Shown here: positions 1 through 64,000 of the stretch, piece after piece
Layout: every line of letters begins with the position of its first letter
How positions within the stretch are numbered: position 1 is the first letter of the stretch
Source: Thermodesulfovibrio sp. 3907-1M
GTDB lineage: Bacteria > Nitrospirota > Thermodesulfovibrionia > Thermodesulfovibrionales > Thermodesulfovibrionaceae
Assembly: GCF_040450955.1 (NCBI RefSeq)
Contig: NZ_CP144373.1
Location: 62,001-126,000 of the forward strand
Direction of reading: 5' to 3'
DNA: 64,000 nucleotides
The notes under the pieces: generated by a model
Seen by the model: the letters and a program-made list of their open reading frames with translations, nothing else
Told to the model about the DNA's origin: nothing
The model's database searches: none
Position numbers and translations under genes: made by a program

Positions 1-2
1 TG

Positions 3-674
3 GTGAAAAATTTATTTGAAGAAAATGCTAAAGACAGAAACATATTCATTTACGGTGAAAGAGCGGTTGGTAAAAGACTCCTTGCAGCAGCCCTTTACAC
101 AGACGATAACAATCCCCGAAGAGAAAAACCTTTTGTAATGATTTTTTGCGACATTGAAGAAGAAACTCTGGAGGAAGAATTTTTTGGAATTAAAGAAGGA
201 TACCTTGGTAAAAAAGGTAAAAGAGGTGTATTAAAAAATGCAGAGGGAGGAACTCTTGTAATAAAAGAGTTTGACAGTATGCCAAGAAGTTTTCAGGATA
301 AGCTTGAAAAAGCTATTAAAACAGGAAAGGTTTATAGGGTTGGAGATATAAATCCCTTTGATTTTCCAGATGTAAAATTTATTCTTGTCGGTAAAGATGA
401 CATAAGGATAAAAGCTGCACAGGGAGAGTTTTCAAGTTCTCTTATTAAGCTTCTTAATCCTTTTTTCTTAAAAATCCCTCCATTAAGAGAAAGAAGAGAG
501 GATGTTTTTTATATAGCAGGAGAGATTGTAAAAAAATATAACCTCAATATTGAAGACAAACTCTCTCAGCCAGAGATTATAGAAAAGCTTAAAACTGAAC
601 CATTTCCGAACAATCTCAGGGATTTGAAAAGATTTCTATTTTTGCTTTATATTCAGAGACTTCTTAAATCTTAA
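3..674 (+). CDS. Degenerate NtrC-type AAA+ ATPase domain protein, possibly 5'-truncated
   Basis: The protein resembles the central AAA+ domain of sigma-54 activators. A Walker A-like GERAVGKR lies near residue 18, the GGTLVIKEF segment near 82 stands where Walker B (usually GGTLFLDE) should be, and the arginine-finger region PPLRERRED lies near 160. The GAFTGA loop that contacts sigma-54 is replaced by GYLGKK, and the Walker B acidic pair is partly lost. No C-terminal Fis-type HTH is present, since the frame stops soon after the AAA lid. The GTG at base 3 is only the first possible start visible, so N-terminal sequence may lie outside the window. It is probably a signalling or scaffold relic, not an active enhancer-binding protein. 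The 3' end overlaps the convergent neighbour by 39 bases. Confidence 0.6.
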   Translation: MKNLFEENAKDRNIFIYGERAVGKRLLAAALYTDDNNPRREKPFVMIFCDIEEETLEEEFFGIKEGYLGKKGKRGVLKNAEGGTLVIKEFDSMPRSFQDKLEKAIKTGKVYRVGDINPFDFPDVKFILVGKDDIRIKAAQGEFSSSLIKLLNPFFLKIPPLRERREDVFYIAGEIVKKYNLNIEDKLSQPEIIEKLKTEPFPNNLRDLKRFLFLLYIQRLLKS

Positions 675-1526
675 ATACTCAATTCCACCAACTAAGGAAG
701 CAAAAACCTGAGAGAGAAACCATAAAAATGATACTGCCACAACCTGAGCCTCACCAAAGGATTTTCCAAAAAACAAAATAAAGCACCACTCTCTCACTCC
801 AATACCTGATACCGATACTGGAAGCATGGAAATCAGTATAATAATTGGCAGAAAAATGCATACTTCAAAAAAAGACACTGAAATATCAAGCCCGAGAAAA
901 ATCACATAAACTGAGACGATCACAGTAAACTGAACGAGTAAAGAGTAAAGAGTCGCCTTTAAAATCTGTTTTTTATTGAAGCTTAAAACATAATCATGGA
1001 ATTCTTTAAAAAATTTAATCTTTCCAAGCAATAAAAGAAAAAGGCTTGCTAAAATAAATAACAAAAAGCTTAAGGGCACGCTCCATATAAGCCTGTGCTT
1101 TGGAAGATTTGTATAAAACAGGCAGAAAAATACAAAGCCTATCAATAATAAAGCAAAAAGTCCTGTGTATCTCTCCATAAACACTGATGCTAAAGCCTTT
1201 TTAAGCCCCGTTTTTTCTTTGATCATGAAAATTTTTATTACATCTCCTCCAATTATTCCGGGCAGAAGATTATTAAAAAATGAGCCAATGAGATAAAGTG
1301 AGAATAGCTCTGAAACCTTTAAATCTTCCCGGGGAAGAAAAATTTTCCATCTCAGAGTGGATATGTATGAAGAAAGAATGTATAAAAAGGAGGCAGATAA
1401 AAAGATTAAAGGATTCATTAGAAAAAGAGAGTTTAAGACATGGTTAATCTCAATTTTTTTAAAAAGATAAAGAATCAATAAACAGGTTACTGTAAGACGA
1501 ATGAAAAATTTTATGTGCTTTTTCAA
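636..1526 (-). CDS. Lysylphosphatidylglycerol synthase TM-region / AglD-type flippase-like membrane protein
   Basis: This 296-residue, very hydrophobic protein has about eight membrane segments and the pattern of the UPF0104/LPG_synthase_TM family. Conserved family features visible are the SSYISTLRWKIFL stretch near residue 55, LLPGIIGGDVIKI near 90 and the SGIGVREW segment near 240. The family is found in MprF and in polyprenyl-linked glycan pathways, where members are suspected lipid or glycolipid flippases. It overlaps the upstream GT2 gene by 4 bases (ATGA type), which implies translational coupling. The context of GT2 and PAP2/ArnT-like genes supports a role in moving a lipid-linked sugar, but the substrate cannot be read from the sequence. 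Confidence 0.8.
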   Translation of the reverse strand: MKKHIKFFIRLTVTCLLILYLFKKIEINHVLNSLFLMNPLIFLSASFLYILSSYISTLRWKIFLPREDLKVSELFSLYLIGSFFNNLLPGIIGGDVIKIFMIKEKTGLKKALASVFMERYTGLFALLLIGFVFFCLFYTNLPKHRLIWSVPLSFLLFILASLFLLLLGKIKFFKEFHDYVLSFNKKQILKATLYSLLVQFTVIVSVYVIFLGLDISVSFFEVCIFLPIIILISMLPVSVSGIGVREWCFILFFGKSFGEAQVVAVSFLWFLSQVFASLVGGIEYLRFKKSLNIKQK

Positions 1527-2467
1527 TCTCCAGGTCCCAGGATTTTTTTCAGAATGTAAATGGGTTTTTTCTGTGTTTCATGATAAACTCTTACAATCAT
1601 CTCACCAAGAAGCCCCATACCGATAAAATTAAGACCTATCAAAACAGAAAAGAATCCACCCAGTAAAAGAGGTCTTCCACCAATGGAAATTCCATATAGA
1701 ATTTTAAGTAAAACAAGATATCCCACAATGGCGGCACCGACAATCATGAATAAAACTCCAATTGGTCCAAAAAACTGAATTGGCTTTGTTGAAAAGCTAT
1801 GTAAAAACTTTACAGTGACAAGGTCTAAAAGAACCTTGATTGTTCTTCCTATTCCGTATTTTGACTTTCCTCTGTATCTTGGATGATGTTGAACCTCAAT
1901 CTCTTTTATCTTTACGCCATACCAGCTTGCAAGGGCTGGAATAAATCTGTGCAGCTCACCGTAAAGCTTGAGATTTTTAACAACTTCTCTGCGATAGGCT
2001 TTTAAAGAGCATCCGTAGTCATGAATTCTCACACCAGTAACTTTTCCAATGAGCCAGTTTGCCAATATGGAAGGAAGTCTTCTTGACAGGAATGGGTCTT
2101 TTCTTTTTTTTCTCCAGCCACTAACAAGATCAGCATCCTTTACGGCTTCAAGAAACTTTGGTATGTCTGCAGGATCATTCTGCAGATCCCCATCCATTGT
2201 TATAACCACATCTCCTCTTGCAAAATCAAAGCCTGCTGCAAAGGCTGCGGTCTGTCCAAAATTTCTTCTGAAGCTTAAGACAACCACATGGGAGTCCTTT
2301 TTTTGAATTTCTTCAAGAAGTTTCAGGGTACTGTCAGTACTACCATCGTCAATATAGATGATTTCGTAAGAAATTGGCAGCCTGCTCAAAGTTTCAGTTA
2401 GTTTTTTATGAAGTTCATTTATGTTTTCCTCTTCATTGTAAAGTGGTATAACCACTGATAAATCCAT
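1523..2467 (-). CDS. Family 2 glycosyltransferase (polyprenyl-phosphate sugar transferase, DPM1/ArnC-like)
   Basis: The N-terminal GT-A fold begins with MDLSVVIPLYNEEENI. It carries DDGSTDST near residue 41 and the nucleotide/metal-binding MDGDLQND near 92, typical of dolichyl- or undecaprenyl-phosphate sugar transferases. Residues about 230-300 form two transmembrane helices, as in GtrB/ArnC-type enzymes. The usual reaction transfers a sugar from a nucleotide donor to undecaprenyl phosphate on the cytoplasmic face. It lies 11 bases downstream of the PAP2/GT39 fusion and overlaps the flippase-like gene, forming a three-gene operon that could make, flip and use a lipid-linked sugar. The sugar is unknown. 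Confidence 0.88.
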   Translation of the reverse strand: MDLSVVIPLYNEEENINELHKKLTETLSRLPISYEIIYIDDGSTDSTLKLLEEIQKKDSHVVVLSFRRNFGQTAAFAAGFDFARGDVVITMDGDLQNDPADIPKFLEAVKDADLVSGWRKKRKDPFLSRRLPSILANWLIGKVTGVRIHDYGCSLKAYRREVVKNLKLYGELHRFIPALASWYGVKIKEIEVQHHPRYRGKSKYGIGRTIKVLLDLVTVKFLHSFSTKPIQFFGPIGVLFMIVGAAIVGYLVLLKILYGISIGGRPLLLGGFFSVLIGLNFIGMGLLGEMIVRVYHETQKKPIYILKKILGPGD

Positions 2468-2478
2468 TTTTGCCTCCT

Positions 2479-4614
2479 TCAGTAGCTCTCTGGTAAGTTT
2501 ATTTCCATACCTTTAAAGTTGTAACATCTAAAAATTGTATAATCTCTAATTTTAACTCTTTTTTTGTAAACAGTAAAATGCTCTGAATCACAGTGTTCAA
2601 AAGCAGAAGAAACATCAGGCTCTGGCGTGTTTCTCATTCCATAAACAACATAAACTCCATGAACTGTGCCATTAATTTCCAGGGTTTTTGACTGCCACAG
2701 GTCATACTGATTCATTCTTCTTCCAAGATTTATGCAGTAAACAAAGGGATTGCCTTTTGTATAAAAGGCAAGTTCGCTTGAAATCTGATATCTGTCAGAG
2801 AAAATCACTACTTTCCCTGTCTTTTCCAGTTCTTCTCTCATCTCTGATACTTTTATTCCCAGTTCTCGCCATCCTTTAAGCCTTGCTGAAGGATCAATTT
2901 TCTCTGGAAGATTTAGATATGGTAGAGCATGGCTAAAAATTGTAAAAACAACTGCTATCAGAATCGCAGATAAAACAAGTTTTTTATAAAGCCTGCGAGC
3001 AAAAGCAAAGGCAATAACAATTAAAAAAGGAAGATATGCTGGCATTGCCCAGTTTGCCTGAACCTTTCCCTGAATGCTTTTAAGTAAAAAGAAAACCAAA
3101 ACAGGCATTGAAAAAGACGTAAGAAACCATCGGGTATCAGGCTTAAGACTTAAGGTTGAAGGTTTAAGGAGGAAATAAAATCCCAATGCAAAAATCAAGG
3201 GAGTTACAACAATCAACTGGCTACCGATAAATTCAGCGAAATATTTCAAGGAAATCTTTAATCCATCATAAAGATGTGCCTGCCCTGCTGTGTGTTTAAT
3301 TGTAACCCAGTCATGCTGGGCATTCCAGATTATTACAGGAGAAAATACAAGCAGAGAAATTATCACACATACATAAAGCCATGGATTTTTTAAAATCTCT
3401 CTGCCATTTAGAGACAAAATCAAAGTAAAACTCCTAATGAAGTTAATGGACGGGTGAAGAGTTTTTTTCTTTATGAGAGATCCCTCGGGGCATTGACCCC
3501 CTCGGGATGACATAGTAAAAAACATAGGGTGCTCTGAAACCGCATTTTTTCTTTTCCCTAACAAATAAGTAATCATACAAAAATAGAAAAAAGCCATTGT
3601 GTACTTTGTAAGAAGTCCAAGCCCTATGAAAAATCCTAAAACAAGCCAGTAACCTCTTTTTTCTATTGTAAGGATAAAAAGATACATTGAAACAATCCAG
3701 AACAAAATAAAGGGGCTGTCAATTGTAAAAAGAATCCCGAATGTTGAAAAAAGAGGAATTAGCTGAAACAAAACTCCGCTTATGTATCCAGTTTTTTCAT
3801 CAAAAAGCTTTTTGCCAATTTTATAAACAAAAAAACTGCTTAAAAAGGAGCATAAAACTGCAAAAATTCTAACTCCAAAAGGATTATCACCGAAAAGCCA
3901 TGTGGAAAAAGCAATCAAATAGGCAATCACAGGACCCTTTGAGTAATAGCTTAAATCAAGTCTTCTTGACCATTCCCAGTAGTGTGCTTCATCAGGTGAG
4001 AGGTCTAATGGTCCGTGAAGAATAAAATAAACTCTGAAAAGGCTAAGAATAATAAGAAAAAAATAAAAAAATCTCTTAAGATTATTCACTGATAAAGTGG
4101 CATTAAAAACTCCATAACCAATAATTAAACCAAGTAAAGCACCACCAAGCACATCAGTAAGCCAGTGAACACCAAGATAAAGCCTTGACAGACATATAAA
4201 CAAAGCCACTGAAATGATGTAGATTGAAATTAGCTTAGATTTCCATAGTTTTCTCCCGAAAAGAATTAACACAGTTGCCACTGCTAAAGAATTTGTTGCA
4301 TGATTTGATGGAAAACTGTAAGAAGCTGTGCATCCAACAACTCCTCTGAAATACTCTGTATGGCAGGGACGCACTCTCTGAACGAGATTTTTTATCTCAA
4401 GAGAAAACCAGTCAGAGATAAATACGACCAGTGTGATGGCTGTAATTAAATATAAAATTTCTATGTAGTTCTTTGCTTTGAAGTATCTGTATATCATCAA
4501 AAGAAATACTGGCAACCACAGTATCCAGCCTATTTGAGTAAAAAAGAGCATAATGCTGTCTAAGAAACTGTTTGAGAGAGTTTTATGAAAAAACAAAAAT
4601 ATTTCTTTTTCCAT
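2479..4614 (-). CDS. PAP2 phosphatase fused to GT39/ArnT-like membrane glycosyltransferase
   Basis: The protein is 711 residues from the ATG at 4614. Residues 1-165 form a PAP2 lipid phosphatase with K75-xx-R80-x-RP, PSNH at 102-105 and SRLYLGVH at 143-150. From about 180 onward it is a PMT_2/ArnT-type glycosyltransferase, with SPDEAHYWEW at 206-215 and many membrane helices. The PAP2 part would recycle polyprenyl pyrophosphate while the transferase uses a polyprenyl-phosphate sugar at the periplasmic face. Residues about 368-380 are encoded by a REP-like palindromic repeat lying in frame in an extra loop. A longer reading frame to 4728 is open, but it would run across the divergent promoter palindrome and the ferredoxin start, so 4614 is preferred. 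Confidence 0.85.
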   Translation of the reverse strand: MEKEIFLFFHKTLSNSFLDSIMLFFTQIGWILWLPVFLLMIYRYFKAKNYIEILYLITAITLVVFISDWFSLEIKNLVQRVRPCHTEYFRGVVGCTASYSFPSNHATNSLAVATVLILFGRKLWKSKLISIYIISVALFICLSRLYLGVHWLTDVLGGALLGLIIGYGVFNATLSVNNLKRFFYFFLIILSLFRVYFILHGPLDLSPDEAHYWEWSRRLDLSYYSKGPVIAYLIAFSTWLFGDNPFGVRIFAVLCSFLSSFFVYKIGKKLFDEKTGYISGVLFQLIPLFSTFGILFTIDSPFILFWIVSMYLFILTIEKRGYWLVLGFFIGLGLLTKYTMAFFYFCMITYLLGKRKNAVSEHPMFFTMSSRGGQCPEGSLIKKKTLHPSINFIRSFTLILSLNGREILKNPWLYVCVIISLLVFSPVIIWNAQHDWVTIKHTAGQAHLYDGLKISLKYFAEFIGSQLIVVTPLIFALGFYFLLKPSTLSLKPDTRWFLTSFSMPVLVFFLLKSIQGKVQANWAMPAYLPFLIVIAFAFARRLYKKLVLSAILIAVVFTIFSHALPYLNLPEKIDPSARLKGWRELGIKVSEMREELEKTGKVVIFSDRYQISSELAFYTKGNPFVYCINLGRRMNQYDLWQSKTLEINGTVHGVYVVYGMRNTPEPDVSSAFEHCDSEHFTVYKKRVKIRDYTIFRCYNFKGMEINLPESY
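3477..3512. repeat. REP-like palindromic repeat inside a coding region
   Basis: The sequence GAGATCCCTCGGGG, a short spacer, then CCCCTCGGGATGACA matches copies at about 23442 and 39169. Its ends (GATCCC and GGGAT) pair as an inverted repeat. It is entirely inside the PAP2/GT39 gene and keeps the frame open. Confidence 0.7.
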
Positions 4615-4624
4615 CTTCAGTTTA

Positions 4625-4646
4625 AAATTATAACATGTTATAATTT
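4625..4646. promoter_or_regulatory. 22-bp perfect palindrome holding divergent -10 boxes
   Basis: The palindrome is centred at 4635/4636 and contains TATAAT on the plus strand (4639-4644) and on the minus strand (complement of 4627-4632). The ferredoxin ATG follows its -10 box after 6 bases and the PAP2/GT39 ATG follows after 12. Neither start has a convincing Shine-Dalgarno site. It reads as back-to-back promoters with very short or absent leaders, and the palindrome could also be an operator. Confidence 0.6.
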
Positions 4647-4650
4647 CATT

Positions 4651-5046
4651 ATGCCCGTGTTCGTAAAAGATAGTGATAAATGTGTTGGATGCTTGATCTG
4701 CATGTTTACCTGTGCTCAGGCACATCAAGCTGCAGGGCTTGAATCCTCCTGCATAAAGGTGCGTTCTCAGGGTGGAATATCAAGGGGATTTTCAGTCTGG
4801 GTTTGTCGTGGATGTGAAGATCCTCCCTGTGCCCGTGCCTGTCCTGAAGATGCATTGATTGTAAGAAAAGGTGGAGGTGTTTTGCTTAAAGAAGAAAGAT
4901 GCACAGGATGTGGATACTGTGTAAAAGCCTGTATACTTGATGCAATAGGATGGAACAATGAAAAAAACAAACCCGTCATATGCATCCAATGTGGAGAGTG
5001 TGCTAAAAGTTGTCCATATAAAGTTATGGAGTTTGTAAGAAAATGA
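4651..5046 (+). CDS. Polyferredoxin-type 4Fe-4S electron-transfer subunit paired with aldehyde oxidoreductase
   Basis: This 131-residue iron-sulfur protein has the HycB/DmsB-like arrangement. Cys clusters are CVGCLICMFTC near the start, CRGCEDPPCARAC around 50, CTGCGYCVKAC around 85 and CIQCGECAKSC near 110, enough for about four [4Fe-4S] clusters. It overlaps the aldehyde:ferredoxin oxidoreductase gene by 4 bases, so it probably accepts the electrons from that enzyme. The ATG at 4651 is preferred over an upstream one at 4585, because the extra N-terminus would be encoded by the promoter palindrome and by the antisense strand of the divergent gene. It is likely transcribed as a leaderless message. 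Confidence 0.85.
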   Translation: MPVFVKDSDKCVGCLICMFTCAQAHQAAGLESSCIKVRSQGGISRGFSVWVCRGCEDPPCARACPEDALIVRKGGGVLLKEERCTGCGYCVKACILDAIGWNNEKNKPVICIQCGECAKSCPYKVMEFVRK

Positions 5047-6797
5047 TTAAAGGAGACAGTTTAAAAAGAGTCTTATACATTGACCTTACAAAGAAAAGAT
5101 TCTGGATTGAGGAAAGAGATGAACTTTTCTCAAAATACATCGGTGGTGCAGGAGTTGCAATAAAACTTCTTGAGGAAAACTGTCCCAATGATCTTGAACC
5201 ATTTTCTCCTGATAATCCAATTATTTTTGCAGTTGGACCTTTAAACGGACTTTTCCCAATAGCATCTAAAACTGTTGCTATGTTTAAATCACCTCACACG
5301 GGAAATCTTGGAGAATCCCATGCAGGAGGAAGAAGCGCAATTGCCATCAGAATGGCAGGATATGGAGCAATTGTGATAAAAGGAAAAAGTGAAAGACCAG
5401 TGTTTGTTGCAATTCATGGCGATAAGGTTTTTTTCAGAGATGCTACAACACTCTGGGGATTAGAAGAATCAGCAGGAAGAATAATCAGAAACCGTGAAGG
5501 TGGTGCTGGACTAAGAACAATAATGAGAATTGGACCTGCAGGCGAACGTCTCATAAGTTTTGCCTGTGTAACTCTTGAAACTTACAGACACTTTGGAAGA
5601 CTGGGGCTTGGAGCAGTATTTGGAAGTAAAAATCTTAAAGCCGTGCTTATTTCAGGGAAAAAAGACCTCTCAGTTACTGATTTTAAAGAATACAGAAACC
5701 TTTATTCTGAACTTTTACATCAACTTTCCGAATCAGAAAAAATGAAAAAGTATCATGAACTTGGTACACCGACAAATGTTTTACCTTTAAGCTTTTCAAA
5801 GGGAATTCCTGTAAAAAATCTGCTGGAAAATGAATTAAAAGGCATTGAAAACATCTCCGGTGAAAAATTTGCTCAGAAACATCTTGGAAGACGTGTTGCC
5901 TGCGCTCACTGCCCAGTTGCGTGTATTCATCTTGCAGCATTAAGAAAAGCCTATGAAGATGAGCCTTATTTTTATAGAACTGTTTATCTTTCCTATGACT
6001 ATGAGCTCATATACGCTCTTGGTTCAATGTTAGGAATTACAGAGTCTGAAGATGTTTTAAAACTAATAGAAGTTGTTGAAGACATGGGACTTGATGCCAT
6101 ATCAACAGGTGTGGTTCTTGCTTGGATTACAGAGGCTTTTAAAAAAGGAGTTATAAATCAAAAGCAGACTGAAGGAATTATTCCAGAATGGGGTAAAGTT
6201 GACAGCTTTATTGAACTGGTAAGAAAAATCGTTTATAGTGAAACAGAATTTTACAAAGATGTTGCCAGAGGAATTGACTATGCCTCTTCAAAATACGGTG
6301 GAAAAGATTTTGCCTTAACATATGGTAAAAACGAAATGCCGGGTTACCATACAGGAGCTGGAGCTCATCTTGGATACCTCTTTGGAGCAAGACACAGTCA
6401 TCTTGATTCTGCTGGATATGCCATTGACAGAGAAGCAATGACAAAGAAGTTATCTCCAGAACAACTGGCTGAGAAAATACTCAATGAAGAACAGTGGAGA
6501 CAGATTCTTTCAAGCCTTGTAATATGCTTTTTTGGAAGAGAGATTTATACTCCTGAGATTGTAATTAAATGTCTAAAACTTGCTGGATTTAATTTAACTG
6601 AAGAAGAGCTTTTAAAAACAGGCAGAGAAATCTATGCAAACAAATATCGCTTTAAAATTAAAGCCGGTTTTGATATTGAAAATTTAACTCTGCCAAAAAG
6701 AGTTTTTGAGACACCTTCAAGCTTAGGATTGATTAATAAAGATTTTGTGTATAAAGCAATTGCGTTACTAAAAGAAAATATCAAAAGTTTGTTATAA
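5043..6797 (+). CDS. Aldehyde:ferredoxin oxidoreductase (probable tungsten enzyme)
   Basis: The 584-residue protein matches the AOR family in length and order. The N-terminal tungstopterin-binding domain contains KTVAMFKSPHTGNLGESHAGG around residue 78. The cluster-binding motif CAHCPVAC lies near 290 and the DMGLDAISTG motif near 350. The GYHTGAGAHLGYLFGARHSH segment is near 440 and a later Cys, in LVICFFG, near 497 could be the fourth cluster ligand. The family oxidises aldehydes to carboxylic acids, or the reverse, with ferredoxin as partner and tungsten or molybdenum bis-pterin at the active site. The overlapping upstream ferredoxin gene is the likely redox partner. Substrate range cannot be inferred. 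Confidence 0.92.
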   Translation: MIKGDSLKRVLYIDLTKKRFWIEERDELFSKYIGGAGVAIKLLEENCPNDLEPFSPDNPIIFAVGPLNGLFPIASKTVAMFKSPHTGNLGESHAGGRSAIAIRMAGYGAIVIKGKSERPVFVAIHGDKVFFRDATTLWGLEESAGRIIRNREGGAGLRTIMRIGPAGERLISFACVTLETYRHFGRLGLGAVFGSKNLKAVLISGKKDLSVTDFKEYRNLYSELLHQLSESEKMKKYHELGTPTNVLPLSFSKGIPVKNLLENELKGIENISGEKFAQKHLGRRVACAHCPVACIHLAALRKAYEDEPYFYRTVYLSYDYELIYALGSMLGITESEDVLKLIEVVEDMGLDAISTGVVLAWITEAFKKGVINQKQTEGIIPEWGKVDSFIELVRKIVYSETEFYKDVARGIDYASSKYGGKDFALTYGKNEMPGYHTGAGAHLGYLFGARHSHLDSAGYAIDREAMTKKLSPEQLAEKILNEEQWRQILSSLVICFFGREIYTPEIVIKCLKLAGFNLTEEELLKTGREIYANKYRFKIKAGFDIENLTLPKRVFETPSSLGLINKDFVYKAIALLKENIKSLL

Positions 6798-6803
6798 TTT
6801 TTC

Positions 6804-8084
6804 ATGAAAGAAAAAATCAAATACTTTATCCTTTCGTTAATTATGCTCTCACTTTGCAGCTCTGCTTATGCAAAAGATATTATTGTTCTTACAGTAAATG
6901 GAGTTATAAATCCACCTCATGCAGAATATACGATAAAGGGAATTAAAATGGCTCATGAAACCAATGCTGAGGCAGTTATAATCCAGCTTGACACCCCTGG
7001 AGGTCTTGACACATCCATGAGAAGCATAGTTAAAGAAATGCTTAACTCTCAAATTCCTATTATTGTCTATGTTTCACCAAAAGGAGCCCGAGCAGCAAGT
7101 GCAGGTGCATTTATAACACTCGCTGCCCATATTGCTGCAATGGCTCCGGGAACAAACATAGGAGCAGCTCATCCTGTTGCAGTTGGTGAAAAAATGGATA
7201 AGACTATGGCTGAAAAGGTTACAAATGATGCTGTTGCCTACATTAAATCAATTGCCAAACAAAGAGGAAGAAACACTGAATGGGCTCAGGAAGCTGTAAG
7301 AAAAAGCATTTCATCTACTGAAACAGAGGCATTAAAACTTAAAGTAATTGATTTAATTGCTGATGATCTTGACAGCCTTATAAGAGATATACACGGAATG
7401 AGGGTAAAAACAGTTCGTGGAGAGTTTGTTTTAAATACAAAATCAGCAAAAATAAATAAAATTGAGATGAACTTCAGAGAAAGGCTTCTTAACTTCATAA
7501 CTGACCCAAACATTGCTTATATTCTTTTAATGATAGGTATATATGGCATTATATTTGAACTCAGCAACCCGGGAAGCATTTTACCAGGTGTAATTGGTGC
7601 GATTTCTTTAATTCTTGCTTTTTACAGTCTTCAAACCCTTCCCATAAACTATGCGGCAGCAGGTTTAATACTTCTTGGTGTAATACTTTTTATACTTGAA
7701 CTCAAAATTACCTCTCACGGGCTACTAACACTTGGCGGAGTAATATGTTTTATACTTGGTTCAATAATGCTTTTTGATACAGCAAATCCTTTATTCAAGC
7801 TTTCTCTTTCAGTAATTATACCTGTAACATTGGTAACGGCATTGTTTTTTGGTGTGCTTCTAAGGCTTGCATATAAAGCTCACAAAAGAAAGCCTGTTAC
7901 AGGAGTTGAAGAGCTTATTGGACTTAAGGGTATTGCCAAAACTGATATTGACAGCCATGGAGGAATGGTTATGGTTCATGGAGAACTCTGGCAGGCTCGG
8001 TCTCGTGTGGAAATAAAAAAGGATGAAGAAGTCATAGTTGAAGAAGTTCAGGGACTTACTTTAATAGTGAGGAAAGCCTCTTGA
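6804..8084 (+). CDS. nfeD: NfeD-family membrane-bound serine protease (full-length, ClpP-like domain)
   Basis: A signal peptide or anchor (residues 1-23) is followed by a ClpP/SppA-fold protease domain. Ser99 in AASAGAF and Lys137 in AEKVTND fit the Ser/Lys dyad known from Pyrococcus PH1510. Four or five membrane helices occupy about 235-355, and a C-terminal OB-fold NfeD domain (about 365-425) ends the protein. Characterised relatives cleave hydrophobic C-termini of stomatin-like proteins, but no stomatin gene is adjacent here. A TATAAT at 6793-6798 overlaps the stop codon of the preceding gene and sits 5 bases before the ATG, with no Shine-Dalgarno, so an internal leaderless start is possible. 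Confidence 0.9.
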   Translation: MKEKIKYFILSLIMLSLCSSAYAKDIIVLTVNGVINPPHAEYTIKGIKMAHETNAEAVIIQLDTPGGLDTSMRSIVKEMLNSQIPIIVYVSPKGARAASAGAFITLAAHIAAMAPGTNIGAAHPVAVGEKMDKTMAEKVTNDAVAYIKSIAKQRGRNTEWAQEAVRKSISSTETEALKLKVIDLIADDLDSLIRDIHGMRVKTVRGEFVLNTKSAKINKIEMNFRERLLNFITDPNIAYILLMIGIYGIIFELSNPGSILPGVIGAISLILAFYSLQTLPINYAAAGLILLGVILFILELKITSHGLLTLGGVICFILGSIMLFDTANPLFKLSLSVIIPVTLVTALFFGVLLRLAYKAHKRKPVTGVEELIGLKGIAKTDIDSHGGMVMVHGELWQARSRVEIKKDEEVIVEEVQGLTLIVRKAS

Positions 8085-9043
8085 AAGCTCTTGTTACTGG
8101 CGGAACAGGTTTTATAGGAAGTCATCTTGTAGAGGCTCTTTTAAGAGAAAATTACGAGGTTTACTGCATAGTTAGAGATCCGTCAAGGCTTCGTTTTCTC
8201 AAAGGGCTTGATGTAAAGATTATTAAGGCTGATCTTTCGGATAAAGAAAGCTTAAAAAAGATTGAATGGAATTTTGACTATGTCTTTAATCTTTCAGGAA
8301 TAACAAAGGCAAGCCATCCAGAAGAATTTTTTCAGTCAAACTACATTGGCACGAAAAATTTAGTGGAAGTAGTGGCTGAGAGAAACTCAGCTATCAAAAG
8401 ATTTATTCATGTAAGCAGTCTTGCAGCCGCAGGACCGTGTGTGGATGGAACTCCTGTAACAGAAGATACACCACCATCTCCAGTATCTGAATATGGAAGA
8501 AGTAAGCTTCTTGGAGAGCAAGTTGTTAAATTTTTCAAAGATAAAATACCCATTACAATAATAAGACCTCCCGCGGTGTATGGTCCAAGAGACAGTGATT
8601 TTCTTACATTTTTTAAAATGATCAAGACAGGGTTTGTTTTATATCTAACAGAAGGTAAATATTCAATGATATATGTGGATGACCTCGTAAGAGGTATAAT
8701 TACTGCATCAAAAATGGAGAAAGCAACTGGACAGACCTTTTTCATTGCAGATGCTCAACCATACAATACTCATGAAATAGTTGAAGCTATATCAAAGGCT
8801 ATAGGTAAAAGACCTGTTAAGATAAAAATTCCTCAGTCAATAGGCATGTTTTTCATAAGAGTCTTTCAAAAATTTGACAAAAAAAGTATAATAAATAGCG
8901 ATAAACTTAAAGAGTTTATCCAGCCATGCTGGGTTTGCTCTACAAAAAAAGCCGAGTCCTTACTCGGCTTCAAAACAAAAACTAAGTTAAAGGAAGGGAT
9001 GGAATGGACAGCAAAGTGGTACAGAATGAATCAATGGATATAA
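8081..9043 (+). CDS. Extended SDR, NAD-dependent epimerase/dehydratase or 3-oxo reductase (CerR-like candidate)
   Basis: The start is a TTG overlapping the stop of nfeD by 4 bases. The Rossmann motif GGTGFIG lies at residues 7-13, and the catalytic YxxxK is SEYGRSK near 143. The family includes sugar epimerases, 3-beta-hydroxysteroid-type reductases and the bacterial ceramide/sphinganine reductase CerR. The reading frame continues past the start of the following alpha-oxoamine synthase, with a 40-base overlap, so the two are translationally linked. That pairing favours reduction of a 3-oxo lipid over sugar chemistry, but this is inference. A perfect 7-bp hairpin (8950-8967) sits near its 3' end. 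Confidence 0.75.
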
Positions 9044-10230
9044 GAAAAACTGATCCTTTTGAAAAGTGCTTTAAATTTAAAGAACAATTAATGAAAATTC
9101 ATTCAATGGGTATTTATCCTTACTTTAGAGTAATTGAGTCTGCTCAGGGACCTGAAGTAATAATGAATGGAAGAAAAATGATCATGATTGGCTCAAACAA
9201 CTATCTTGGACTTACAAATCATCCAAAAGTAAAAGAAGCTGCAATTAATGCAATTAAAAAATATGGAACAGGCTGTGCTGGTTCAAGATTTTTGAATGGA
9301 ACTCTTGACATTCATATAGAGCTTGAAGAAAAACTGGCAAGATTTACAAGAAAAGAAGCTGCTTTGGTCTTTACAACAGGTTTTCAGGTAAATCTTGGAG
9401 TAATTTCCTCGTTAATTGGAAAGGACGAAGTAGTAATAATTGATAAAATGGATCATGCAAGCATTGTTGACGGATGTCGTCTTTCTTTTGGCGAAGTTAA
9501 AAGATATAAGCACAACGATATTGAAGACCTTGAAAGAGTTCTTAAAGAAACTGAAGGCAGACCAAAACTTGTTGTTGTTGATGGAGTCTTCAGTATGGAG
9601 GGTGATATAGTCAAGCTTCCTGAAGTTGTAGCTTTATGCAAAAAATATGGAGCAAGAATTATGGTTGACGATGCTCACGGAATAGGAGTGCTTGGTCAGA
9701 CTGGTCGTGGAACCGCTGAACACTTTGGACTTGAAAAAGATGTTGACCTTATTATGGGAACATATAGTAAGTCTCTTGCATCAATTGGAGGATTTATTGC
9801 AGGAGAGAGAGATGTTATAAACTATATCAAACATTTTGCGAGAGCATTCATCTTTAGTGCAAGTCCTCCACCTGCTTCAGTGGCTGCAGTTTCAGCAGCA
9901 ATTGATATAATTGAGTCTGAACCAGAGAGAAGACAGCAGCTCTGGAAAAACACAAACAAGATGCTAAAAGGATTCAAAGAACTCGGTTTTGACATCGGAG
10001 TAGCAGAAACACCGATAATCCCTGTAATTGTCGGTGATGATGAGCTTGCCTTTAAGTTCGTGATGATGCTTCAGCAAGAGGGAATATTTGCTAATGTGGC
10101 AGTATCTCCTGCTGTTCCACCAGGAAAAGCACTTATAAGAACAAGCTATATGGCAACTCACACAGATGAACATCTTGACAGAGTCCTTGAGGCATTCAAA
10201 AAAGTAGGTAAAGCTTTAGGCGTGATTTAA
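9004..10230 (+). CDS. Alpha-oxoamine synthase, serine palmitoyltransferase-like
   Basis: This PLP-dependent fold-type I enzyme of 408 residues has the Schiff-base Lys at about 256 in GTYSKSLAS. It also has the PLP-ring His in [13 protein letters not shown] and [11 protein letters not shown]. The family condenses an acyl-CoA or acyl-ACP with glycine, serine or alanine (BioF, KBL, Spt). The [13 protein letters not shown] signature and the [14 protein letters not shown] segment are closer to bacterial serine palmitoyltransferases as I recall them than to BioF or KBL, which usually read GTLGKA. No other biotin genes are nearby. An AAGGAAGGG sequence precedes the ATG at 9004, and a second start at 9034 is possible. 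Confidence 0.78.
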
Positions 10231-10253
10231 TTGCAGGAGACAACTTTAGTTGC

Positions 10254-10268
10254 AAATGCAAAGCATTT
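10254..10268 (+). terminator. Weak hairpin after the SDR/oxoamine synthase operon
   Basis: AAATGC and GCATTT flank an AAA loop 24 bases after the stop codon. The U-tract is short, so termination here is uncertain. The rest of the 158-base gap to the convergent pilus operon shows nothing clear. Confidence 0.3.
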
Positions 10269-10388
10269 TCACTATGCTAAGCCGAGATTAGCTAATGCTC
10301 TGTATTTCTGTGAGGTTTTGCCAAATCAGTCAGTCTTTTAGGCACTCAAAACATAATAACTGGTATCAATTTTACTTACTTTGAAAAA

Positions 10389-10892
10389 CTATCTTGCATA
10401 AACTGCTTCTATGCGAGAGCGTGTTTTCTCCCCAGTTGCCTCTGGTCCTTCAGCTTCGGAGATTATGGTATAAATAAATCCTTTGTATCCTCCAGCTAAT
10501 TTTGAATATGCTACTGCAGTTATTTCATATCCTGGAAGAGCTTTGTATGCACTAAGACACACGGTGATTTTATTTGTAAAAAGTTTATCACTTCCATAAA
10601 GCTTAAAATTAATCTCAATTGGCTGTGGCGTGCACTCTCCTACAGCAAAATCATTAAATGAACCAGACTGTATCATTATCACAGCTTGATGAACTCCTCC
10701 TGCTGCAGCATCTCTTACTGATGCGTAGGTTTTTATTGTTTGAGATGAGCCAAGAAGCTTTGTAAGGGCAAAGTAAAGCCCTGCAACTGCCAGCAATGCA
10801 AAAACTGCGATCAGAATTGCGGAAAAAAGAGCAATTCCTTTATTGTTTATTGATAGTTTCTTAATGGAATATCCTGTTCTACAACTTTCCAT
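10389..10892 (-). CDS. pilX: PilX-like type IV pilus assembly protein
   Basis: The 167-residue protein has a short basic leader, then the hydrophobic segment GIALFSAILIAVFALLAVAG (about residues 19-38), as in PilX N-terminal domains. It lacks the usual Glu at +5 of the mature pilin, which is typical for PilX/GspK-like minor pilins. The rest is a small globular domain with two Cys that could form a disulfide. It is the last gene of the minor-pilin operon and overlaps the PilW-like gene by 46 bases. It would act in priming the pilus tip together with PilV, PilW, FimT and PilY1. Confidence 0.7.
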   Translation of the reverse strand: MESCRTGYSIKKLSINNKGIALFSAILIAVFALLAVAGLYFALTKLLGSSQTIKTYASVRDAAAGGVHQAVIMIQSGSFNDFAVGECTPQPIEINFKLYGSDKLFTNKITVCLSAYKALPGYEITAVAYSKLAGGYKGFIYTIISEAEGPEATGEKTRSRIEAVYAR

Positions 10893-11773
10893 CTATACCA
10901 CCTCCCTGTATTGTTCCACCATGTATTGTCTATGGTTGGACCTCCTCCACAATCTGAACTGAACTGTGGTTGAGTTGATGGAGTATCCTGAGCTGAACCA
11001 ACCTGAAGAATAAGACAGATACGAAATAACTTAAGATTATGGTTCTGAATGTCCGAATTAGAAAGAGAGTCCTGATAAGTTATAGAGCCTCCGCTCTGAA
11101 TGCCTGCTCTGACTTTAAAGCCATTGGGAAAAACACAGGAGATAACTGGTTGATTTGCCTGATAACCACTGTATCTTGATGTTCCGATTGTTTTAACTAA
11201 ATTATATGTCCCTCGGGCACACTCTTTTGGTAAATTTTCTTGATTAAGAGCATAGGTAACCATAAAAGATTGAGGATAAGTATAATCGTTCTCTGTTGTA
11301 GCGTAAAAAGCAATTCCACTCATATTGTTTAGATCATTGCATAGATAACCAGTATTTGCCGGGCATAAGCTTTTTTTAGTTACAGGATCAAGAACAGTGT
11401 ACCAAGCACTGGGAAACTGACAGTCCTGTCCCATAAAATTCTTACTTTGTATTGTAAGATTTCCACTATTTAATACTGCCCAGCATCCTGACCATCTTTC
11501 TTCTCTTGAAGCCAGGGAAGGAAACTGTAAACTGCCTGAGGATATTGTTGTCTCAGAACAGAGATTGTCTATATCTACACCGAATCCGGCAGAGTCAACA
11601 TCCTTTAAAAGCTGATTTATAAGGACTGAGACATCCTGCTCCTGCTTTGCTACGAGATGCCTCGTTACATTTTCTTTTGCAATAAAGCGATAAGCACTTA
11701 GTATGCCACCTGCCAGAATTCCCATTATGGCAATGACTATGAGAATTTCAACAACTGAGTAGCCTCTTTTCAT
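10847..11773 (-). CDS. pilW: PilW-like minor pilin
   Basis: The type III signal sequence is MKRG with cleavage before YSVVE, followed by the hydrophobic helix ILIVIAIMGILAGGI. The 308-residue length fits PilW proteins. The globular part has eight or more Cys, suggesting disulfides formed in the periplasm. It follows the PilV-like gene with a 4-base overlap. Minor pilins of this type assemble with PilY1 at the pilus tip. Confidence 0.75.
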   Translation of the reverse strand: MKRGYSVVEILIVIAIMGILAGGILSAYRFIAKENVTRHLVAKQEQDVSVLINQLLKDVDSAGFGVDIDNLCSETTISSGSLQFPSLASREERWSGCWAVLNSGNLTIQSKNFMGQDCQFPSAWYTVLDPVTKKSLCPANTGYLCNDLNNMSGIAFYATTENDYTYPQSFMVTYALNQENLPKECARGTYNLVKTIGTSRYSGYQANQPVISCVFPNGFKVRAGIQSGGSITYQDSLSNSDIQNHNLKLFRICLILQVGSAQDTPSTQPQFSSDCGGGPTIDNTWWNNTGRWYRWKVVEQDIPLRNYQ

Positions 11774-12390
11774 CTCTTCTCCTTGATTACCAGAGTTGTC
11801 ATTCTTTTAAGTTCATTTGTAAAAGGCTCAAAATACCAAATCATCACTGATGCTGCTTTACCTGTTTCTCTTCCATAATCATCAACTATTTTTGCCACAT
11901 TTACCCCTGTATATATTCTTCTGCCAGAAAATCCTTCATAGGTGCAAACTGGAAGACTGGCAGGACAACTGTCCCCTCTGCAACTACACTGTGACTGAGG
12001 AGTATTTACTGATGGATAAAGCCTTAAATTAGAGGAGAGATTGCCTATAGGATTTGATAGAGTTGGAGAACCAATTTCATAAAATTCCGTGTGAGTTTCA
12101 AAAAAACTGCACGAATTAGAGCTACATGTAACATTGTTCCAGGCTGAATTGTTGGCATAAAGTATTGACCGAACTCCACTTCCATCACTTGTATATGGAA
12201 GGTTTTCAATATAAGCTGTAAACTGTCTTGCTATCTCAGTTGCCCTGTCTTTCATCTTTGCTCTTGTTGTAAATTTATTGTATTCAAGGATTCCCTTCAG
12301 AAGTCCAATCATAACAACAAGCACAATAAGCATTCCGATTAAAAGTTCAATAAGTGTGAATCCTTTGCTATTGAATTTGAATTCTTCCAT
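11770..12390 (-). CDS. pilV: PilV-like minor pilin
   Basis: The prepilin cleavage site is KG before FTLIE at about residue 10, with the Glu at mature position 5 and a hydrophobic helix to about 35. The 206-residue protein is Ser- and Cys-rich in the pilin body (TCSSNSCSF, CSCRGDSC). It overlaps the FimT-like gene by 23 bases and the PilW-like gene by 4, so the whole set is one transcript. PilV and FimT family members are hard to separate by sequence; PilV is chosen from gene order. Confidence 0.7.
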   Translation of the reverse strand: MEEFKFNSKGFTLIELLIGMLIVLVVMIGLLKGILEYNKFTTRAKMKDRATEIARQFTAYIENLPYTSDGSGVRSILYANNSAWNNVTCSSNSCSFFETHTEFYEIGSPTLSNPIGNLSSNLRLYPSVNTPQSQCSCRGDSCPASLPVCTYEGFSGRRIYTGVNVAKIVDDYGRETGKAASVMIWYFEPFTNELKRMTTLVIKEKR

Positions 12391-12826
12391 ATTTATTTAT
12401 GTTTATTATTTTTTGATTATTGTTAGTATTTTTTAAAGTAACACCGCTTGCTCCAATTCCGCAATTACTATCTCTTGGATAACCTTTTCTGTCAAAAACA
12501 AATATTGTTATACTGGAATTTGTTATTCCATTCATAAAATTTACCACACTGATTATCTTATCTTGAGCAGTGAAGCTACAGTTTCCATCAATGTCTTTAA
12601 ACAGAGTGTAGTTGTCTAAATTTATCACCATTCCATGAGGCTCTTTGGAGATTGACTGAGACTTTATCCAGCCTATATCATCTGCAAGCTGATTTGCCTG
12701 TCTCATAAGCTCTCTGTCAGCTTTGTATTTTGTATACTGAGAATAACCAATATACATGAGAAATGAAACAATGGCAATAATAATTAAAAGCTCAAAAAGA
12801 CTGAATCCTGCTACTTTTCTATCCAT
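12368..12826 (-). CDS. fimT: FimT/GspH-like minor pilin
   Basis: The 152-residue protein has the prepilin motif AG before FSLFE, with the Glu at mature position 5 and a hydrophobic helix. The body pattern, with ADDIGWIKSQSISKEP and a Gly-rich C-terminal strand region, is that of GspH/FimT. It overlaps the end of the PilY1 gene by 16 bases. FimT homologues serve as pilus-tip minor pilins and, in some species, as DNA receptors for natural transformation. Confidence 0.75.
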   Translation of the reverse strand: MDRKVAGFSLFELLIIIAIVSFLMYIGYSQYTKYKADRELMRQANQLADDIGWIKSQSISKEPHGMVINLDNYTLFKDIDGNCSFTAQDKIISVVNFMNGITNSSITIFVFDRKGYPRDSNCGIGASGVTLKNTNNNQKIININKYGRIQIQ

Positions 12827-15800
12827 GAGACAAACCTGCTTTCATATCCTGGAGAGACCTGCTGTTGTAATTTTAAAACAATACCTGTTGATACCTGCAC
12901 AAACTTTGTATATTCTCTTGAACTCGTTCCCTGAGTAATCTGGAACGGATTCCCAAAAGGAGGAGCGCCGCTTCCAATAGGAATCTTAGCATAAACAGTT
13001 ACAGTTCCCTGAGTTCCACTGGTTGCAAGAGTTGAAAGCACTGCGGGTCGTGGATTGGGAGTGCCTGTTTTATAGTATAGCGCCATCAGTTCAGTATTTC
13101 CTCCATAAGCGCAAATATCCTGTGGAGGAGCAAAAACAAGCACATCAACATTTCCACCAAAAACAGCAGGCTGAGATATCACCGCCTCTCCAGTAAGTTG
13201 ATAATACCAGCCATGTTCAGGTTCAACTCCTGTAGTCACAGGCGTTGTATCATAAACAACATCAACCTGGCTACATCCAGAAGAATCACAGGAGCAAATT
13301 TTTTTTACCTCTGTTACTGTTGCGTAAACTTGGCTGCTGGTTGTATTTGTCGTTCCTGAACTACCCAAACTATAACTGCAGCCGCTCACCATGCATTCAT
13401 CCTTAAATCCAATAAAGTAGTTTGTATATGAAACTGTTTTATCAGAGTCTCCAAGATATCTTCCTGTTCCAAAGAATACCCATAGCCTGCCAAATTCGTC
13501 AACAGTAAAGTTTGGTGCAGCAAATACTGGTCTTGAAACTGAAACAGCTTTCTTAATGTCACTGTCTGACAGCGAAGATACAGATTTGCCTTTTATATAA
13601 ATCCTGTAAAAATCTCCAGAGTTTGTTGTATATGTTCCAAAGTAAAGCACATCGTCATAATAATCAAAATCAAAATCAACTGGCATAATATCACCAACTG
13701 CTGCTGTTACTGTCTGATTTCCTTCTTTTACTGTTAAAGTGTTGGTCAAGTATCCATCAGCAAGTCTGAAAAAGTATATTTTTGCAGTGGAAAAGCTCGT
13801 TCCTTTAGGATCCTTTGGACCAGAGCCAACTACCACATACCAATCATCTGCTTTCAACACAGCCGGGAAGGAAAGAGTAAGGGTTTGATCCGGAAGACTC
13901 TTTTCCCATAAAAGAGAAGGATTTACTGGATCTGTTATATCAAGAACGAAAATACTTGAAGAGAAACTGCCAAGGGCTTTGCCTCCAAATCCCATTGCTC
14001 CAATAAGAAGAGTTTTCCATTGTCCTGATATTTTTGCATCCACAACAATGGTTCTGTAATCAACTGTTGGAACATGGCAGTAATCAGAGTTTCCATACCA
14101 GATTAAATAAGGAACAGCATTTCTTGGAATAAATGCCCATTCTTCTCTTCCTATTTTATCAGTGCCTGTATCAACTGGCGAATTCTGAAGCTTTGATGGG
14201 TGCTCAGGGTCTATCTGATTTACCACTGTTCCAACTCTAAATGCATGAAGCATTCCATCATTTGCTCCAACAAATGCAATCGTTGCCCGATTTTTATAGC
14301 TATCGCTTCTGATAAATGCAGCGTATGTGGAATCACCATATTTTATGTGATAGATGTTTACTGGCTGATCAGACACCACAGAAGGGGTTGAATTTATGAT
14401 ATCTCCAAGTTTCCATGTTTGACTTCTACCAGAACCACAGAAAGTATTTATATTTAGCTCTCTTGTCCTTTGAACATAGCTTAATGAACCGCATGTTGAA
14501 TCACCTGATAAATTCTCACCTCTTAAGTATCTGATAATACAGCTTGCTTTTGTTTGATCAATTGTTGAGTCAACTGTCTGCCAGATACCAGCAAGATATG
14601 ATGCCTCAGAAGTGGTGAAATTTGTAAGAGTTCCGTCTTTGTTGTATTTTATCGTTCTGTCTGATGCAGAGTTTTGGGCAAGCCAGCAGCCACTGTCAAA
14701 AACTGCTTTAACCTGATTTAAATCTTTAATAGATTCAAGCTGACAGGCATTGCTTCCACTGTCAGTATCTCCAGCTAAAACTGCTATTTTTGTCTCATCA
14801 TCTGTTCTTATAAACTGAATAATCTTATCCCAAGCATTCTGTGCCATGTCAAGAATTTTATTCATTACAGTATCTTCTCTCAAATTCTGTTTTAGGTCAA
14901 CCCAGAAACTACGCAAAAATCCAAGCCAGCCAAGCTCCACCCCATCCTCTCTCTGATACTTTGGATAAAAATATGGTTGAATAACAAGGCTTGATATACC
15001 GGTTCTTGAGGCAAGCGTGGCAACAGTAGAACCAGAGGATGCACGGCGGAGAATGTCAAATATGGCAGTCTTCACTGCTTCTTTTATTTCAGTTGCATCA
15101 GAGGCAGAATAAAAAGTATCAGGCTTTCCATCACCATCCTTATCCCAATCAGACGAAGACGGAGGCAGGTTTGCACAGGCACTGCCTTTTCCGCAATTGT
15201 ATCCTGAACAGCAATCATCAACAGGACCGCAGGTAGCAGTTGGATAACCACTGAGGTTATCAGGCCATGTTTTAATTCTATCAAAGGAGCCATACATGGC
15301 AACCTGTTTGAGTGATTTTTCTCCTGTTCCTCCAAGCCACAGTCCTATTCCGTAAACTGCTTCAACATAAGAAGAGATTCCTGTTGGTAAATTGGTAAAG
15401 CCCTTTTTATGAAGCCAGTATGCAGGAACAACAGGATCTGCAGAATTTACTTCATATCCTGTATTAATGCTACATGTTCCTTGAACAGGATATCCACCTT
15501 GATTCCACTGCCCATCAGTAAGGAGAATTATGAAGTTTTTTGCACATGGAATAAGCTTGAGTTCGCTACCTTCGCAGACTCCGTTGTTATTTTCGTCAAA
15601 ACATTGATACATTGGATTACGCCACTTATCTCCTGCACCCTGCTGAGGAGTAAAGCCTCCATATTTGGGAGGATTCTGAGCAAAGTAGTTATATGCATCC
15701 CATAAAGCAGGTGCTGTAGGAGTTGCACCTGAAGGGTCTTCATAGTTTATTGCAGTAATTAAATTTTTATATGGATTAACACCGTCAAAATTAGCACTTG

Positions 15801-16533
15801 AAGTAAAGTCACCAACATATACCTTATTACTTCTTACTCCTGTGCCACTGAAAAACATGGCTCCAAGTCTTGGCTGTAAAGTTAAATTTCTGAACTGAAA
15901 AGTTAAACTATCATATATTCTTGCCCATGGAACTTTTACCTTTATTCCTGATTCTGATTCAAGAACACATCCATAGCTGTCACAGCTGAGATTGGTAGCA
16001 GGCTGTCCGTAAAGTTCAGGATCACATCTTTTTGGATCATTAGATGTACAAGAATCAAGTTTCCCTCCTGTAATTGCCCACCTTAAAAGGTCAATTCTTC
16101 TCATATACAGGAAATTAAGACACGCACCTTTATATTTTTTAGATGTATCAATGCCTCTAGAGTATTTCGGGCATGCTGTTTCCGTTCCTGTTGTTTCTAC
16201 CCATACATAGTCATTACCTACATTTGGAATGGATATATATCTTCTTTCATAAATTTTATCTGGCTCAAAATAGCCCTCCTCTGTGCCTTTATATGTCCAC
16301 CCACAACCTGATGAATTATCACAGCAGCTTTGTTTTGAAGACGTTGGATTATAAGCACACCATGACATAGAACCGCTAACATCTATCACAAGTAAAACAT
16401 TAGGAGAAAACATCTGTCCTATTGATGGAGGAACATAACAGTAATCTGCCATATCAACTGACTCTACAGAAGGATTATCCTTAATTAAGAGAGATATAAA
16501 AAATATGAAGATAAAGAATAACAACTTTTTCAT
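12811..16533 (-). CDS. pilY1: PilY1-like pilus tip adhesin with von Willebrand A domain
   Basis: At 1240 residues this is the largest gene in the window. A signal peptide (1-25) leads to a vWA-like region with the MIDAS motif DVSGSMS near residue 50. A Ca-binding-like loop DKDGDGKPDTF lies near 470, and a C-terminal PilY1 beta-propeller occupies about 700-1150, with the FGTGRYLGDSD element. Cys residues are frequent. PilY1 proteins sit at the pilus tip, work in adhesion and surface sensing, and influence pilus retraction. The adjacent minor pilins are its usual partners. The start at 16533 has no strong ribosome site and may depend on coupling to the small gene 7 bases upstream. Confidence 0.88.
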   Translation of the reverse strand: MKKLLFFIFIFFISLLIKDNPSVESVDMADYCYVPPSIGQMFSPNVLLVIDVSGSMSWCAYNPTSSKQSCCDNSSGCGWTYKGTEEGYFEPDKIYERRYISIPNVGNDYVWVETTGTETACPKYSRGIDTSKKYKGACLNFLYMRRIDLLRWAITGGKLDSCTSNDPKRCDPELYGQPATNLSCDSYGCVLESESGIKVKVPWARIYDSLTFQFRNLTLQPRLGAMFFSGTGVRSNKVYVGDFTSSANFDGVNPYKNLITAINYEDPSGATPTAPALWDAYNYFAQNPPKYGGFTPQQGAGDKWRNPMYQCFDENNNGVCEGSELKLIPCAKNFIILLTDGQWNQGGYPVQGTCSINTGYEVNSADPVVPAYWLHKKGFTNLPTGISSYVEAVYGIGLWLGGTGEKSLKQVAMYGSFDRIKTWPDNLSGYPTATCGPVDDCCSGYNCGKGSACANLPPSSSDWDKDGDGKPDTFYSASDATEIKEAVKTAIFDILRRASSGSTVATLASRTGISSLVIQPYFYPKYQREDGVELGWLGFLRSFWVDLKQNLREDTVMNKILDMAQNAWDKIIQFIRTDDETKIAVLAGDTDSGSNACQLESIKDLNQVKAVFDSGCWLAQNSASDRTIKYNKDGTLTNFTTSEASYLAGIWQTVDSTIDQTKASCIIRYLRGENLSGDSTCGSLSYVQRTRELNINTFCGSGRSQTWKLGDIINSTPSVVSDQPVNIYHIKYGDSTYAAFIRSDSYKNRATIAFVGANDGMLHAFRVGTVVNQIDPEHPSKLQNSPVDTGTDKIGREEWAFIPRNAVPYLIWYGNSDYCHVPTVDYRTIVVDAKISGQWKTLLIGAMGFGGKALGSFSSSIFVLDITDPVNPSLLWEKSLPDQTLTLSFPAVLKADDWYVVVGSGPKDPKGTSFSTAKIYFFRLADGYLTNTLTVKEGNQTVTAAVGDIMPVDFDFDYYDDVLYFGTYTTNSGDFYRIYIKGKSVSSLSDSDIKKAVSVSRPVFAAPNFTVDEFGRLWVFFGTGRYLGDSDKTVSYTNYFIGFKDECMVSGCSYSLGSSGTTNTTSSQVYATVTEVKKICSCDSSGCSQVDVVYDTTPVTTGVEPEHGWYYQLTGEAVISQPAVFGGNVDVLVFAPPQDICAYGGNTELMALYYKTGTPNPRPAVLSTLATSGTQGTVTVYAKIPIGSGAPPFGNPFQITQGTSSREYTKFVQVSTGIVLKLQQQVSPGYESRFVSWIEK

Positions 16534-16540
16534 AAATTTA

Positions 16541-16834
16541 TCACTTTAAAAGAGATGTCCTTATCTTATGCATTTTAAATTTATCACAGTGGTCTGAATC
16601 AATTCCAAAATCTATAACTCTGTTGATAAGTAATTCCTTTGGAAGCCCTTTTTCAGTTAAAAATTCCCTCAGTCCCTTACAGGAAGAGCTCAAAACTTCT
16701 ATTTTTATCTTGCCTGTATCAGGTTCGTATTGGATGACTTTTCCTGTAAGAAAAAGTTCATCAACAGAAGTGGCAATAACTGGAATTAGAATTATTGAGA
16801 AAACTATTAAAATAGCAATAAAAGAGCATCTCAC
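16541..16834 (-). CDS. Small secreted protein of the pilus operon, unknown function
   Basis: The preferred start is a GTG at 16834, preceded by GGAGG at a spacing of 6. A longer frame to 16921 would overlap the divergent gene. The 97-residue product has a hydrophobic signal segment (about 3-22), then a compact domain beginning LFLTGKVIQYEPDTGKIKIE that could be an SH3-like or OB-like barrel. Two Cys are present. It is the first gene of the PilY1/minor-pilin operon, so a role in pilus assembly is likely, but I do not recognise the family. Confidence 0.6.
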   Translation of the reverse strand: MRCSFIAILIVFSIILIPVIATSVDELFLTGKVIQYEPDTGKIKIEVLSSSCKGLREFLTEKGLPKELLINRVIDFGIDSDHCDKFKMHKIRTSLLK

Positions 16835-16875
16835 TTTTAACCTCCGCTTTTTCTTAACTATATTATAGCAGGTGA

Positions 16876-17781
16876 ATGAATAAAAATCGTGAAAGTTATG
16901 TGAGACATATAAATTTGACATTTTTAACCGAATACTGGGAAAATTTAATTATGAAAAAGTCAGACATAAAACTTACAAAAGAGGAGATAAAACAGATTAT
17001 TCTCACTGAGCTTCCAGGACTTTTGAAAAGAGATAGAAAAATGAGAGAAACAATATATCATATCTTGCAGGAGCGATTTGCAGACAAAAAGCAGACAGAG
17101 GATCGCTTTGAAAAGATTTTAAGAGAAATACAGCTTCAGAGAGAAGAAAGCGAAAGAAAATGGTCTGAATGGAACAGAAAGTGGGAGGAAACTCAGGCTG
17201 AATGGAACAAAAAATGGGAGGAAAACGAAAGAAGATGGGAAGAAAGTGAAAGAAGATGGGAAGAAAATCAAAGAAGATGGGAAGAAAATCAAAAGAAATG
17301 GGAAGAAAATCAGAAAGTTATTAATTCAATACTTGAAGAAATAAAGCTTCTTCACAGAAAGCATGATACAACCATTGGTGCTCTTGGAGCAAGATGGGGA
17401 CTCAGGACTGAGGCATCTTTCAGAGAAGCTATAAAAGGAATACTTGAAGAGAGTTTTCCAGTTAAAGTTATAAAGTACTCTCAGAAGGACAATGAAGGTT
17501 CAGTTTTTGGAAGACCTGATCAGGTAAAGCTTGACCTTATAATAAGAGATGGTGAAGTAATTGCTGGTGAAATTAAATCTTCAATCAGTAAAGGCGATGT
17601 GGCTACTTTTTTAAGAAAAATAAATTTCTATGAAAAAAGTGAGGGCAAGAAAGTACACAGGAAAATTATAATCTCACCCATGATAGAAAGCAGTGCAAAA
17701 GAATTCGCTGAATCTTATGGTATAGAAGTTTATGGTTATCCTGAAGAGGTGGATTTTAAAGAATTGCAGAGTTCTAATTAA
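16876..17781 (+). CDS. DUF3782-like coiled-coil protein with PD-(D/E)XK nuclease-like domain
   Basis: An N-terminal helical region is followed by a Trp/Glu/Arg-rich coiled coil (about residues 90-150) built from near-identical heptads such as RRWEENQ. The C-terminal domain (about 165-290) carries GRPDQVKLDLIIRDG, then EIKSS, the D...ExK layout of restriction-endonuclease-like folds. DUF3782 proteins are common in cyanobacteria and thermophiles and have no settled function. The ATG at 16951 (26 residues later) may be the true start, since the residues before it are unlike the rest. A TATTAT at 16861-16866 could be a -10 box for the earlier start. Confidence 0.65.
   Translation: MNKNRESYVRHINLTFLTEYWENLIMKKSDIKLTKEEIKQIILTELPGLLKRDRKMRETIYHILQERFADKKQTEDRFEKILREIQLQREESERKWSEWNRKWEETQAEWNKKWEENERRWEESERRWEENQRRWEENQKKWEENQKVINSILEEIKLLHRKHDTTIGALGARWGLRTEASFREAIKGILEESFPVKVIKYSQKDNEGSVFGRPDQVKLDLIIRDGEVIAGEIKSSISKGDVATFLRKINFYEKSEGKKVHRKIIISPMIESSAKEFAESYGIEVYGYPEEVDFKELQSSN
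17210..17312 (+). repeat. Tandem 21-bp coding repeats (heptad coiled coil)
   Basis: Units close to AGAAGATGGGAAGAAAATCAA repeat about five times in frame. Each encodes one heptad with Trp at a constant position. Codon identity is nearly kept between units, which suggests recent unit duplication. Confidence 0.75.
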
Positions 17782-17787
17782 AATAAT

Positions 17788-18345
17788 TCATCCGAAAATA
17801 TCTTTCATGGAAATTTTGAATCCCTTTATAATCTCTGACTCCACCACATCGTTTTCATAATAGGTGCGTCTGAGCTCATACTGTCCCGGTTCTCTTAAAA
17901 TGTAAACTTCAATCATTTGATCATCAGGGGCTACAATCCAGTATTCCTTTACTCCATGTTTTGCATAGAGTTTCTTTTTCTGAACTGAATCCCTGTATAT
18001 GGATGCCTCTGAAACTATCTCAATTACAAGGTCTGGTGCGCCCTGAATGTTTTTTTCTCCTATTATGTAAGCTCTTTCTTTTGATATAAAAAGTATATCA
18101 GGCTGGACAACATTTTCATCATCAAGATATACATCACAGGGTGCATCAAAAACCTCTCCAAGAGAATTTTCAGTAACATATTTTTCAAGCATAAATTCAA
18201 TTTTCCTTGAAATTCTTTGATGTTTAATATTTGGTGATGGTGTCATGATTAGCTTTCCTTCAATGAGTTCATATCTTACCTCATCGGGAAGTTTAAGATA
18301 GTCCTGATATGTGTATTTTTTCTTTTCTAAGACTGCCTCAGCCAT
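17788..18345 (-). CDS. Uma2-family (DUF820) restriction-endonuclease-fold protein
   Basis: The 185-residue protein has the usual Uma2 pattern: YLKLPDEVRYELIEGKLIMTPSP near the start, QPDILFIS near 100, and GAPDLVIEIVSEAS near 115. KKLYAKHGVKEYWIVAP follows, giving the PD...ExV and Lys positions of this PD-(D/E)XK subfamily. These proteins are abundant in cyanobacteria and filamentous bacteria and their role is unsettled. It converges on the DUF3782 gene only 6 bases away, so two nuclease-fold orphans lie side by side. No methyltransferase is nearby, so a restriction system is not supported. Confidence 0.85.
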   Translation of the reverse strand: MAEAVLEKKKYTYQDYLKLPDEVRYELIEGKLIMTPSPNIKHQRISRKIEFMLEKYVTENSLGEVFDAPCDVYLDDENVVQPDILFISKERAYIIGEKNIQGAPDLVIEIVSEASIYRDSVQKKKLYAKHGVKEYWIVAPDDQMIEVYILREPGQYELRRTYYENDVVESEIIKGFKISMKDIFG

Positions 18346-18376
18346 AGTTTAATCTAAATTGAAACAGCTTTCTTTG

Positions 18377-19270
18377 TCAATTAAAAATCAATACCGCTAT
18401 AAAGTGTTCACCCTTTGCCCTGTATTTCAGTTGAAGTTTATTGCTTTTGCAGAGATATTCTGCGATCTGCAAGCCCAATCCAGAGCCTTTGACAATCTCT
18501 TTGAAATCGTTTTTTATTGCAACGGCATTCCTGAAAATTTTTATATGAATCTTGCTATGGGCATATCTGAAGGCATTGTCAAGTAATAGAAAGATTATGG
18601 TTTCCACTACTTCTGAATTTTTATAAAGGTAAACTTCTCTCTCACTAAAAAGGAGTTTTTTGTCAGTGGCAAATTTTGAATTTACATTTTTAATTAATTC
18701 TGTCAGATTAATTTTTTGCCTTGATCTGGAAGTTTTTGGCAGTTGTTTGATTGTCTCCATTGTTTTTTTCAATTCAGCACCAATAATATTACAGCTTGTT
18801 TGTATCCTTTCAAGAACTCTGCTTTCTGGTTTCAATCTCAATATTTCAATGTTTGTATTTAGAGTTGAGAGAAAATTACCGATTTTGTGTGACAGAACAA
18901 AAAAGAGAAATCTCAGAAAATCTTCTTCTTCCTGTTCTTTCTTGCTTATTATATTCAGAATTTTATAGAACAGATAGCTTAAAACCAGAATAAGTAAAAC
19001 TTCCCATATCAATATGGTCTTAGAAAATCTCTGAAATCTATCATTGATATAACTTTCTTCAAAAAACAGTTCGTTTTCATACGCTTTTATGTAATAAGGA
19101 AGCTGATAGTTTTTATTTTGTTTTAAGATTTCCTTGTATAAAGAGAGAATTTCTTCTTCATATTTATGTTGCTGTTCTTTGAAAAAATTGATTGTTATGA
19201 AGTTTATAACAGAAAAAATAAGCACCACTGCTATGGCAAAAGTGAGAAATATTTTTAGTTGAAAATTCAA
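18377..19270 (-). CDS. Sensor histidine kinase
   Basis: Two transmembrane helices (about 8-30 and 85-106) enclose a periplasmic region of only 55 residues. The presumed phospho-acceptor is His128, in VLSHKIGNFLSTLN, a slightly unusual H-box. The N-box is LLDNAFRYA and the G-box KGSGLGLQIAEYLC, and the ATPase domain looks compact. No HAMP or PAS domain is seen. The gene starts 4 bases after the response regulator and is its obvious partner. The small sensor region suggests a membrane-stress or ion signal, but this cannot be decided. Confidence 0.85.
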   Translation of the reverse strand: MNFQLKIFLTFAIAVVLIFSVINFITINFFKEQQHKYEEEILSLYKEILKQNKNYQLPYYIKAYENELFFEESYINDRFQRFSKTILIWEVLLILVLSYLFYKILNIISKKEQEEEDFLRFLFFVLSHKIGNFLSTLNTNIEILRLKPESRVLERIQTSCNIIGAELKKTMETIKQLPKTSRSRQKINLTELIKNVNSKFATDKKLLFSEREVYLYKNSEVVETIIFLLLDNAFRYAHSKIHIKIFRNAVAIKNDFKEIVKGSGLGLQIAEYLCKSNKLQLKYRAKGEHFIAVLIFN

Positions 19271-19273
19271 TAC

Positions 19274-19936
19274 TTAGTTCTCCTTAATATTATCTAATCT
19301 GTATCCTCTACCTTTGTAGGTTTTAATACTATCATGAGGCAGAATTTTTCTCAGCTCCTTTATATAAGTTCTTACAACTTCATCACCCACTGCTTTTCCG
19401 CCCCAGACATAGTTCAGAATTGTTTCAGAGCTAACTATTTCTCCCTTTCTTTTGATTAGTAGAGTTAATAAATCCCATGCTGTTTTTGAGAGTTTTATTT
19501 CTCTGTCATTTTTCCAGATTGTTTTTGCATCAATATTGATGGTAACATCTCCAATATTTAGAATACTTTCTATTTGAACTCTCTTACTTAATGCCTTGAC
19601 TCTGAGTAAGAGCTCTTTTGGTTCAAAAGGCTTTGAAAGATAGTCATCAGCTCCTCTTAAAAAGCATTCTTCTTTGCTTGAAAGCTCAGTTTTGGCTGTA
19701 AGAATTAAAATTGGCGTATTTATTTTATTGTCTCTAATGAATGTTATTAAATCTTCTCCACGGGAAAAATTTAACATAAGATCAAGGACGATCACATCAA
19801 ATTCATAAACTTTAAGAATATTTGGGAGTTTTCTCTCATCTTGAATCCATACTGTTTCAATGTCATGAAGTTTGAAATACTCCTGTATGCTCTCACCAAG
19901 AGCTTTGTCATCTTCAATGAGAAGAATTTTCATCAA
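19274..19936 (-). CDS. OmpR-family response regulator
   Basis: The receiver domain has the acidic pair ED(9-10), phospho-acceptor Asp52 in IVLDLML, Thr near 80 and Lys in YLSKPFEP near 102. The C-terminal winged helix (about 125-215) ends with VVRTYIKELRKIL and YKGRGYRLD, the usual OmpR signature. It precedes the kinase gene in a two-gene operon downstream of groEL. Targets are unknown. An effect on the nearby pilus genes is possible, but no shared binding site was found. Confidence 0.9.
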   Translation of the reverse strand: MMKILLIEDDKALGESIQEYFKLHDIETVWIQDERKLPNILKVYEFDVIVLDLMLNFSRGEDLITFIRDNKINTPILILTAKTELSSKEECFLRGADDYLSKPFEPKELLLRVKALSKRVQIESILNIGDVTINIDAKTIWKNDREIKLSKTAWDLLTLLIKRKGEIVSSETILNYVWGGKAVGDEVVRTYIKELRKILPHDSIKTYKGRGYRLDNIKEN

Positions 19937-19975
19937 TTGAATATTACATTAAATCGGAAGGTTTTTCAAGAAGGT

Positions 19976-20002
19976 AAGGAGCAGACATTGTGTCTGCTCC
20001 TT
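19976..20002. terminator. Hairpin between groEL and the response regulator
   Basis: A perfect 12-bp stem (AAGGAGCAGACA with its complement) has a TTG loop. It lies 8 bases after the groEL stop. The following minus-strand sequence has only a poor U-tract, so it may act as a partial terminator or as an mRNA 3'-end stabiliser. Confidence 0.65.
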
Positions 20003-20010
20003 TATGAAAA

Positions 20011-21633
20011 TTAGTACATATCAGGGGAAGGCATAGGAGGTTTCTTCTCCTCCTCTGGAATTTCAGATACCAAAACTTCTGTTGTAAGCATCAATCCTGC
20101 TACAGATGCAGCATTCTGAAGAGCTGTTCTTGTAACTTTTGTTGGATCAATGATACCTGCCTCCATCATATCAACAAACTTTTCCTGATATGCATCGTAT
20201 CCAAAATTAATATTACTGTTTTCCTTTACCTTTTCAACAATCAGTGTGGCTTCAACTCCAGCATTGGCAATAATCTGTTTTATTGGTTCTTCAAGAGCTT
20301 TCTTAACGATTTCAATACCAAGCTGCTGGTCATGATTCTCAGCTTTCAAATTTTCCAGAGCTTTCTGACATCTTAACAGTGCTACTCCACCGCCAGGAAC
20401 AATTCCTTCCTCAACAGCAGCTCTCGTTGCATTCAATGCATCCTCTACCCTTGCTTTCTTTTCCTTCATCTCAGCCTCAGTTGCTGCACCAACATTGATT
20501 CTTGCAACTCCACCTGCAAGTTTTGCAAGGCGCTCCTGAAGTTTTTCACGGTCATAATCAGATGTTGTTTCTTCAATCTGAACTTTTATCTGTTTAATTC
20601 TTCCCTGAATCTTCTGAGGATCTCCTGCACCTTCAACAATTGTGGTGTTGTCTTTGTCAACGATGATTTTCTTTGCTCTTCCAAGATCATCAATCTTTAC
20701 ATTTTCAAGTTTAATTCCCAGATCCTCTGAAATCACTGTTCCACCTGTAAGAATTGCAATATCCTCAAGCATTGCCTTTCTTCTTTCTCCAAATCCTGGT
20801 GCCTTTACTGCACAAACCTGAAGAACTCCTCTGAGCTTGTTTACAACAAGTGTTGCAAGGGCTTCACCCTCCACATCCTCTGCAATAATAAGAAGAGGTT
20901 TGCCCATTCTTGCAATCTGCTCAAGAATTGGAAGGAGGTCCTTCATGCCTGAAATTTTCTTATCATGAATTAAAATAAAGGCATCCTCAAGAACACATTC
21001 AAGGCGCTCAGGGTCAGTTATAAAATATGGGGAAATATATCCACGGTCAAACTGCATTCCTTCAACTATGTCAAGGGTTGTTGCCATTCCTTTTGCTTCT
21101 TCAACAGTAATAACGCCATCTTTCCCTACCTTATCCATTGCTTCAGCGATGAGCTCTCCTATTGAAGCATCATTATTAGCAGAGATTGTTCCTACCTGTG
21201 CTATCTCTTTTTTATCTGCAACAGGCTTTGAAATCTTTTTAAGCTCCTCAACAACTGCTTCAACAGCCTTATCAATACCTCTCTTGAGATCCATTGAATT
21301 AGCACCAGCTGAAACGTATTTAAGACCTTCTTTGTAAATGGCATAAGCCAGTACAGTTGCAGTGGTTGTTCCATCACCGGCAACATCAGAGGTCTTTGAT
21401 GCAACTTCTCTTACAAGCTGTGCACCCATGTTTTCAAAGGGATCTTTCAGGTCTATTTCTTTAGCAACTGTAACACCATCTTTTGTTACATTGGGAGAAC
21501 CAAATTTTCTCTCAATTACTACATTTCTTCCTCTTGGTCCCAACGTTGCTTTTACAGCATCAGTAAGAATTGTAACACCTTTAAGAATTGCCTGCCTTGC
21601 TGAGTCACCAAATATTAACTGCTTTGCTGCCAT
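20011..21633 (-). CDS. groL: Chaperonin GroEL (60 kDa)
   Basis: The 540-residue protein aligns with GroEL throughout. It begins [19 protein letters not shown], has the ATP-binding [11 protein letters not shown] near 86 and the [15 protein letters not shown] signature near 405. The C-terminal tail is [14 protein letters not shown] in place of the Gly-Gly-Met repeats of many GroELs. GroEL forms double heptameric rings with GroES to fold cytosolic proteins. It lies 18 bases after groES with its own GGAGGGG site. The pair is probably controlled by HrcA through the CIRCE-like element upstream. Confidence 0.98.
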
Positions 21634-21651
21634 ATCATCCCCTCCTTTTTT

Positions 21652-21918
21652 TTATTTTTCTACTATTCCGAGAATTTCTTCTTCTTTAATAATTAAATAC
21701 TCTACATCGTCAATTTTGATTTTTGAACCAGCATATTTGTCAAAAAGAACAGTATCACCCACCTTTACTTCTTTCACCTCAGAACCAACCTCAATAACTG
21801 TGCCCTTCTGAGGTTTTTCCTTTGCCACGTCAGGCACATAGATTCCTCCAGGGGTTTTTTCAAGCTCTTCAGATGAAAACTTAACAACTACTCTGTCTTT
21901 AAGTGGCTTAATCTTCAT
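21652..21918 (-). CDS. groS: Co-chaperonin GroES (10 kDa)
   Basis: The 88-residue protein starts [13 protein letters not shown] and has the mobile loop [16 protein letters not shown], then the [19 protein letters not shown] segment. It is slightly shorter than the usual 94-97 residues. It caps the GroEL ring. A strong AGGAGGGAGG site lies just before the ATG, with a promoter and CIRCE-like operator about 35-90 bases upstream. Confidence 0.97.
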
Positions 21919-21951
21919 ATCCTCCCTCCTTTTTATTTTATTGATGAATTA

Positions 21952-21978
21952 TTAGCAACTAATCTTACCGAGTGCTAA
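21952..21978 (-). promoter_or_regulatory. CIRCE-like HrcA operator, one arm degenerate
   Basis: On the plus strand the layout is TTAGCAACT, 9 bases, GAGTGCTAA. The second arm matches the CIRCE consensus perfectly and the first matches only at TTAGCA. It overlaps the -10 box of the groES promoter, as expected for repression by HrcA. Confidence 0.75.
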
Positions 21979-22006
21979 TATAACCTGAATTTGGATATCC
22001 AATCAA
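21977..22006 (-). promoter_or_regulatory. Predicted groESL promoter
   Basis: On the minus strand a -35 TTGATT (complement of 22001-22006) and a -10 TATATT (complement of 21977-21982) are separated by 18 bases. The -10 box abuts the CIRCE arm. Confidence 0.6.
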
Positions 22007-22266
22007 GGCTAAATAAAACAATTTATAGCCAGTTTTTAACTATTTTTATGGAATATTATTGTTTTTTGTTATTTTTTACTATTTTTCTTTAAAATACTTT
22101 TAATCCTAAAATTGATGATAAAGAAGCCAGGTTTAGTTTATTTAGAGATTTCTCGGGAGATCTCAGTTTCAAATTTTTATGTTGACAATAAAGGGGAATG
22201 GAATTTACACTTTAATTATATTCTGTGCAGGATTGAGGTTTAAAAAGTTTTTCTGGATGAAGGGCT
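22007..22266. other. AT-rich intergenic region upstream of groES and the GNAT gene
   Basis: Apart from the groESL promoter at its left end, it holds an imperfect 20-base palindrome at 22145-22164 and a TTGACA at 22182-22187 that lacks a well-spaced -10 box. Nothing else was recognised. Confidence 0.4.
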
Positions 22267-23376
22267 TTGGAAATAAAAGAAGTTATAAATAAAAAACAGC
22301 TCAGAGAATTCGTAACCCTACCGTTGAAAATTTATAAAAATGACTCCTTTTATGCTTCTCCATTAATCAACGATATGATGGAGCATCTTACTGAGAAAAA
22401 TCCTTTTTTTAAAAGAGCGAAGGCTAAATTTTATATTGCTTACAAAGGTGGAAAACCTGCTGGAAGAATCGCTGCCATAGTTAACTATGCTCATCTTGAG
22501 TATCATAAGGACAATGCAGGTTTTTTTGGACTTTTTGAGTGCATAAAGGAGCAGGCTGTTGCCAATGCCTTATTTGATAAAGCAAAGGAGTTTCTTAAAG
22601 AAAATAATCTTTCCATAATGCGTGGTCCAATGAATCTTTCAACAAATGAAGAATGCGGATTTCTTTATGAAGGATTTGATACTCCTTCAATGATAATGAT
22701 TCCATATAATCCGCCATATTATAACGAGTTTGCTCAATCATATGGAATGAAAAAAGTAAAGGATCTTTATTGTTTTTTGGCAGATGTTCCTGATAAACTT
22801 CCTTCAAAAATTGAAAGAATTGCCAGTTTCGCAGAAAGACAGGGAATCAAAGCAAGAACAGTGAAATTGAAAAATTTAACCGAAGAGCTTTATGCATTTA
22901 TGGAAGTTTATAATGAAGCATGGGCTTCAAATTGGGGATTTATTCCAATAACAAAGGAAGAGATTGACTACATGGCTATGAAGCTTAAACCTGTAGCATT
23001 ACCTGAACTGGTTATAGTTGCTGAAAAAGATGGTAAGCCAGTAGGTTTTTTTGGCGCCATTCCTGATTTTAATGAAGTATTAAGAAAAATCAAAGGCAGA
23101 TTGACGCCATGGGCAATAATGAAGGCTCTGTATTACAGAAGAAAAATTCAATCAATAAGGCTTCTTCTTTTTGGAGTAAAGAAAGAGATGAGACACAAGG
23201 GTGTGGAATCAATAATGCTCAGAGAAGCTTTCAGAGGTGCAAAAAAATATGGATTTAAAAAAGTGGAATTTTCATGGATTCTTGAAGACAACTTTGATAC
23301 AATTAACCTGACCCAGATAATAAATGCCCGTAGATATAAAACTTTGCGAATTTATGAGACTGATATTGTGTTATAA
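22267..23376 (+). CDS. GNAT-fold acyltransferase of the YghO / bacterial ceramide synthase-like family
   Basis: The predicted start is TTG. The 369-residue protein is a double GNAT-fold enzyme. It carries GGKPAGRIAAIVNYAH near residue 60, then AGFFGLFECI, the RGPMNLSTNEECGFL segment near 118 and MIPYNPPYYNEF near 145. These match the YghO-type family as I recall it, which includes the bacterial ceramide synthase (bCerS) that N-acylates sphinganine or oxo-sphinganine in Caulobacter. The serine-palmitoyltransferase-like gene 12 kb away makes a lipid N-acylation role plausible. Activity on another amine is also possible. Confidence 0.7.
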   Translation: MEIKEVINKKQLREFVTLPLKIYKNDSFYASPLINDMMEHLTEKNPFFKRAKAKFYIAYKGGKPAGRIAAIVNYAHLEYHKDNAGFFGLFECIKEQAVANALFDKAKEFLKENNLSIMRGPMNLSTNEECGFLYEGFDTPSMIMIPYNPPYYNEFAQSYGMKKVKDLYCFLADVPDKLPSKIERIASFAERQGIKARTVKLKNLTEELYAFMEVYNEAWASNWGFIPITKEEIDYMAMKLKPVALPELVIVAEKDGKPVGFFGAIPDFNEVLRKIKGRLTPWAIMKALYYRRKIQSIRLLLFGVKKEMRHKGVESIMLREAFRGAKKYGFKKVEFSWILEDNFDTINLTQIINARRYKTLRIYETDIVL

Positions 23377-23441
23377 TTAAGTGAGGCTGTTTGATATGAG
23401 TCAAGCTTTATTCTGTTATTCCGATACAGAAAAAAGTGGAG

Positions 23442-23489
23442 GAGATTCCTCGCTTCGCTCGGAATGACAATTTTTCTGTCATCCTGAGG
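23442..23489. repeat. REP-like inverted repeat pair
   Basis: GAGATTCCTCG, CTTCG, CTCGGAATGACA is followed after 7 bases by TGTCATCCTGAGG, an inverted partial copy. The structure resembles paired REP units. It lies in the 202-base gap between the GNAT and DsbA-like genes, which shows nothing else clear. Confidence 0.75.
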
Positions 23490-23578
23490 CAGAGCAGTGT
23501 TTCCTCGTTGGTGAAGATGTAGGTAAATATGGGCTTGCAAGTTTTTGAACAGACTATTGAATATTAAGGAGAAAAAAT

Positions 23579-24181
23579 ATGAAAATTATTAAACAGCTTT
23601 TGTTTGTTTTGTTAGGTTTGTCTCTCTTATCCAGTGCCTTTGCAGCTGAAAAAAGATACAGTTTGCCTCTGGAAAACTCACCTTATATTGGATATGAGAA
23701 TGCGCCCGTTACCATTGTTGAATTTATTGACTATCAATGACCGCATTGTATTGAGGTTGGTCCGACCATTGAAGGATTGGTTAAAGAGTTTAAAGGAAAG
23801 GTAAAACTTGTGATTAAGTTTTTCCCATATCGCTACAGAGACTATTCAAGAATTGCAGCAGAGGCAGCAGTTGAAGCATGGAAACAGGGCAAGTTTGCTG
23901 AAATGCATGAGTTATTAATAAAAAGATCTCCAAAGCTTGACAGGGAATCTTTAATAGCTTACGCAAAAGAGCTCAATCTTGATATTGAAAAATTTGTAAA
24001 GGCAATAGACAATCAAGAAGGTGCTTCAATAATTGAAAGAGATTTGAAACTCGCCAATGAGATGGAACTTTACGTAACTCCTGCTTTTTATATCAATGGA
24101 GTAAAAATTCTTGGAGTAAGAGACTATGATTATTTCAGGGAAATTATTTTACAGGAACTTAAAAGTGCTACTAAAAAATAG
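23579..24181 (+). CDS. DsbA-like thioredoxin-fold protein with in-frame TGA at the first active-site Cys (candidate selenoprotein)
   Basis: From the ATG at 23579, preceded by AAGGAG, the frame encodes a signal peptide (about 1-23). DsbA/DsbG-like strands follow, ending VEFIDYQ, then TGA (codon 54, bases 23738-23740) and PHC. Relatives have CPHC there, so the product would be U-P-H-C. The rest is intact for 146 codons and includes the cis-Pro loop VTPAFYING near 165. Reading from a later internal ATG (23777) would lose the active site. Periplasmic thiol oxidation or isomerisation is the family role. It overlaps the peroxidase gene by 17 bases. The alternative is a nonsense mutation, which would have to have hit the catalytic codon. 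Confidence 0.75.
23755..23767 (+). promoter_or_regulatory. SECIS-like hairpin after the in-frame TGA
   Basis: GGTTG pairs with CGACC (one G-T wobble) around a GTC loop. The loop starts 19 bases after the TGA, within the range reported for bacterial SECIS elements, and its first base is G. The sequence resembles the upper stem-loop of the fdhF SECIS, but the stem is short. Confidence 0.5.
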
Positions 24182-25253
24182 CATTATTTACTTTCTCTGC
24201 GTTATTTTTGTTTTCTTTATCTATTTCCATATTGACAGCTTTGCCTCTGACAAAAAGAAAAAACAACTTGAATCGCTACCTCCTGTGCCTGTTCCAAAAG
24301 ACAATCCACAGACTACAGAGAAAATTGAGCTCGGTAAAAAGCTTTTCTTTGACCGAAGACTTTCAGGAGATGGAACTACAAGCTGTGCCAATTGCCATGA
24401 TCCTGAAAAAGCATTTACCGATGGTTCTGAAATATCTCTCAGTTACCCAACAACAAGAAACTTCAGAAATGCACCAACTTTGATGAATGTAGCCTATGCA
24501 AAGTATCTTTTCTGGGACGGAAGGGCAAAGACTCTTGAAGAACAGGCAGAATTTCCAATTATGTCAGCTTTTGAAATGAACCAGAATCTTGATTTTTTAG
24601 AGGAAGAAATAAGAATTGTTCCCGAATACAGAGAAGCCTTTAAGAGAGTTTTTGGCAAAGATGTAAATATAAAACTTATTGCAAAAGCAATTGCAGCCTT
24701 TGAAAGAACTCTGATATCCAGAAATGCACCAATTGACCGTTATCTAAGGGGAGATGAAAATGCATTGAGCCCAGAAGCTAAAAAAGGACTTGAAATCTTT
24801 ACAGGAAAAGGAAAATGTATAGAATGTCATTATGGAGCTTATCTCAGTGATCAGGAATTTCATGCGCTGGAGGTTCCAGAAAATCCAAAATATGTTAATG
24901 AGCCAAAGTTCATAACCACAAGGCGTTATGTGGCTAAAATTAATAAATATCCAGACTACATGAATGTGAAAGAAGACCTTGGAAGATACTTTAAAACGAA
25001 GAAAAGAAAGGATTACAAAGCTTTTAGAACTCCTACCTTAAGAGAAGTTGCAAAAACTGCACCCTATATGCATAATGGTATATTTAAGAGCCTTGAGGAG
25101 GTAATTGATTTCTTTAATAAAGGCGGAGGAAAGGGGAATAAGTTGTTGAAACCCCTTAATTTAACCGATTATGAAAAGAAAGCACTTAAAACCTTTCTTG
25201 TGGAAGCTTTATCTGGTGATGATTTACATATAAAACCACCAGAAATTCCATAA
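24165..25253 (+). CDS. Dihaem cytochrome c peroxidase (CcpA/MauG family)
   Basis: The GTG at 24165, with AGGA upstream, is preferred over the ATG at 24126, because the shorter form begins directly with a signal or anchor helix (VLLKNSIIYFLCVIFVF). Two haem sites are seen, SCANCH near residue 75 and CIECH near 220. Family marks include LGKKLFFDRRLS, LFWDGRAKTLEEQA and APYMHNGIFKSLEEV. The family reduces hydrogen peroxide with electrons from periplasmic cytochrome c. Its gene overlaps the DsbA-like candidate selenoprotein, which suggests a joint oxidative-stress or redox function. Confidence 0.9.
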   Translation: MLLKNSIIYFLCVIFVFFIYFHIDSFASDKKKKQLESLPPVPVPKDNPQTTEKIELGKKLFFDRRLSGDGTTSCANCHDPEKAFTDGSEISLSYPTTRNFRNAPTLMNVAYAKYLFWDGRAKTLEEQAEFPIMSAFEMNQNLDFLEEEIRIVPEYREAFKRVFGKDVNIKLIAKAIAAFERTLISRNAPIDRYLRGDENALSPEAKKGLEIFTGKGKCIECHYGAYLSDQEFHALEVPENPKYVNEPKFITTRRYVAKINKYPDYMNVKEDLGRYFKTKKRKDYKAFRTPTLREVAKTAPYMHNGIFKSLEEVIDFFNKGGGKGNKLLKPLNLTDYEKKALKTFLVEALSGDDLHIKPPEIP

Positions 25254-25266
25254 ACATGGAGGATAC

Positions 25267-26004
25267 ATGAAAATAGAAGAACTAATAAGAGAAAAGCCAC
25301 ATCTGCAAAGCCCTCTTGAATTTTATCAAAAGATAAAAAATTTAACCGAGCAATGCAAAAAGGACAAAGAAGTGCTAAAGCTTGACAGCGGGACTTCAGT
25401 GATAGATATTGTTCTTAAAAACTTCTCATCGGTTTTTCAGATTCCCTATGAATCAATTTCATTTTTGAAAGATGAAATTTTAAAAAGCGGAAAAAATCCT
25501 TTAAAAGAGCCTGCAACCCTTTGGTCTCTTCAGCTTCATAGTGAAGAGCTTTCAAAGGAAGACATTCAAAGAATGCTTTTCATTTTGAGTAAACCCTTTT
25601 TTGTCTTTTTAAGAAAAGAAGGCGAGCAGGTATCTTTTATGGATACAGGAAAATGCCCAGTTTGTGGAACAGATTCATCCCTTGCAATGATTACAGAGAA
25701 TAATGAAAAAATAATGATATGTCCACTTTGTGAGCATGGAGGAAGCTTTTTCAGAATTGGATGTCCCTATTGTTTTAATAAAGATTCAACCAGAATAGAA
25801 ATTCTTCTTGATGACGAGGAAATAAGAGCTGAACTCTGTCTTGAGTGTAATACTTACATAAAAAGCTTTAAAGAAAATCACTATATAAAGTACAGAGATC
25901 CCTTTTTGATTGACATAGTCAGTTTACCTCTTGATATAGTTGTGCAGAAGCGAGGCTACATAAGGCGTTCTCCAAATTTCATTGGATTGAGAATAATTGA
26001 ATAA
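25267..26004 (+). CDS. fdhE: FdhE-like formate dehydrogenase accessory protein
   Basis: The 245-residue protein has an alpha-helical N-terminal half and a C-terminal zinc/iron region with four CxxC pairs: CPVC near 130, CPLC near 153, CPYC near 167 and CLEC near 190. This is the FdhE layout. FdhE helps mature the Mo/W-bis-pterin formate dehydrogenase. No formate dehydrogenase gene is in the window. It overlaps moeA by one base, which ties it to cofactor metabolism. Formate dehydrogenases are often selenoproteins, so it is consistent with, but does not prove, selenocysteine use. Confidence 0.8.
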   Translation: MKIEELIREKPHLQSPLEFYQKIKNLTEQCKKDKEVLKLDSGTSVIDIVLKNFSSVFQIPYESISFLKDEILKSGKNPLKEPATLWSLQLHSEELSKEDIQRMLFILSKPFFVFLRKEGEQVSFMDTGKCPVCGTDSSLAMITENNEKIMICPLCEHGGSFFRIGCPYCFNKDSTRIEILLDDEEIRAELCLECNTYIKSFKENHYIKYRDPFLIDIVSLPLDIVVQKRGYIRRSPNFIGLRIIE

Positions 26005-27935
26005 TGAGGAAAAAGGTTTTTCACGAGCTTTTATCGCTTGAGGAAGCAAAGGAAATACTGTTTAATGCTTTTAAAGAAAGGCGCTGTCTTCCCATTGATG
26101 TAGAAACCATCTCTGTTAAATCTGCTTTAGGAAGAGTCACGGCAGAGCCGGTTTTTGCCAGATTTTCTTCACCATATTTTCATTCTGCTGCAATGGATGG
26201 ATATGCTGTTAAAGCTCGCGATACCTTCTCTGCAACTGAGAGAGAACCAGTAAGGCTCAAAATTGGTGTTGATGCTCACTGGATTGAAACAGGAGACCCA
26301 CTTCCAGAGGATTTTGATGCTGTAATACCAGTGGAAGATGTCAGTATAAAGGATGGATACATAGAGATTTATGCTTCTGTGCCTCCTTACAATGATGTAA
26401 GACCTATTGGAGAAGATATTGTTGCGACAGAGTTAATTATTCCGGAAAGTCATGTTGTGCGCGCTGTTGATATTGGAGCAATGCTTGCAAGCGGAATAAC
26501 AGAGATAAAAGTACGAAGGAAGCCTGTTATTGGAATCATTCCAACAGGTTCAGAACTAATTGATGCTGAAACAATTAAAGAGAGAATGCCAAATCCTCCT
26601 GAGCTTATAGAGTATAATTCAGCAGTTCTTGGTAGTCTTGTAAATGAGCTGGGAGCTGAAGCTAAAATTTATTCAGTGATTCCAGATGAAGAAAATAAGA
26701 TAAAGAATGCAATTTTGAATGCTTTAAAGGAGTGTCACATTGTTTTATTGAATGCTGGTTCTGGATACGGAAAAGAAGATTTTACTTATAAAGTAATCAA
26801 TGAACTCGGTGAGGTTATTATAAATGGTGTTGCCATAAAACCTGGTAAACCCTTTATTGCAGGATTTATTAGAGAGAAAGCTGTTTTAGGAATACCCGGT
26901 TATCCTGTATCAGCCTTTTTATGCTTTGACCTTTTTGTTAAACCTTTGATAGAGCTTTATCTTGGTGTATCAACAAAAAAACAAGAACAACTTAAGGCAT
27001 TACTTTCAAGACAGATATCATCAAGCATAGGGGTTGATGAATTCGTTAGAGTGAAGGTGGGTAGGGTAGGAGAAAACTACATTGTAACTCCAATGGGAAG
27101 AGGTGCTGGACTTTTAATGAGCGTTGTGAGAGCTGATGGATATGTTGTTGTTCCCAGAGGCTCAGAAGGATTCTCTCAGGGTTCTGAGGTACCAGTGTAT
27201 TTATGGCGCAGCAAAGAGGAGATTAACAATACCGTAGTCTGCATTGGCAGTCATGACAATACTCTTGATGTTTTATATAACTTTTTAAGAAAAAGATTTC
27301 CCCATGTAACTCTTTCCTCTGCTCATGTTGGTTCAATGGGTGGTCTTGTTGCGATTAAAAAAGGTGAAGCACACATTGCCGGGACTCATCTTCTTGATGA
27401 AGCAACCGGGGAGTATAATGTGCCTTTTATAAAAAAGCTTTTGCCAGAGAAAAAAGTTGTTCTCATCAATCTTGTTTATAGAATTCAGGGTTTTATTGTT
27501 AAAAAAGGCAATCCAAAAAACATTAAAGGATTTGAAGATCTTACTCGTGAAGATGTAGTTTTCATAAACAGACAGGCTGGCTCAGGAACAAGACTTCTTC
27601 TTGATAAACATTTAAAAGAGCTCGGAATTTCCCCTGATACTGTTAAAGGTTATGATAGAGATGAATACACTCATATGGCAGTAGCTTCAGCAGTGCTTAC
27701 AGGAAGAGCTGATGTGGGATTGGGAATTCTCTCTGCTGCAGAGGCATTGAGACTTGATTTTATTCCTGTTACTGAAGAAAGATACGATATTTTGATTCCT
27801 CAGGACTTTCTTGAATTGCCAATAATTCAGGCAGTTTTAAAAGTCATAGGGGAAGACGAAGAGTTTAAAAAAGCAGTAAGCTTACTTGGTGGATATGATA
27901 TTCGTGATATGGGAAAAATAATTTATTCTAATTAA
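26004..27935 (+). CDS. moeA: MoeA-PBP fusion: molybdopterin molybdotransferase with C-terminal substrate-binding-like domain
   Basis: Residues about 1-405 are MoeA. They include SPYFHSAAMDGYAVKA near 55, the IPTGSEL motif near 178, NAGSGYGKEDF near 250 and KPGKPFIAG near 280. Residues about 415-630 are a periplasmic-binding-protein-like domain (PF12727 type) with SVHVGSMGG-like and INRQAGSGTRLLLD elements. MoeA inserts molybdate or tungstate into adenylylated molybdopterin. The extra domain is common in archaea and some anaerobes and may bind the oxyanion or sense the cofactor. It would serve AOR-type and formate dehydrogenase-type enzymes. The 3' end overlaps the convergent gene by 4 bases. 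Confidence 0.9.
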   Translation: MRKKVFHELLSLEEAKEILFNAFKERRCLPIDVETISVKSALGRVTAEPVFARFSSPYFHSAAMDGYAVKARDTFSATEREPVRLKIGVDAHWIETGDPLPEDFDAVIPVEDVSIKDGYIEIYASVPPYNDVRPIGEDIVATELIIPESHVVRAVDIGAMLASGITEIKVRRKPVIGIIPTGSELIDAETIKERMPNPPELIEYNSAVLGSLVNELGAEAKIYSVIPDEENKIKNAILNALKECHIVLLNAGSGYGKEDFTYKVINELGEVIINGVAIKPGKPFIAGFIREKAVLGIPGYPVSAFLCFDLFVKPLIELYLGVSTKKQEQLKALLSRQISSSIGVDEFVRVKVGRVGENYIVTPMGRGAGLLMSVVRADGYVVVPRGSEGFSQGSEVPVYLWRSKEEINNTVVCIGSHDNTLDVLYNFLRKRFPHVTLSSAHVGSMGGLVAIKKGEAHIAGTHLLDEATGEYNVPFIKKLLPEKKVVLINLVYRIQGFIVKKGNPKNIKGFEDLTREDVVFINRQAGSGTRLLLDKHLKELGISPDTVKGYDRDEYTHMAVASAVLTGRADVGLGILSAAEALRLDFIPVTEERYDILIPQDFLELPIIQAVLKVIGEDEEFKKAVSLLGGYDIRDMGKIIYSN

Positions 27936-28864
27936 TTCTCCTGCTTTTTAACTTCTTCAATGGCTTTTTCAATAGATTCTTTATCAATTCCAAGAATTCT
28001 TTTTGCACCAATAAATCTACTCAGATAGTAGGGCGCTTCTAAACTGTCAATTGTTACTTTCTTTGACCTCGTTGATGCATGGATGAATAAGTTGTCTCCC
28101 AGATAAATTCCCACATGGGATGGAAATTTTGCATAAGTTCTGAAAAACACAAGGTCTCCTGGTTGAAGCTCATCTTTTTTTACAGGAACTCCCACAGTAA
28201 ACTGCTCTCTTGCACTTCTTGGCAGTTCAATTCCAACCATTGAATAAACTTTTTTAACAAAAAAGGAGCAGTCAAGTCCGCTAAAACTATTTCCACCAAA
28301 TCTGTATGGTAGATGAAGCATCTTTTTGGCAAAAAGAAGCAATCTCTCAGTAATGCTCATCTGAGAAAGGTCTTCTGATGCCTTAATCTCCTCTATTTCT
28401 TCCACCTTTTCATCTATGTCTGGTTTAGCAGAAGCTAAGACAGGAACTTTTTCCTCCTCCCTTATTGAAATATTCTCCTTTGGTTTTTCTGGAGCTTTTA
28501 CAATAAGTTTTTGCCCTGTGCTGAGTTTGTTGCTATTTAATCCATTAAGTCTCTTAAGTTCTTCCACTGATATGTTATATTTTTTTGCAATTCTGAAAAG
28601 TGTTTCACCTTTTTTAACGATGTGGTAGTCTGTCTGTTGTGATTTTTTTGTGATTTTATTATTTTTTTCTGGGATTTGTAATTTCATTCCTGTCTGCAAT
28701 TTATTACTCTTTAGATTATTTACCTTTTTTATTTCATCAACGGAAACATTAAATTTCTTTGCAATTTTATAAATGCTGTCACCTCTTTTTACTGCGTAAG
28801 TCTGGGCAAAGACAAGGCACGGAAAAAGAATTAAAATTATTAAAAAAACAAATATTTTACTCAT
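27932..28864 (-). CDS. LysM-NlpC/P60 peptidoglycan endopeptidase
   Basis: A signal peptide (1-20) is followed by two LysM domains (about 22-66 and 80-124), a charged linker, and a C-terminal NlpC/P60 domain (about 165-290). The catalytic Cys lies in GLDCSFFVK, and His is in PSHVGIYLG, with a further His in LFIHAST. It would be exported, bind glycan through LysM, and cut gamma-D-Glu-mDAP or related peptide bonds. It is 11 bases downstream of scpB and has its own AGGAGG site. Its role in cell separation or growth is inferred from family. Confidence 0.92.
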   Translation of the reverse strand: MSKIFVFLIILILFPCLVFAQTYAVKRGDSIYKIAKKFNVSVDEIKKVNNLKSNKLQTGMKLQIPEKNNKITKKSQQTDYHIVKKGETLFRIAKKYNISVEELKRLNGLNSNKLSTGQKLIVKAPEKPKENISIREEEKVPVLASAKPDIDEKVEEIEEIKASEDLSQMSITERLLLFAKKMLHLPYRFGGNSFSGLDCSFFVKKVYSMVGIELPRSAREQFTVGVPVKKDELQPGDLVFFRTYAKFPSHVGIYLGDNLFIHASTRSKKVTIDSLEAPYYLSRFIGAKRILGIDKESIEKAIEEVKKQEN

Positions 28865-28875
28865 AAATCACCTCC

Positions 28876-29415
28876 TTATGCAGCGTTAACATTATTAAAA
28901 TCAACAACTGTTGGCAGTTCACTTAAACTTGAAATACCGAAAGTTTTCAAGAATTCCCTTGTTGTTCCATAAAGAAAGGGTCTGCCAGGCACTTCCTTTT
29001 TTCCTACAATTTTTATAAGTTTTTTTTCAATCAGTGTTTTTATTGCATAATCAGAATTTACACCCCTTATTCTTTCTATTTCAGCTTTGGTAATTGGCTG
29101 TTTATAAGCTATGATAGCGAGTGTTTCAAGTGCCTGTTCGGAGAGTTTATTGTTTGTATGCTGCTTAAACATTTTTATCCATTCTGCATACTGGGGATTT
29201 GTAACCATCTGATAGGAGTCTTCAATTTTGATAATCATAATTCCTGAATTTCTGGTTCTATATTCTTCAGCAAGTTGATTGATTATCTCTTTAAGATAAT
29301 TTTCAGGAATGTTTAACAGGGTATGGAGAATTTTTATTGAAAGAGGTTTTTCTGCGATGAACAGCAAGGACTCTAAAATTCCCTTTATCTGTTCTCTTTG
29401 GGTGAATAAATTCAT
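28876..29415 (-). CDS. scpB: Segregation and condensation protein B
   Basis: The 179-residue protein (from the ATG at 29415) has two winged-helix domains, with ILESLLFIAEKPLS near the start and the family motif ETLAIIAYKQPITKAEIERIRG in the middle. FLYGTTREFLKTFG lies near the end. ScpB works with ScpA and SMC in chromosome condensation. An upstream ATG at 29454 is possible. A promoter with TATAAT (complement of 29425-29430) and TTGATT 18 bases further out lies directly before the chosen start, so the message may have almost no leader. No scpA is adjacent. Confidence 0.92.
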   Translation of the reverse strand: MNLFTQREQIKGILESLLFIAEKPLSIKILHTLLNIPENYLKEIINQLAEEYRTRNSGIMIIKIEDSYQMVTNPQYAEWIKMFKQHTNNKLSEQALETLAIIAYKQPITKAEIERIRGVNSDYAIKTLIEKKLIKIVGKKEVPGRPFLYGTTREFLKTFGISSLSELPTVVDFNNVNAA

Positions 29416-29424
29416 GACTTCCGT

Positions 29425-29454
29425 ATTATACAGAATCAGTTTTAAAAAAATCAA
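29425..29454 (-). promoter_or_regulatory. Predicted scpB promoter with very short leader
   Basis: On the minus strand the -10 is TATAAT (complement of 29425-29430) and the -35 is TTGATT, with an 18-base spacer. The ATG starts 9 bases after the -10 box. Confidence 0.5.
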
Positions 29455-29508
29455 TGCCTTATGGCAAGCACCAGAAAAAAATAATGACTCATATGTTACA
29501 ATGGAAAT

Positions 29509-30600
29509 ATGTTGGATGACAAATTCTTTATGAAAAGAGCATTGTTTCTTGCAAAAAAGGCAAACTGGAGAACTTCTCCAAATCCTATGGTTGGTGCTGT
29601 GATTGTAAAAGATGGAAAGATTATATCAGAGGGATATCATAAAAAAGCAGGCTTACCCCATGCAGAAGCTGAAGCTATAATGAGTGCAAAAGAGTCTTTA
29701 GATGGTGCAACCCTCTATGTAACGCTTGAACCATGCTGTCACAGAGACAAAAAAACACCACCCTGCACAGACGCAATAATAAATTCAGGGATCAGACGGG
29801 TTGTTGTTGCAATGAGAGATCCGAATCCAAAGGTATCAGGAAAAGGTATAGAATTACTGAAAAATTATGGAATTGAGGTTATTGAAGGAGTTTTTGAAGA
29901 AGAAGCTAAAAAATTAAACGAGTTTTATATAAAATACGTAACCACCAGAACTCCCTTTGTAATTCTTAAAATTGCAATGACAATGGATGGTAAAATCGCC
30001 ACTCCTCGGGGTGAATCTAAATGGATTACTTCAGAAAAATCAAGAAAACTTGTGCATCTCATACGTTCAAGAGTTGATGCTCTGCTTTCTGCCTGTGGAA
30101 CTGTGTTGAAAGACAATCCCATGTTTACATCAAGAATAAAAGGAGGCAAAAATCCATTAAGAGTTATTATAGACCCTGAACTTAAGATTCCTTTAGATTA
30201 TCATGTTTACAGCCCTCCACCACATACAATAGCCGTAGTACATGAAACTAAATTACATGACAATAAAGTAAAAATCCTACAGAGCAGAGGAGTAGAAATT
30301 ATCTCTTTTTCTTCTGAAAAAGTTGATCTTCAATGGCTCATGAAAGAGCTTGGTAAAAGAGAGATTACCTCTTTGATGATTGAAGGAGGCTCTTCATTAA
30401 ATAGTTATGCTTTATGGAGCGGAGTAGTGGATAAATTAATGATTTTTATTGCCCCAAAGATAATAGGTGGTGCAGATTCTTATCCAAGTGTGGGAGGAAA
30501 AATTTATAAAAATCTCAACGAAGCCTTTGAAATAAAGGATTTAAAGATAAAAAAAATATCAGATGATATTCTTATAGAAGGATATTTAAAAAAGGCTTGA
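29509..30600 (+). CDS. ribD: Bifunctional riboflavin biosynthesis protein RibD (deaminase/reductase)
   Basis: The 363-residue protein has the N-terminal zinc deaminase with HAEAEAI near residue 50 and EPCCHRDKKTPPC near 75, then the reductase domain from about 145. The latter carries KIAMTMDGKIATPRGESKWIT and the LMIEGGSSLNS motif near 290. It converts the pyrimidine intermediate after GTP cyclohydrolase II into 5-amino-6-ribitylamino-uracil phosphate. No other rib genes are next to it. A TACAAT at 29497-29502 lies 6 bases before the ATG and there is no clear Shine-Dalgarno, so translation may be leaderless. Confidence 0.95.
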   Translation: MLDDKFFMKRALFLAKKANWRTSPNPMVGAVIVKDGKIISEGYHKKAGLPHAEAEAIMSAKESLDGATLYVTLEPCCHRDKKTPPCTDAIINSGIRRVVVAMRDPNPKVSGKGIELLKNYGIEVIEGVFEEEAKKLNEFYIKYVTTRTPFVILKIAMTMDGKIATPRGESKWITSEKSRKLVHLIRSRVDALLSACGTVLKDNPMFTSRIKGGKNPLRVIIDPELKIPLDYHVYSPPPHTIAVVHETKLHDNKVKILQSRGVEIISFSSEKVDLQWLMKELGKREITSLMIEGGSSLNSYALWSGVVDKLMIFIAPKIIGGADSYPSVGGKIYKNLNEAFEIKDLKIKKISDDILIEGYLKKA

Positions 30601-30665
30601 AAAATTTTTAATTTTGAGCTAAAGTTGTATTAATTAATATTTTTCAGGAAAGGAGGTGAGAAAGA

Positions 30666-30974
30666 ATGAAAAAGCTTTTAACTGTTATGGTAGCAGCAAT
30701 GTTTATTTTTGCTTTTGGTTGCGCTAGTAAGGATTATGTGAAGCAGGAGATTGATCCCCTTGTTGACAGAATAGGTAAGCTTGAAAGTAAGGTAAACAAT
30801 CTTGAATCAAAGGTTAATGCTCTTGACAAGAAAATTGATGACTGCTGCACAAAGGCTGACGATGCTGCAAAGAGAGCAGAGGCTGCTGCACAAAGAGCAG
30901 AGGATGCTGCAAAGAGAGCAGAAGCTGCTTCACAGAAAGCAGGAAAGGCATTTGAGCTTCAGCAGAAGAAATAG
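30666..30974 (+). CDS. Lpp-like coiled-coil outer-membrane lipoprotein
   Basis: The 102-residue protein has a lipoprotein signal ending FAFGC (Cys19 lipidated). It then has heptad repeats (LESKVNNLESKVNALDKKID) and an Ala/Glu/Arg-rich coiled coil of AAKRAEAAAQRAED type, and ends in Lys-Lys. This is the layout of Braun-type lipoproteins, which are joined to peptidoglycan through the C-terminal Lys. A strong AAGGAGGTGAG ribosome site precedes it and a strong terminator follows, both signs of high expression. The convergent neighbour is an L,D-transpeptidase, the enzyme class that makes this linkage. Confidence 0.8.
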   Translation: MKKLLTVMVAAMFIFAFGCASKDYVKQEIDPLVDRIGKLESKVNNLESKVNALDKKIDDCCTKADDAAKRAEAAAQRAEDAAKRAEAASQKAGKAFELQQKK

Positions 30975-30984
30975 TTTGAATTTT

Positions 30985-31914
30985 TTAGAGCCACAGATCA
31001 GAAGGTATGATCTGTGGCTCTTTATTTTTAATGCTCACTGAGGTGGGGATTCCGCTTTTTTGTTTAACTGCATTATAAAGCTTGAAAGTATCCACATATT
31101 TCAGAAGTCCCTTTTTAGCAAGCTGTTCCATTGCATTTTTAAGATAATCAAAATCTTTCAGCTGGTCATCCCTGTGAACTTCCACATAAACATCATTGCC
31201 AATTTTTCCTACTTTTACAGGTTGTCTTACAATTAATACTTCTGTTCCAACAGCAACCATATCAAACAGTTTTGGAATGTCTTCCGGGTAAAGTCTGATG
31301 CAACCATGAGTAACTTTTCTTCCAACAGCCCATGGTCTGTTTGTTCCGTGAATGAGATAACTCAAGCCAGAAAGTCTCATTGCATGTGTCCCAAGAGGAT
31401 TTTCAGGTCCTGGAGGAACAACTGCTGGAAGCTCTGGTCTTTCTTTTCTGATTGACTCAGGAACATACCATGGAGGATTAACAATTTTATGAGATATTTT
31501 AAACTTCCCAACAGGAGTTTCAACTCCATCATCGCCAATTCCAATTGGAAATGTGCTAACCATCTGTTCTCTGGATTTTTTATGGAAATAGTAAAGTCTC
31601 ATTTCAGATAGATTTATAATTATTCCCTGAAAATTATCTGGTCTGTCAGGTAGAATCCAGAAAGTTGGAATTATTGCCTTATTTCCATCTCCAGGAACAA
31701 AGGGATCCAGTAGAGGATTGGCATCTACTATTTCATTATAGCCTAAATCATAATGTCTTGCAATTTCTATAAGTGATTCTTTGTTCTTTATTATATGTGT
31801 TTGCAGTTTTCCAATAATTGTTGTATCCTTTGAGATAGAGAAGGTCTCTCCATAGGAGAGGTTAAAACTCAGAAAAAGGAAACATAAAATTATTAAACCA
31901 ATCCATTTTTTCAT
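30985..31914 (-). CDS. LysM/YkuD L,D-transpeptidase
   Basis: A signal peptide (about 1-22) leads to a LysM domain (about 35-80) and a YkuD catalytic domain (about 95-235). The active-site motif is HGTN, then KVTHGCIRL with Cys205. Members form 3-3 cross-links or attach Lpp to mDAP in the periplasm. The 309-residue length is like that of YbiS/YnhG. The last 11 codons are formed by the terminator hairpin of the facing lipoprotein gene, so stem bases are used as coding sequence on the other strand. Confidence 0.93.
   Translation of the reverse strand: MKKWIGLIILCFLFLSFNLSYGETFSISKDTTIIGKLQTHIIKNKESLIEIARHYDLGYNEIVDANPLLDPFVPGDGNKAIIPTFWILPDRPDNFQGIIINLSEMRLYYFHKKSREQMVSTFPIGIGDDGVETPVGKFKISHKIVNPPWYVPESIRKERPELPAVVPPGPENPLGTHAMRLSGLSYLIHGTNRPWAVGRKVTHGCIRLYPEDIPKLFDMVAVGTEVLIVRQPVKVGKIGNDVYVEVHRDDQLKDFDYLKNAMEQLAKKGLLKYVDTFKLYNAVKQKSGIPTSVSIKNKEPQIIPSDLWL
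30987..31029 (+). terminator. Rho-independent terminator of the lipoprotein gene
   Basis: A 14-bp perfect stem (30987-31000 with 31008-31021) has a 7-base loop and is followed by TTATTTTT. It lies 13 bases after the lipoprotein stop and inside the 3' end of the convergent L,D-transpeptidase gene. Confidence 0.92.
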
Positions 31915-31942
31915 AGTTAGTTTTATTTTATCAAATTAAAAC

Positions 31943-32016
31943 GGTCCCAACGGGATTTGAACCCGTGCTTTAGCCTTGAGAGGGCTACGTCCTAAACCTG
32001 GCTAGACGATGGGACC
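31943..32016 (-). tRNA. tRNA-Glu (CUC anticodon)
   Basis: The minus strand folds into a cloverleaf: acceptor GGTCCCA pairing with TGGGACC, and anticodon stem TAGCC/GGCTA with loop CTCTCAA (anticodon CTC). The T-arm is ACGGGTTCAAATCCCGT. CCA is not encoded. Confidence 0.9.
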
Positions 32017-32025
32017 TTAAAAATA

Positions 32026-32096
32026 CTGGGGAGAGAGGATTCGAACCCCTACAAGCAGATCCAGAGTCTGCCGTCCTGCCGTTAGACGACTCCCCA
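32026..32096 (-). tRNA. tRNA-Gln (CUG anticodon)
   Basis: The minus strand has acceptor TGGGGAG/CTCCCCA with discriminator G. The anticodon stem is GCAGA/TCTGC with loop CTCTGGA (anticodon CTG). The T-arm is AGGGGTTCGAATCCTCT. It lies 9 bases upstream of tRNA-Glu, probably co-transcribed. CCA is not encoded. Confidence 0.9.
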
Positions 32097-32174
32097 ATCT
32101 TTTATTGATATATCATAAAAATGTTTAAATTGTCAAACTATTAAGGTCTGTAACCTATATTGATGGTTAAATCA

Positions 32175-32203
32175 TTGAATTTGTATCCATGATTTAGTAT
32201 ATA
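32175..32203 (+). promoter_or_regulatory. Predicted promoter for AMMECR1 gene, leaderless
   Basis: A -35 TTGAAT (32175-32180), a 17-base spacer and a -10 TATATA (32198-32203) end 7 bases before the ATG. No Shine-Dalgarno site is present. Confidence 0.5.
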
Positions 32204-32210
32204 CTTAATT

Positions 32211-32720
32211 ATGCATCCCTATGTGGAACTTGCTAAGAAAACTGTGGAAGAGTATGTAAGAAAAGGGAAAATGCCTGCTATTCCTGAAAATATTCCTCCT
32301 GAGATGAAAAGAAAAGCAGGAGTATTTGTTTCCATAAAGAAAAAAGGTCAACTTCGTGGATGCATCGGAACATTTTTGCCTGCCACTGAAAATATATACA
32401 CAGAAATAGTGAGGAATGCTATAGCTGCAGCAACTGAAGACCCTCGTTTCCCTCCTGTTCAGCCTCAGGAGCTTGAAGATCTGGAATATTCAGTGGATAT
32501 ATTAAGCCCTCCAGAGCCTGTAAATAGTCTTGATGAACTTGACCCTAAAAAATACGGAGTTATTGTAGTAAAAGGATGGCAGAAGGGACTACTTCTTCCT
32601 GACATAGATGGTGTAAATACTGTTGATGAGCAATTGAGAATAGCCAAACTTAAGGCAGGTATTGATCCCTATGACTCTGATGTGGAGATTTACAAATTTA
32701 AAGTGGAGCGTTACAGGTAA
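32211..32720 (+). CDS. AMMECR1-domain protein (AmmeMemoRadiSam system protein A family)
   Basis: The 169-residue protein has the hallmark [10 protein letters not shown] near residue 48, [16 protein letters not shown] near 72 and a C-terminal KVERYR-type end. AMMECR1-domain proteins are widespread; some occur beside Memo and a radical SAM enzyme, but those partners are not seen here. Function is unknown. It probably starts as a leaderless message from the promoter just upstream. Its 3' end overlaps the convergent hflX by 23 bases. Confidence 0.9.
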
Positions 32721-34332
32721 CTTCCTCCCAGAGCCTGTTTTTTATTTCATCTATTAATGGAATAAGTGTTTTCCTGTCTTTTGCCGAGATTCCTATTGCA
32801 TTGTATCTGCTACAAATTTGCTTAACCTCAAAAAACGGAATTTTGTCAATTTTGTTAAAGACGAGAATAACAGGTTTTCTCTCAAGTCCCAAATCTTTGA
32901 GGATTTTATTTACAGAATCAATGTGATTTTCAAACTGGGGATTGGAAATATCAACAAGATGAATAAGTAAAGAGGCATCTTCCAGCTCTTCCAGTGTAGC
33001 CTTAAATGCTGCAACAAGGTCCTCTGGTAAGTCTCTTATAAAACCAACTGTATCAGTGATTATAAGCTCCTTTTCTTCGGGAAATTTCAATCTTCTTGAA
33101 GATGTATCAAGGGTTGCGAACATTTTATCTTCCACAAAAACACTGCTTTTTGTAAGTGCATTAAGAAGTGTAGATTTACCAGCATTTGTATAACCTATGA
33201 TTGAAACAATGGGAATTGAAAGCTCCTTTCTCCGTTTTTTTCTTTCCAGTCTTGCTAGTGTAAGTTTCTCAAGTTCATTTTCAAGATGGTGAATCCTTTC
33301 CTTTATTCTCCGCCTGTCAATCTCTAGTTTTGTCTCTCCAGGACCTCTTCCTCCAATTCCACCAGCAAGCCTTGACATGGCTGTTCCTTTACCTGTAAGC
33401 CTTGGAAGCATATATCTTAATTGAGCAAGCTCTACCTGAACTTTTCCGTCCCTTGTGTGGGCTCTTCTGGCAAAAATATCAAGTATAAGCTGGCTACGGT
33501 CTATTACCTTTAACTCTGTCATATCAGTTATTGCTCTTATTTGAGATGGCGTTAAATTCTGATCAAACACAAGAAGAGTTGCTCCCATATCCATTGCTTT
33601 GATAATCAATTCTCTGAGTTTGCCTTCTCCAAGAAGGTATTTTGGATTTACTCTTTTTACCCTTTGAATGATTTTATCTATTACGAGCACATCTGCTGAT
33701 TTTGCGAGTTCTTCTAATTCCTCCATGTGTTCTTCAAGAATGTATTTTGGCGCTGTGGAAACACTGATAAGAATAGCCTTTTCTCGTGGGTCGTTTACAT
33801 CAATAGCCCTTGCTCTATCCATTTCTGCTTCAAGATTATTGATAAATTCTTTAAAATTAAACCTTAGAGAGTAAAAATTTGATGAAATAACTTCAATTTG
33901 ATTTTCTTTCCCATAAGGTAAAAGATGAACAACATGAATGAGCTCAGGCAATCCTTTTTCATGGGTTAAAACAGCCATAGCATCAAATCTTAAAAGTCTC
34001 AGATCAGTAATATCTTCTCTGTCAGGCATTTCTTTATTTAAGTGAGTATGGATGTATCTTAAACCTCTTAAAGGTTTTTTACCTATATTAAAATCTTCAA
34101 GTGAAGGTATTAAGATGGAGTGAGCAGTGCCAATTATAACATGGGTTATGTTACCTGCTCTGTCAATTAAAACTCCGATCTGTCTGTTAATTTCAAAGGA
34201 TAGAGCACATAGAGATTTTGCTAATTCAGGAGTTATAAAGACTTCTACAGGCTGTTTTTTTCTGTAAAGCTTTTCTATTGCATAAATAGTGCTTTTTTTT
34301 AATCCTGCTGTATTGCCGTAAACTTTAGCTAT
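32698..34332 (-). CDS. hflX: Ribosome-splitting GTPase HflX, apparent ATA start
   Basis: The frame is open from 34332 and encodes 544 residues: an extended N-terminal domain, the HflX subdomain (GEGKLRELI, then [15 protein letters not shown] near residue 325) and a G domain with [15 protein letters not shown] and NKID. No ATG, GTG or TTG starts the extended domain. An AAGGAGG site lies 9 bases before ATA at 34330-34332, which would begin M-A-K-V-Y-G-N-T. The first ATG is at 34029 but would cut off about 101 residues, including the sequence starting [16 protein letters not shown] that is clearly coding. Either ATA is used or one base has changed from ATG. HflX splits stalled ribosomes after stress. 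Confidence 0.85.
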
Positions 34333-34379
34333 TTTTTGCTGCCTCCTTAATTTAAAGATACCAAATTTTTAGATTTTTA

Positions 34380-36293
34380 TCAAATGACCATTGACAGAAT
34401 TATTCTTGAAATCACAGCCAGTATTAATGCTATAACTATAGTTAATCCTGAGATTAAAATCATTCTCTTAAATCCAAGTTCTTTTAACAATACTCCCATT
34501 GTTCCAACGCAGGGTATGTAAAAGATTGTAAATATGGTATATACAATTAATTGAAGATCTGTCATCACAGTGTTAAGTTCAGTCGTATGCATTGCCTGAA
34601 AAAGCATTATCATTGAGAGTTCTTTCCTGAGAATTCCAAAAAGAAGCGTAATTCCTGTTTGCTCAGGCAGTCCAAGAACTAAGCTCACTAAAGGAGCAAA
34701 TATTTTGTTTAAAATTAAATCTATCTTTAAGTATTCCAGAAAACTGAGAGTAATACTGCTTATGATCAGCAGGGGCCAGGCAACAAGCATAAAATCCTTT
34801 AGTCTCAGCCATGTTTTCATAAAAACATTTTTTAATGCTGGCATTCTCAATGGAGGAATTTCCATTATTAAGCCAGGAGTAACTTCAGGAATAAATTTTG
34901 TTAATACAGCACCCAAAATCATGATTACAAAAAGATTAAAAAGATAAAGTCCTGCAGCAGCCAGTCCTCCAATGTATGCTCCAATCAGTCCAAATATTAC
35001 AGTTGTTCTTGCTGCACAGGGAATCAAAACAGAAAGAGTTGCTGTAATAAAACGATCTCTTGGAGACTCCAGTATTCTTGTTGCCATAACACCAGGGACA
35101 TTACACCCGTATGAAACAACAAAGGGAAGAATGCTTTTTCCATGCAGTCCAATTCTATGCATTATTGTATCCATCAAAAAAGCCATTCTTGGCAGATAAC
35201 CTATGTCTTCCAGCACAGTTAATCCAATAAAAAATGGTATTAAGTAAGGAATGGCAACACCAACTCCTCCTGAAAAGCCCTCAATCAATCCTTTAACAAT
35301 GAAGTATAATAAAGTGTTTTCTTCAATAAACCCTGGCAATTTCTGACTCAAGGAATCAAAAGCATCTGTAATAGGTTCTTCAATGATTTTTCCCACTTCA
35401 AAAACTATGAAGAAAATTCCAAAGAGAATTAAAAACAATAAGGGATATCCAAGATATTTGTTTGTGAGCAGATCATCAATCCGCTCTCTGAAGGATTTTA
35501 AAGGTTGTCCAACCTTTGCTACATCTTCAAATATATTCATTGTAAGAGCATGTCTTTCAGAGGATATGACAGTATCAGCATGCCTTCCATGGGTTTTCTT
35601 AATTTCTTCTCTTATAGTTTTAATTTTTTCTATAATCTCCGGGAATTTTTCAATTTCTTCAAATAACTCTCTGTCTCCTTCAAGTAATTTCACAGCCATA
35701 TATCTTCTCGGGATGTTTCTTAAAAATTCATCAGTAATGATCTGTTCAATTTCTTCAATTTTTTCTTCTATGTCTTTGTGGAAAGGTTGAATTTTTGGGA
35801 TAAGCCTTTTATGATAAGCCTGCTTTGCAGAGACAAAAATGGCATCAAGCCCAATTCCTTTATTGGCAACAGTTTCAATTACAGGAACACCGAAAATTTG
35901 AGAGAGTTTCTCACTGTTGATTTCAATACCTTTTCTACGAGCTTCATCTATCATGTTTAAACAGATAACCATTGGAACCTGAAGTTCAGTAAGTTGCAGT
36001 GTAAGTTCAAGGCTTCTTGAAAGAGTGGAGGCATCAATTACATTTATAACGACATCTGCCTGCCCTGATAAAATGTATTTTCTTGATTCCAGTTCAGCCA
36101 TATCAATAGCTGTAAGAGAATAAATCCCCGGTAAGTCAACTATTTCAAAGGTTTCGTCTCCAACCTTTACTTTACTTACTGTATAATGGACTGTTTGCCC
36201 AGGAAAGTTTGCAGTCATTGTTTTATATCCTGCGAGTCCATTAAAAATTGTGCTTTTGCCAGCATTGGGCTGTCCTATAAAGGCGATTTTCAT
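34380..36293 (-). CDS. feoB: Ferrous iron transporter FeoB
   Basis: The 637-residue protein has an N-terminal G domain with GQPNAGKST (7-15), the G3 motif DLPG and the G4 motif NMID near 118. A helical GDI-like region follows, then the membrane part with two Gate domains. The sequence GCNVPGVMATRILESPRDR near 400 is a family mark. FeoB imports Fe(II) across the inner membrane, driven or gated by GTP. It overlaps feoA by 4 bases. It is shorter than E. coli FeoB, and no FeoC gene is present. Confidence 0.96.
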   Translation of the reverse strand: MKIAFIGQPNAGKSTIFNGLAGYKTMTANFPGQTVHYTVSKVKVGDETFEIVDLPGIYSLTAIDMAELESRKYILSGQADVVINVIDASTLSRSLELTLQLTELQVPMVICLNMIDEARRKGIEINSEKLSQIFGVPVIETVANKGIGLDAIFVSAKQAYHKRLIPKIQPFHKDIEEKIEEIEQIITDEFLRNIPRRYMAVKLLEGDRELFEEIEKFPEIIEKIKTIREEIKKTHGRHADTVISSERHALTMNIFEDVAKVGQPLKSFRERIDDLLTNKYLGYPLLFLILFGIFFIVFEVGKIIEEPITDAFDSLSQKLPGFIEENTLLYFIVKGLIEGFSGGVGVAIPYLIPFFIGLTVLEDIGYLPRMAFLMDTIMHRIGLHGKSILPFVVSYGCNVPGVMATRILESPRDRFITATLSVLIPCAARTTVIFGLIGAYIGGLAAAGLYLFNLFVIMILGAVLTKFIPEVTPGLIMEIPPLRMPALKNVFMKTWLRLKDFMLVAWPLLIISSITLSFLEYLKIDLILNKIFAPLVSLVLGLPEQTGITLLFGILRKELSMIMLFQAMHTTELNTVMTDLQLIVYTIFTIFYIPCVGTMGVLLKELGFKRMILISGLTIVIALILAVISRIILSMVI

Positions 36294-36520
36294 TCCAATT
36301 CCTCCACTTCTATCTTTGAAGCAACTCCTCTCCCCAGTGCTACATCAAACCCATTTACTTCCAGAAGAACAGGACCACCCAAAAAAGAGCTTTTTTTCAA
36401 AGTTACAATATCACCAATATGAATGCCCAGGCATTGAAGATGCTGCCTTATCCCTCTTCCGCCTGAAATTTTCAGAATTTTTACTCGTTTACCGTTATTT
36501 ATATCAAGCAATGTTTTCAT
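36290..36520 (-). CDS. feoA: FeoA, SH3-like cytoplasmic partner of FeoB
   Basis: The 76-residue protein has the FeoA beta-barrel pattern, with GGRGIRQHLQCLGIHIGD in the middle and a GPVLLEVNGFDVALGRGVA-type C-terminal half. It is thought to modulate FeoB. A GGAGG site lies just before the ATG. Confidence 0.93.
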   Translation of the reverse strand: MKTLLDINNGKRVKILKISGGRGIRQHLQCLGIHIGDIVTLKKSSFLGGPVLLEVNGFDVALGRGVASKIEVEELE

Positions 36521-36576
36521 TATAAGCCTCCTTATTTACACTTTCTATAAGTGCCACATATATTATTCCAATTTTA

Positions 36577-36619
36577 TTAGATAATTCTAATTATTGAACA
36601 TAAATTCTAATTTTGTCAA
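36577..36619 (-). promoter_or_regulatory. Predicted feoAB promoter with palindromic operator
   Basis: On the minus strand -35 TTGACA (complement of 36614-36619) and -10 AATAAT (complement of 36590-36595) are 18 bases apart. An inverted repeat TTAGA/TCTAA at 36577-36590 lies just after the -10 box and may bind an iron regulator of the Fur or DtxR type. The regulator is not identified. Confidence 0.5.
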
Positions 36620-36651
36620 GAAGGAATTAATTAAAAGGGGTTAAGTTTTTA

Positions 36652-37425
36652 TTATTTATGTCCCTTTCTTTTTTCAATTTCTAACAATATCTCATCAGCC
36701 AGAATTTCATAATCCAAAGCACCACGACTGTTAGGGGAATATAACTTAACCGGTGTATGATTTTCAAAAGCTTCAACAAGTTTTATATCTGCCCTGATAC
36801 CATGAAAAACTCTGTTTTTTCCAAACTGATTGGATACTGAATCAGTAACTTTTCTGTGCTGCTGAATTCTCTGATTTATCATTACAGGAATAAGTCCAAG
36901 CAATTTAAGGGACGGATTCTCTCTAACTGCGATTTTAAAAAACAATCTTGCAAGACTTTTTATTCCTTCTGTGGACAAAAAATGTGGCAAAAAGGGAATC
37001 AGTACATAATCAGAGGCAACGAGTGCATTAATCAACAAACTGTCAAGAGATGGTGGTGTATCTATCAGGATAAAATCAAACTCTCTGTGAAACCCTGCTT
37101 TTTCAATTACATCCCTTAAAGCTCTGTTATTTAAGACTCTTCCATGTTCAAATAAAGGATCAGCTGGAATAATAAAAAGATTTTCCCAGTCTGTCTTAAA
37201 TACAGCCTTTAAAATAGAAACTTCAGAGTTACATAAAATAGAATGAATTGTATAGAGATTTTTATTAAGAGACAATCCCAATCCAATAGTGGCATGCCCC
37301 TGCGTGTCAAGGTCAATGACAAGAATTTTCTTCCCTCTTAAAGCAAACTCTGCAGAAAGATTCACAACAGTAGTGCTTTTACCTGTTCCACCTTTTCTGT
37401 TTGTTACTGTAATTATTGTGCACAT
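36652..37425 (-). CDS. ParA/Soj-family ATPase of the chemosensory cluster
   Basis: The 257-residue protein has the deviant Walker A motif NRKGGTGKST near residue 8, Walker A' VIDLDTQGHAT near 36 and IDTPPSLDS near 115. It lies 2 bases after the methyl-accepting protein gene. ParA-type proteins (ParC, PpfA) place chemosensory arrays in many bacteria, so it probably positions the clusters encoded next to it. No parB gene or parS-like site is adjacent, which argues against a chromosome-partition role. Confidence 0.85.
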   Translation of the reverse strand: MCTIITVTNRKGGTGKSTTVVNLSAEFALRGKKILVIDLDTQGHATIGLGLSLNKNLYTIHSILCNSEVSILKAVFKTDWENLFIIPADPLFEHGRVLNNRALRDVIEKAGFHREFDFILIDTPPSLDSLLINALVASDYVLIPFLPHFLSTEGIKSLARLFFKIAVRENPSLKLLGLIPVMINQRIQQHRKVTDSVSNQFGKNRVFHGIRADIKLVEAFENHTPVKLYSPNSRGALDYEILADEILLEIEKRKGHK

Positions 37426-37427
37426 TT

Positions 37428-38663
37428 TTAAAATAACTCAATCTTGGCAGCTTTTTCCTTTTTCTGCAAAGAATTATTTACGACTTCTTCATGAATTTCT
37501 CTCTGTGATTGCATAACATATCTCTGATAAAATGTATCAAGAAGTTTTTGTATTTCAACCGGTTTTTCTGCTTCCGCAGGGTTTAATAACCATTTTAGCA
37601 TTGCTGTATTGTACTCAGAAAGGTCTTTTAAGTCCTCTATCACTCTCTCAAGTTTCTGTCTTATTACATCCTGGAATTGAATCTTACCCAGTAAATCTGT
37701 AACAGTTTTCAAGACCACTTCATTCTGCTCATGAATTTTCTGAATTATATCAAATATCAAGCTTCCAACAGAGCTGAATGATGATTCCATTTCTTTTACA
37801 GTGTTTTCGGCATCATGTAATTGTTTTAATTGCTCACTTTGAGATATTTGTCTTTTTAAGCTTTCAAATTCTTTATTCATTGTCTCTGAAAGCTTTTTAA
37901 TCTGGCTTATAATTTGTTTTGAAGTGCTCTCTGTTTTCATTGAAAGTTTTCTTATTTCATCAGCAACTACTGCAAAACCTCTGCCCTGCTCACCCGCCCT
38001 TGCTGCCTCAATTGCTGCATTTAATGCTAAAAGATTGGTTTGCTCTGCGATGTCCTTTATACTGTCCATAAGTGGAGTTACATTGTTTACTTCATTCACT
38101 AAGGACTTTACACGATTCAAATTATCTTCTAAGTTTTTCTGATGTGATTCAATCAGGCTATGTAAAATTTTTATCATTTCAGTGTTATGTTGCATCTGTT
38201 TTTCAATGACTGTAAGAAGATTCTGCCCTGAAGATACAGAGCTTTCAATGAGTTCTGTTTGTTTTCTGGTATTTTCATATAAATATTCCAGTCCTTTTAT
38301 AACTTCTATACTACTTTTTTCAGTAGTTTCTATTGTTGAAAAAATATGCTCTGAGAAAAGTTTATACACATCATTTAACTTTAGCATCTGGTTGTCTGAA
38401 AATTCATGACTAATAATCCTGTTTTGCATGATTCCATACTCTTTTTCAATTGAGCTGTAAAGCTTTTTAATAGGACCTGCTATCTTTATCGTAAGATATC
38501 CGCAAAGAAATAAACAGAGAAGCATAAGGAAAAAAAATGTGATAAATATTTTCCATGGTTTATCAAAAAATGGGAAATATTCATATACCATTGTCCCTAT
38601 TAAGCTAACCAGAAAAGCAAAGGGAAGAGTAAAAATGAGGTAGTTTTTAATGACTTCTCTCAT
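37428..38663 (-). CDS. Membrane-bound methyl-accepting chemotaxis protein
   Basis: The protein is 411 residues from the ATG at 38663, which has GGGAGG upstream. Two transmembrane helices (about 8-28 and 38-60) are joined by a loop of about ten residues, so there is no real periplasmic sensor domain. The signalling hairpin has [20 protein letters not shown], then [12 protein letters not shown]. The C-terminus lacks a CheR-tethering pentapeptide. Longer starts are possible at 38693 and beyond, right next to a run of 15 G on the coding strand. The upstream short frame would fuse to this gene if the tract lost one base. Confidence 0.85.
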
Positions 38664-38694
38664 TTTTCGCTTACCTCCCAATAAATATTGCATT

Positions 38695-38748
38695 TTACCC
38701 CCCCCCCCCCCCAATAAAGAGGGCTATTAATAAAAAAAGAGTTTTCAT
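38695..38748 (-). CDS. Short hydrophobic leader ORF ending at the poly-G tract (possible phase-variable N-terminus)
   Basis: An ATG at 38748 has AGGAG 6 bases upstream and encodes [12 protein letters not shown], then five Gly, and a TAA formed directly after the 15-G tract. With 14 or 17 G the frame would continue through [11 protein letters not shown] into the chemoreceptor, adding 28 residues with a signal-like helix. It starts 1 base after the cheY stop, so it would be translated well. Confidence 0.4.
38698..38712. repeat. Homopolymer tract of 15 C (15 G on coding strand)
   Basis: A run of 15 C stands directly upstream of the chemoreceptor coding region in an otherwise AT-rich gap. Tracts of this length are prone to slipped-strand changes. 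Confidence 0.9.
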
Positions 38749-38749
38749 T

Positions 38750-39118
38750 CTAAGCTCCTGGTAGCACTTTTTTTACTACATTTATTAAATCTGTTCCAGA
38801 TATAGGTTTTACAAGCCATCCTGTGGCACCGAGTTTTTTGGCTTCTTCTCTTTTTTTCTGCTCACTTTCAGTGGTAAGAATAAGTATAGGAGTAAACCTC
38901 AGCAGCGGCTTAACCTGTCTTATAAACTCAAGTCCATCCATGACAGGCATGTTTATATCAGTAATTATGAGATTGGGTTTAAGCCCTGATTTTATTTTAT
39001 CAAGCGCCATCTGTCCGTTTGAGGCTGTCTCAACTTTAAATCCATGCATTTCAAGAGCTGCCTTAAGGCTCATTATCATTGTTGCTGAATCATCTACTAT
39101 AAGAACTGTTTTACTCAT
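38750..39118 (-). CDS. cheY: CheY-like single-domain response regulator
   Basis: The 122-residue receiver has DD(9-10), phospho-acceptor Asp54 in IITDINMP, Thr near 82 (ILTTES) and Lys near 104 (LVKPIS). It is flanked by a chemoreceptor and a STAS protein, so it probably carries the output or serves as phosphate sink for the CheA encoded nearby. It differs from the second CheY at 42041. Confidence 0.93.
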   Translation of the reverse strand: MSKTVLIVDDSATMIMSLKAALEMHGFKVETASNGQMALDKIKSGLKPNLIITDINMPVMDGLEFIRQVKPLLRFTPILILTTESEQKKREEAKKLGATGWLVKPISGTDLINVVKKVLPGA

Positions 39119-39168
39119 CCGATATCCCTCCTTTTTTGTATTTCCGTAACCTCTTTTTTTACCAAGTG

Positions 39169-39222
39169 GAGATCCCTCGCCTGCCTCTGGCAGGCTCGGG
39201 ATGACAGAAAAATAGTCATTCC
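39169..39222. repeat. REP-like palindromic repeat
   Basis: GAGATCCCTCGCCTGCC, TCT, GGCAGGCTCGGGATGACA, then a partial inverted copy (GTCATTCC). The same family occurs at 3477 and 23442. It fills the gap between cheY and the STAS gene and touches the STAS stop codon. Confidence 0.75.
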
Positions 39223-39443
39223 TTTATTATCCATTTTTTTAGATCCTTATCTTCTGGAAGTTTTATTATTTCTGGAGTGAAAACCATTAAAAGCTGTAGA
39301 ATAGCAGTATGAATGTGTTTACACTGGCTCATGTCAATCTTGATTTTCTTTTTTTCTAAAAGCTTGTTAAATATAGCTTCTGCATCTTCAACTGTTACTA
39401 AATCAATAAATTTCAATGTGCTGTTTTTAATTTCCACTGCCAT
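39216..39443 (-). CDS. Small STAS-like protein of the chemosensory cluster
   Basis: The 75-residue protein looks like a shortened STAS/anti-anti-sigma domain, with IDLVTVEDAEAIFNKLLEK and IKIDMSQCKHIHTAILQLLM. The latter is the position of the usual Ser-containing loop, where His-Thr stands. It overlaps cheA by 17 bases. Similar small proteins occur in Frz/Che-like clusters, but the function is uncertain. Confidence 0.65.
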   Translation of the reverse strand: MAVEIKNSTLKFIDLVTVEDAEAIFNKLLEKKKIKIDMSQCKHIHTAILQLLMVFTPEIIKLPEDKDLKKWIIKE

Positions 39444-42048
39444 GTATCAACTCCTCTGGATTTATTATTAATAAAACTGATCCATCACCCATTATTGCTG
39501 TTCCTGAAAACACCCTGAGATTTGCCATGTATCCTGTAAAGGGTTTAAGAATTATGTCTGCAGTGCCATGAAATCTATCCACTATTATGCCTGTTAACTG
39601 ACCTGCAATGTTAAGAACAGCAACAGCATATTCTCCATCTTCATTTAAAATGTGAGGTTTTTCTATATCAAGTAGTTTATTAAGATAAAAAAGAGGGATG
39701 ACTCTATCTCTCAAAACAGTTGTCATTTTCCCTTTAAAGGTATGGATTCTTTCCTTATGCACTCTTACTGTTTCAGCAACAGAATCCATAGGAATTCCAA
39801 ATCTTCTCTCACCTGATTCTATTATCATTACATGAGAAACTGCCATTGAAAGAGGTAAGGAGAGAGAAATAGTTGTTCCCTGATTTTTAACAGATTTTAC
39901 CTTTACAGAACCCCTAAATTTATCTACAGCTGTTTTTACAACATCCATACCAACGCCTATTCCTGAAAGCTCTGAGGATATCTCCTTTGTTGAAAACCCC
40001 GGATGAAAGATGAGATTTAAAGCTTCTTCATCATTCATCTTCTCAAGCTCTTCTTCAGATATAATTCCTTTTTTATAGGCTCTTATCTTAATTTCTTCTG
40101 GGTCCATGCCTTTCCCATCGTCAATAACCTCTATCAATACATGATCTGCTTCATGTTTTGCTCTGAGAATAATCGTTCCAATTTCAGGCTTTCCTTTGGC
40201 AGTTCTTTCTTCATGGGATTCAATCCCGTGATCAAGGCTATTTCTTACTAAATGAATGAGAGGGTCAGAGAGGGCTTCTATAACATTTTTATCTGCCTCT
40301 GTTTCTTCTCCTTCAATAATGAGATTCACTTTTTTATTAAGTTTCTTTGACAGGTCCCTTACAAGTCTTGGAAATCTCTGAAAGACTAATGAAACAGGAA
40401 TCATTCTTACTTGCATTATTGCATCCTGCATATCTTCAGCTATGCGATTAAGGACGCTATAGTATGCTTTTATGTCCTTAATAATTTCTGTTATTCCATA
40501 AAGATCTTCAACCTTCCTTGCAAGATAGGGAAGAGTGTTTTTGGCAACTACAAGCTCTCCAATTAAATTCATAAGCCTGTCAATCTTTGCCTCATCAACC
40601 TTCAAAACCTTTGTTGATACCGCTACAGCCGCTTCTTTCTGAGAAGGAGCTTCTGATACATCAGAAGTGGTTCTGTCTGCTGGAGGTTGCTCTTTCTTTA
40701 AAGGAGGCGCTATTGAGATTGTTTCCTTCTGGTAATGACTCTCGGGGAGTTTATCATCTATCCATTTTATGATTGAATCAATGTTTTCTTGACTTTGCTT
40801 TATAGTTTTAAACTCATTTAAAAGTTTTGTATTTTTTATGGAGAATAGAGCGTTTTCTATGACATCCGTAACAGCTTTCAGGATGTTGTCTCTTATTATT
40901 CTGTCTTCTCTGAGCCTGGCTTTCTCTAAAACCTTCTTTTGAATTTTAATAACCTTTATGAAATCATCGGGAAGCTCTGTTTCTTTTGCTGTTTTTTCCT
41001 TAAAAGTGAATACAGGCATTGACATAGTTTTTATTGCTTCAATAAGTGCTTCAATGTAATCCTTTGTTTCTGGTAGATGCTCAATAAGGAGCAATATCCA
41101 TCTTAAGGCTGAGGCAAAATAAAGCTCGGAGGAGGAAAGTTCAAGAAGTGTTGTTACGGCATTTTTTAGTGCTATAGTATTTTCCTCTTTTAAATAAGTT
41201 TTTGCATCATTTATAAAATCTTCATAAACAGGACCTCCGTTTTTATCTCCCTGTGGAAATATGAGAGAAGTTACATCAATCTCAATAAATTTAACCTGAT
41301 CCAGCACATACTTGAAATACTCTGTGAGCTCTTCTTTTTCTGCTGTTGATAAAATCTCAAAGTCGGTAATGCAACGGTAGATATCCATCAATGATGGATC
41401 AGGAACTTCTTCCCTTAAATAGTATCTTGCCCAGATTAAATCAGGAACATTTCTTACGAAATAAAATGGGTCTTCACCTTTGTAAAAACATTCAGCTTCA
41501 GGAGTATAGTGAATTAAAATAATCTTTTTACCATTCAAAGCTTCTTTTACTGCTTTCATGCGGAATTCTTCAGGAATAACGGAAAAATCAAAGACATGCT
41601 CTAACTGTATATGTTCCTTTTTTTCAGATTTTTCTTTAATTTCTGACTCTTTTTTGGGAGATGTTTTAAGAAAACTCTCTTTTATTTTCTTAGCCTTTTC
41701 TTCAGCTGATTGAACTGAGGATAAAGAAGGTGAACCTGAAGCCTCTATCTCATCAATCATTATTGAGACTATATCCATTGCCTCAAGTAAAATGTCTGCG
41801 ATATGAGAGCTGTAACTTAAACTTCCTTCCCTTACAAGATTCATCAAATCTTCTGCTGCATGTAAAAGTTTTGTCATTGAAGGAAAATCAAATAAGCCAG
41901 AATTACCTTTTAGGGTGTGAACAATACGGAAAAGCTCATTAAGAAGACCTGCATCTTCTTTTTCTTCAAGTTTTATGATTATCTCACTAATTGTCTGTAA
42001 AAAATCTCTGCTTTCAATGATAAATTGCTCAAGCAATGGATTACTCAT
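39427..42048 (-). CDS. cheA: Chemotaxis histidine kinase CheA
   Basis: The 873-residue protein has an HPt domain with His44 in IVHTLKGNSG and a P2-like region around 150-260. A helical insert of about 200 residues follows. The dimer domain starts near 490 (KIDRLMNLIGELVVAKN), the ATPase has HLVRNSLDHGIESH and DDGKGMD, and a C-terminal CheW-like domain ends the protein. It is longer than E. coli CheA (654) mainly because of the middle region. It would phosphorylate the CheY and CheB proteins encoded around it. No fused receiver is seen, unlike in FrzE. Confidence 0.95.
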   Translation of the reverse strand: MSNPLLEQFIIESRDFLQTISEIIIKLEEKEDAGLLNELFRIVHTLKGNSGLFDFPSMTKLLHAAEDLMNLVREGSLSYSSHIADILLEAMDIVSIMIDEIEASGSPSLSSVQSAEEKAKKIKESFLKTSPKKESEIKEKSEKKEHIQLEHVFDFSVIPEEFRMKAVKEALNGKKIILIHYTPEAECFYKGEDPFYFVRNVPDLIWARYYLREEVPDPSLMDIYRCITDFEILSTAEKEELTEYFKYVLDQVKFIEIDVTSLIFPQGDKNGGPVYEDFINDAKTYLKEENTIALKNAVTTLLELSSSELYFASALRWILLLIEHLPETKDYIEALIEAIKTMSMPVFTFKEKTAKETELPDDFIKVIKIQKKVLEKARLREDRIIRDNILKAVTDVIENALFSIKNTKLLNEFKTIKQSQENIDSIIKWIDDKLPESHYQKETISIAPPLKKEQPPADRTTSDVSEAPSQKEAAVAVSTKVLKVDEAKIDRLMNLIGELVVAKNTLPYLARKVEDLYGITEIIKDIKAYYSVLNRIAEDMQDAIMQVRMIPVSLVFQRFPRLVRDLSKKLNKKVNLIIEGEETEADKNVIEALSDPLIHLVRNSLDHGIESHEERTAKGKPEIGTIILRAKHEADHVLIEVIDDGKGMDPEEIKIRAYKKGIISEEELEKMNDEEALNLIFHPGFSTKEISSELSGIGVGMDVVKTAVDKFRGSVKVKSVKNQGTTISLSLPLSMAVSHVMIIESGERRFGIPMDSVAETVRVHKERIHTFKGKMTTVLRDRVIPLFYLNKLLDIEKPHILNEDGEYAVAVLNIAGQLTGIIVDRFHGTADIILKPFTGYMANLRVFSGTAIMGDGSVLLIINPEELIHGSGN

Positions 42049-42415
42049 AGGTCTCTCCCAAAAATAGTTTGCATACTTTTATAAGTTCATCAGGGTTAAC
42101 AGGTTTAACAATGTAAAAGTTTGCTCCATTTTCATAAGCTTTATGCATATCTTTTTCTTCTGCCTCGGTTGTAACCATAATAACAGGAGACTGCCTAACA
42201 CTTTCACTGCTTCTCAATTTTTTAACAAAGCTGTAACCATCAAGTTTTGGCATGTTAATATCAACGATGTAGAGGTCATAATCATTTATGAGTGCTTTTT
42301 CAAGAGCTTCAAGACCATTTACAGCTTCATCAACTTCAAAGCCTACATCTTCAAGAATTTTTTTGTGATACATTCTTACTGTTCCTGCATCGTCAACAAC
42401 CAGAATCTTTTTCAT
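42041..42415 (-). CDS. cheY: CheY-like response regulator (second copy)
   Basis: The 124-residue receiver has DD(8-9), phospho-acceptor Asp52 in YIVDINMPKLDG, Thr in MVTTEAE and Lys in YIVKPVNP. It overlaps cheA by 8 bases and cheR by 4, so it is made in step with the kinase. Two CheY proteins in one cluster suggest one output and one phosphate sink or adaptation branch. Confidence 0.93.
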   Translation of the reverse strand: MKKILVVDDAGTVRMYHKKILEDVGFEVDEAVNGLEALEKALINDYDLYIVDINMPKLDGYSFVKKLRSSESVRQSPVIMVTTEAEEKDMHKAYENGANFYIVKPVNPDELIKVCKLFLGETYE

Positions 42416-43287
42416 ATATCCTCCTCAAGAGGTTTCTGATAAACAATGGCTTCAGGAAATTTTCTGACTTTAAAAATTGGAGATATTCTGCTCATTGATT
42501 CTGAATGTCCAAGACAGATAAATCCACCAGGATTTAAAGCATCATAAAGATTTTCTGCAGCAAGTTTTCTTGATAGATCATCAAAATATATAAGAAGATT
42601 TCTGCAGAATATTATGTCAAACTCTCTATATCTTTTCATCTCTATTTTGTCAACTATGTTTATTTTCATAAACTCAACAGAGCTTCTTAATTCCTCAGAA
42701 ATTTTATAGTAGCCATTGCCAATGTTTTTAAAATATTTTTGAAGTATTGCTTTAGGAAGATTTTGCACGGAGCGTTCAGAGTAAACACCAGATCTTGCCT
42801 TCTCAAGAGCACAGGTATCAATGTCTGAGGCTATAACTTCCACATCCCATTTATCAATATCCTTCCAGTATTCAAGCAGATAGATGCAAATTGAATAGGG
42901 CTCCTCACCTGTTGAGCAGGGCACAGACCATATTTTAATAGTGCTTCCAGGTTTTTTCCTTGATACAATTTCAGAAAGCATTCTATTTACCATACATTTA
43001 AACTGATACTCTTCTCTGAAAAAATAAGTTTCATTAATTGTTAAACTATTTATTAGAGTTTGAAGCTCTTTGCCTGAGGCTTCAAATCTTAAAAAGATAA
43101 AGTAGTTTTTAAAACTGTTGTGTCCAGTTGCTTTTATTCTTTCAATAAGTCTTCTGTCAACAAAGTATCTTTTATTTTCGTCAAAATAAATCCCTGTTTT
43201 TCTATAAAAAAACTCTCTGAATCTTTCAAAATCATCATCAGATATCGTTATTTCAGGTTCAGTTTTTAATTTACAATTAGCGTTCAC
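42412..43287 (-). CDS. cheR: Chemoreceptor methyltransferase CheR
   Basis: The 291-residue protein has the helical N-domain and an S-adenosylmethionine domain with VPCSTGEEPYSI near 120 and the ASDIDTCALEKARSGVY segment near 150. The family mark FDIIFCRNLLIYF lies near 225. It methylates Glu residues of the chemoreceptors. It overlaps the upstream HEAT-repeat gene by 11 bases. Confidence 0.95.
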   Translation of the reverse strand: MNANCKLKTEPEITISDDDFERFREFFYRKTGIYFDENKRYFVDRRLIERIKATGHNSFKNYFIFLRFEASGKELQTLINSLTINETYFFREEYQFKCMVNRMLSEIVSRKKPGSTIKIWSVPCSTGEEPYSICIYLLEYWKDIDKWDVEVIASDIDTCALEKARSGVYSERSVQNLPKAILQKYFKNIGNGYYKISEELRSSVEFMKINIVDKIEMKRYREFDIIFCRNLLIYFDDLSRKLAAENLYDALNPGGFICLGHSESMSRISPIFKVRKFPEAIVYQKPLEEDI

Positions 43288-43906
43288 CTATCCTCCTTAA
43301 AGCTAAATCTGCTGCGAACTGAATATATGGCTCATCTTTGAATTTTTCTTTAACTCTCTTTATAGCTGGGATAGCCTTTTCTGTTCCTATCTCAGCAAGC
43401 AGATCAAGAGCAGTTGCGCAAACATTTACATTTTCGTCTCTTTCAATAACCTCAATCAGCCATTTAATTACATCGGGATGTCTTAGACTCTCAAGAATAT
43501 TTATGGTAAAGATTCTCACATCTGGTTCAGAAGAATTAAGAAGCCTTTCTATATGTGGAGCCACTTTGTCAGGTATCTGTTTTAATGCTTCTATTGCAGA
43601 GTTTCTCAAGTGGGCATCATCACTTTTTAAGCAGTCAATAAGTCCTTCTATAGCTTTTTCATCACCAATTGCAATCAGGGAACTTATTATTAACTCACGA
43701 ACTGAGATGTCTTTTTCTTTCATGAGTTGTGCTATTAAATAACCTGATGCCCCTTCATACTGAGTTAAGTCTCTTGCAGCCCATCTCCTTTCTGTGGGAT
43801 TTGAGCTTGAAAGCTGAACTATTAAACCATCAAAATTTCTTTCAATACTTCTTCTTTCTTTTTTTATATCAGATACTTTATTCTCTTCTCTCTTTTTTAT
43901 TGGCAT
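43277..43906 (-). CDS. HEAT-repeat protein of the chemosensory cluster
   Basis: The 209-residue protein begins with a charged segment and then has about five HEAT/PBS-lyase-type repeats, e.g. ISVRELIISSLIAIGDEKAI and AHLRNSAIEALKQI. HEAT proteins occur in some alternative chemosensory clusters, where they may hold components together. It lies between cheB and cheR. No catalytic residues are seen. Confidence 0.8.
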   Translation of the reverse strand: MPIKKREENKVSDIKKERRSIERNFDGLIVQLSSSNPTERRWAARDLTQYEGASGYLIAQLMKEKDISVRELIISSLIAIGDEKAIEGLIDCLKSDDAHLRNSAIEALKQIPDKVAPHIERLLNSSEPDVRIFTINILESLRHPDVIKWLIEVIERDENVNVCATALDLLAEIGTEKAIPAIKRVKEKFKDEPYIQFAADLALRRIGER

Positions 43907-43917
43907 AACTTTTCACC

Positions 43918-44976
43918 TCATACATTGTTTTTTGCCCATGAGATAATCTGTTTTGCTATTTTCTCAGCAGGAAGTATAACTGTAGCTCCACCTCTTTCAA
44001 TGAGCTCTCTTGGCATTCCAAAAACAACTGCTGATTCTTCTGATTCAGCAATTGTTTTTCCTCCTTTCTTCTTAATCTCGGTGAAGGCATCAGCTCCATC
44101 ATAACCCATTCCTGTAAGCATAACAGCAATGACCTTTTTGGGATCGCAGTGTTCAAGCACAGAGCGACCAAGAACTTCCACAGAGGGATGCCAGAGAAAA
44201 GAAGGATTTTCTGGCTTTGGATGGACAATTAATTTATCAGACCTTCTTGCAACGACAACATCTGTTCCACCTTTTCCAATGTATATTTTGCCTCTTTCAA
44301 CTGGTAAAGGACGGTCAACTTCTAAAACCTCAAGCTCGCAAATAGAATTCAACCTTTCAGCAAAGGATTTAGTAAATGTCGGAGGCATATGCTGAGCTAC
44401 TATTATGGGAATTGGAAAATCAGCAGACAGTTCTGGAATGATTTCCTCAAGAGTCCTTGGTCCACCAGTTGAAACACCTATTAACACGAGCCTTTCATCT
44501 GCTTTTATTTCTTTTGGGGTAGAAGGTTTGATAATCTTTTCCCTCTCCTCCCTGATTTTTCTTACTAGTGCTTTCGTTTTTAATCTGGCACGGGCTGCTG
44601 TTTTAACCTTTGCTACAAGCTCATCTCTGATCTCATCAATATTTAAAGAGATTGTTCCTCCTGGTTTTGTGACATAGTCAACAGCACCAAGATTTAGAGC
44701 TTCAAAAGTTGCAAGGGCTCCTTTTTCTGTCAATGAAGAAACCATTACAACTGGAACTGGTCTTTGAGCCATTATGTGAGCAAGAGCAGTAATGCCATCC
44801 ATCTCAGGCATGTTAATATCAAGGGTGATAACATCAGGCTGAAAATTGAGATTTTTCTCTATTGCTTCAACTCCATTTCTGGCAAGCTCAATCTGAAAAT
44901 CTCCCTCTTTTTCAAAAATCTCCCGTAAAAGTTTTCTCATTAAAGCAGAATCATCAACAATGAGAATTTTAATCAT
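43918..44976 (-). CDS. cheB: Chemotaxis-specific methylesterase CheB
   Basis: The 352-residue protein has a receiver with Asp53 in TLDINMPEMDG, then a linker and a methylesterase domain. The catalytic triad is seen as Ser in GVSTGGPRT, His in VAQHMPPTFT and Asp in LTGMGYDGAD. It demethylates or deamidates chemoreceptors when phosphorylated. It overlaps the CheW gene by 4 bases. Confidence 0.96.
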   Translation of the reverse strand: MIKILIVDDSALMRKLLREIFEKEGDFQIELARNGVEAIEKNLNFQPDVITLDINMPEMDGITALAHIMAQRPVPVVMVSSLTEKGALATFEALNLGAVDYVTKPGGTISLNIDEIRDELVAKVKTAARARLKTKALVRKIREEREKIIKPSTPKEIKADERLVLIGVSTGGPRTLEEIIPELSADFPIPIIVAQHMPPTFTKSFAERLNSICELEVLEVDRPLPVERGKIYIGKGGTDVVVARRSDKLIVHPKPENPSFLWHPSVEVLGRSVLEHCDPKKVIAVMLTGMGYDGADAFTEIKKKGGKTIAESEESAVVFGMPRELIERGGATVILPAEKIAKQIISWAKNNV

Positions 44977-46463
44977 TCTTTATTCTCCGATTCTTCTAAT
45001 TCCTCTATTTCCTCCTTTTTAAGTAATTCCTTTGGTTCAATAATCTGTATTATTCTTCCCTGCTTTTCAAGATTTGCAACTCTGCTGAAAAGTTTAGCCT
45101 GCTCATGAGATAACTCAGGAGACTTCTGAATAAGAGAGTGAGGAATCTTCAGGACTTCACTTACAGAGTCAACAATAAAGCCAACTGAGACATTATCAAT
45201 AATAAAAACCATTATGCGTTGATGCTCGTCTCTCTGTTTCTCTTCAATATCAAATCTTTTACGAAGGTCAATAACTGGAAGAACCGTTCCTCTTAAATTT
45301 ATAACTCCTTCAACAAAATCAGGAGTTTTAGGAACATGGGTTAATTCTTCAGGAACTCTTACTATCTCCTGAACACTGCCTATTGGCACTGCATACTCCT
45401 GCTCATCAAGTTCAAAAACAACGAACTGCTCCTCATCCTCTCTTTCTTCTTCAATATTGTCTTTTTCTTCCATTTCTTTTTCATCCTTTGCAGCACTCAA
45501 TGCTTCTTTTATATCCTTTCGTTTAAAGAGATTTGAAACAGATATCATTGAGACAAGTCTTTTCCCTCCCTCTAATCGGCAAATCTCTGTAATCTCTGAA
45601 CTTACCTCATCTTTAATGAGTATTGAAGGAATTGGTTCAATAAGAGATTCAGGAACTCTTAATACCTCCCTCACGCTGTCAACAACCACTCCAACTGAGA
45701 GATTTCCAAGTGAAAGCACAACGATTCTGCACTGCTCATTAAGTTCTCTCTCAGGCAAACCAAATAAAGCTCTCAGGCTTGCAAGAGGTAAAATTTTATC
45801 TCTCAGATTCATCATTCCAATTATTGATTTTTCCGCATTGGGCACTTTAGTGATATGCTCAGGAATCTGAACAATTTCCTGAATGTTTTCTATAGGAATA
45901 GCGTATTCTTCATCTGCTACTGTAAAGCTTACAAGCTGTCTTTCTTCAGCAAAAACTTCCTCTTTTTTTCCCCTTTCTGTGGTTAAAGCGTATTCCTTTG
46001 ATTTTTCTGACAAAATTTCTGAAAACTCTCTTTCAATAACCTTTTCAATATCAATAATCATGACCATATTAAAGCCTGCTACGTCCTTTATAACTCCCTT
46101 AAGGAACTCTGATTTAACTATGCTCTGTATATCAGAAGATTCTTCTATTTTTGATTCCTCCACATCTATTACACTTGCAACCCTATCAACAAGAAAACCC
46201 AGAGTCTCACCTAAATCAACAACAATAATCCTACTTGATTCATCAATCTCCTTTTCATTAATTCTGAAAACAGTTCTAAGATTAATAACAGGAAGAACCT
46301 TACCTCTCAGATTGGCAAGTCCCATGAGAGATGGAGGAGATTTTGGAACTTTAACCATCTGTGGCACACGGATTATTTCCTGCACAGGAGCCATATTTAT
46401 TGCAAATGTCTCATATGCAATCAAGAAAGTAACAAACTCATTAACACTGACCTCTGTCTCCAT
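44973..46463 (-). CDS. cheW: CheW-type coupling protein with three CheW domains
   Basis: The 496-residue protein consists of three CheW domains (about 8-145, 175-315 and 345-485). Each has the pattern VP.SPPSLMGLANLRGKVLPVINLR or a close variant. Acidic linkers such as EEREDEEQF separate them. Single-domain CheW couples receptors and CheA; a triple version could bridge several receptor or kinase molecules in an array. It sits between the soluble MCP and cheB, with a GGAGGAAG site. Confidence 0.92.
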   Translation of the reverse strand: METEVSVNEFVTFLIAYETFAINMAPVQEIIRVPQMVKVPKSPPSLMGLANLRGKVLPVINLRTVFRINEKEIDESSRIIVVDLGETLGFLVDRVASVIDVEESKIEESSDIQSIVKSEFLKGVIKDVAGFNMVMIIDIEKVIEREFSEILSEKSKEYALTTERGKKEEVFAEERQLVSFTVADEEYAIPIENIQEIVQIPEHITKVPNAEKSIIGMMNLRDKILPLASLRALFGLPERELNEQCRIVVLSLGNLSVGVVVDSVREVLRVPESLIEPIPSILIKDEVSSEITEICRLEGGKRLVSMISVSNLFKRKDIKEALSAAKDEKEMEEKDNIEEEREDEEQFVVFELDEQEYAVPIGSVQEIVRVPEELTHVPKTPDFVEGVINLRGTVLPVIDLRKRFDIEEKQRDEHQRIMVFIIDNVSVGFIVDSVSEVLKIPHSLIQKSPELSHEQAKLFSRVANLEKQGRIIQIIEPKELLKKEEIEELEESENKE

Positions 46464-46481
46464 AATAGCTTCCTCCTCTGA

Positions 46482-48386
46482 TTAAGCAACTGACTGAAGT
46501 TCATCGGCAAGAGATGCTATTTCTTCAATTGCCGCTGCCAGCTCTTCTGCTCCCTGAGCCTGCTGTTTTGCCGCTGTTGCTGCCTGTTCTGTTGCTTTCT
46601 CTGCTTCCTGTGCCGCTGCTGCAATCTGCTCTACAGCTTTCTTAACCTGTCCAATGGCAACAACTATTTCAGTAGCAGAGCTTAGTATTTCCTCTGAACC
46701 GGCTCTTACTTCCTTTATATCCTTTTCTATTGTATTTAAACCTTCAGTGGCAATCTTTGCTTTTTCCGTTTCTTCAACGGCTGATTTCAATATTTCTTCA
46801 ATGTCTTCCATTACAATATTCACCTGATCCTGTATTGCCTTAACCATATCTTTAATTTTTTCTGCATTTATGGCTGAATCCTGGGCAAGATTTCTTATGT
46901 CTGAAGCAACCACTGCAAAACCTTTGCCAAATTCACCAGCTCTTGCTGCCTCTATTGCACCGCTTACAGCAAGCATATTTGTCTGAACAGAAACCATTGT
47001 TATGGCATCAACGATTTTGTCTATTTTTCTTGATAATAATTCCAGTTCTTTTATTCTTTGAAGATTTATCTTTGCTTCTTCTGCAGACTGGATGATTCCT
47101 TTTACCATTGCTTCAACAGTGGTTTTATTATCAGCAAGAAGTCTCTGTATGGCGTTTATTTTTTCAAGAGAAACCTTTGCACGATTCTCAGCAACCTGAA
47201 GACCCTTTTCAATCTGAGTTACTGCTGCACTTAATTGCTCTGAAGCACTTGCTTGATTCTGTGCTCCCTTTCTTACCTGTTCAAGAGCAGCTGAAATCTG
47301 TGCTGCTGAACGATTTATCTCCTGAAGAGCACTTGAAAGTTCCTCAGCAGCTGATGCCACCTCTTCTGCACTCTTTGTAATGTCTGTTGAACTCTTTAAA
47401 TCTTCAGCCAGCTCTGAAAGATTTTGGGCTGCCTGCTCAGCTTCCTGAAGTGCCTGAGCTTGTTCTGCAACTGTTTTTGCCACTTCTTCTGCAGCTGCTG
47501 ACTGTTCTTCTGCAGCTGCGGCTATATCCTCTGCTCCTTTCAAAGCCTGCTGCGTGGCAACATCTGATTGGTGAGCACCTGTTGCTATCTCCTGAGCACT
47601 TTTGACTATTTCAGCCATATCAGTTCTAATCTGGGCAAGTTGATCGCTTACTATTTTGCCTTTTTCTGCCTCTTCTTTCACTTTGTTGGCAGAGGAGTTT
47701 ATACCATCAGCAATTGTTTTTATATCTTTCTGAATCTCTAAGACAAGCTCCTGAATCTGTTTTGCACTTTTTTCAGATGTTTCAGCAAGGGTTCTAACTT
47801 CATCGGCAACAACTGCAAAGCCTTTACCATGTTTACCTGCTCTTGCTGCCTCTATTGCTGCATTAAGAGCAAGCAAATTAGTCTGGTCTGCTATTTTTGC
47901 TACAGTCTTTACTATCTCACCTATGTTTGCTGACTGCTGTTCAAGTTCAGCAACCTTTTTTACTGACTCAATCTGTCTTTCAGAGGCTAAAACAACATTT
48001 TTAACGAGCGATTCAACATCATTGTTTACCCTTAAAACAAGTGTTTGAGCATTTTCAACCTTTGCTTGAGAAATCTCTGCATTCTTCATTTGCTTGGTAA
48101 CAGTTCCTGCAACCTGCTTGAATGCTGAAAGACATTCCTGAGCTGCACCTGATGCCTGTTCAGCACCTGCAGCAATCTGTTGTGCTGAGCTTTTAAGTTC
48201 TTCCACTGCCGAGGATGCTTCTGCAATGCCTGATGCAAGCTCGCTTGTGGCAGCCGCAATTCTTTCTGCTATCTGTTGCTGTTTGGCTAAGGTTCTTGCT
48301 CTTTTTCTCTGTGCCTCGGCTTCTTTTGCTGCTAAAGTAACTGTTTTTGCTCCTTCTGTTGTTGATGGTTTTTTAACCAATGCCAT
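46482..48386 (-). CDS. Soluble methyl-accepting protein with two tandem signalling hairpins
   Basis: The 634-residue Ala/Glu-rich protein has no membrane segment and no sensor domain. Two separate MCP hairpin tips are seen: [19 protein letters not shown] near residue 166 and [18 protein letters not shown] near 465. It is therefore a tandem duplication of the cytoplasmic signalling unit. Candidate methylation helices flank both. The layout recalls FrzCD-like cytoplasmic receptors, but those have one hairpin. An AGGAGG site precedes the ATG. Upstream 330 bases hold a 17-G tract. Confidence 0.9.
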
Positions 48387-48511
48387 TTTTTTACCTCCTC
48401 TTTATTTATTTGAGTCTGTTTAAAAACTTACAAATTCTTGAAAATCAAGAACTTGAAGTTCTCTAATTTTTAATTACTTCCACATTAATTTTTGTCATGT
48501 CACTCCTTTTT

Positions 48512-48570
48512 TGTCATTCCGCACCGCTACATGCCCTGTTATTCCGAGCCTGCCCATACCCTGTCATCGT
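48512..48570. repeat. Degenerate REP-like repeat
   Basis: TGTCATTCCG, then TTATTCCGAGCCTGCC and CTGTCATC, are pieces of the family found at 23442 and 39169. The palindrome is mostly lost. Confidence 0.5.
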
Positions 48571-48717
48571 ATCATTTTTATTGAACAGCTTCGTTTTTTA
48601 TTAACTCGTGCCATAAATAGCGATGTGCAGACACAATATTCAGAATTTTAAAAATTGAAATAAAAGATAATGTATAAAATTTATGAGTATAAGTTATTGA
48701 TTTATCGTGTTTTTTTC

Positions 48718-48734
48718 GGGGGGGGGGGGGGGGG
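48718..48734. repeat. Homopolymer tract of 17 G
   Basis: A run of 17 G lies in an AT-rich intergenic region, about 330 bases upstream of the soluble MCP gene and 170 upstream of the Hmc-like operon. It is a candidate hotspot for length variation. Confidence 0.9.
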
Positions 48735-48858
48735 TAGAATTTAATAATCTTTTGAATAGCATAAAAAGAGTTGCCATAATAATATGGCTATCTAATTGTA
48801 ACATATTAAAACATATCATAAAAATTAAAAAAATTCAAGACCGAATAATCAAAAACTC

Positions 48859-48887
48859 TTGACTTTTTTTTCAATCTGTTTTTTAAT
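48859..48887 (+). promoter_or_regulatory. Predicted promoter of the Hmc/Tmc-like operon
   Basis: A -35 TTGACT (48859-48864), a 17-base spacer and a -10 TTTAAT (48882-48887) end 14 bases before the first ATG. No Shine-Dalgarno site is visible. Confidence 0.55.
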
Positions 48888-48901
48888 AGATAACGATTAA
48901 C

Positions 48902-50152
48902 ATGTTCAACTGGGATTGGGAAACAAAGGAAAAGCTTGTCTGTGATGTCAGTGAATATAATGATAAATTCTGCCTTGTCCATGAGTTTATTGTAAGCCCT
49001 GATGGAGAAAAGATAGCTGCTGTTGTTGAAATAGAAGACAAAAGGGTCACGCCCTGCATAAATGGGAAAACTTGGGATGATACCTTTGAAAGGGTTTGTT
49101 TTCTAAGGCTTATTACTGATGGTTCTGTTGCCTGCCTTGTTTTGAAGAATTATGAATGGACAATGGCAAAGGATGAGGTTTTGCTTGATGAAACTTTTGA
49201 TTATGCATGGAATCTTCAGTTCAGCAAAGACGCCTCATGCGTAGCCTTTAATGTAAAAAAGGGAGATTCCTATGGAGTTTGCGTAAATGGAAAGGTATGG
49301 GATAATCTCTTTTTTGATGCAAGGGATTTGTTTATAGCTCCTGATGGCAGCAAAACCGCCTGTTATGTAAGAACAAAAAATCCTCAGCTGCTTGATATTT
49401 TCAGTTTCAAAGAAGGTGTCTGGACTGTAGCAGTAAATGGTATTGCATGGGATAAAAACTTTATCTCTGTTTATGGATTAACATTTAGCAGTCAAGGAAG
49501 GGCTGCTGCTACAGCGAGGCTTTCCCAGCAGGAGTTTACAGTGGCAGTGGATGGAAATCTATGGAATGAGATTTTTCCCAATGCATGGGAGCCTGTTTTT
49601 GTAAATGAAAGTGATATCTGCGTGCCAGTCAAGACAGAAAAGGGATGGAGTCTTGTCTTGAATGGAAAGCCTTTGTGGAATAAATATTTTGTTCAACTCT
49701 GGCATCAGACAGTAAGTCCTGATGGAAAAAAAATTGCTGCTGTTGTATCACCAGAGTTTGGTAAATGGACAGTGGCTGTTGACGGAGTTGCATGGACAAG
49801 GACATTCTCTCAGGCTGTTCTGCCTCCCCAATTCAGCCCTGATGGTAAAAAAGTGGCATCTGTAGTAAGGGAAAACAATTTATGGACAGTGGCTGTTGAC
49901 GGAGTTGCATGGAATGAAGGCTTTGAAAGAGTATGGACACCTCAGTTCAGCCCTGATGGTTCTCACATCGTTGCAAAAGCAGAAAGGCAAGGAGTTTTTT
50001 TTATAGTGCTTGATGGAAAGATTGGAAAGGATGTTTTTGATATGCTGTGGGAGCCTGTTTTTAGTCCTGATGGAGAGAAAATTTTAGTGAGATGTATTAA
50101 AAATGGAAAGTATTATAGAAAAATTCTTTCAATTGGAGAGATTTTAAGGTAA
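48902..50152 (+). CDS. Trp-rich beta-propeller protein (TmcD-like)
   Basis: The 416-residue protein is built of repeats of about 50 residues with FSPDGKKVA and WTVAVDGVAWNEGF elements, about seven or eight in all, forming a WD40/TolB-like propeller. No signal peptide is seen, so it should be cytoplasmic. It is the first gene of an Hmc/Tmc-like operon. In Desulfovibrio the Tmc complex includes a Trp-rich protein TmcD, which this resembles by context and composition. It overlaps the following gene by one base. Function is unknown; a scaffold on the cytoplasmic face is possible. Confidence 0.65.
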   Translation: MFNWDWETKEKLVCDVSEYNDKFCLVHEFIVSPDGEKIAAVVEIEDKRVTPCINGKTWDDTFERVCFLRLITDGSVACLVLKNYEWTMAKDEVLLDETFDYAWNLQFSKDASCVAFNVKKGDSYGVCVNGKVWDNLFFDARDLFIAPDGSKTACYVRTKNPQLLDIFSFKEGVWTVAVNGIAWDKNFISVYGLTFSSQGRAAATARLSQQEFTVAVDGNLWNEIFPNAWEPVFVNESDICVPVKTEKGWSLVLNGKPLWNKYFVQLWHQTVSPDGKKIAAVVSPEFGKWTVAVDGVAWTRTFSQAVLPPQFSPDGKKVASVVRENNLWTVAVDGVAWNEGFERVWTPQFSPDGSHIVAKAERQGVFFIVLDGKIGKDVFDMLWEPVFSPDGEKILVRCIKNGKYYRKILSIGEILR

Positions 50153-50829
50153 TGGAGCAGTTTTTCAGAGATCCTTCAATTTACACTCTGGCAAGAGGAC
50201 CCCTTGTCTGGCTTGCCTTTATAGTATTTTTTGTAGGAGTATTTTATCGTGTGTATAACACTATTCAGCTTGCAAAAAAAGAAAAGGTTATATATCCCTA
50301 TCTGAGCTTTAAATACACTCTTCGCTCTTTAATTCACTGGCTCATACCATTTGGAAGCATAAGTATGAGAAGACATCCTTGGTTTACATTGCTCAGTTTT
50401 GTTTTTCACACATGCGTTATTTTAACTCCTTTATTTTTAGCTGGGCACATTGAGCTGTGGTATGATTCATGGAAGATTAGTTGGTGGAGTATTCCTCAGG
50501 GTCTGGCTGATGCCATGACATTGATTGTCATATTTGCTCTAATTCTACTTGTTATTCGTCGAATAATTCAACCAGATGTGAGATTTCTAACTGGAAGTGG
50601 AGATTATCTGACAATTGTTATTGTAGCTTCAACTTTTATAACAGGATTTCTTGCCCATTATGAGCTTTTACTGGAGTATAAATTAATGCTCACAATTCAT
50701 ATGATTACGGGTGAAGTCATGCTTGCTACTATTCCTTTTACAAGGCTCAGTCACATTTTTATGTTTTTCCTTACAAGAGCTCACACAGGAAGTGAGTTTG
50801 GTGCAGTAAGACATTCAAGGGATTATTGA
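50152..50829 (+). CDS. Membrane cytochrome b-like subunit (HmcE/TmcC/DsrM type)
   Basis: The 225-residue protein has five membrane helices and His residues on them, as in NarI-type di-haem cytochrome b subunits, for example LIHWLIPFGS, FHTCVILTPLFLAGH and TIHMITGEVML. It would exchange electrons with the quinone pool and link periplasmic and cytoplasmic subunits. It precedes the FeS/CCG subunit gene by 7 bases. Confidence 0.85.
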   Translation: MEQFFRDPSIYTLARGPLVWLAFIVFFVGVFYRVYNTIQLAKKEKVIYPYLSFKYTLRSLIHWLIPFGSISMRRHPWFTLLSFVFHTCVILTPLFLAGHIELWYDSWKISWWSIPQGLADAMTLIVIFALILLVIRRIIQPDVRFLTGSGDYLTIVIVASTFITGFLAHYELLLEYKLMLTIHMITGEVMLATIPFTRLSHIFMFFLTRAHTGSEFGAVRHSRDY

Positions 50830-50836
50830 GGTAGTT

Positions 50837-52165
50837 ATGGTAAAGTTTGAAAGAAAACCTGTAACAGACATTGGGATTGATGAAACACTGAACAGAATTG
50901 ATGAGTCAAAGATAAAAAGGGCTATTGATTGGGTTTTAAAAAGAGAAGCCTCAGCAAGACTAAAGAGCTTTGTAGAGACCTGTATGAGATGTGGCATGTG
51001 CACAGACTCCTGTCATCACTATCTTGCCCATGAAGGTGATCCAACCTATGCACCTGCAGCAAAAGTAAAGCAAACAATATGGGATATACTCAATAAAAAG
51101 GGGAATGTCAGCAAAGATGAGATAAAAAAATATGCAAGAATTGCCTTCTCTGAATGCAATCTCTGCCGAAGATGTGTTCAGTTCTGCCCTTTTGGGATTG
51201 ATATTGCCTATTTAATAAGCCTTGTAAGAAGAATATGCTGCCTGATTGGTGCAGTGCCTCAGTATATTCAGGATCAGGCATTGAGTCACATGCAGACAAC
51301 GAATATGCTATGGTTCAGGCAGGATGAATGGCTTGATACAGTTCAATGGCTTGAAGATGAGTTAAGGGCAGAAGTTAAAAATGCGAGAATTCCTCTTGGC
51401 AAAAAGGACGCTGAAGTTCTTTATCTTGCTCATGGGCTTGAGGCAAAATACATGACAGGGCTCCTTACTAATATGGCAAAGATAATGAATGTGGCAAAGA
51501 TTGACTGGACAATGCCTGATTGTGATGGATGGGATTATACAAACAAAGCCTTTTATGCTCAGGATCATGAAACCCTTCAGAAAGTGGTGAGAACTCACTA
51601 TGAAGTTGCTTTTAAACTGAATGTTAAGAGAATTGTTATGGGAGAGTGCGGACATGCTTACAGAACAGGCATATACGAAGGAACAAGACTTATGGGATGG
51701 AAGGAAAATCCAATTCCCTATCTGCACGGCGTTGAGTTTTTCTATGAACTTTTAAAAAGCGGTAAAATAAAAATCAGCCAAAAAATTAAAGAACCTGTAA
51801 CTTTACAGGATCCCTGTAACATAATCAGATACAGGGGGTTGGGAGAAAAACTTAGATACATTGTAAACACTCTCTGTGAAAACTTTATAGAGATGACACC
51901 AAAAGATGACCATAACTACTGTTGCTCTGCCGGCGGAGGAATGATTGATGCTGGTCCACCATGGAAGATGGCAAGAATTGAAGGTGGCAGGATAAAGGCA
52001 GAGCAGATAAGAGATACGGGAGCAAAAATAGTGATTGCACCATGTCATACCTGTCATAAGGGAATTGAAGATTTGAATGACTACTACAAGCTTGGAGTTC
52101 ATGTAAAATTTTTAACAGACATGATTGCAGAGCAGATGGAAATTCCTGAAGAGATGAGAGCATGA
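50837..52165 (+). CDS. HdrD-like iron-sulfur subunit with CCG domains (HmcF/TmcB/DsrK type)
   Basis: The 442-residue protein has two [4Fe-4S] motifs, CMRCGMCTDSC near residue 48 and CNLCRRCVQFC near 110. In its C-terminal half are a CCG-type motif NYCCSAGGGM near 355 and Cys clusters GECGHAY and APCHTCHKG. These match the catalytic-type subunit of heterodisulfide reductase. It is cytoplasmic and would receive or give electrons through the cytochrome b subunit, perhaps to the DsrC trisulfide-like partner. It overlaps the 16-haem cytochrome gene by 4 bases. Confidence 0.88.
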   Translation: MVKFERKPVTDIGIDETLNRIDESKIKRAIDWVLKREASARLKSFVETCMRCGMCTDSCHHYLAHEGDPTYAPAAKVKQTIWDILNKKGNVSKDEIKKYARIAFSECNLCRRCVQFCPFGIDIAYLISLVRRICCLIGAVPQYIQDQALSHMQTTNMLWFRQDEWLDTVQWLEDELRAEVKNARIPLGKKDAEVLYLAHGLEAKYMTGLLTNMAKIMNVAKIDWTMPDCDGWDYTNKAFYAQDHETLQKVVRTHYEVAFKLNVKRIVMGECGHAYRTGIYEGTRLMGWKENPIPYLHGVEFFYELLKSGKIKISQKIKEPVTLQDPCNIIRYRGLGEKLRYIVNTLCENFIEMTPKDDHNYCCSAGGGMIDAGPPWKMARIEGGRIKAEQIRDTGAKIVIAPCHTCHKGIEDLNDYYKLGVHVKFLTDMIAEQMEIPEEMRA

Positions 52166-53742
52166 GGAATTTTGGGTTCATAGGAGTTTTGCTGTTTGTA
52201 GCTTTCTCTGGATTAGGTATCTATACTTCGCTACATTCAGAGCCTGTCAGTAAAAGCCTGGAGGCAGGTAAGGACATCATCGCCATTGCTCATAAAGAAG
52301 TATTTGGCAGACTTGAGTATGGCACGGTTTTATTTGAACATCAAAGGCATGTTGAAGCTCTGGCAAAGGCTTTTAAAAAGCCTGATGAGATGCTCTGTCA
52401 GGAGTGCCATGTTCAGGACAAATTCGGCGAGTTTTTCTTTGAGTTTCCTAAAAACATTGATAGAAAGAATTCTCAACTGCTTAAAAATGCCTATCATGAG
52501 CAGTGCTTGAGATGTCATCAAAAATTAAGCTTTGAAAAAATAAAAACAGGTCCTGTAATTCTCTCCTGCAGAGAATGCCATAAGAAGGGAAATGAGGATA
52601 TGACAGTTAAATATCCTTCAGTGGAGTTTGATTTTTCCCTTCATGGCAAACACGTAGAAAAAAATAAAAAAGACTGTAGTCTTTGCCATCATACCTATGA
52701 CATTGAAGAGAAAAACAAAGAACTTGCATTGGTCTATGAAAAAGGAACTGAAGAGTCCTGTTATTACTGTCATGACCTGAATAAGAAGAGAGGACCTGAA
52801 CTTTCAAAAATAGTAAAAATAGCTAAACAGGGCAATTGGGGAATTGAAAAAGCCTTTCACAGCCTGTGTTTAAACTGTCATTTGCATAATAAATTAGAAT
52901 CTAAGGAAGCAGGACCAATGCAGTGTTCAAAGTGTCATACGGGAAAATATAAAGCAGTGCAAGAGCTTAAAGACATACCAAGACCTGAAAGAGATCAGCC
53001 AAAGACTGTCTTCATAAACATTGAAGAATCAAAAATGAAAGGAGTTCCCTTTAATCACGAATTCCACGAAAAAAATAATAAAACCTGTAGAAGCTGTCAT
53101 CATGAAACATTGAAAAGTTGCAAAGAATGTCATAATCTAAAAGGTAGGGAGGAAGGAGGATTTGTAAATATCCTTACTGCCTATCATTCGCAGAGCTCTC
53201 AGATGAGCTGTCAGGGCTGTCACAGAAGTTTAATGGAAAAGAAAGACTGTAAGGGCTGTCATTACTTTATTGCACCAGTTAAGACAGAGATAGCAAACAA
53301 AGAAGTATGTAACAGGTGTCACAGTGGTAAAAAAGAGATTGAAAAGTTTGCTCTATTGGATGTTTCAACTCAAAAGATTAAAGAAGAAGTAACAATAAAA
53401 CACATTGAAAAGGATTTTGAGCCTGTCAAAATGCCTCATTATAAAATTGTGAAAAAGCTGACTGATATGTCAAATCAAAGCAGGCTTGCAACATATTTTC
53501 ACAAAGATTTAAATACAATGTGCAAGGGTTGTCATCATAAAAGTAAGGAAGAAGCAGAGGCAAAAAAGGACAATCCACCAGTCTGTACAAGTTGTCATAG
53601 TGTCTCCTTTGATTCTCAAGCAATGGGAAGACCGAGACTACAGGCTGCATATCATACAATGTGCATTAAGTGTCATGAAAACATGGCGCTACAGAAACCA
53701 AAAACCTGCACTGACTGTCATGAAAGAAAGAGGGGGATATAA
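52162..53742 (+). CDS. hmcA: Sixteen-haem periplasmic cytochrome c (HmcA-like)
   Basis: The 526-residue protein has a signal peptide (about 1-25) and 16 CxxCH motifs from CQECH near residue 78 to CTDCH near the C-terminus. This is the haem count of the Desulfovibrio high-molecular-weight cytochrome HmcA. Extra His residues suit bis-His ligation. It would take electrons from periplasmic hydrogenase or cytochrome c3 and pass them to the membrane subunits. The 38-residue membrane protein follows after 2 bases. Confidence 0.9.
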   Translation: MRNFGFIGVLLFVAFSGLGIYTSLHSEPVSKSLEAGKDIIAIAHKEVFGRLEYGTVLFEHQRHVEALAKAFKKPDEMLCQECHVQDKFGEFFFEFPKNIDRKNSQLLKNAYHEQCLRCHQKLSFEKIKTGPVILSCRECHKKGNEDMTVKYPSVEFDFSLHGKHVEKNKKDCSLCHHTYDIEEKNKELALVYEKGTEESCYYCHDLNKKRGPELSKIVKIAKQGNWGIEKAFHSLCLNCHLHNKLESKEAGPMQCSKCHTGKYKAVQELKDIPRPERDQPKTVFINIEESKMKGVPFNHEFHEKNNKTCRSCHHETLKSCKECHNLKGREEGGFVNILTAYHSQSSQMSCQGCHRSLMEKKDCKGCHYFIAPVKTEIANKEVCNRCHSGKKEIEKFALLDVSTQKIKEEVTIKHIEKDFEPVKMPHYKIVKKLTDMSNQSRLATYFHKDLNTMCKGCHHKSKEEAEAKKDNPPVCTSCHSVSFDSQAMGRPRLQAAYHTMCIKCHENMALQKPKTCTDCHERKRGI

Positions 53743-53744
53743 AA

Positions 53745-53861
53745 ATGTACATACTTGAACAGCTTTTTTCTCATCACGGAGCTGAGTATGTCATTGCTGT
53801 GCTTTCAATTTTTGCGTTTATTGTTATTGTGGGAATGTTAAGAGAAAGGAGAAGATATTAA
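53745..53861 (+). CDS. HmcD-like 38-residue membrane protein
   Basis: A small frame with GGGGG ribosome site encodes MYILEQLFSHHGAEYVIAVL, then a helix to residue 31 and a basic tail RERRRY. It starts 2 bases after the 16-haem cytochrome. The position matches the small membrane protein HmcD of the Hmc operon. It probably stabilises the complex. Confidence 0.7.
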   Translation: MYILEQLFSHHGAEYVIAVLSIFAFIVIVGMLRERRRY

Positions 53862-53876
53862 TTTGTTGAGGGACAA

Positions 53877-54875
53877 ATGAATAGAAGAGAGTTTTTGAAA
53901 AAAGCATTGACAGTAGCTGGAATTAGTTTTATAGGTGGGAAAAAAGTTTATGGAGGAGATTCTTCTAATTTGTCTCAGGATACTGTGAAATCAACGGGTA
54001 ACACTGCAAACAGAAAGAATTGGTTAAAATACGAAGCAGTAAAAAGCAGAAAACTTCCAACAGAGCCCTACGCTGTGCTTGTTGACATTACGAAATGTAT
54101 TGGGTGCAGAAGATGTGAATGGGCATGCAATGAATGGAATAAAAATCCCAACAGGCCCATTAAAGAGTTTGAGGAATCAAAGGATAAAGCTCCATCAGTT
54201 TTTGACAGAATTCGTAGAACCCATGCTGGACAGTTTACTGTTGTAAACAGATTTTACGATGGAGGAAAACCTGTTTATGTAAAAAAACAATGCATGCATT
54301 GCGCTGAACCTGCCTGTCTTAACGCATGTTTTGTTGATGCCTTTAAGAAGACTTCTCATGGAGCAGTGCTTTATAATCCTTCTTTATGCGTGGGCTGTCG
54401 TTACTGTATGATTGCCTGTCCCTTTGATGTTCCTGCTTATGAATACTACGATCCAATTACACCACAGATTACAAAATGCACAATGTGCTTTGATAGAATA
54501 ACAGAGTCTCAGGTTCCTGCCTGTGTAGAAATATGTTCAGCTGATGCTTTAAGATTTGGACCAAGAAGTGAGATGCTAAAACTTGCCTATGAGAGAATAA
54601 ATAACAATCCTGAAAGATATCTACCTCATGTTTATGGAGAGCATGAAGCAGGTGGAACAAATTGGCTTTACATTTCAGGAGTTCCCTTTGAAAAACTCGG
54701 ATTTCCGAAGCTTGATAAAAGACCTATCCCGGACTACAGTAAAAACTTTCTTTTTACAGTAAAGGTGCTTGAGATTGTTGCTGCAGCACCCCTTGTATGG
54801 GGAGCCTATTACATGATTTCAAAAAACAGAAAGAAAAAAGAATCACAGGATGTGCAGAGCAATGAGAAACAATAG
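53877..54875 (+). CDS. hmcB: Periplasmic ferredoxin-type subunit with Tat-like signal (HmcB/DsrO-like)
   Basis: The 332-residue protein starts MNRREFLKKALTVAGIS, a twin-arginine-type signal. Four Cys clusters follow: CIGCRRCEWAC near 72, CMHCAEPACLNAC near 140, CVGCRYCMIAC near 172 and CTMCFDRITESQVPACVEIC near 202, enough for four [4Fe-4S]. A C-terminal helix (about 290-312) anchors it. It would connect the 16-haem cytochrome and the NrfD-type membrane subunit. The C-terminus overlaps the next gene by 26 bases. Confidence 0.9.
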   Translation: MNRREFLKKALTVAGISFIGGKKVYGGDSSNLSQDTVKSTGNTANRKNWLKYEAVKSRKLPTEPYAVLVDITKCIGCRRCEWACNEWNKNPNRPIKEFEESKDKAPSVFDRIRRTHAGQFTVVNRFYDGGKPVYVKKQCMHCAEPACLNACFVDAFKKTSHGAVLYNPSLCVGCRYCMIACPFDVPAYEYYDPITPQITKCTMCFDRITESQVPACVEICSADALRFGPRSEMLKLAYERINNNPERYLPHVYGEHEAGGTNWLYISGVPFEKLGFPKLDKRPIPDYSKNFLFTVKVLEIVAAAPLVWGAYYMISKNRKKKESQDVQSNEKQ

Positions 54876-56043
54876 CTGGTTTAGAGAAAAAATATTTCTG
54901 GGCATGAGCTTTAAAGAGTATGTTTCAAAACATGCTACACTGCCATTTTTCATTGCCTTTTTAATTCTTGCCTTTTCTTTTTATTCAATGGTTTACAGGC
55001 TTCTTTATGGACTTGGTCCTGCAACAAACCTTTCTGATACATATCCATGGGGATTGTGGATTAGCTTTGACATTCTTGCAGGAATTGCTCTTGCTGCACC
55101 GGGACTTACAGTGGGCACAGCAGTCTATCTTTTTGGATTAAAAGACTATAAACACTTTGCCAGAGCTGCAATTCTTTCAAGCCTGCTTGGTTATGTTTTT
55201 GCAGTCTTTGCCTTGATGTTTGATCTTGGTAGATACTACCGTGTTCCCTATGTAATTGGCTGGTCATGGGGATTAAATTCAATACTGTTTCTCATTGCAT
55301 GGCATTTTTTCTTGTATATTATCATTTGCCTTATTGAGTGGTTTCCTGCATTTTTTGAATGGATTGGCAGGGAGAAATTGAGAGAATTTTTCTCAAAGCT
55401 TGGAATCTGGGCAACTGTATTCGGTGTAATCATTGCTGGTGGACATCAGTCAGCTCTTGGAGGATTGTTTCTTATTGCACCAACAAAAGTGCATCCTCTC
55501 TGGTATTCGGCATTACTGCCGTTGTTTTTCCTCATCTCTGCAGTCTTTGCTGGAATTTCAATGGTTATAATTGAAAGCACCATTTCTCATAGAGTTTTTA
55601 AAGAACACATAAAAAATTTTGATGAAGAGGAGTTTAATAGAAAAACACTGGGGCTTGCTAAGGCTCTGGTTGTATCGCTTTTTGTATATTTAATTCTTAA
55701 AATTCTTGACCTTGCCCATTATGATAACTGGCATTATTTAATTACTGGTTATGGCTACTGGTATCTTTTTGAAGTTTGTGGCTTTGTATTGCTTCCTGCT
55801 TTAGTTCTAATAAATGCAATAAAAACAAAAAATGCGAAAATAGTTAGAGTAACAGCCTTTGGAATTGCTTTTGGAGTAATACTTAATCGTTTTAATGTAA
55901 GCCTGATTGCCTACAACTGGTACATTCCTCTTTCTGAGAAATACTATCCTACTTGGATGGAAGTGGCACTTTCCTCAGGAGTGGTCATCTTAATAATTCT
56001 GTTTTACAGATTCATTGTAAGGAGAATGGCTATTCTTTCGTAA
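54850..56043 (+). CDS. hmcC: NrfD/PsrC-type membrane subunit (HmcC/DsrP-like)
   Basis: The 397-residue protein has about ten membrane helices of the NrfD family, with YPWGLWISFDILAGIALAA near 62 and GGHQSALGGLFL near 198. It would be a quinone-interacting subunit. A second ATG at 54862 is close by and just as likely a start. It is the last gene of the operon and overlaps the convergent corC by 14 bases. Confidence 0.9.
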   Translation: MCRAMRNNSWFREKIFLGMSFKEYVSKHATLPFFIAFLILAFSFYSMVYRLLYGLGPATNLSDTYPWGLWISFDILAGIALAAPGLTVGTAVYLFGLKDYKHFARAAILSSLLGYVFAVFALMFDLGRYYRVPYVIGWSWGLNSILFLIAWHFFLYIIICLIEWFPAFFEWIGREKLREFFSKLGIWATVFGVIIAGGHQSALGGLFLIAPTKVHPLWYSALLPLFFLISAVFAGISMVIIESTISHRVFKEHIKNFDEEEFNRKTLGLAKALVVSLFVYLILKILDLAHYDNWHYLITGYGYWYLFEVCGFVLLPALVLINAIKTKNAKIVRVTAFGIAFGVILNRFNVSLIAYNWYIPLSEKYYPTWMEVALSSGVVILIILFYRFIVRRMAILS

Positions 56044-57325
56044 AAATTTTTTCATATCTTATTTTTGATATTCTCTGTCCAATCATTTCAACAACTTTAA
56101 AAGTTTTACCATCAACATTTACAGTGTCACCAACACGGGGAATTCTTTGAAGAGCGGTAAGAATAAATCCTCCAAGAGTATCGTAATCTTCTGATTCTTC
56201 AATTTCAATTCCGTAGTCTTCTTTTAAATCTCTTATGGAAATTGTAGCATCAATAAGCATTGAACCATCGGGAAGTGTAATTACAGGCATTTCAGTATCA
56301 TATTCATCCCTTATCTCACCTACAAGCTCTTCAAGAATGTCTTCAAGTGTTACGAGCCCTGTTACAACACCGTATTCATCAACAACCACTGCCATGTGAA
56401 CTCTTTTTTTCTGCATTTCTTTAAGCAGTATGTTTATTTTCATCGTTTCAGGCACAAACATGGGAGGTTTAAGAAGTCTTTTTATATCTATGGTTTCAGA
56501 ATTTTTAATGAGTGCATTATAGAAATCCTTTGCATGAAGTATTCCTCTAATGTCATTGAGATCCTTACCAAGAGCAGGATATCTTGAAAACTTTTCATCC
56601 ATAATAATTTCTTTAATTTCATCAATGCTCATGTAAATGCTAACAGTAACCATTTGAGGAGCTGGAACCATTATTTCTTTAACTGTTATTTCACTGAAGC
56701 TGAATGCACTATGGATAAGCTGTCGTTCTTCAGGTTCAAATATACCCTTTTGTTCTCCTTCTTCAATTAAAAGTTTTAACTCTTCCTGTGAAACAAATCC
56801 TCTCTCAGAGAATGCCTTAAGTCCAAATGGTTTAAGAAGAAAGTTTGTGCTCACTGTTAGAATTTTTACAAAAATAAAGGTTAACTTTGAGAATCTATCA
56901 ATAAATTTTGCAGTTTTTAAGCTTATCCAGTCAGGATGGTAAAGAGCAATGGATTTTGGAATTAGTTCACCCACTATTACCATAAAATATGTAACCAGAA
57001 TTACAACTACAGCGATAGATATTGCTTCTGCAGAAACTCTAAGGAAACTGAATGGTAATGCCTCAATCAAAGGCTTTATGTTTTTTACTGCATATGCACC
57101 TGCCAGAGCTGAGGCCAGGCTTCCTATTAGAGTAATTCCAACCTGAATAGTTGCTAAGAATTTATCAGGATTTTCCTTGAATTTTTGAACTATTTCAGCA
57201 TTTGGATTTTTTTCTTCAATAAGCTGTTTAAGCTTTGATCTTCTTAATGTAACAACTCCGATTTCACTGGCAGCAAAGAGGCCATTCAAAATGATAAGAA
57301 GAATTATTAAAAAAATCTCATTCAT
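56030..57325 (-). CDS. CNNM/CorC-type membrane protein with CBS pair
   Basis: The 431-residue protein has the CNNM (DUF21) membrane domain (about 1-190), with the family motif ASEIGVVTLRRSKLKQLIEE. Two CBS domains (about 205-330) with VTIYMSIDEI-like and VVDEYGVVTGLVTLEDILEELVG follow, then a C-terminal CorC_HlyC domain. Members take part in Mg/Co efflux or Na-Mg exchange. It is the last gene of the ilvB-IDH operon, only 2 bases after IDH. Confidence 0.92.
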   Translation of the reverse strand: MNEIFLIILLIILNGLFAASEIGVVTLRRSKLKQLIEEKNPNAEIVQKFKENPDKFLATIQVGITLIGSLASALAGAYAVKNIKPLIEALPFSFLRVSAEAISIAVVVILVTYFMVIVGELIPKSIALYHPDWISLKTAKFIDRFSKLTFIFVKILTVSTNFLLKPFGLKAFSERGFVSQEELKLLIEEGEQKGIFEPEERQLIHSAFSFSEITVKEIMVPAPQMVTVSIYMSIDEIKEIIMDEKFSRYPALGKDLNDIRGILHAKDFYNALIKNSETIDIKRLLKPPMFVPETMKINILLKEMQKKRVHMAVVVDEYGVVTGLVTLEDILEELVGEIRDEYDTEMPVITLPDGSMLIDATISIRDLKEDYGIEIEESEDYDTLGGFILTALQRIPRVGDTVNVDGKTFKVVEMIGQRISKIRYEKIFTKE

Positions 57326-57327
57326 AA

Positions 57328-58407
57328 TCAGGATTTAATTTTCTTAACAAGCGCCTCTGCTACCTCCTGTGTTCCCACAGGTGGATTTGGATCATCTGGT
57401 GTTTTCATATCATAGGTTACAAACTTTCCCTCTTCTATAATTTCAGCTACAGCTTTTTCTATTTTATTTGCAGCATCAAATTCACCTAAATGTCTCAGCA
57501 TCATAACTGCACTCAATATTATTGCAAAGGGATTTACTTTGTTCAATCCCTTGTATTTTGGTGCGCTTCCATGGGTTGGCTCAAATACCGCATATTCATC
57601 ACCAATGTTTGCTCCCGGTGCCAGTCCAAGTCCACCAATAAGCCCTGCTGCAAGATCGCTTATTATGTCACCGTAGAGATTTGGTAGTACAAGAACATCA
57701 TAAAGCTCAGGCTTCTGAACAAGCTGCATACACATGTTGTCAACAATCTTGTCCTCAAACTCTATGTCTGGATATCGGGCTGCCACATCTCTTGCCACTT
57801 CAAGAAAAAGCCCATCACTGTACTTCATGATATTTGCTTTATGAACAGCGGTAACCTTCTTTCTACCATTTTTTCTTGCATACTCAAAGGCAAAACGGAC
57901 AATTCTTTCTGTTCCGAAAACTGAGATTGGTTTAATACTTATTCCAGAGTCCTGCCTGATTTTTTTGGTCGTTTTTTCTTCAATAAATTTTATCAAATCC
58001 AGTGTTTCAGGCTCACCTTTTTTAAACTCCACTCCAGCATAAAGGTCTTCTGTGTTTTCTCTTACTATAACAAGATCAATATTTTCATATTTTGTTCTTG
58101 CACCTTTAAAGCTCTTGCAGGGTCTTACACATGCATAAAGGTCAAGAGCCTGTCTGAGAGTGACATTTACGCTTCTGAAACCTGTTCCAACAGGTGTTGT
58201 TATTGGTCCTTTTATGGCAATTTTATTTTTTTTGATTGAATCTATCACCCTTTCAGGAAGAGGATTCCCCTCTTTTAAATAAACGTCTTCTCCTGCATTC
58301 TGAATTTCCCAGTTGATCTTTACTCCTGTTGCTTCAACAACTTTTTTCATTGCCTCAGAGATTTCAGGTCCAATTCCATCTCCTGGAATAAGCGTGATAT
58401 TGTACAT
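57328..58407 (-). CDS. NAD-type isocitrate dehydrogenase (IDH/IPMDH family)
   Basis: The 359-residue protein has the beta-decarboxylating dehydrogenase fold with IPGDGIGPE at the start and [20 protein letters not shown] near 100. [12 protein letters not shown] lies near 195, and [20 protein letters not shown] near 250. The RSVNVTLR substrate loop with Ser-Asn fits isocitrate, not isopropylmalate. The NAD loop near 290 (HGSAPKYKG) supports NAD preference. It would convert isocitrate to 2-oxoglutarate. It stands directly after a citrate-synthase-type gene, which supports this role. Confidence 0.82.
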
Positions 58408-58421
58408 TTTTATATTTCCTC

Positions 58422-59663
58422 CTAAGGTGTTACTGTTAGAATCTGCCTGACAATGTCAGGATACTGTGCTATAAATCTAAGTTCATCATCAGTAAGAGGT
58501 TTCTGGGTATGTAAATTTGCATACTGAACAAGTTCAAGTATTTTTCTTGCTTCATTGTCATCGTGAAATTCTATTCCAAGTTTGCTGTATACATATCTGA
58601 ATCCTTTTATTCCACCATACTCTCCAGTTGTTATAATTCTTCCTGTTTCAAGAAGTTCTGGTTCTCCACGACCAACATCTTCTGGAGAGTACAGTTCATA
58701 ATTAGCTCTGTCTTTTAAAACTCCATCAGCATGGATTCCTGATTCATGGGCAAAAGCATTTGCACCAACACCTGGCTGATTTATAGGGATGGGGATATTG
58801 AAAGCGTATGAGGCGTATTTGGCAATTTTCCATGCCATTTTAAGATTTACATGTTCATCAAGTGGACATTTTTCCTTCAGTCCATGAGAAAACTTAAGGG
58901 CTAAGATTGTGGATACCAGATCAGCATTTCCAGCTCTTTCACCATATCCATTAACCGTTGTATTTATGTAACTGTCAACTCCTGCCTCTATTGTACCCTG
59001 AGCTCCTGCAACAGATACTGCCTCTGCCATGCCAAGGTCATTGTGACAATGCATTTCAATGGGAAATTTTGTAGCCAGCGCAAGTGTATGAATTCTTTCA
59101 TAAATTGTAATCGGGTCTTCACATCCAAGTGTATCACAGTAACGGAATCTATCTCCACCTGCCTCTTTTCCTGCAAGAATGAATTCAATGAGTCTGCTGA
59201 GTTCTGTTCTGGATGCATCTTCTGCATTGAAGCCTACTGTTTCTGCTCCTAATTCCTTGGCAAGTTTTACAGCATTATACATTCCTTTTACAATGTCATC
59301 CCATGTTTTTCTGCCCTGAAACTTACCCTGAATCATAATTTCAGATGTTGAGACGGAGAGATTCAAGTGTTTAATTTTAGGACAGTTTTTAAATGCAAGC
59401 TCAACATCTTCAGGAATGGCTCTTGCCCATCCTTCAAGATGAATTCTTTTAAAGACGCCCATCTCAGCAAGTTCAAGATTCGCATTAATGTAATTAACTT
59501 CATGTTTCAGGGTAGGAAATCCAATTTCACTCTGATAAACGCCCATCTCATCAAGATATAAATTGAGCATTGTCTTTGAAAGTTTTGGTAGAAGTATTCT
59601 TGAAGTCTGAACCCCATCTCTATTTGTTACATCAATAAGATAAACTTTTCCCATATTTGCCAT
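58422..59663 (-). CDS. HMGL-type acyl-CoA aldol synthase: Re-citrate synthase or homocitrate synthase
   Basis: The 413-residue protein has the TIM-barrel domain of the isopropylmalate/homocitrate synthase family, with [15 protein letters not shown] near residue 10. It also has [13 protein letters not shown] near 205 and [12 protein letters not shown] near 245, the family's metal and CoA regions. No LeuA regulatory domain is seen. The location between ilvN and an isocitrate dehydrogenase favours Re-citrate synthase, known from Clostridium kluyveri and some anaerobes, which joins acetyl-CoA and oxaloacetate. Homocitrate or citramalate synthase remain possible. I cannot decide from sequence alone. 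Confidence 0.65.
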
Positions 59664-59688
59664 TTTTCCTCCTTTTATAAATTTGTTG

Positions 59689-60177
59689 TTATTTTCTTTG
59701 AGATATTTCTCTTGGAATGGCTACTTTACCGGTTCTCACAAACTCTTTTATTCCTAAGGGTTTCATAAGTTCTATAAAAGCTTGAATCTTTTTTTCATCT
59801 CCTGTGACTTCTATTGTATAGGTTGTAGGACCTGAGTCAACAACTCTTCCACGAAATATTTCAACTGTTTTCAATAACTCAAGTCTGTTTTCCTTTCTTG
59901 GTGCAACTTTAATTAAAACCATTTCTCTTTCCACATGGTCTATCTCGGTTAAATCAACAACTTTGATAACATCAACAAGTCGGTTAAGTTGCTTTGTAAT
60001 CTGTTCAATAACTCTATCATCGCCTGTTGTTACAATTGTCATAATTGATATATTTGGATCAATTGTTTCTCCCACTGAAAGACTTTCTATGTTGTAACCC
60101 CTGCCGCTGAACAGTCCTGCAATTCTTGCTAAAACTCCGAATTTGTTTTCTACTAAAACAGAGATTGTGTGTCTCAC
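59689..60177 (-). CDS. ilvN: Acetolactate synthase small subunit
   Basis: The 162-residue protein has the ACT domain start [33 protein letters not shown] and the second half with [21 protein letters not shown]-type sequence. It regulates the large subunit and gives valine feedback. It lies 9 bases after ilvB. Confidence 0.96.
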
Positions 60178-60186
60178 TGTTTCCTC

Positions 60187-61917
60187 CTATTTAACCGCTT
60201 TCAGTTTTCGCTCTTTTTTCTTCTCTTCAAAAATCATCTGATCAATTGGAGCTCCTGGCGGCACCATAGGATAAACTTTTTCTTTCCAGTCAACAACAAA
60301 ATCCATAAATACAGGCTTTCTTATTGATAAAGCTTCTTTTATTACAGGTTCAACCTCACTTGGTTTGGTTGCTCTCAATCCAACAGCTCCATAAGATTCT
60401 GCGACTTTTACAAAATCAGGTGCTGTGCTTAAATAGGTATGTGAATATCTTTCATTGTAAAAGAGTTCTTGCCATTGTCTGACCATTCCAAGATAACTGT
60501 TATTAATTATTGCCACCTTTACAGGTAAATCATAAACCACTGCTGTTGCAAGTTCTTGAATATTCATCTGGATACTTCCATCACCTGCTATGTCAATAAC
60601 TGTCATATCAGGAAAGGCAAGCTGCGCACCAATTGCTGCCGGAAATCCATATCCCATTGTTCCAAGTCCACCTGAGGTTACAAGCCTGCGAGGTTTGTCA
60701 AATTTGTAAAACTGAGCTGCCCACATCTGATTCTGTCCAACTTCTGTTGTAATAATTGCATCCCCTTTTGTAATTTCATATATTTTTTCAATAACATACT
60801 GGGGCTTTATAACTTCTGGATCAAATTCATATGTAAGCGGTCTTTCCTTTTTCCATTGATTTATCTGTTTAAGCCAAGCCTTTCTGATCTCCTCCCACTG
60901 AGGCTTAATTTCTTCTTTTATGATTTTATTGAGCACCTGAAGAACCCTGCTTACATCTCCAACTATTGGGATATCAACTCTCACATTCTTACGAATTGAT
61001 GTAGGATCAATATCTATGTGGATAATCTTTGCCTGAGGAGCAAACGCATCTGCTTTCCCTGTTACTCTGTCGTCAAATCTCATTCCAATTGCGATGATTA
61101 AATCGGAATTCTGAACTGCCATATTAGCATAATATGTTCCATGCATTCCAAGCATTCCAAGTGAAAGTTCATGGGTGCGAGGGAAACTGCCAAGCCCCAT
61201 AAGAGTATTGGCAACTGGAATCTGAGTAATTTCTGCAAGTTCTTTAAGATATTCATGTGCATTGGAAATAATACATCCACCACCGGCAATGATGACAGGT
61301 TTTTTTGCCCTGGCTATTTCCTGTGCTGCTTTTTTTATCATGTAAATATTACCCTCATAGGTCGGATTGTAACTTCTTATATGAACTTTTTCTGGCCAGA
61401 CAAACTCTGTCTTACCCTGAGTAACATCCTTAGGAAGATCAACAAGCACAGGACCTGGTCTACCTGTAGTGGCAATATAGAAAGCTTCTCTTACCTGTTT
61501 TGCTAAATCTTTTACATCCTTTACGAGGATATTGTATTTGGTGCAAGGTCTTGTAATTCCTACAATATCTGCTTCCTGAAAGGCATCATTTCCAATAAGA
61601 AATGTGGGAACCTGACCTGTAAAGATAACAAGTGGAACAGAATCCATGTACGCAGTCGCTATTCCTGTTACAGTATTAGTTGCTCCTGGACCACTTGTAA
61701 CCAGAACAACGCCTGGTTTTCCACTGACCCTTGCATATCCATCAGCAGCGTGGGTAGCTCCCTGTTCATGTCTTGTAAGAATTAGCTTTATATCTGGATC
61801 ATCGTAAAGAAGGTCAAAGATGTCAAGAATTACTCCTCCGGGGTAACCAAAAATGTGTTTTACTCCCTCCCTTTTCAAACATTCAATTAAAATTTCTGCA
61901 CCTTTCATTTTTGCCAT
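60187..61917 (-). CDS. ilvB: Acetolactate synthase large subunit
   Basis: The 576-residue ThDP enzyme has the [13 protein letters not shown] motif near residue 22, ThDP-activating Glu in [17 protein letters not shown] near 50, and [14 protein letters not shown] near 435, the ThDP-binding motif with the [12 protein letters not shown] that follows. It makes acetolactate from pyruvate, or acetohydroxybutyrate, in valine and isoleucine synthesis. No leader-peptide attenuator was recognised in the 51 bases upstream. Confidence 0.97.
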
Positions 61918-61968
61918 GGCTATACCCTTATTTTATAAGTTTTGAAAAATAAAATACCATAACTGTCT

Positions 61969-62727
61969 CTATTTAATCAATTTTTCAAGCATTTTTATGC
62001 TTTTAAACACATCTTCAGGAGTATGAGCTTCAATTGTATGTAAACAATTTTCATTTTTAAATAATCTAAAAAATTTTTCAAAATCAAAGCAACCACTTCC
62101 AATACAGAGATGTTCATCAAACTGTTTGTTGTTGTCATGGAGGTGAAGCTCAATTATATAATCATTCAACGAATAAAGCCATTCTTCAATGCTTTTTTTT
62201 GAAAAGAGATTAAAATGCCCTGTATCAAAACATATTCCAAAATAAGGGGAGCGAATTTTTTCCATAAGCATTTGCAGATTTTCTGGGTCTTCTTCAAAAA
62301 TGTTTTCTATGGCAATTTTAATCTTTAAATTTTCCCCTCTTGGTAAAATTTTTTCCCATGTTTTAAGACTTGCCTCCAGCCACACTTTTACTTTAAAGGC
62401 ATACTTCCATTTTTCATAGCCTGAGTGAAAAACTATTGATTTTGGGCTTAGGATTTCAGCAATGTCAAAAACCTGATTAAATCTTTCAACTGTAATCTCT
62501 CTTACCTTTGAATCAACTGCACCGGGAGATAAATCCATAAATGGTGCATGGAAAGATAAACAAGGCTCATAGGATAGAGTTTTTTTAAGTTTTTCTATAT
62601 CCTTTGTAGTAATACGGTCAAGGGATTGAGAGTCAAAATATATTTCAAGGTTAAGTTTTTCTTTTTGAATGATATCAATGTAATCATAAATTTTGTTATA
62701 TGGTACATGGATATGTATGTTTTCCAT
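61969..62727 (-). CDS. Xylose isomerase-like TIM-barrel (AP endonuclease 2 family) protein
   Basis: The 252-residue protein has the pattern of sugar phosphate isomerase/epimerases: SFHAPFMDLSPG near 58, VFHSGYEKWKYAF near 98, AIENIFEEDPE near 138 with the metal Glu, GICFDTGHFNLF near 165 and ELHLHDNN near 195. The His/Glu/Asp set for metals is present. Substrate is unknown. It starts 0 bases after the FmdB-like gene. Confidence 0.8.
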   Translation of the reverse strand: MENIHIHVPYNKIYDYIDIIQKEKLNLEIYFDSQSLDRITTKDIEKLKKTLSYEPCLSFHAPFMDLSPGAVDSKVREITVERFNQVFDIAEILSPKSIVFHSGYEKWKYAFKVKVWLEASLKTWEKILPRGENLKIKIAIENIFEEDPENLQMLMEKIRSPYFGICFDTGHFNLFSKKSIEEWLYSLNDYIIELHLHDNNKQFDEHLCIGSGCFDFEKFFRLFKNENCLHTIEAHTPEDVFKSIKMLEKLIK

Positions 62728-62976
62728 CTAAGTGGATTTTTCCTCTGATTTTTTGGAAGTTTTGTCTGAATTGGAAGAACCATTCCCTGAGTTATTTTTT
62801 CTTGCATAGTCTGTCACATACCAGCCACTTCCCTTTAAAATAAAAGAAGAGTGGGATATAAGTTTTTTAAGCTCTCCTCCGCAGACAGGACAATTTTTTA
62901 AAGGTTCTTCGCTGAATTTCTGAATAACTTCGTGAACTTTGTGGCATTTCATACATTCATATTCATAAATTGGCAT
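62728..62976 (-). CDS. FmdB-family zinc-ribbon protein
   Basis: The 82-residue protein begins [20 protein letters not shown] and has CPVCGG, forming a CxxC...CxxC ribbon typical of the FmdB regulatory family. The C-terminus is polar and Ser/Lys-rich. Proteins of this family are widespread and of unsettled function. It is the first gene of a two-gene unit with an AGGAGG site. Confidence 0.88.
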
Positions 62977-63053
62977 CTGACTGCACCCCTCCTTATAAAG
63001 ATATTGATAAATTTTATTTTAAAACATTCTTAGCCATTTTTGGTATATTTTGG

Positions 63054-63059
63054 TATAAT
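63054..63059 (+). promoter_or_regulatory. Predicted -10 box of the epimerase gene
   Basis: TATAAT occurs 30 bases before the ATG and AAGGAGG lies at 63074-63080. No good -35 was recognised, so it is only a candidate. Confidence 0.35.
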
Positions 63060-63089
63060 TAAGTAAAATTTTTTAAGGAGGCTTCAGAC

Positions 63090-64000
63090 ATGAAAGTTCT
63101 TGTAACTGGTGGAGCCGGTTTTATAGGAAGTGATTTTGTAAGATTAGCTGCAAGAAAAGGCTGTAAAGTTACTGTTGTTGATAAATTGACTTATGCTGGT
63201 GATATGGAGAGACTCAAACCAATTCAAGACAGAATAGATTTTTACAATGTAGACATCCTTAACAAAGAAGAATTAAGAAAAATATTTGAAAAACATAAAC
63301 CCAAAGTAGTATTACATTTTGCAGCTGAAACAAATATAGACAGATCAGTTATAGAGCCGAGTATTTTCATGGAAACGAACATCATAGGAACTATATATCT
63401 TCTTGAGCTTGTTAAAGAGTTTGAGGTAGAAAAGTTTATAAACATTACCTCTTATGAAGAATATGGCGATATTAAAGAGGGAGAAAGGGATGAAGACTGT
63501 CCTCTGAATCCTCGTTCTCCCTATGCTGTGAGCAAAGCATCAGCAGATATGCTTGGACAGGTTTACTGGAGAGCATTGAAAGTTCCTGTTATTACTTTAA
63601 GACTTTGCAGTATTTATGGTCCCTGGCAAAATCCTGAAAGACTTATACCAATGACCATACTTAAGGCTTTGCGAAATGATTATATCCCGGTTTATGGAAC
63701 AGGGGACATAATTCGTGAATGGCTATATCTTTGTGATTGTATAAGGGCAATTTTTGCAGTTCTGGAAAAGGGTAAACCAGGAGAAGTATATAATGTGGGA
63801 AGTGGAGAGAGGTTTCAAGTTATTGACATCGTAAAACAAATACTAAAAATTCTTGAAAAACCTGAAAGCCTGATAAAGTTCGTTCCAGATCGCCCCGGAC
63901 ATGAAAAGAGATTTGCCATATGTAGTGAAAAAATCAAAAACAGAACAGGCTGGGCTCCTGCAACAAAGTTTGAATCTGGATTAAAATCTACAATAGAGTG
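63090..64000 (+). CDS. RmlB-type NAD-dependent nucleotide-sugar dehydratase/epimerase, 3'-truncated by window end
   Basis: The frame runs off the right edge after 303 codons. It starts MKVLVTGGAGFIGSDFV with the Rossmann GxxGxxG. It has the catalytic YxxxK in SPYAVSKAS near 147 and IYGPWQNPERLIP near 175, in the usual order for dTDP-glucose 4,6-dehydratase and GDP/UDP-sugar epimerases. The active-site TDE region of RmlB is here ITSYEEYGD, with Ser-Tyr-Glu-Glu replacing the usual Thr-Asp-Glu, so it may be a different sugar-nucleotide enzyme. It would supply sugars for envelope polysaccharide. Confidence 0.85.
   Translation, partial: MKVLVTGGAGFIGSDFVRLAARKGCKVTVVDKLTYAGDMERLKPIQDRIDFYNVDILNKEELRKIFEKHKPKVVLHFAAETNIDRSVIEPSIFMETNIIGTIYLLELVKEFEVEKFINITSYEEYGDIKEGERDEDCPLNPRSPYAVSKASADMLGQVYWRALKVPVITLRLCSIYGPWQNPERLIPMTILKALRNDYIPVYGTGDIIREWLYLCDCIRAIFAVLEKGKPGEVYNVGSGERFQVIDIVKQILKILEKPESLIKFVPDRPGHEKRFAICSEKIKNRTGWAPATKFESGLKSTIE

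Follow-up and report, generated by a model that had tools for sequence, protein, structure and literature searches.

A selenocysteine-containing DsbA-like protein of Thermodesulfovibrio and its conserved pairing with a di-heme peroxidase gene

In Thermodesulfovibrio sp. 3907-1M, a gene interrupted by an in-frame TGA almost certainly encodes a predicted exported, DsbA/BdbD-like oxidoreductase whose putative attacking residue, Sec54, would be incorporated at UGA with the help of SelB, tRNA-Sec and a short hairpin. The gene and that of a di-heme peroxidase just downstream very probably form a conserved two-gene unit. For the reading as a whole, in which the observation is real and a selenocysteine gene stands in a conserved pairing, we estimate a probability of about 0.93. 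DsbA-like selenoproteins are already known and have been listed since 2005 (PMC1088965, PMC1794560, PMC5029168, PMC13188914), among others in a Sargasso Sea set (PMC1088965), in a bacterial survey (PMC1794560) and as 'form 1' in a review (PMC13188914); the tie to a peroxidase and to formate dehydrogenase is the newer part. In the portions of these accounts drawn on here, such proteins are sporadic (4 in 2006, 45 in 41 organisms in 2016), whereas the clade described below extends over many families of one phylum, has Sec throughout and is tied to a peroxidase. A 2006 survey of thiol-redox selenoproteins reports conversions of Cys to Sec as well as of Sec to Cys in such families (PMC1794560). 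The same portions of the literature mention neither a formate dehydrogenase nor a peroxidase as partner, a distinction drawn from published descriptions. Our search of mainly openly accessible literature returned no report of a DsbA-like selenoprotein associated with a peroxidase and formate dehydrogenase, and an earlier mention is possible.

The gene lies in a stretch of 64,000 nt that was analyzed in full (the window; GCF_040450955.1, NZ_CP144373.1, positions 62,001-126,000). Its parts are as follows, in window coordinates:

23566..23571, forward strand: Shine-Dalgarno-like AAGGAG, 7 nt 5' of the ATG, read directly
23579..24181, forward strand: DsbA/BdbD-like thiol oxidoreductase with selenocysteine, predicted exported, UPHC active site, 200 aa
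23738..23740, forward strand: TGA codon 54, interpreted as selenocysteine; TGA in 68 of 68 distinct orthologous genes
23747..23749, forward strand: TGT, resolving Cys57 of UxxC; Cys in 68 of 68
24080..24082, forward strand: codon of cis-Pro168, near the active site in the thioredoxin fold; P168 invariant in the divergent alignment

A sequence-only reading of the window had described one frame with a signal peptide and a thioredoxin fold that is broken only by a TGA at codon 54, is intact on either side of it and keeps the cis-Pro loop. The sequence bears out this description. Positions 23579-24181 of the forward strand form a single 200-residue frame whose sole internal stop, as read from the window, is the TGA that takes the place of the first Cys in a CPHC active site (context FIDYQ-U-PHC), with in-frame sequence intact both before and after it. 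The Pfam domains agree with the proposed fold (Thioredoxin_4, E=1.1e-25; DSBA, E=1.5e-15), the cis-Pro is present as T167-P168, and the N-terminus, MKIIKQLLFVLLGLSLLSSAFA followed by AE, resembles a signal peptide as judged by eye. Also as predicted, the standard list of open reading frames holds only 23777..24181 from a TTG start, in which the active site is missing. Since ordinary gene calling drops the active site in this way, members of the entire clade probably appear in annotations as short fragments. A six-frame scan of the 64-kb window for frames with at least 35 codons before a TGA and at least 60 after it, and not mostly covered by another ORF, returned the selenoprotein gene as the only TGA-interrupted frame. 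In the gap 5' of the gene, window positions 23446-23468 hold a palindrome-like sequence, TTCCTCGCTTCGCTCGGAATGAC, which resembles a dispersed repeat and has a single copy in the window.

The predicted structure assigns the protein to the DsbA group. An AlphaFold2 model built from an 11-sequence alignment reached a pLDDT of 90.9, and its best Foldseek matches were BdbD (TM 0.78/0.84, 31% identity) and other DsbA-like proteins, in agreement with phmmer. The DsbA-type thioredoxin fold, the UxxC motif and the cis-Pro that characterize DsbA-like selenoproteins are all found here, and the published members (PF01323, UxxC), as far as the cited portions describe them, likewise combine this fold with Sec as the first residue of UxxC and a SECIS just 3' of it. 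BdbD of Bacillus subtilis (3eu3) and related DsbA proteins share the fold and the placement of the active site, but BdbD has the first Cys where the window protein has Sec, and no BdbC/DsbB/VKOR partner was found in this genome. No NCBIfam model reaches its cut-off for this Sec-only clade. The best match, NF041057 (Rcas_1661 family thioredoxin-like (seleno)lipoprotein, 'DsbG-like'), likewise describes a thioredoxin-like selenoprotein, but with 76.6 bits against a cut-off of 190 the window protein falls far below it and is not a member; loci L017, L110 and L111 score 60.8, 79.4 and 85.4 bits against the same model.

We searched 61 relatives and 396 genomes of the same phylum for orthologues, defined as matches above 190 bits. 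Orthologues occur in 64 of the 396 genomes at 47-100% identity, and every one has TGA at the active-site position; Cys at the position of codon 54 was found in none of the orthologues above 190 bits among the 396 phylum genomes. Matches within the phylum separate into two sets, those above 190 bits, all with TGA, and those below 131 bits, which are distant proteins with either Cys or TGA. The fetched loci gave 71 orthologous hits that correspond to 68 distinct genes, all of which have TGA in column 54 and Cys in column 57, and the selenoprotein is present in 28 of the 61 relatives. An alignment of homologues, proposed with the sequence-only reading as a check for Cys or TGA, thus yields TGA in all orthologues and Cys codons, at the same alignment column, in more distant homologues. 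In the tree, the orthologues form one supported clade (97/89), separate from the homologues with Cys as well as from a second Sec group.

This second group of TGA-containing DsbA-like proteins carries UPYC, measures about 280-320 aa (L112, L113, L114, L066, L119, L121, L122), branches separately and passes no NCBIfam cut-off. After the TGA it has a conserved hairpin-like sequence of its own, CGGCTTGAGCCG and variants, and genome G111 holds two copies about 3 kb apart (L112 2218-3066 and 5335-6246). A lone divergent TGA homologue (L111 2471-3058, genome G213; RUPYC, 39% identity) belongs clearly to neither Sec clade. One selenoprotein gene (L067, genome G057) is split by a frame change past the active site, possibly through decay or an assembly error, in a genome that lacks the peroxidase partner.

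The machinery for selenocysteine insertion, another point that the sequence-only reading had proposed for a check, is encoded in the genome (1.94 Mb, one contig, 99.99% complete). We found selA (621 bits), a full-length selB of 623 aa (396 bits), selD (386 bits) and a tRNA-Sec with anticodon TCA, for which a single copy is claimed; the other matches to the tRNA-Sec model were assigned by ARAGORN to tRNA-Cys and tRNA-Ser and set aside. The selD gene (C1:1257371-1258291 of the genome) has an in-frame TGA near its N-terminus (GUAAKIGPG) and encodes a selenoprotein SelD. The features expected of a bacterial selenoprotein, an in-frame TGA aligned to a redox Cys together with selA, selB, selD and tRNA-Sec, are therefore present. 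Across the phylum, 61 of the 64 genomes with an orthologue have selB, versus 172 of 396 overall; the three orthologue-bearing genomes without a selB match are drafts of 94-96% completeness.

A short way 3' of the TGA, the window contains a candidate signal for recoding:

23755..23767, forward strand: SECIS-like hairpin, 5-bp stem GGTTG/CGACC, loop GTC; supported by a synonymous-codon shuffle test and pair counts

The bacterial SECIS has been defined as a stem-loop just 3' of UGA with a small apical loop that contains G (PMC1088965), and the hairpin has this form. It begins 14 nt 3' of the TGA, as the sequence-only reading had noted, with the loop GTC at +20 to +22, and G29 is invariant in the alignment. 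All five stem pairs are possible in 52 of the 68 genes, compared with 8.1 +/- 2.8 (largest value 17) in 300 draws in which codons were redrawn by each gene's own usage with the protein unchanged; the remaining 16 genes have stems of 4 or 3 pairs. Silent positions hardly vary in codons +5 to +9 after the TGA but do so freely elsewhere in the gene: the Gly codon GGT is used in 65 of 67 cases in the element versus 16% in the rest of the gene, and the Pro codon CCG in 66 of 68 versus 34%. Compensatory changes in the 67-sequence alignment (UA/CG at one pair, GC/UA/CG/AU at another) accompany 90% paired cells in the hairpin register, versus at most 58% for slid partners. A register slid by +3 also shows 58% paired cells and, because of codon periodicity, a similar number of two-sided changes. 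The hairpin is thus conserved at the RNA level, beyond the protein code.

Folding of isolated sequences contributes little to this result. The hairpin is not favored in every sequence, and in the window's own 45 nt folded alone it is not the minimum-energy structure (z = -0.48), so single-sequence energies were not used as evidence and the support is comparative. The mean MFE z-score over synonymous shuffles is modest at -1.1, and the pairing count carries the weight. On the ribosome, the first dozen nt after the UGA are held in the channel, which removes competing pairings.

These data bear on two other accounts of the TGA. A broken gene or a sequencing error, in which TGA replaces TGC or TGT and the protein is truncated, would look identical if one genome alone had TGA at the Cys position. 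The TGA is, however, common to 64 independent genomes, which excludes an error at 23738-23740, an outcome named beforehand as fatal to the selenocysteine reading. Both flanks are intact across proteins of 47-100% identity, and the codons 3' of the TGA are under selection at the RNA level; we consider this account extremely improbable. Decoding of UGA as Trp or Cys, through a changed code or suppression, is also very improbable, if marginally less so. Recoding of UGA to Trp occurs in other bacteria, but the full Sec machinery and a SECIS-like element are present here, TGA serves as an ordinary stop in neighboring genes of relatives, the site is that of a catalytic Cys, and the orthologues track selB. 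On the grounds of conservation and Sec machinery, we rejected a sequencing error, a pseudogene and an altered code. Three findings uphold the proposal that the TGA is read as Sec: the machinery is encoded, no orthologue departs from TGA, and the adjoining RNA element shows selection over and above that on the encoded amino acids.

Downstream of the selenoprotein gene, three further genes follow:

24126..25253, forward strand: di-heme cytochrome c peroxidase, CCP/MauG family, start provisional; two CxxCH; overlaps the end of the selenoprotein gene
25267..26004, forward strand: FdhE-like formate dehydrogenase accessory protein; Pfam FdhE_C above cut-off
26004..27935, forward strand: MoeA-type molybdopterin biosynthesis protein; NF011068 777 bits, above cut-off

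The first of these products belongs to the PF03150 superfamily, with a CCP_MauG domain (185.3 bits, cut-off 25.6) and two CxxCH motifs, CANCH and CIECH, which contain all of the exactly four cysteines found past the signal or anchor. It shares the domain with bacterial di-heme cytochrome c peroxidases as well as with MauG and MbnH, and is nearer to the peroxidases than to MauG: its best PDB match is 2c1u (E 7e-49), and it stays below the cut-offs for MauG (TIGR03791, 237.7 of 443.85) and MbnH (TIGR04039, 231.5 of 362.85).

In nearly all loci, and in 40 of 41 wider contexts, the peroxidase gene lies directly downstream of the selenoprotein gene on the same strand. Both genes occur in exactly the same 28 of the 61 relatives; of the 396 phylum genomes, 61 have both, 3 the selenoprotein only, 2 the peroxidase only and 330 neither. 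We give these counts without p-values, since shared ancestry inflates their significance. Among the five exceptions, three (G307, G097, G281) are located at the end of a contig. The other two, G365 and G229, are the genomes that have the selenoprotein without an intact adjoining peroxidase: G365 has a C-terminal fragment of the peroxidase beside the selenoprotein, and G229 (L128/L164) has two tandem selenoprotein copies behind fdhABC, one with UTHC instead of UPHC, and no adjoining peroxidase. In genome G008 (L040 1495-3201), selenoprotein and peroxidase are joined in a single 559-aa frame and separated there by a hydrophobic stretch; this fusion was set aside as proof of interaction, as the genome is a draft and an assembly indel is possible.

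The wider surroundings point to formate dehydrogenase. FdhE is a neighbor in 15 of 41 contexts and MoeA in 10 of 41, less constantly than the peroxidase, and the FdhE-like gene of the window scores 51.1 of the 187.65 bits required by TIGR01562. In Thermodesulfovibrio, FdhE and MoeA come after the pair; no FdhA is encoded within the 64-kb window, and formate dehydrogenase is not beside the pair in this genus. Outside the genus, 32 of 36 loci have fdhA-fdhB upstream of the pair and on its strand, all but one of them within ~5 kb. A cytochrome b subunit is often present as well, and the peroxidase can be followed by FdhE and MoeA. The FdhA next to the pair has the Sec motif HQARIUHS and in most cases an RR export motif, and its nearest solved relatives are the FdhA proteins of D. 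gigas and D. vulgaris (1h0h/6sdr; 1260-1290 bits). In the wider family, the two-gene unit thus probably belongs to the operon of a periplasmic, Sec-containing formate dehydrogenase of the D. vulgaris type.

A surface disulfide of D. vulgaris FdhA, C845-C872, has been described as a switch through which the enzyme passes from an O2-protected to an active state and back (PMC11323313, PMC11134731, PMC13397495). In the FdhA of locus L139, the residues aligned with C845, C872 and M405 are C884, C918 and M421, and both switch cysteines are present in 25 of 25 FdhA sequences. FdhA beside the pair therefore shares Sec and both switch cysteines with D. vulgaris (Nitratidesulfovibrio) FdhAB, for which the cited portions of the literature name no dedicated thiol partner, whereas a candidate is encoded next door here. 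As the FdhA proteins of D. vulgaris and D. gigas carry the same two cysteines, these may not depend on the selenoprotein gene.

The peroxidase pairing behind a Sec formate dehydrogenase suggests that the pair protects or switches this enzyme. More specifically, the pair may be a dedicated module for redox control and peroxide protection of periplasmic formate dehydrogenase, a proposal to which we assign slightly less than an even chance. The selenoprotein would act as a dedicated thiol-disulfide partner of the enzyme and reduce or form surface disulfides of FdhA, such as a switch equivalent to C845-C872, with selenium conferring speed and resistance to over-oxidation. The peroxidase would clear H2O2 at the site of formate dehydrogenase. 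The latter role fits the report, as far as its cited portion goes, that one form of oxidative inactivation of a formate dehydrogenase can be averted by superoxide dismutase and catalase (PMC13397495). Alternatively, the peroxidase might stand in for the missing DsbB/VKOR by exchanging electrons with the selenoprotein. The boldest version, a Sec-only DsbA clade dedicated to operating the formate dehydrogenase switch with a private peroxidase as electron partner replacing DsbB/VKOR, would amount to a previously undescribed thiol-cytochrome-peroxide relay, and we regard it as unlikely.

Two other functions compete with the formate dehydrogenase module. The protein could serve as the cell's general oxidase for periplasmic disulfides, an ordinary DsbA except for its Sec, and its link to formate dehydrogenase would then reflect only shared regulation or a shared need for selenium. 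In favor of such a role, no second Thioredoxin_4 protein was found in the genome, the closest fold, BdbD, is that of a general oxidase, and FdhA is not beside the pair in the window's genus. Yet only 28 of 61 relatives have the gene, with many of the same order lacking it, which would be odd for a housekeeping function, and the pairing with one peroxidase is nearly strict. Recycling is a further difficulty: the 99.99% complete genome gave no match to DsbB and none to VKOR in a search that was positive in control genomes, and thus lacks the membrane re-oxidase of the canonical DsbA-DsbB or DsbA-VKOR pathway. We consider a general oxidase rather unlikely. Doubtful, too, is a maturation factor that, like CcmG or ResA, would keep the CxxCH cysteines of the adjoining peroxidase reduced or ordered for heme attachment. 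The strict neighborhood, the confinement of the mature peroxidase's four cysteines to its two CxxCH motifs and the genome with both proteins in one 559-aa frame would suit this role, but in such bacteria numerous other cytochromes of the c type mature with no dedicated partner, and the similarity of the selenoprotein is to DsbA/BdbD, not to ResA/CcmG.

The clade described here is an example of a thioredoxin-fold family in which Sec is the sole form across many families within a single phylum. The cited portions of the literature on the FdhA disulfide switch name no physiological partner, and the pairing of selenoprotein and peroxidase, together with the formate dehydrogenase operon, provides a concrete candidate for what sets this switch in the cell.
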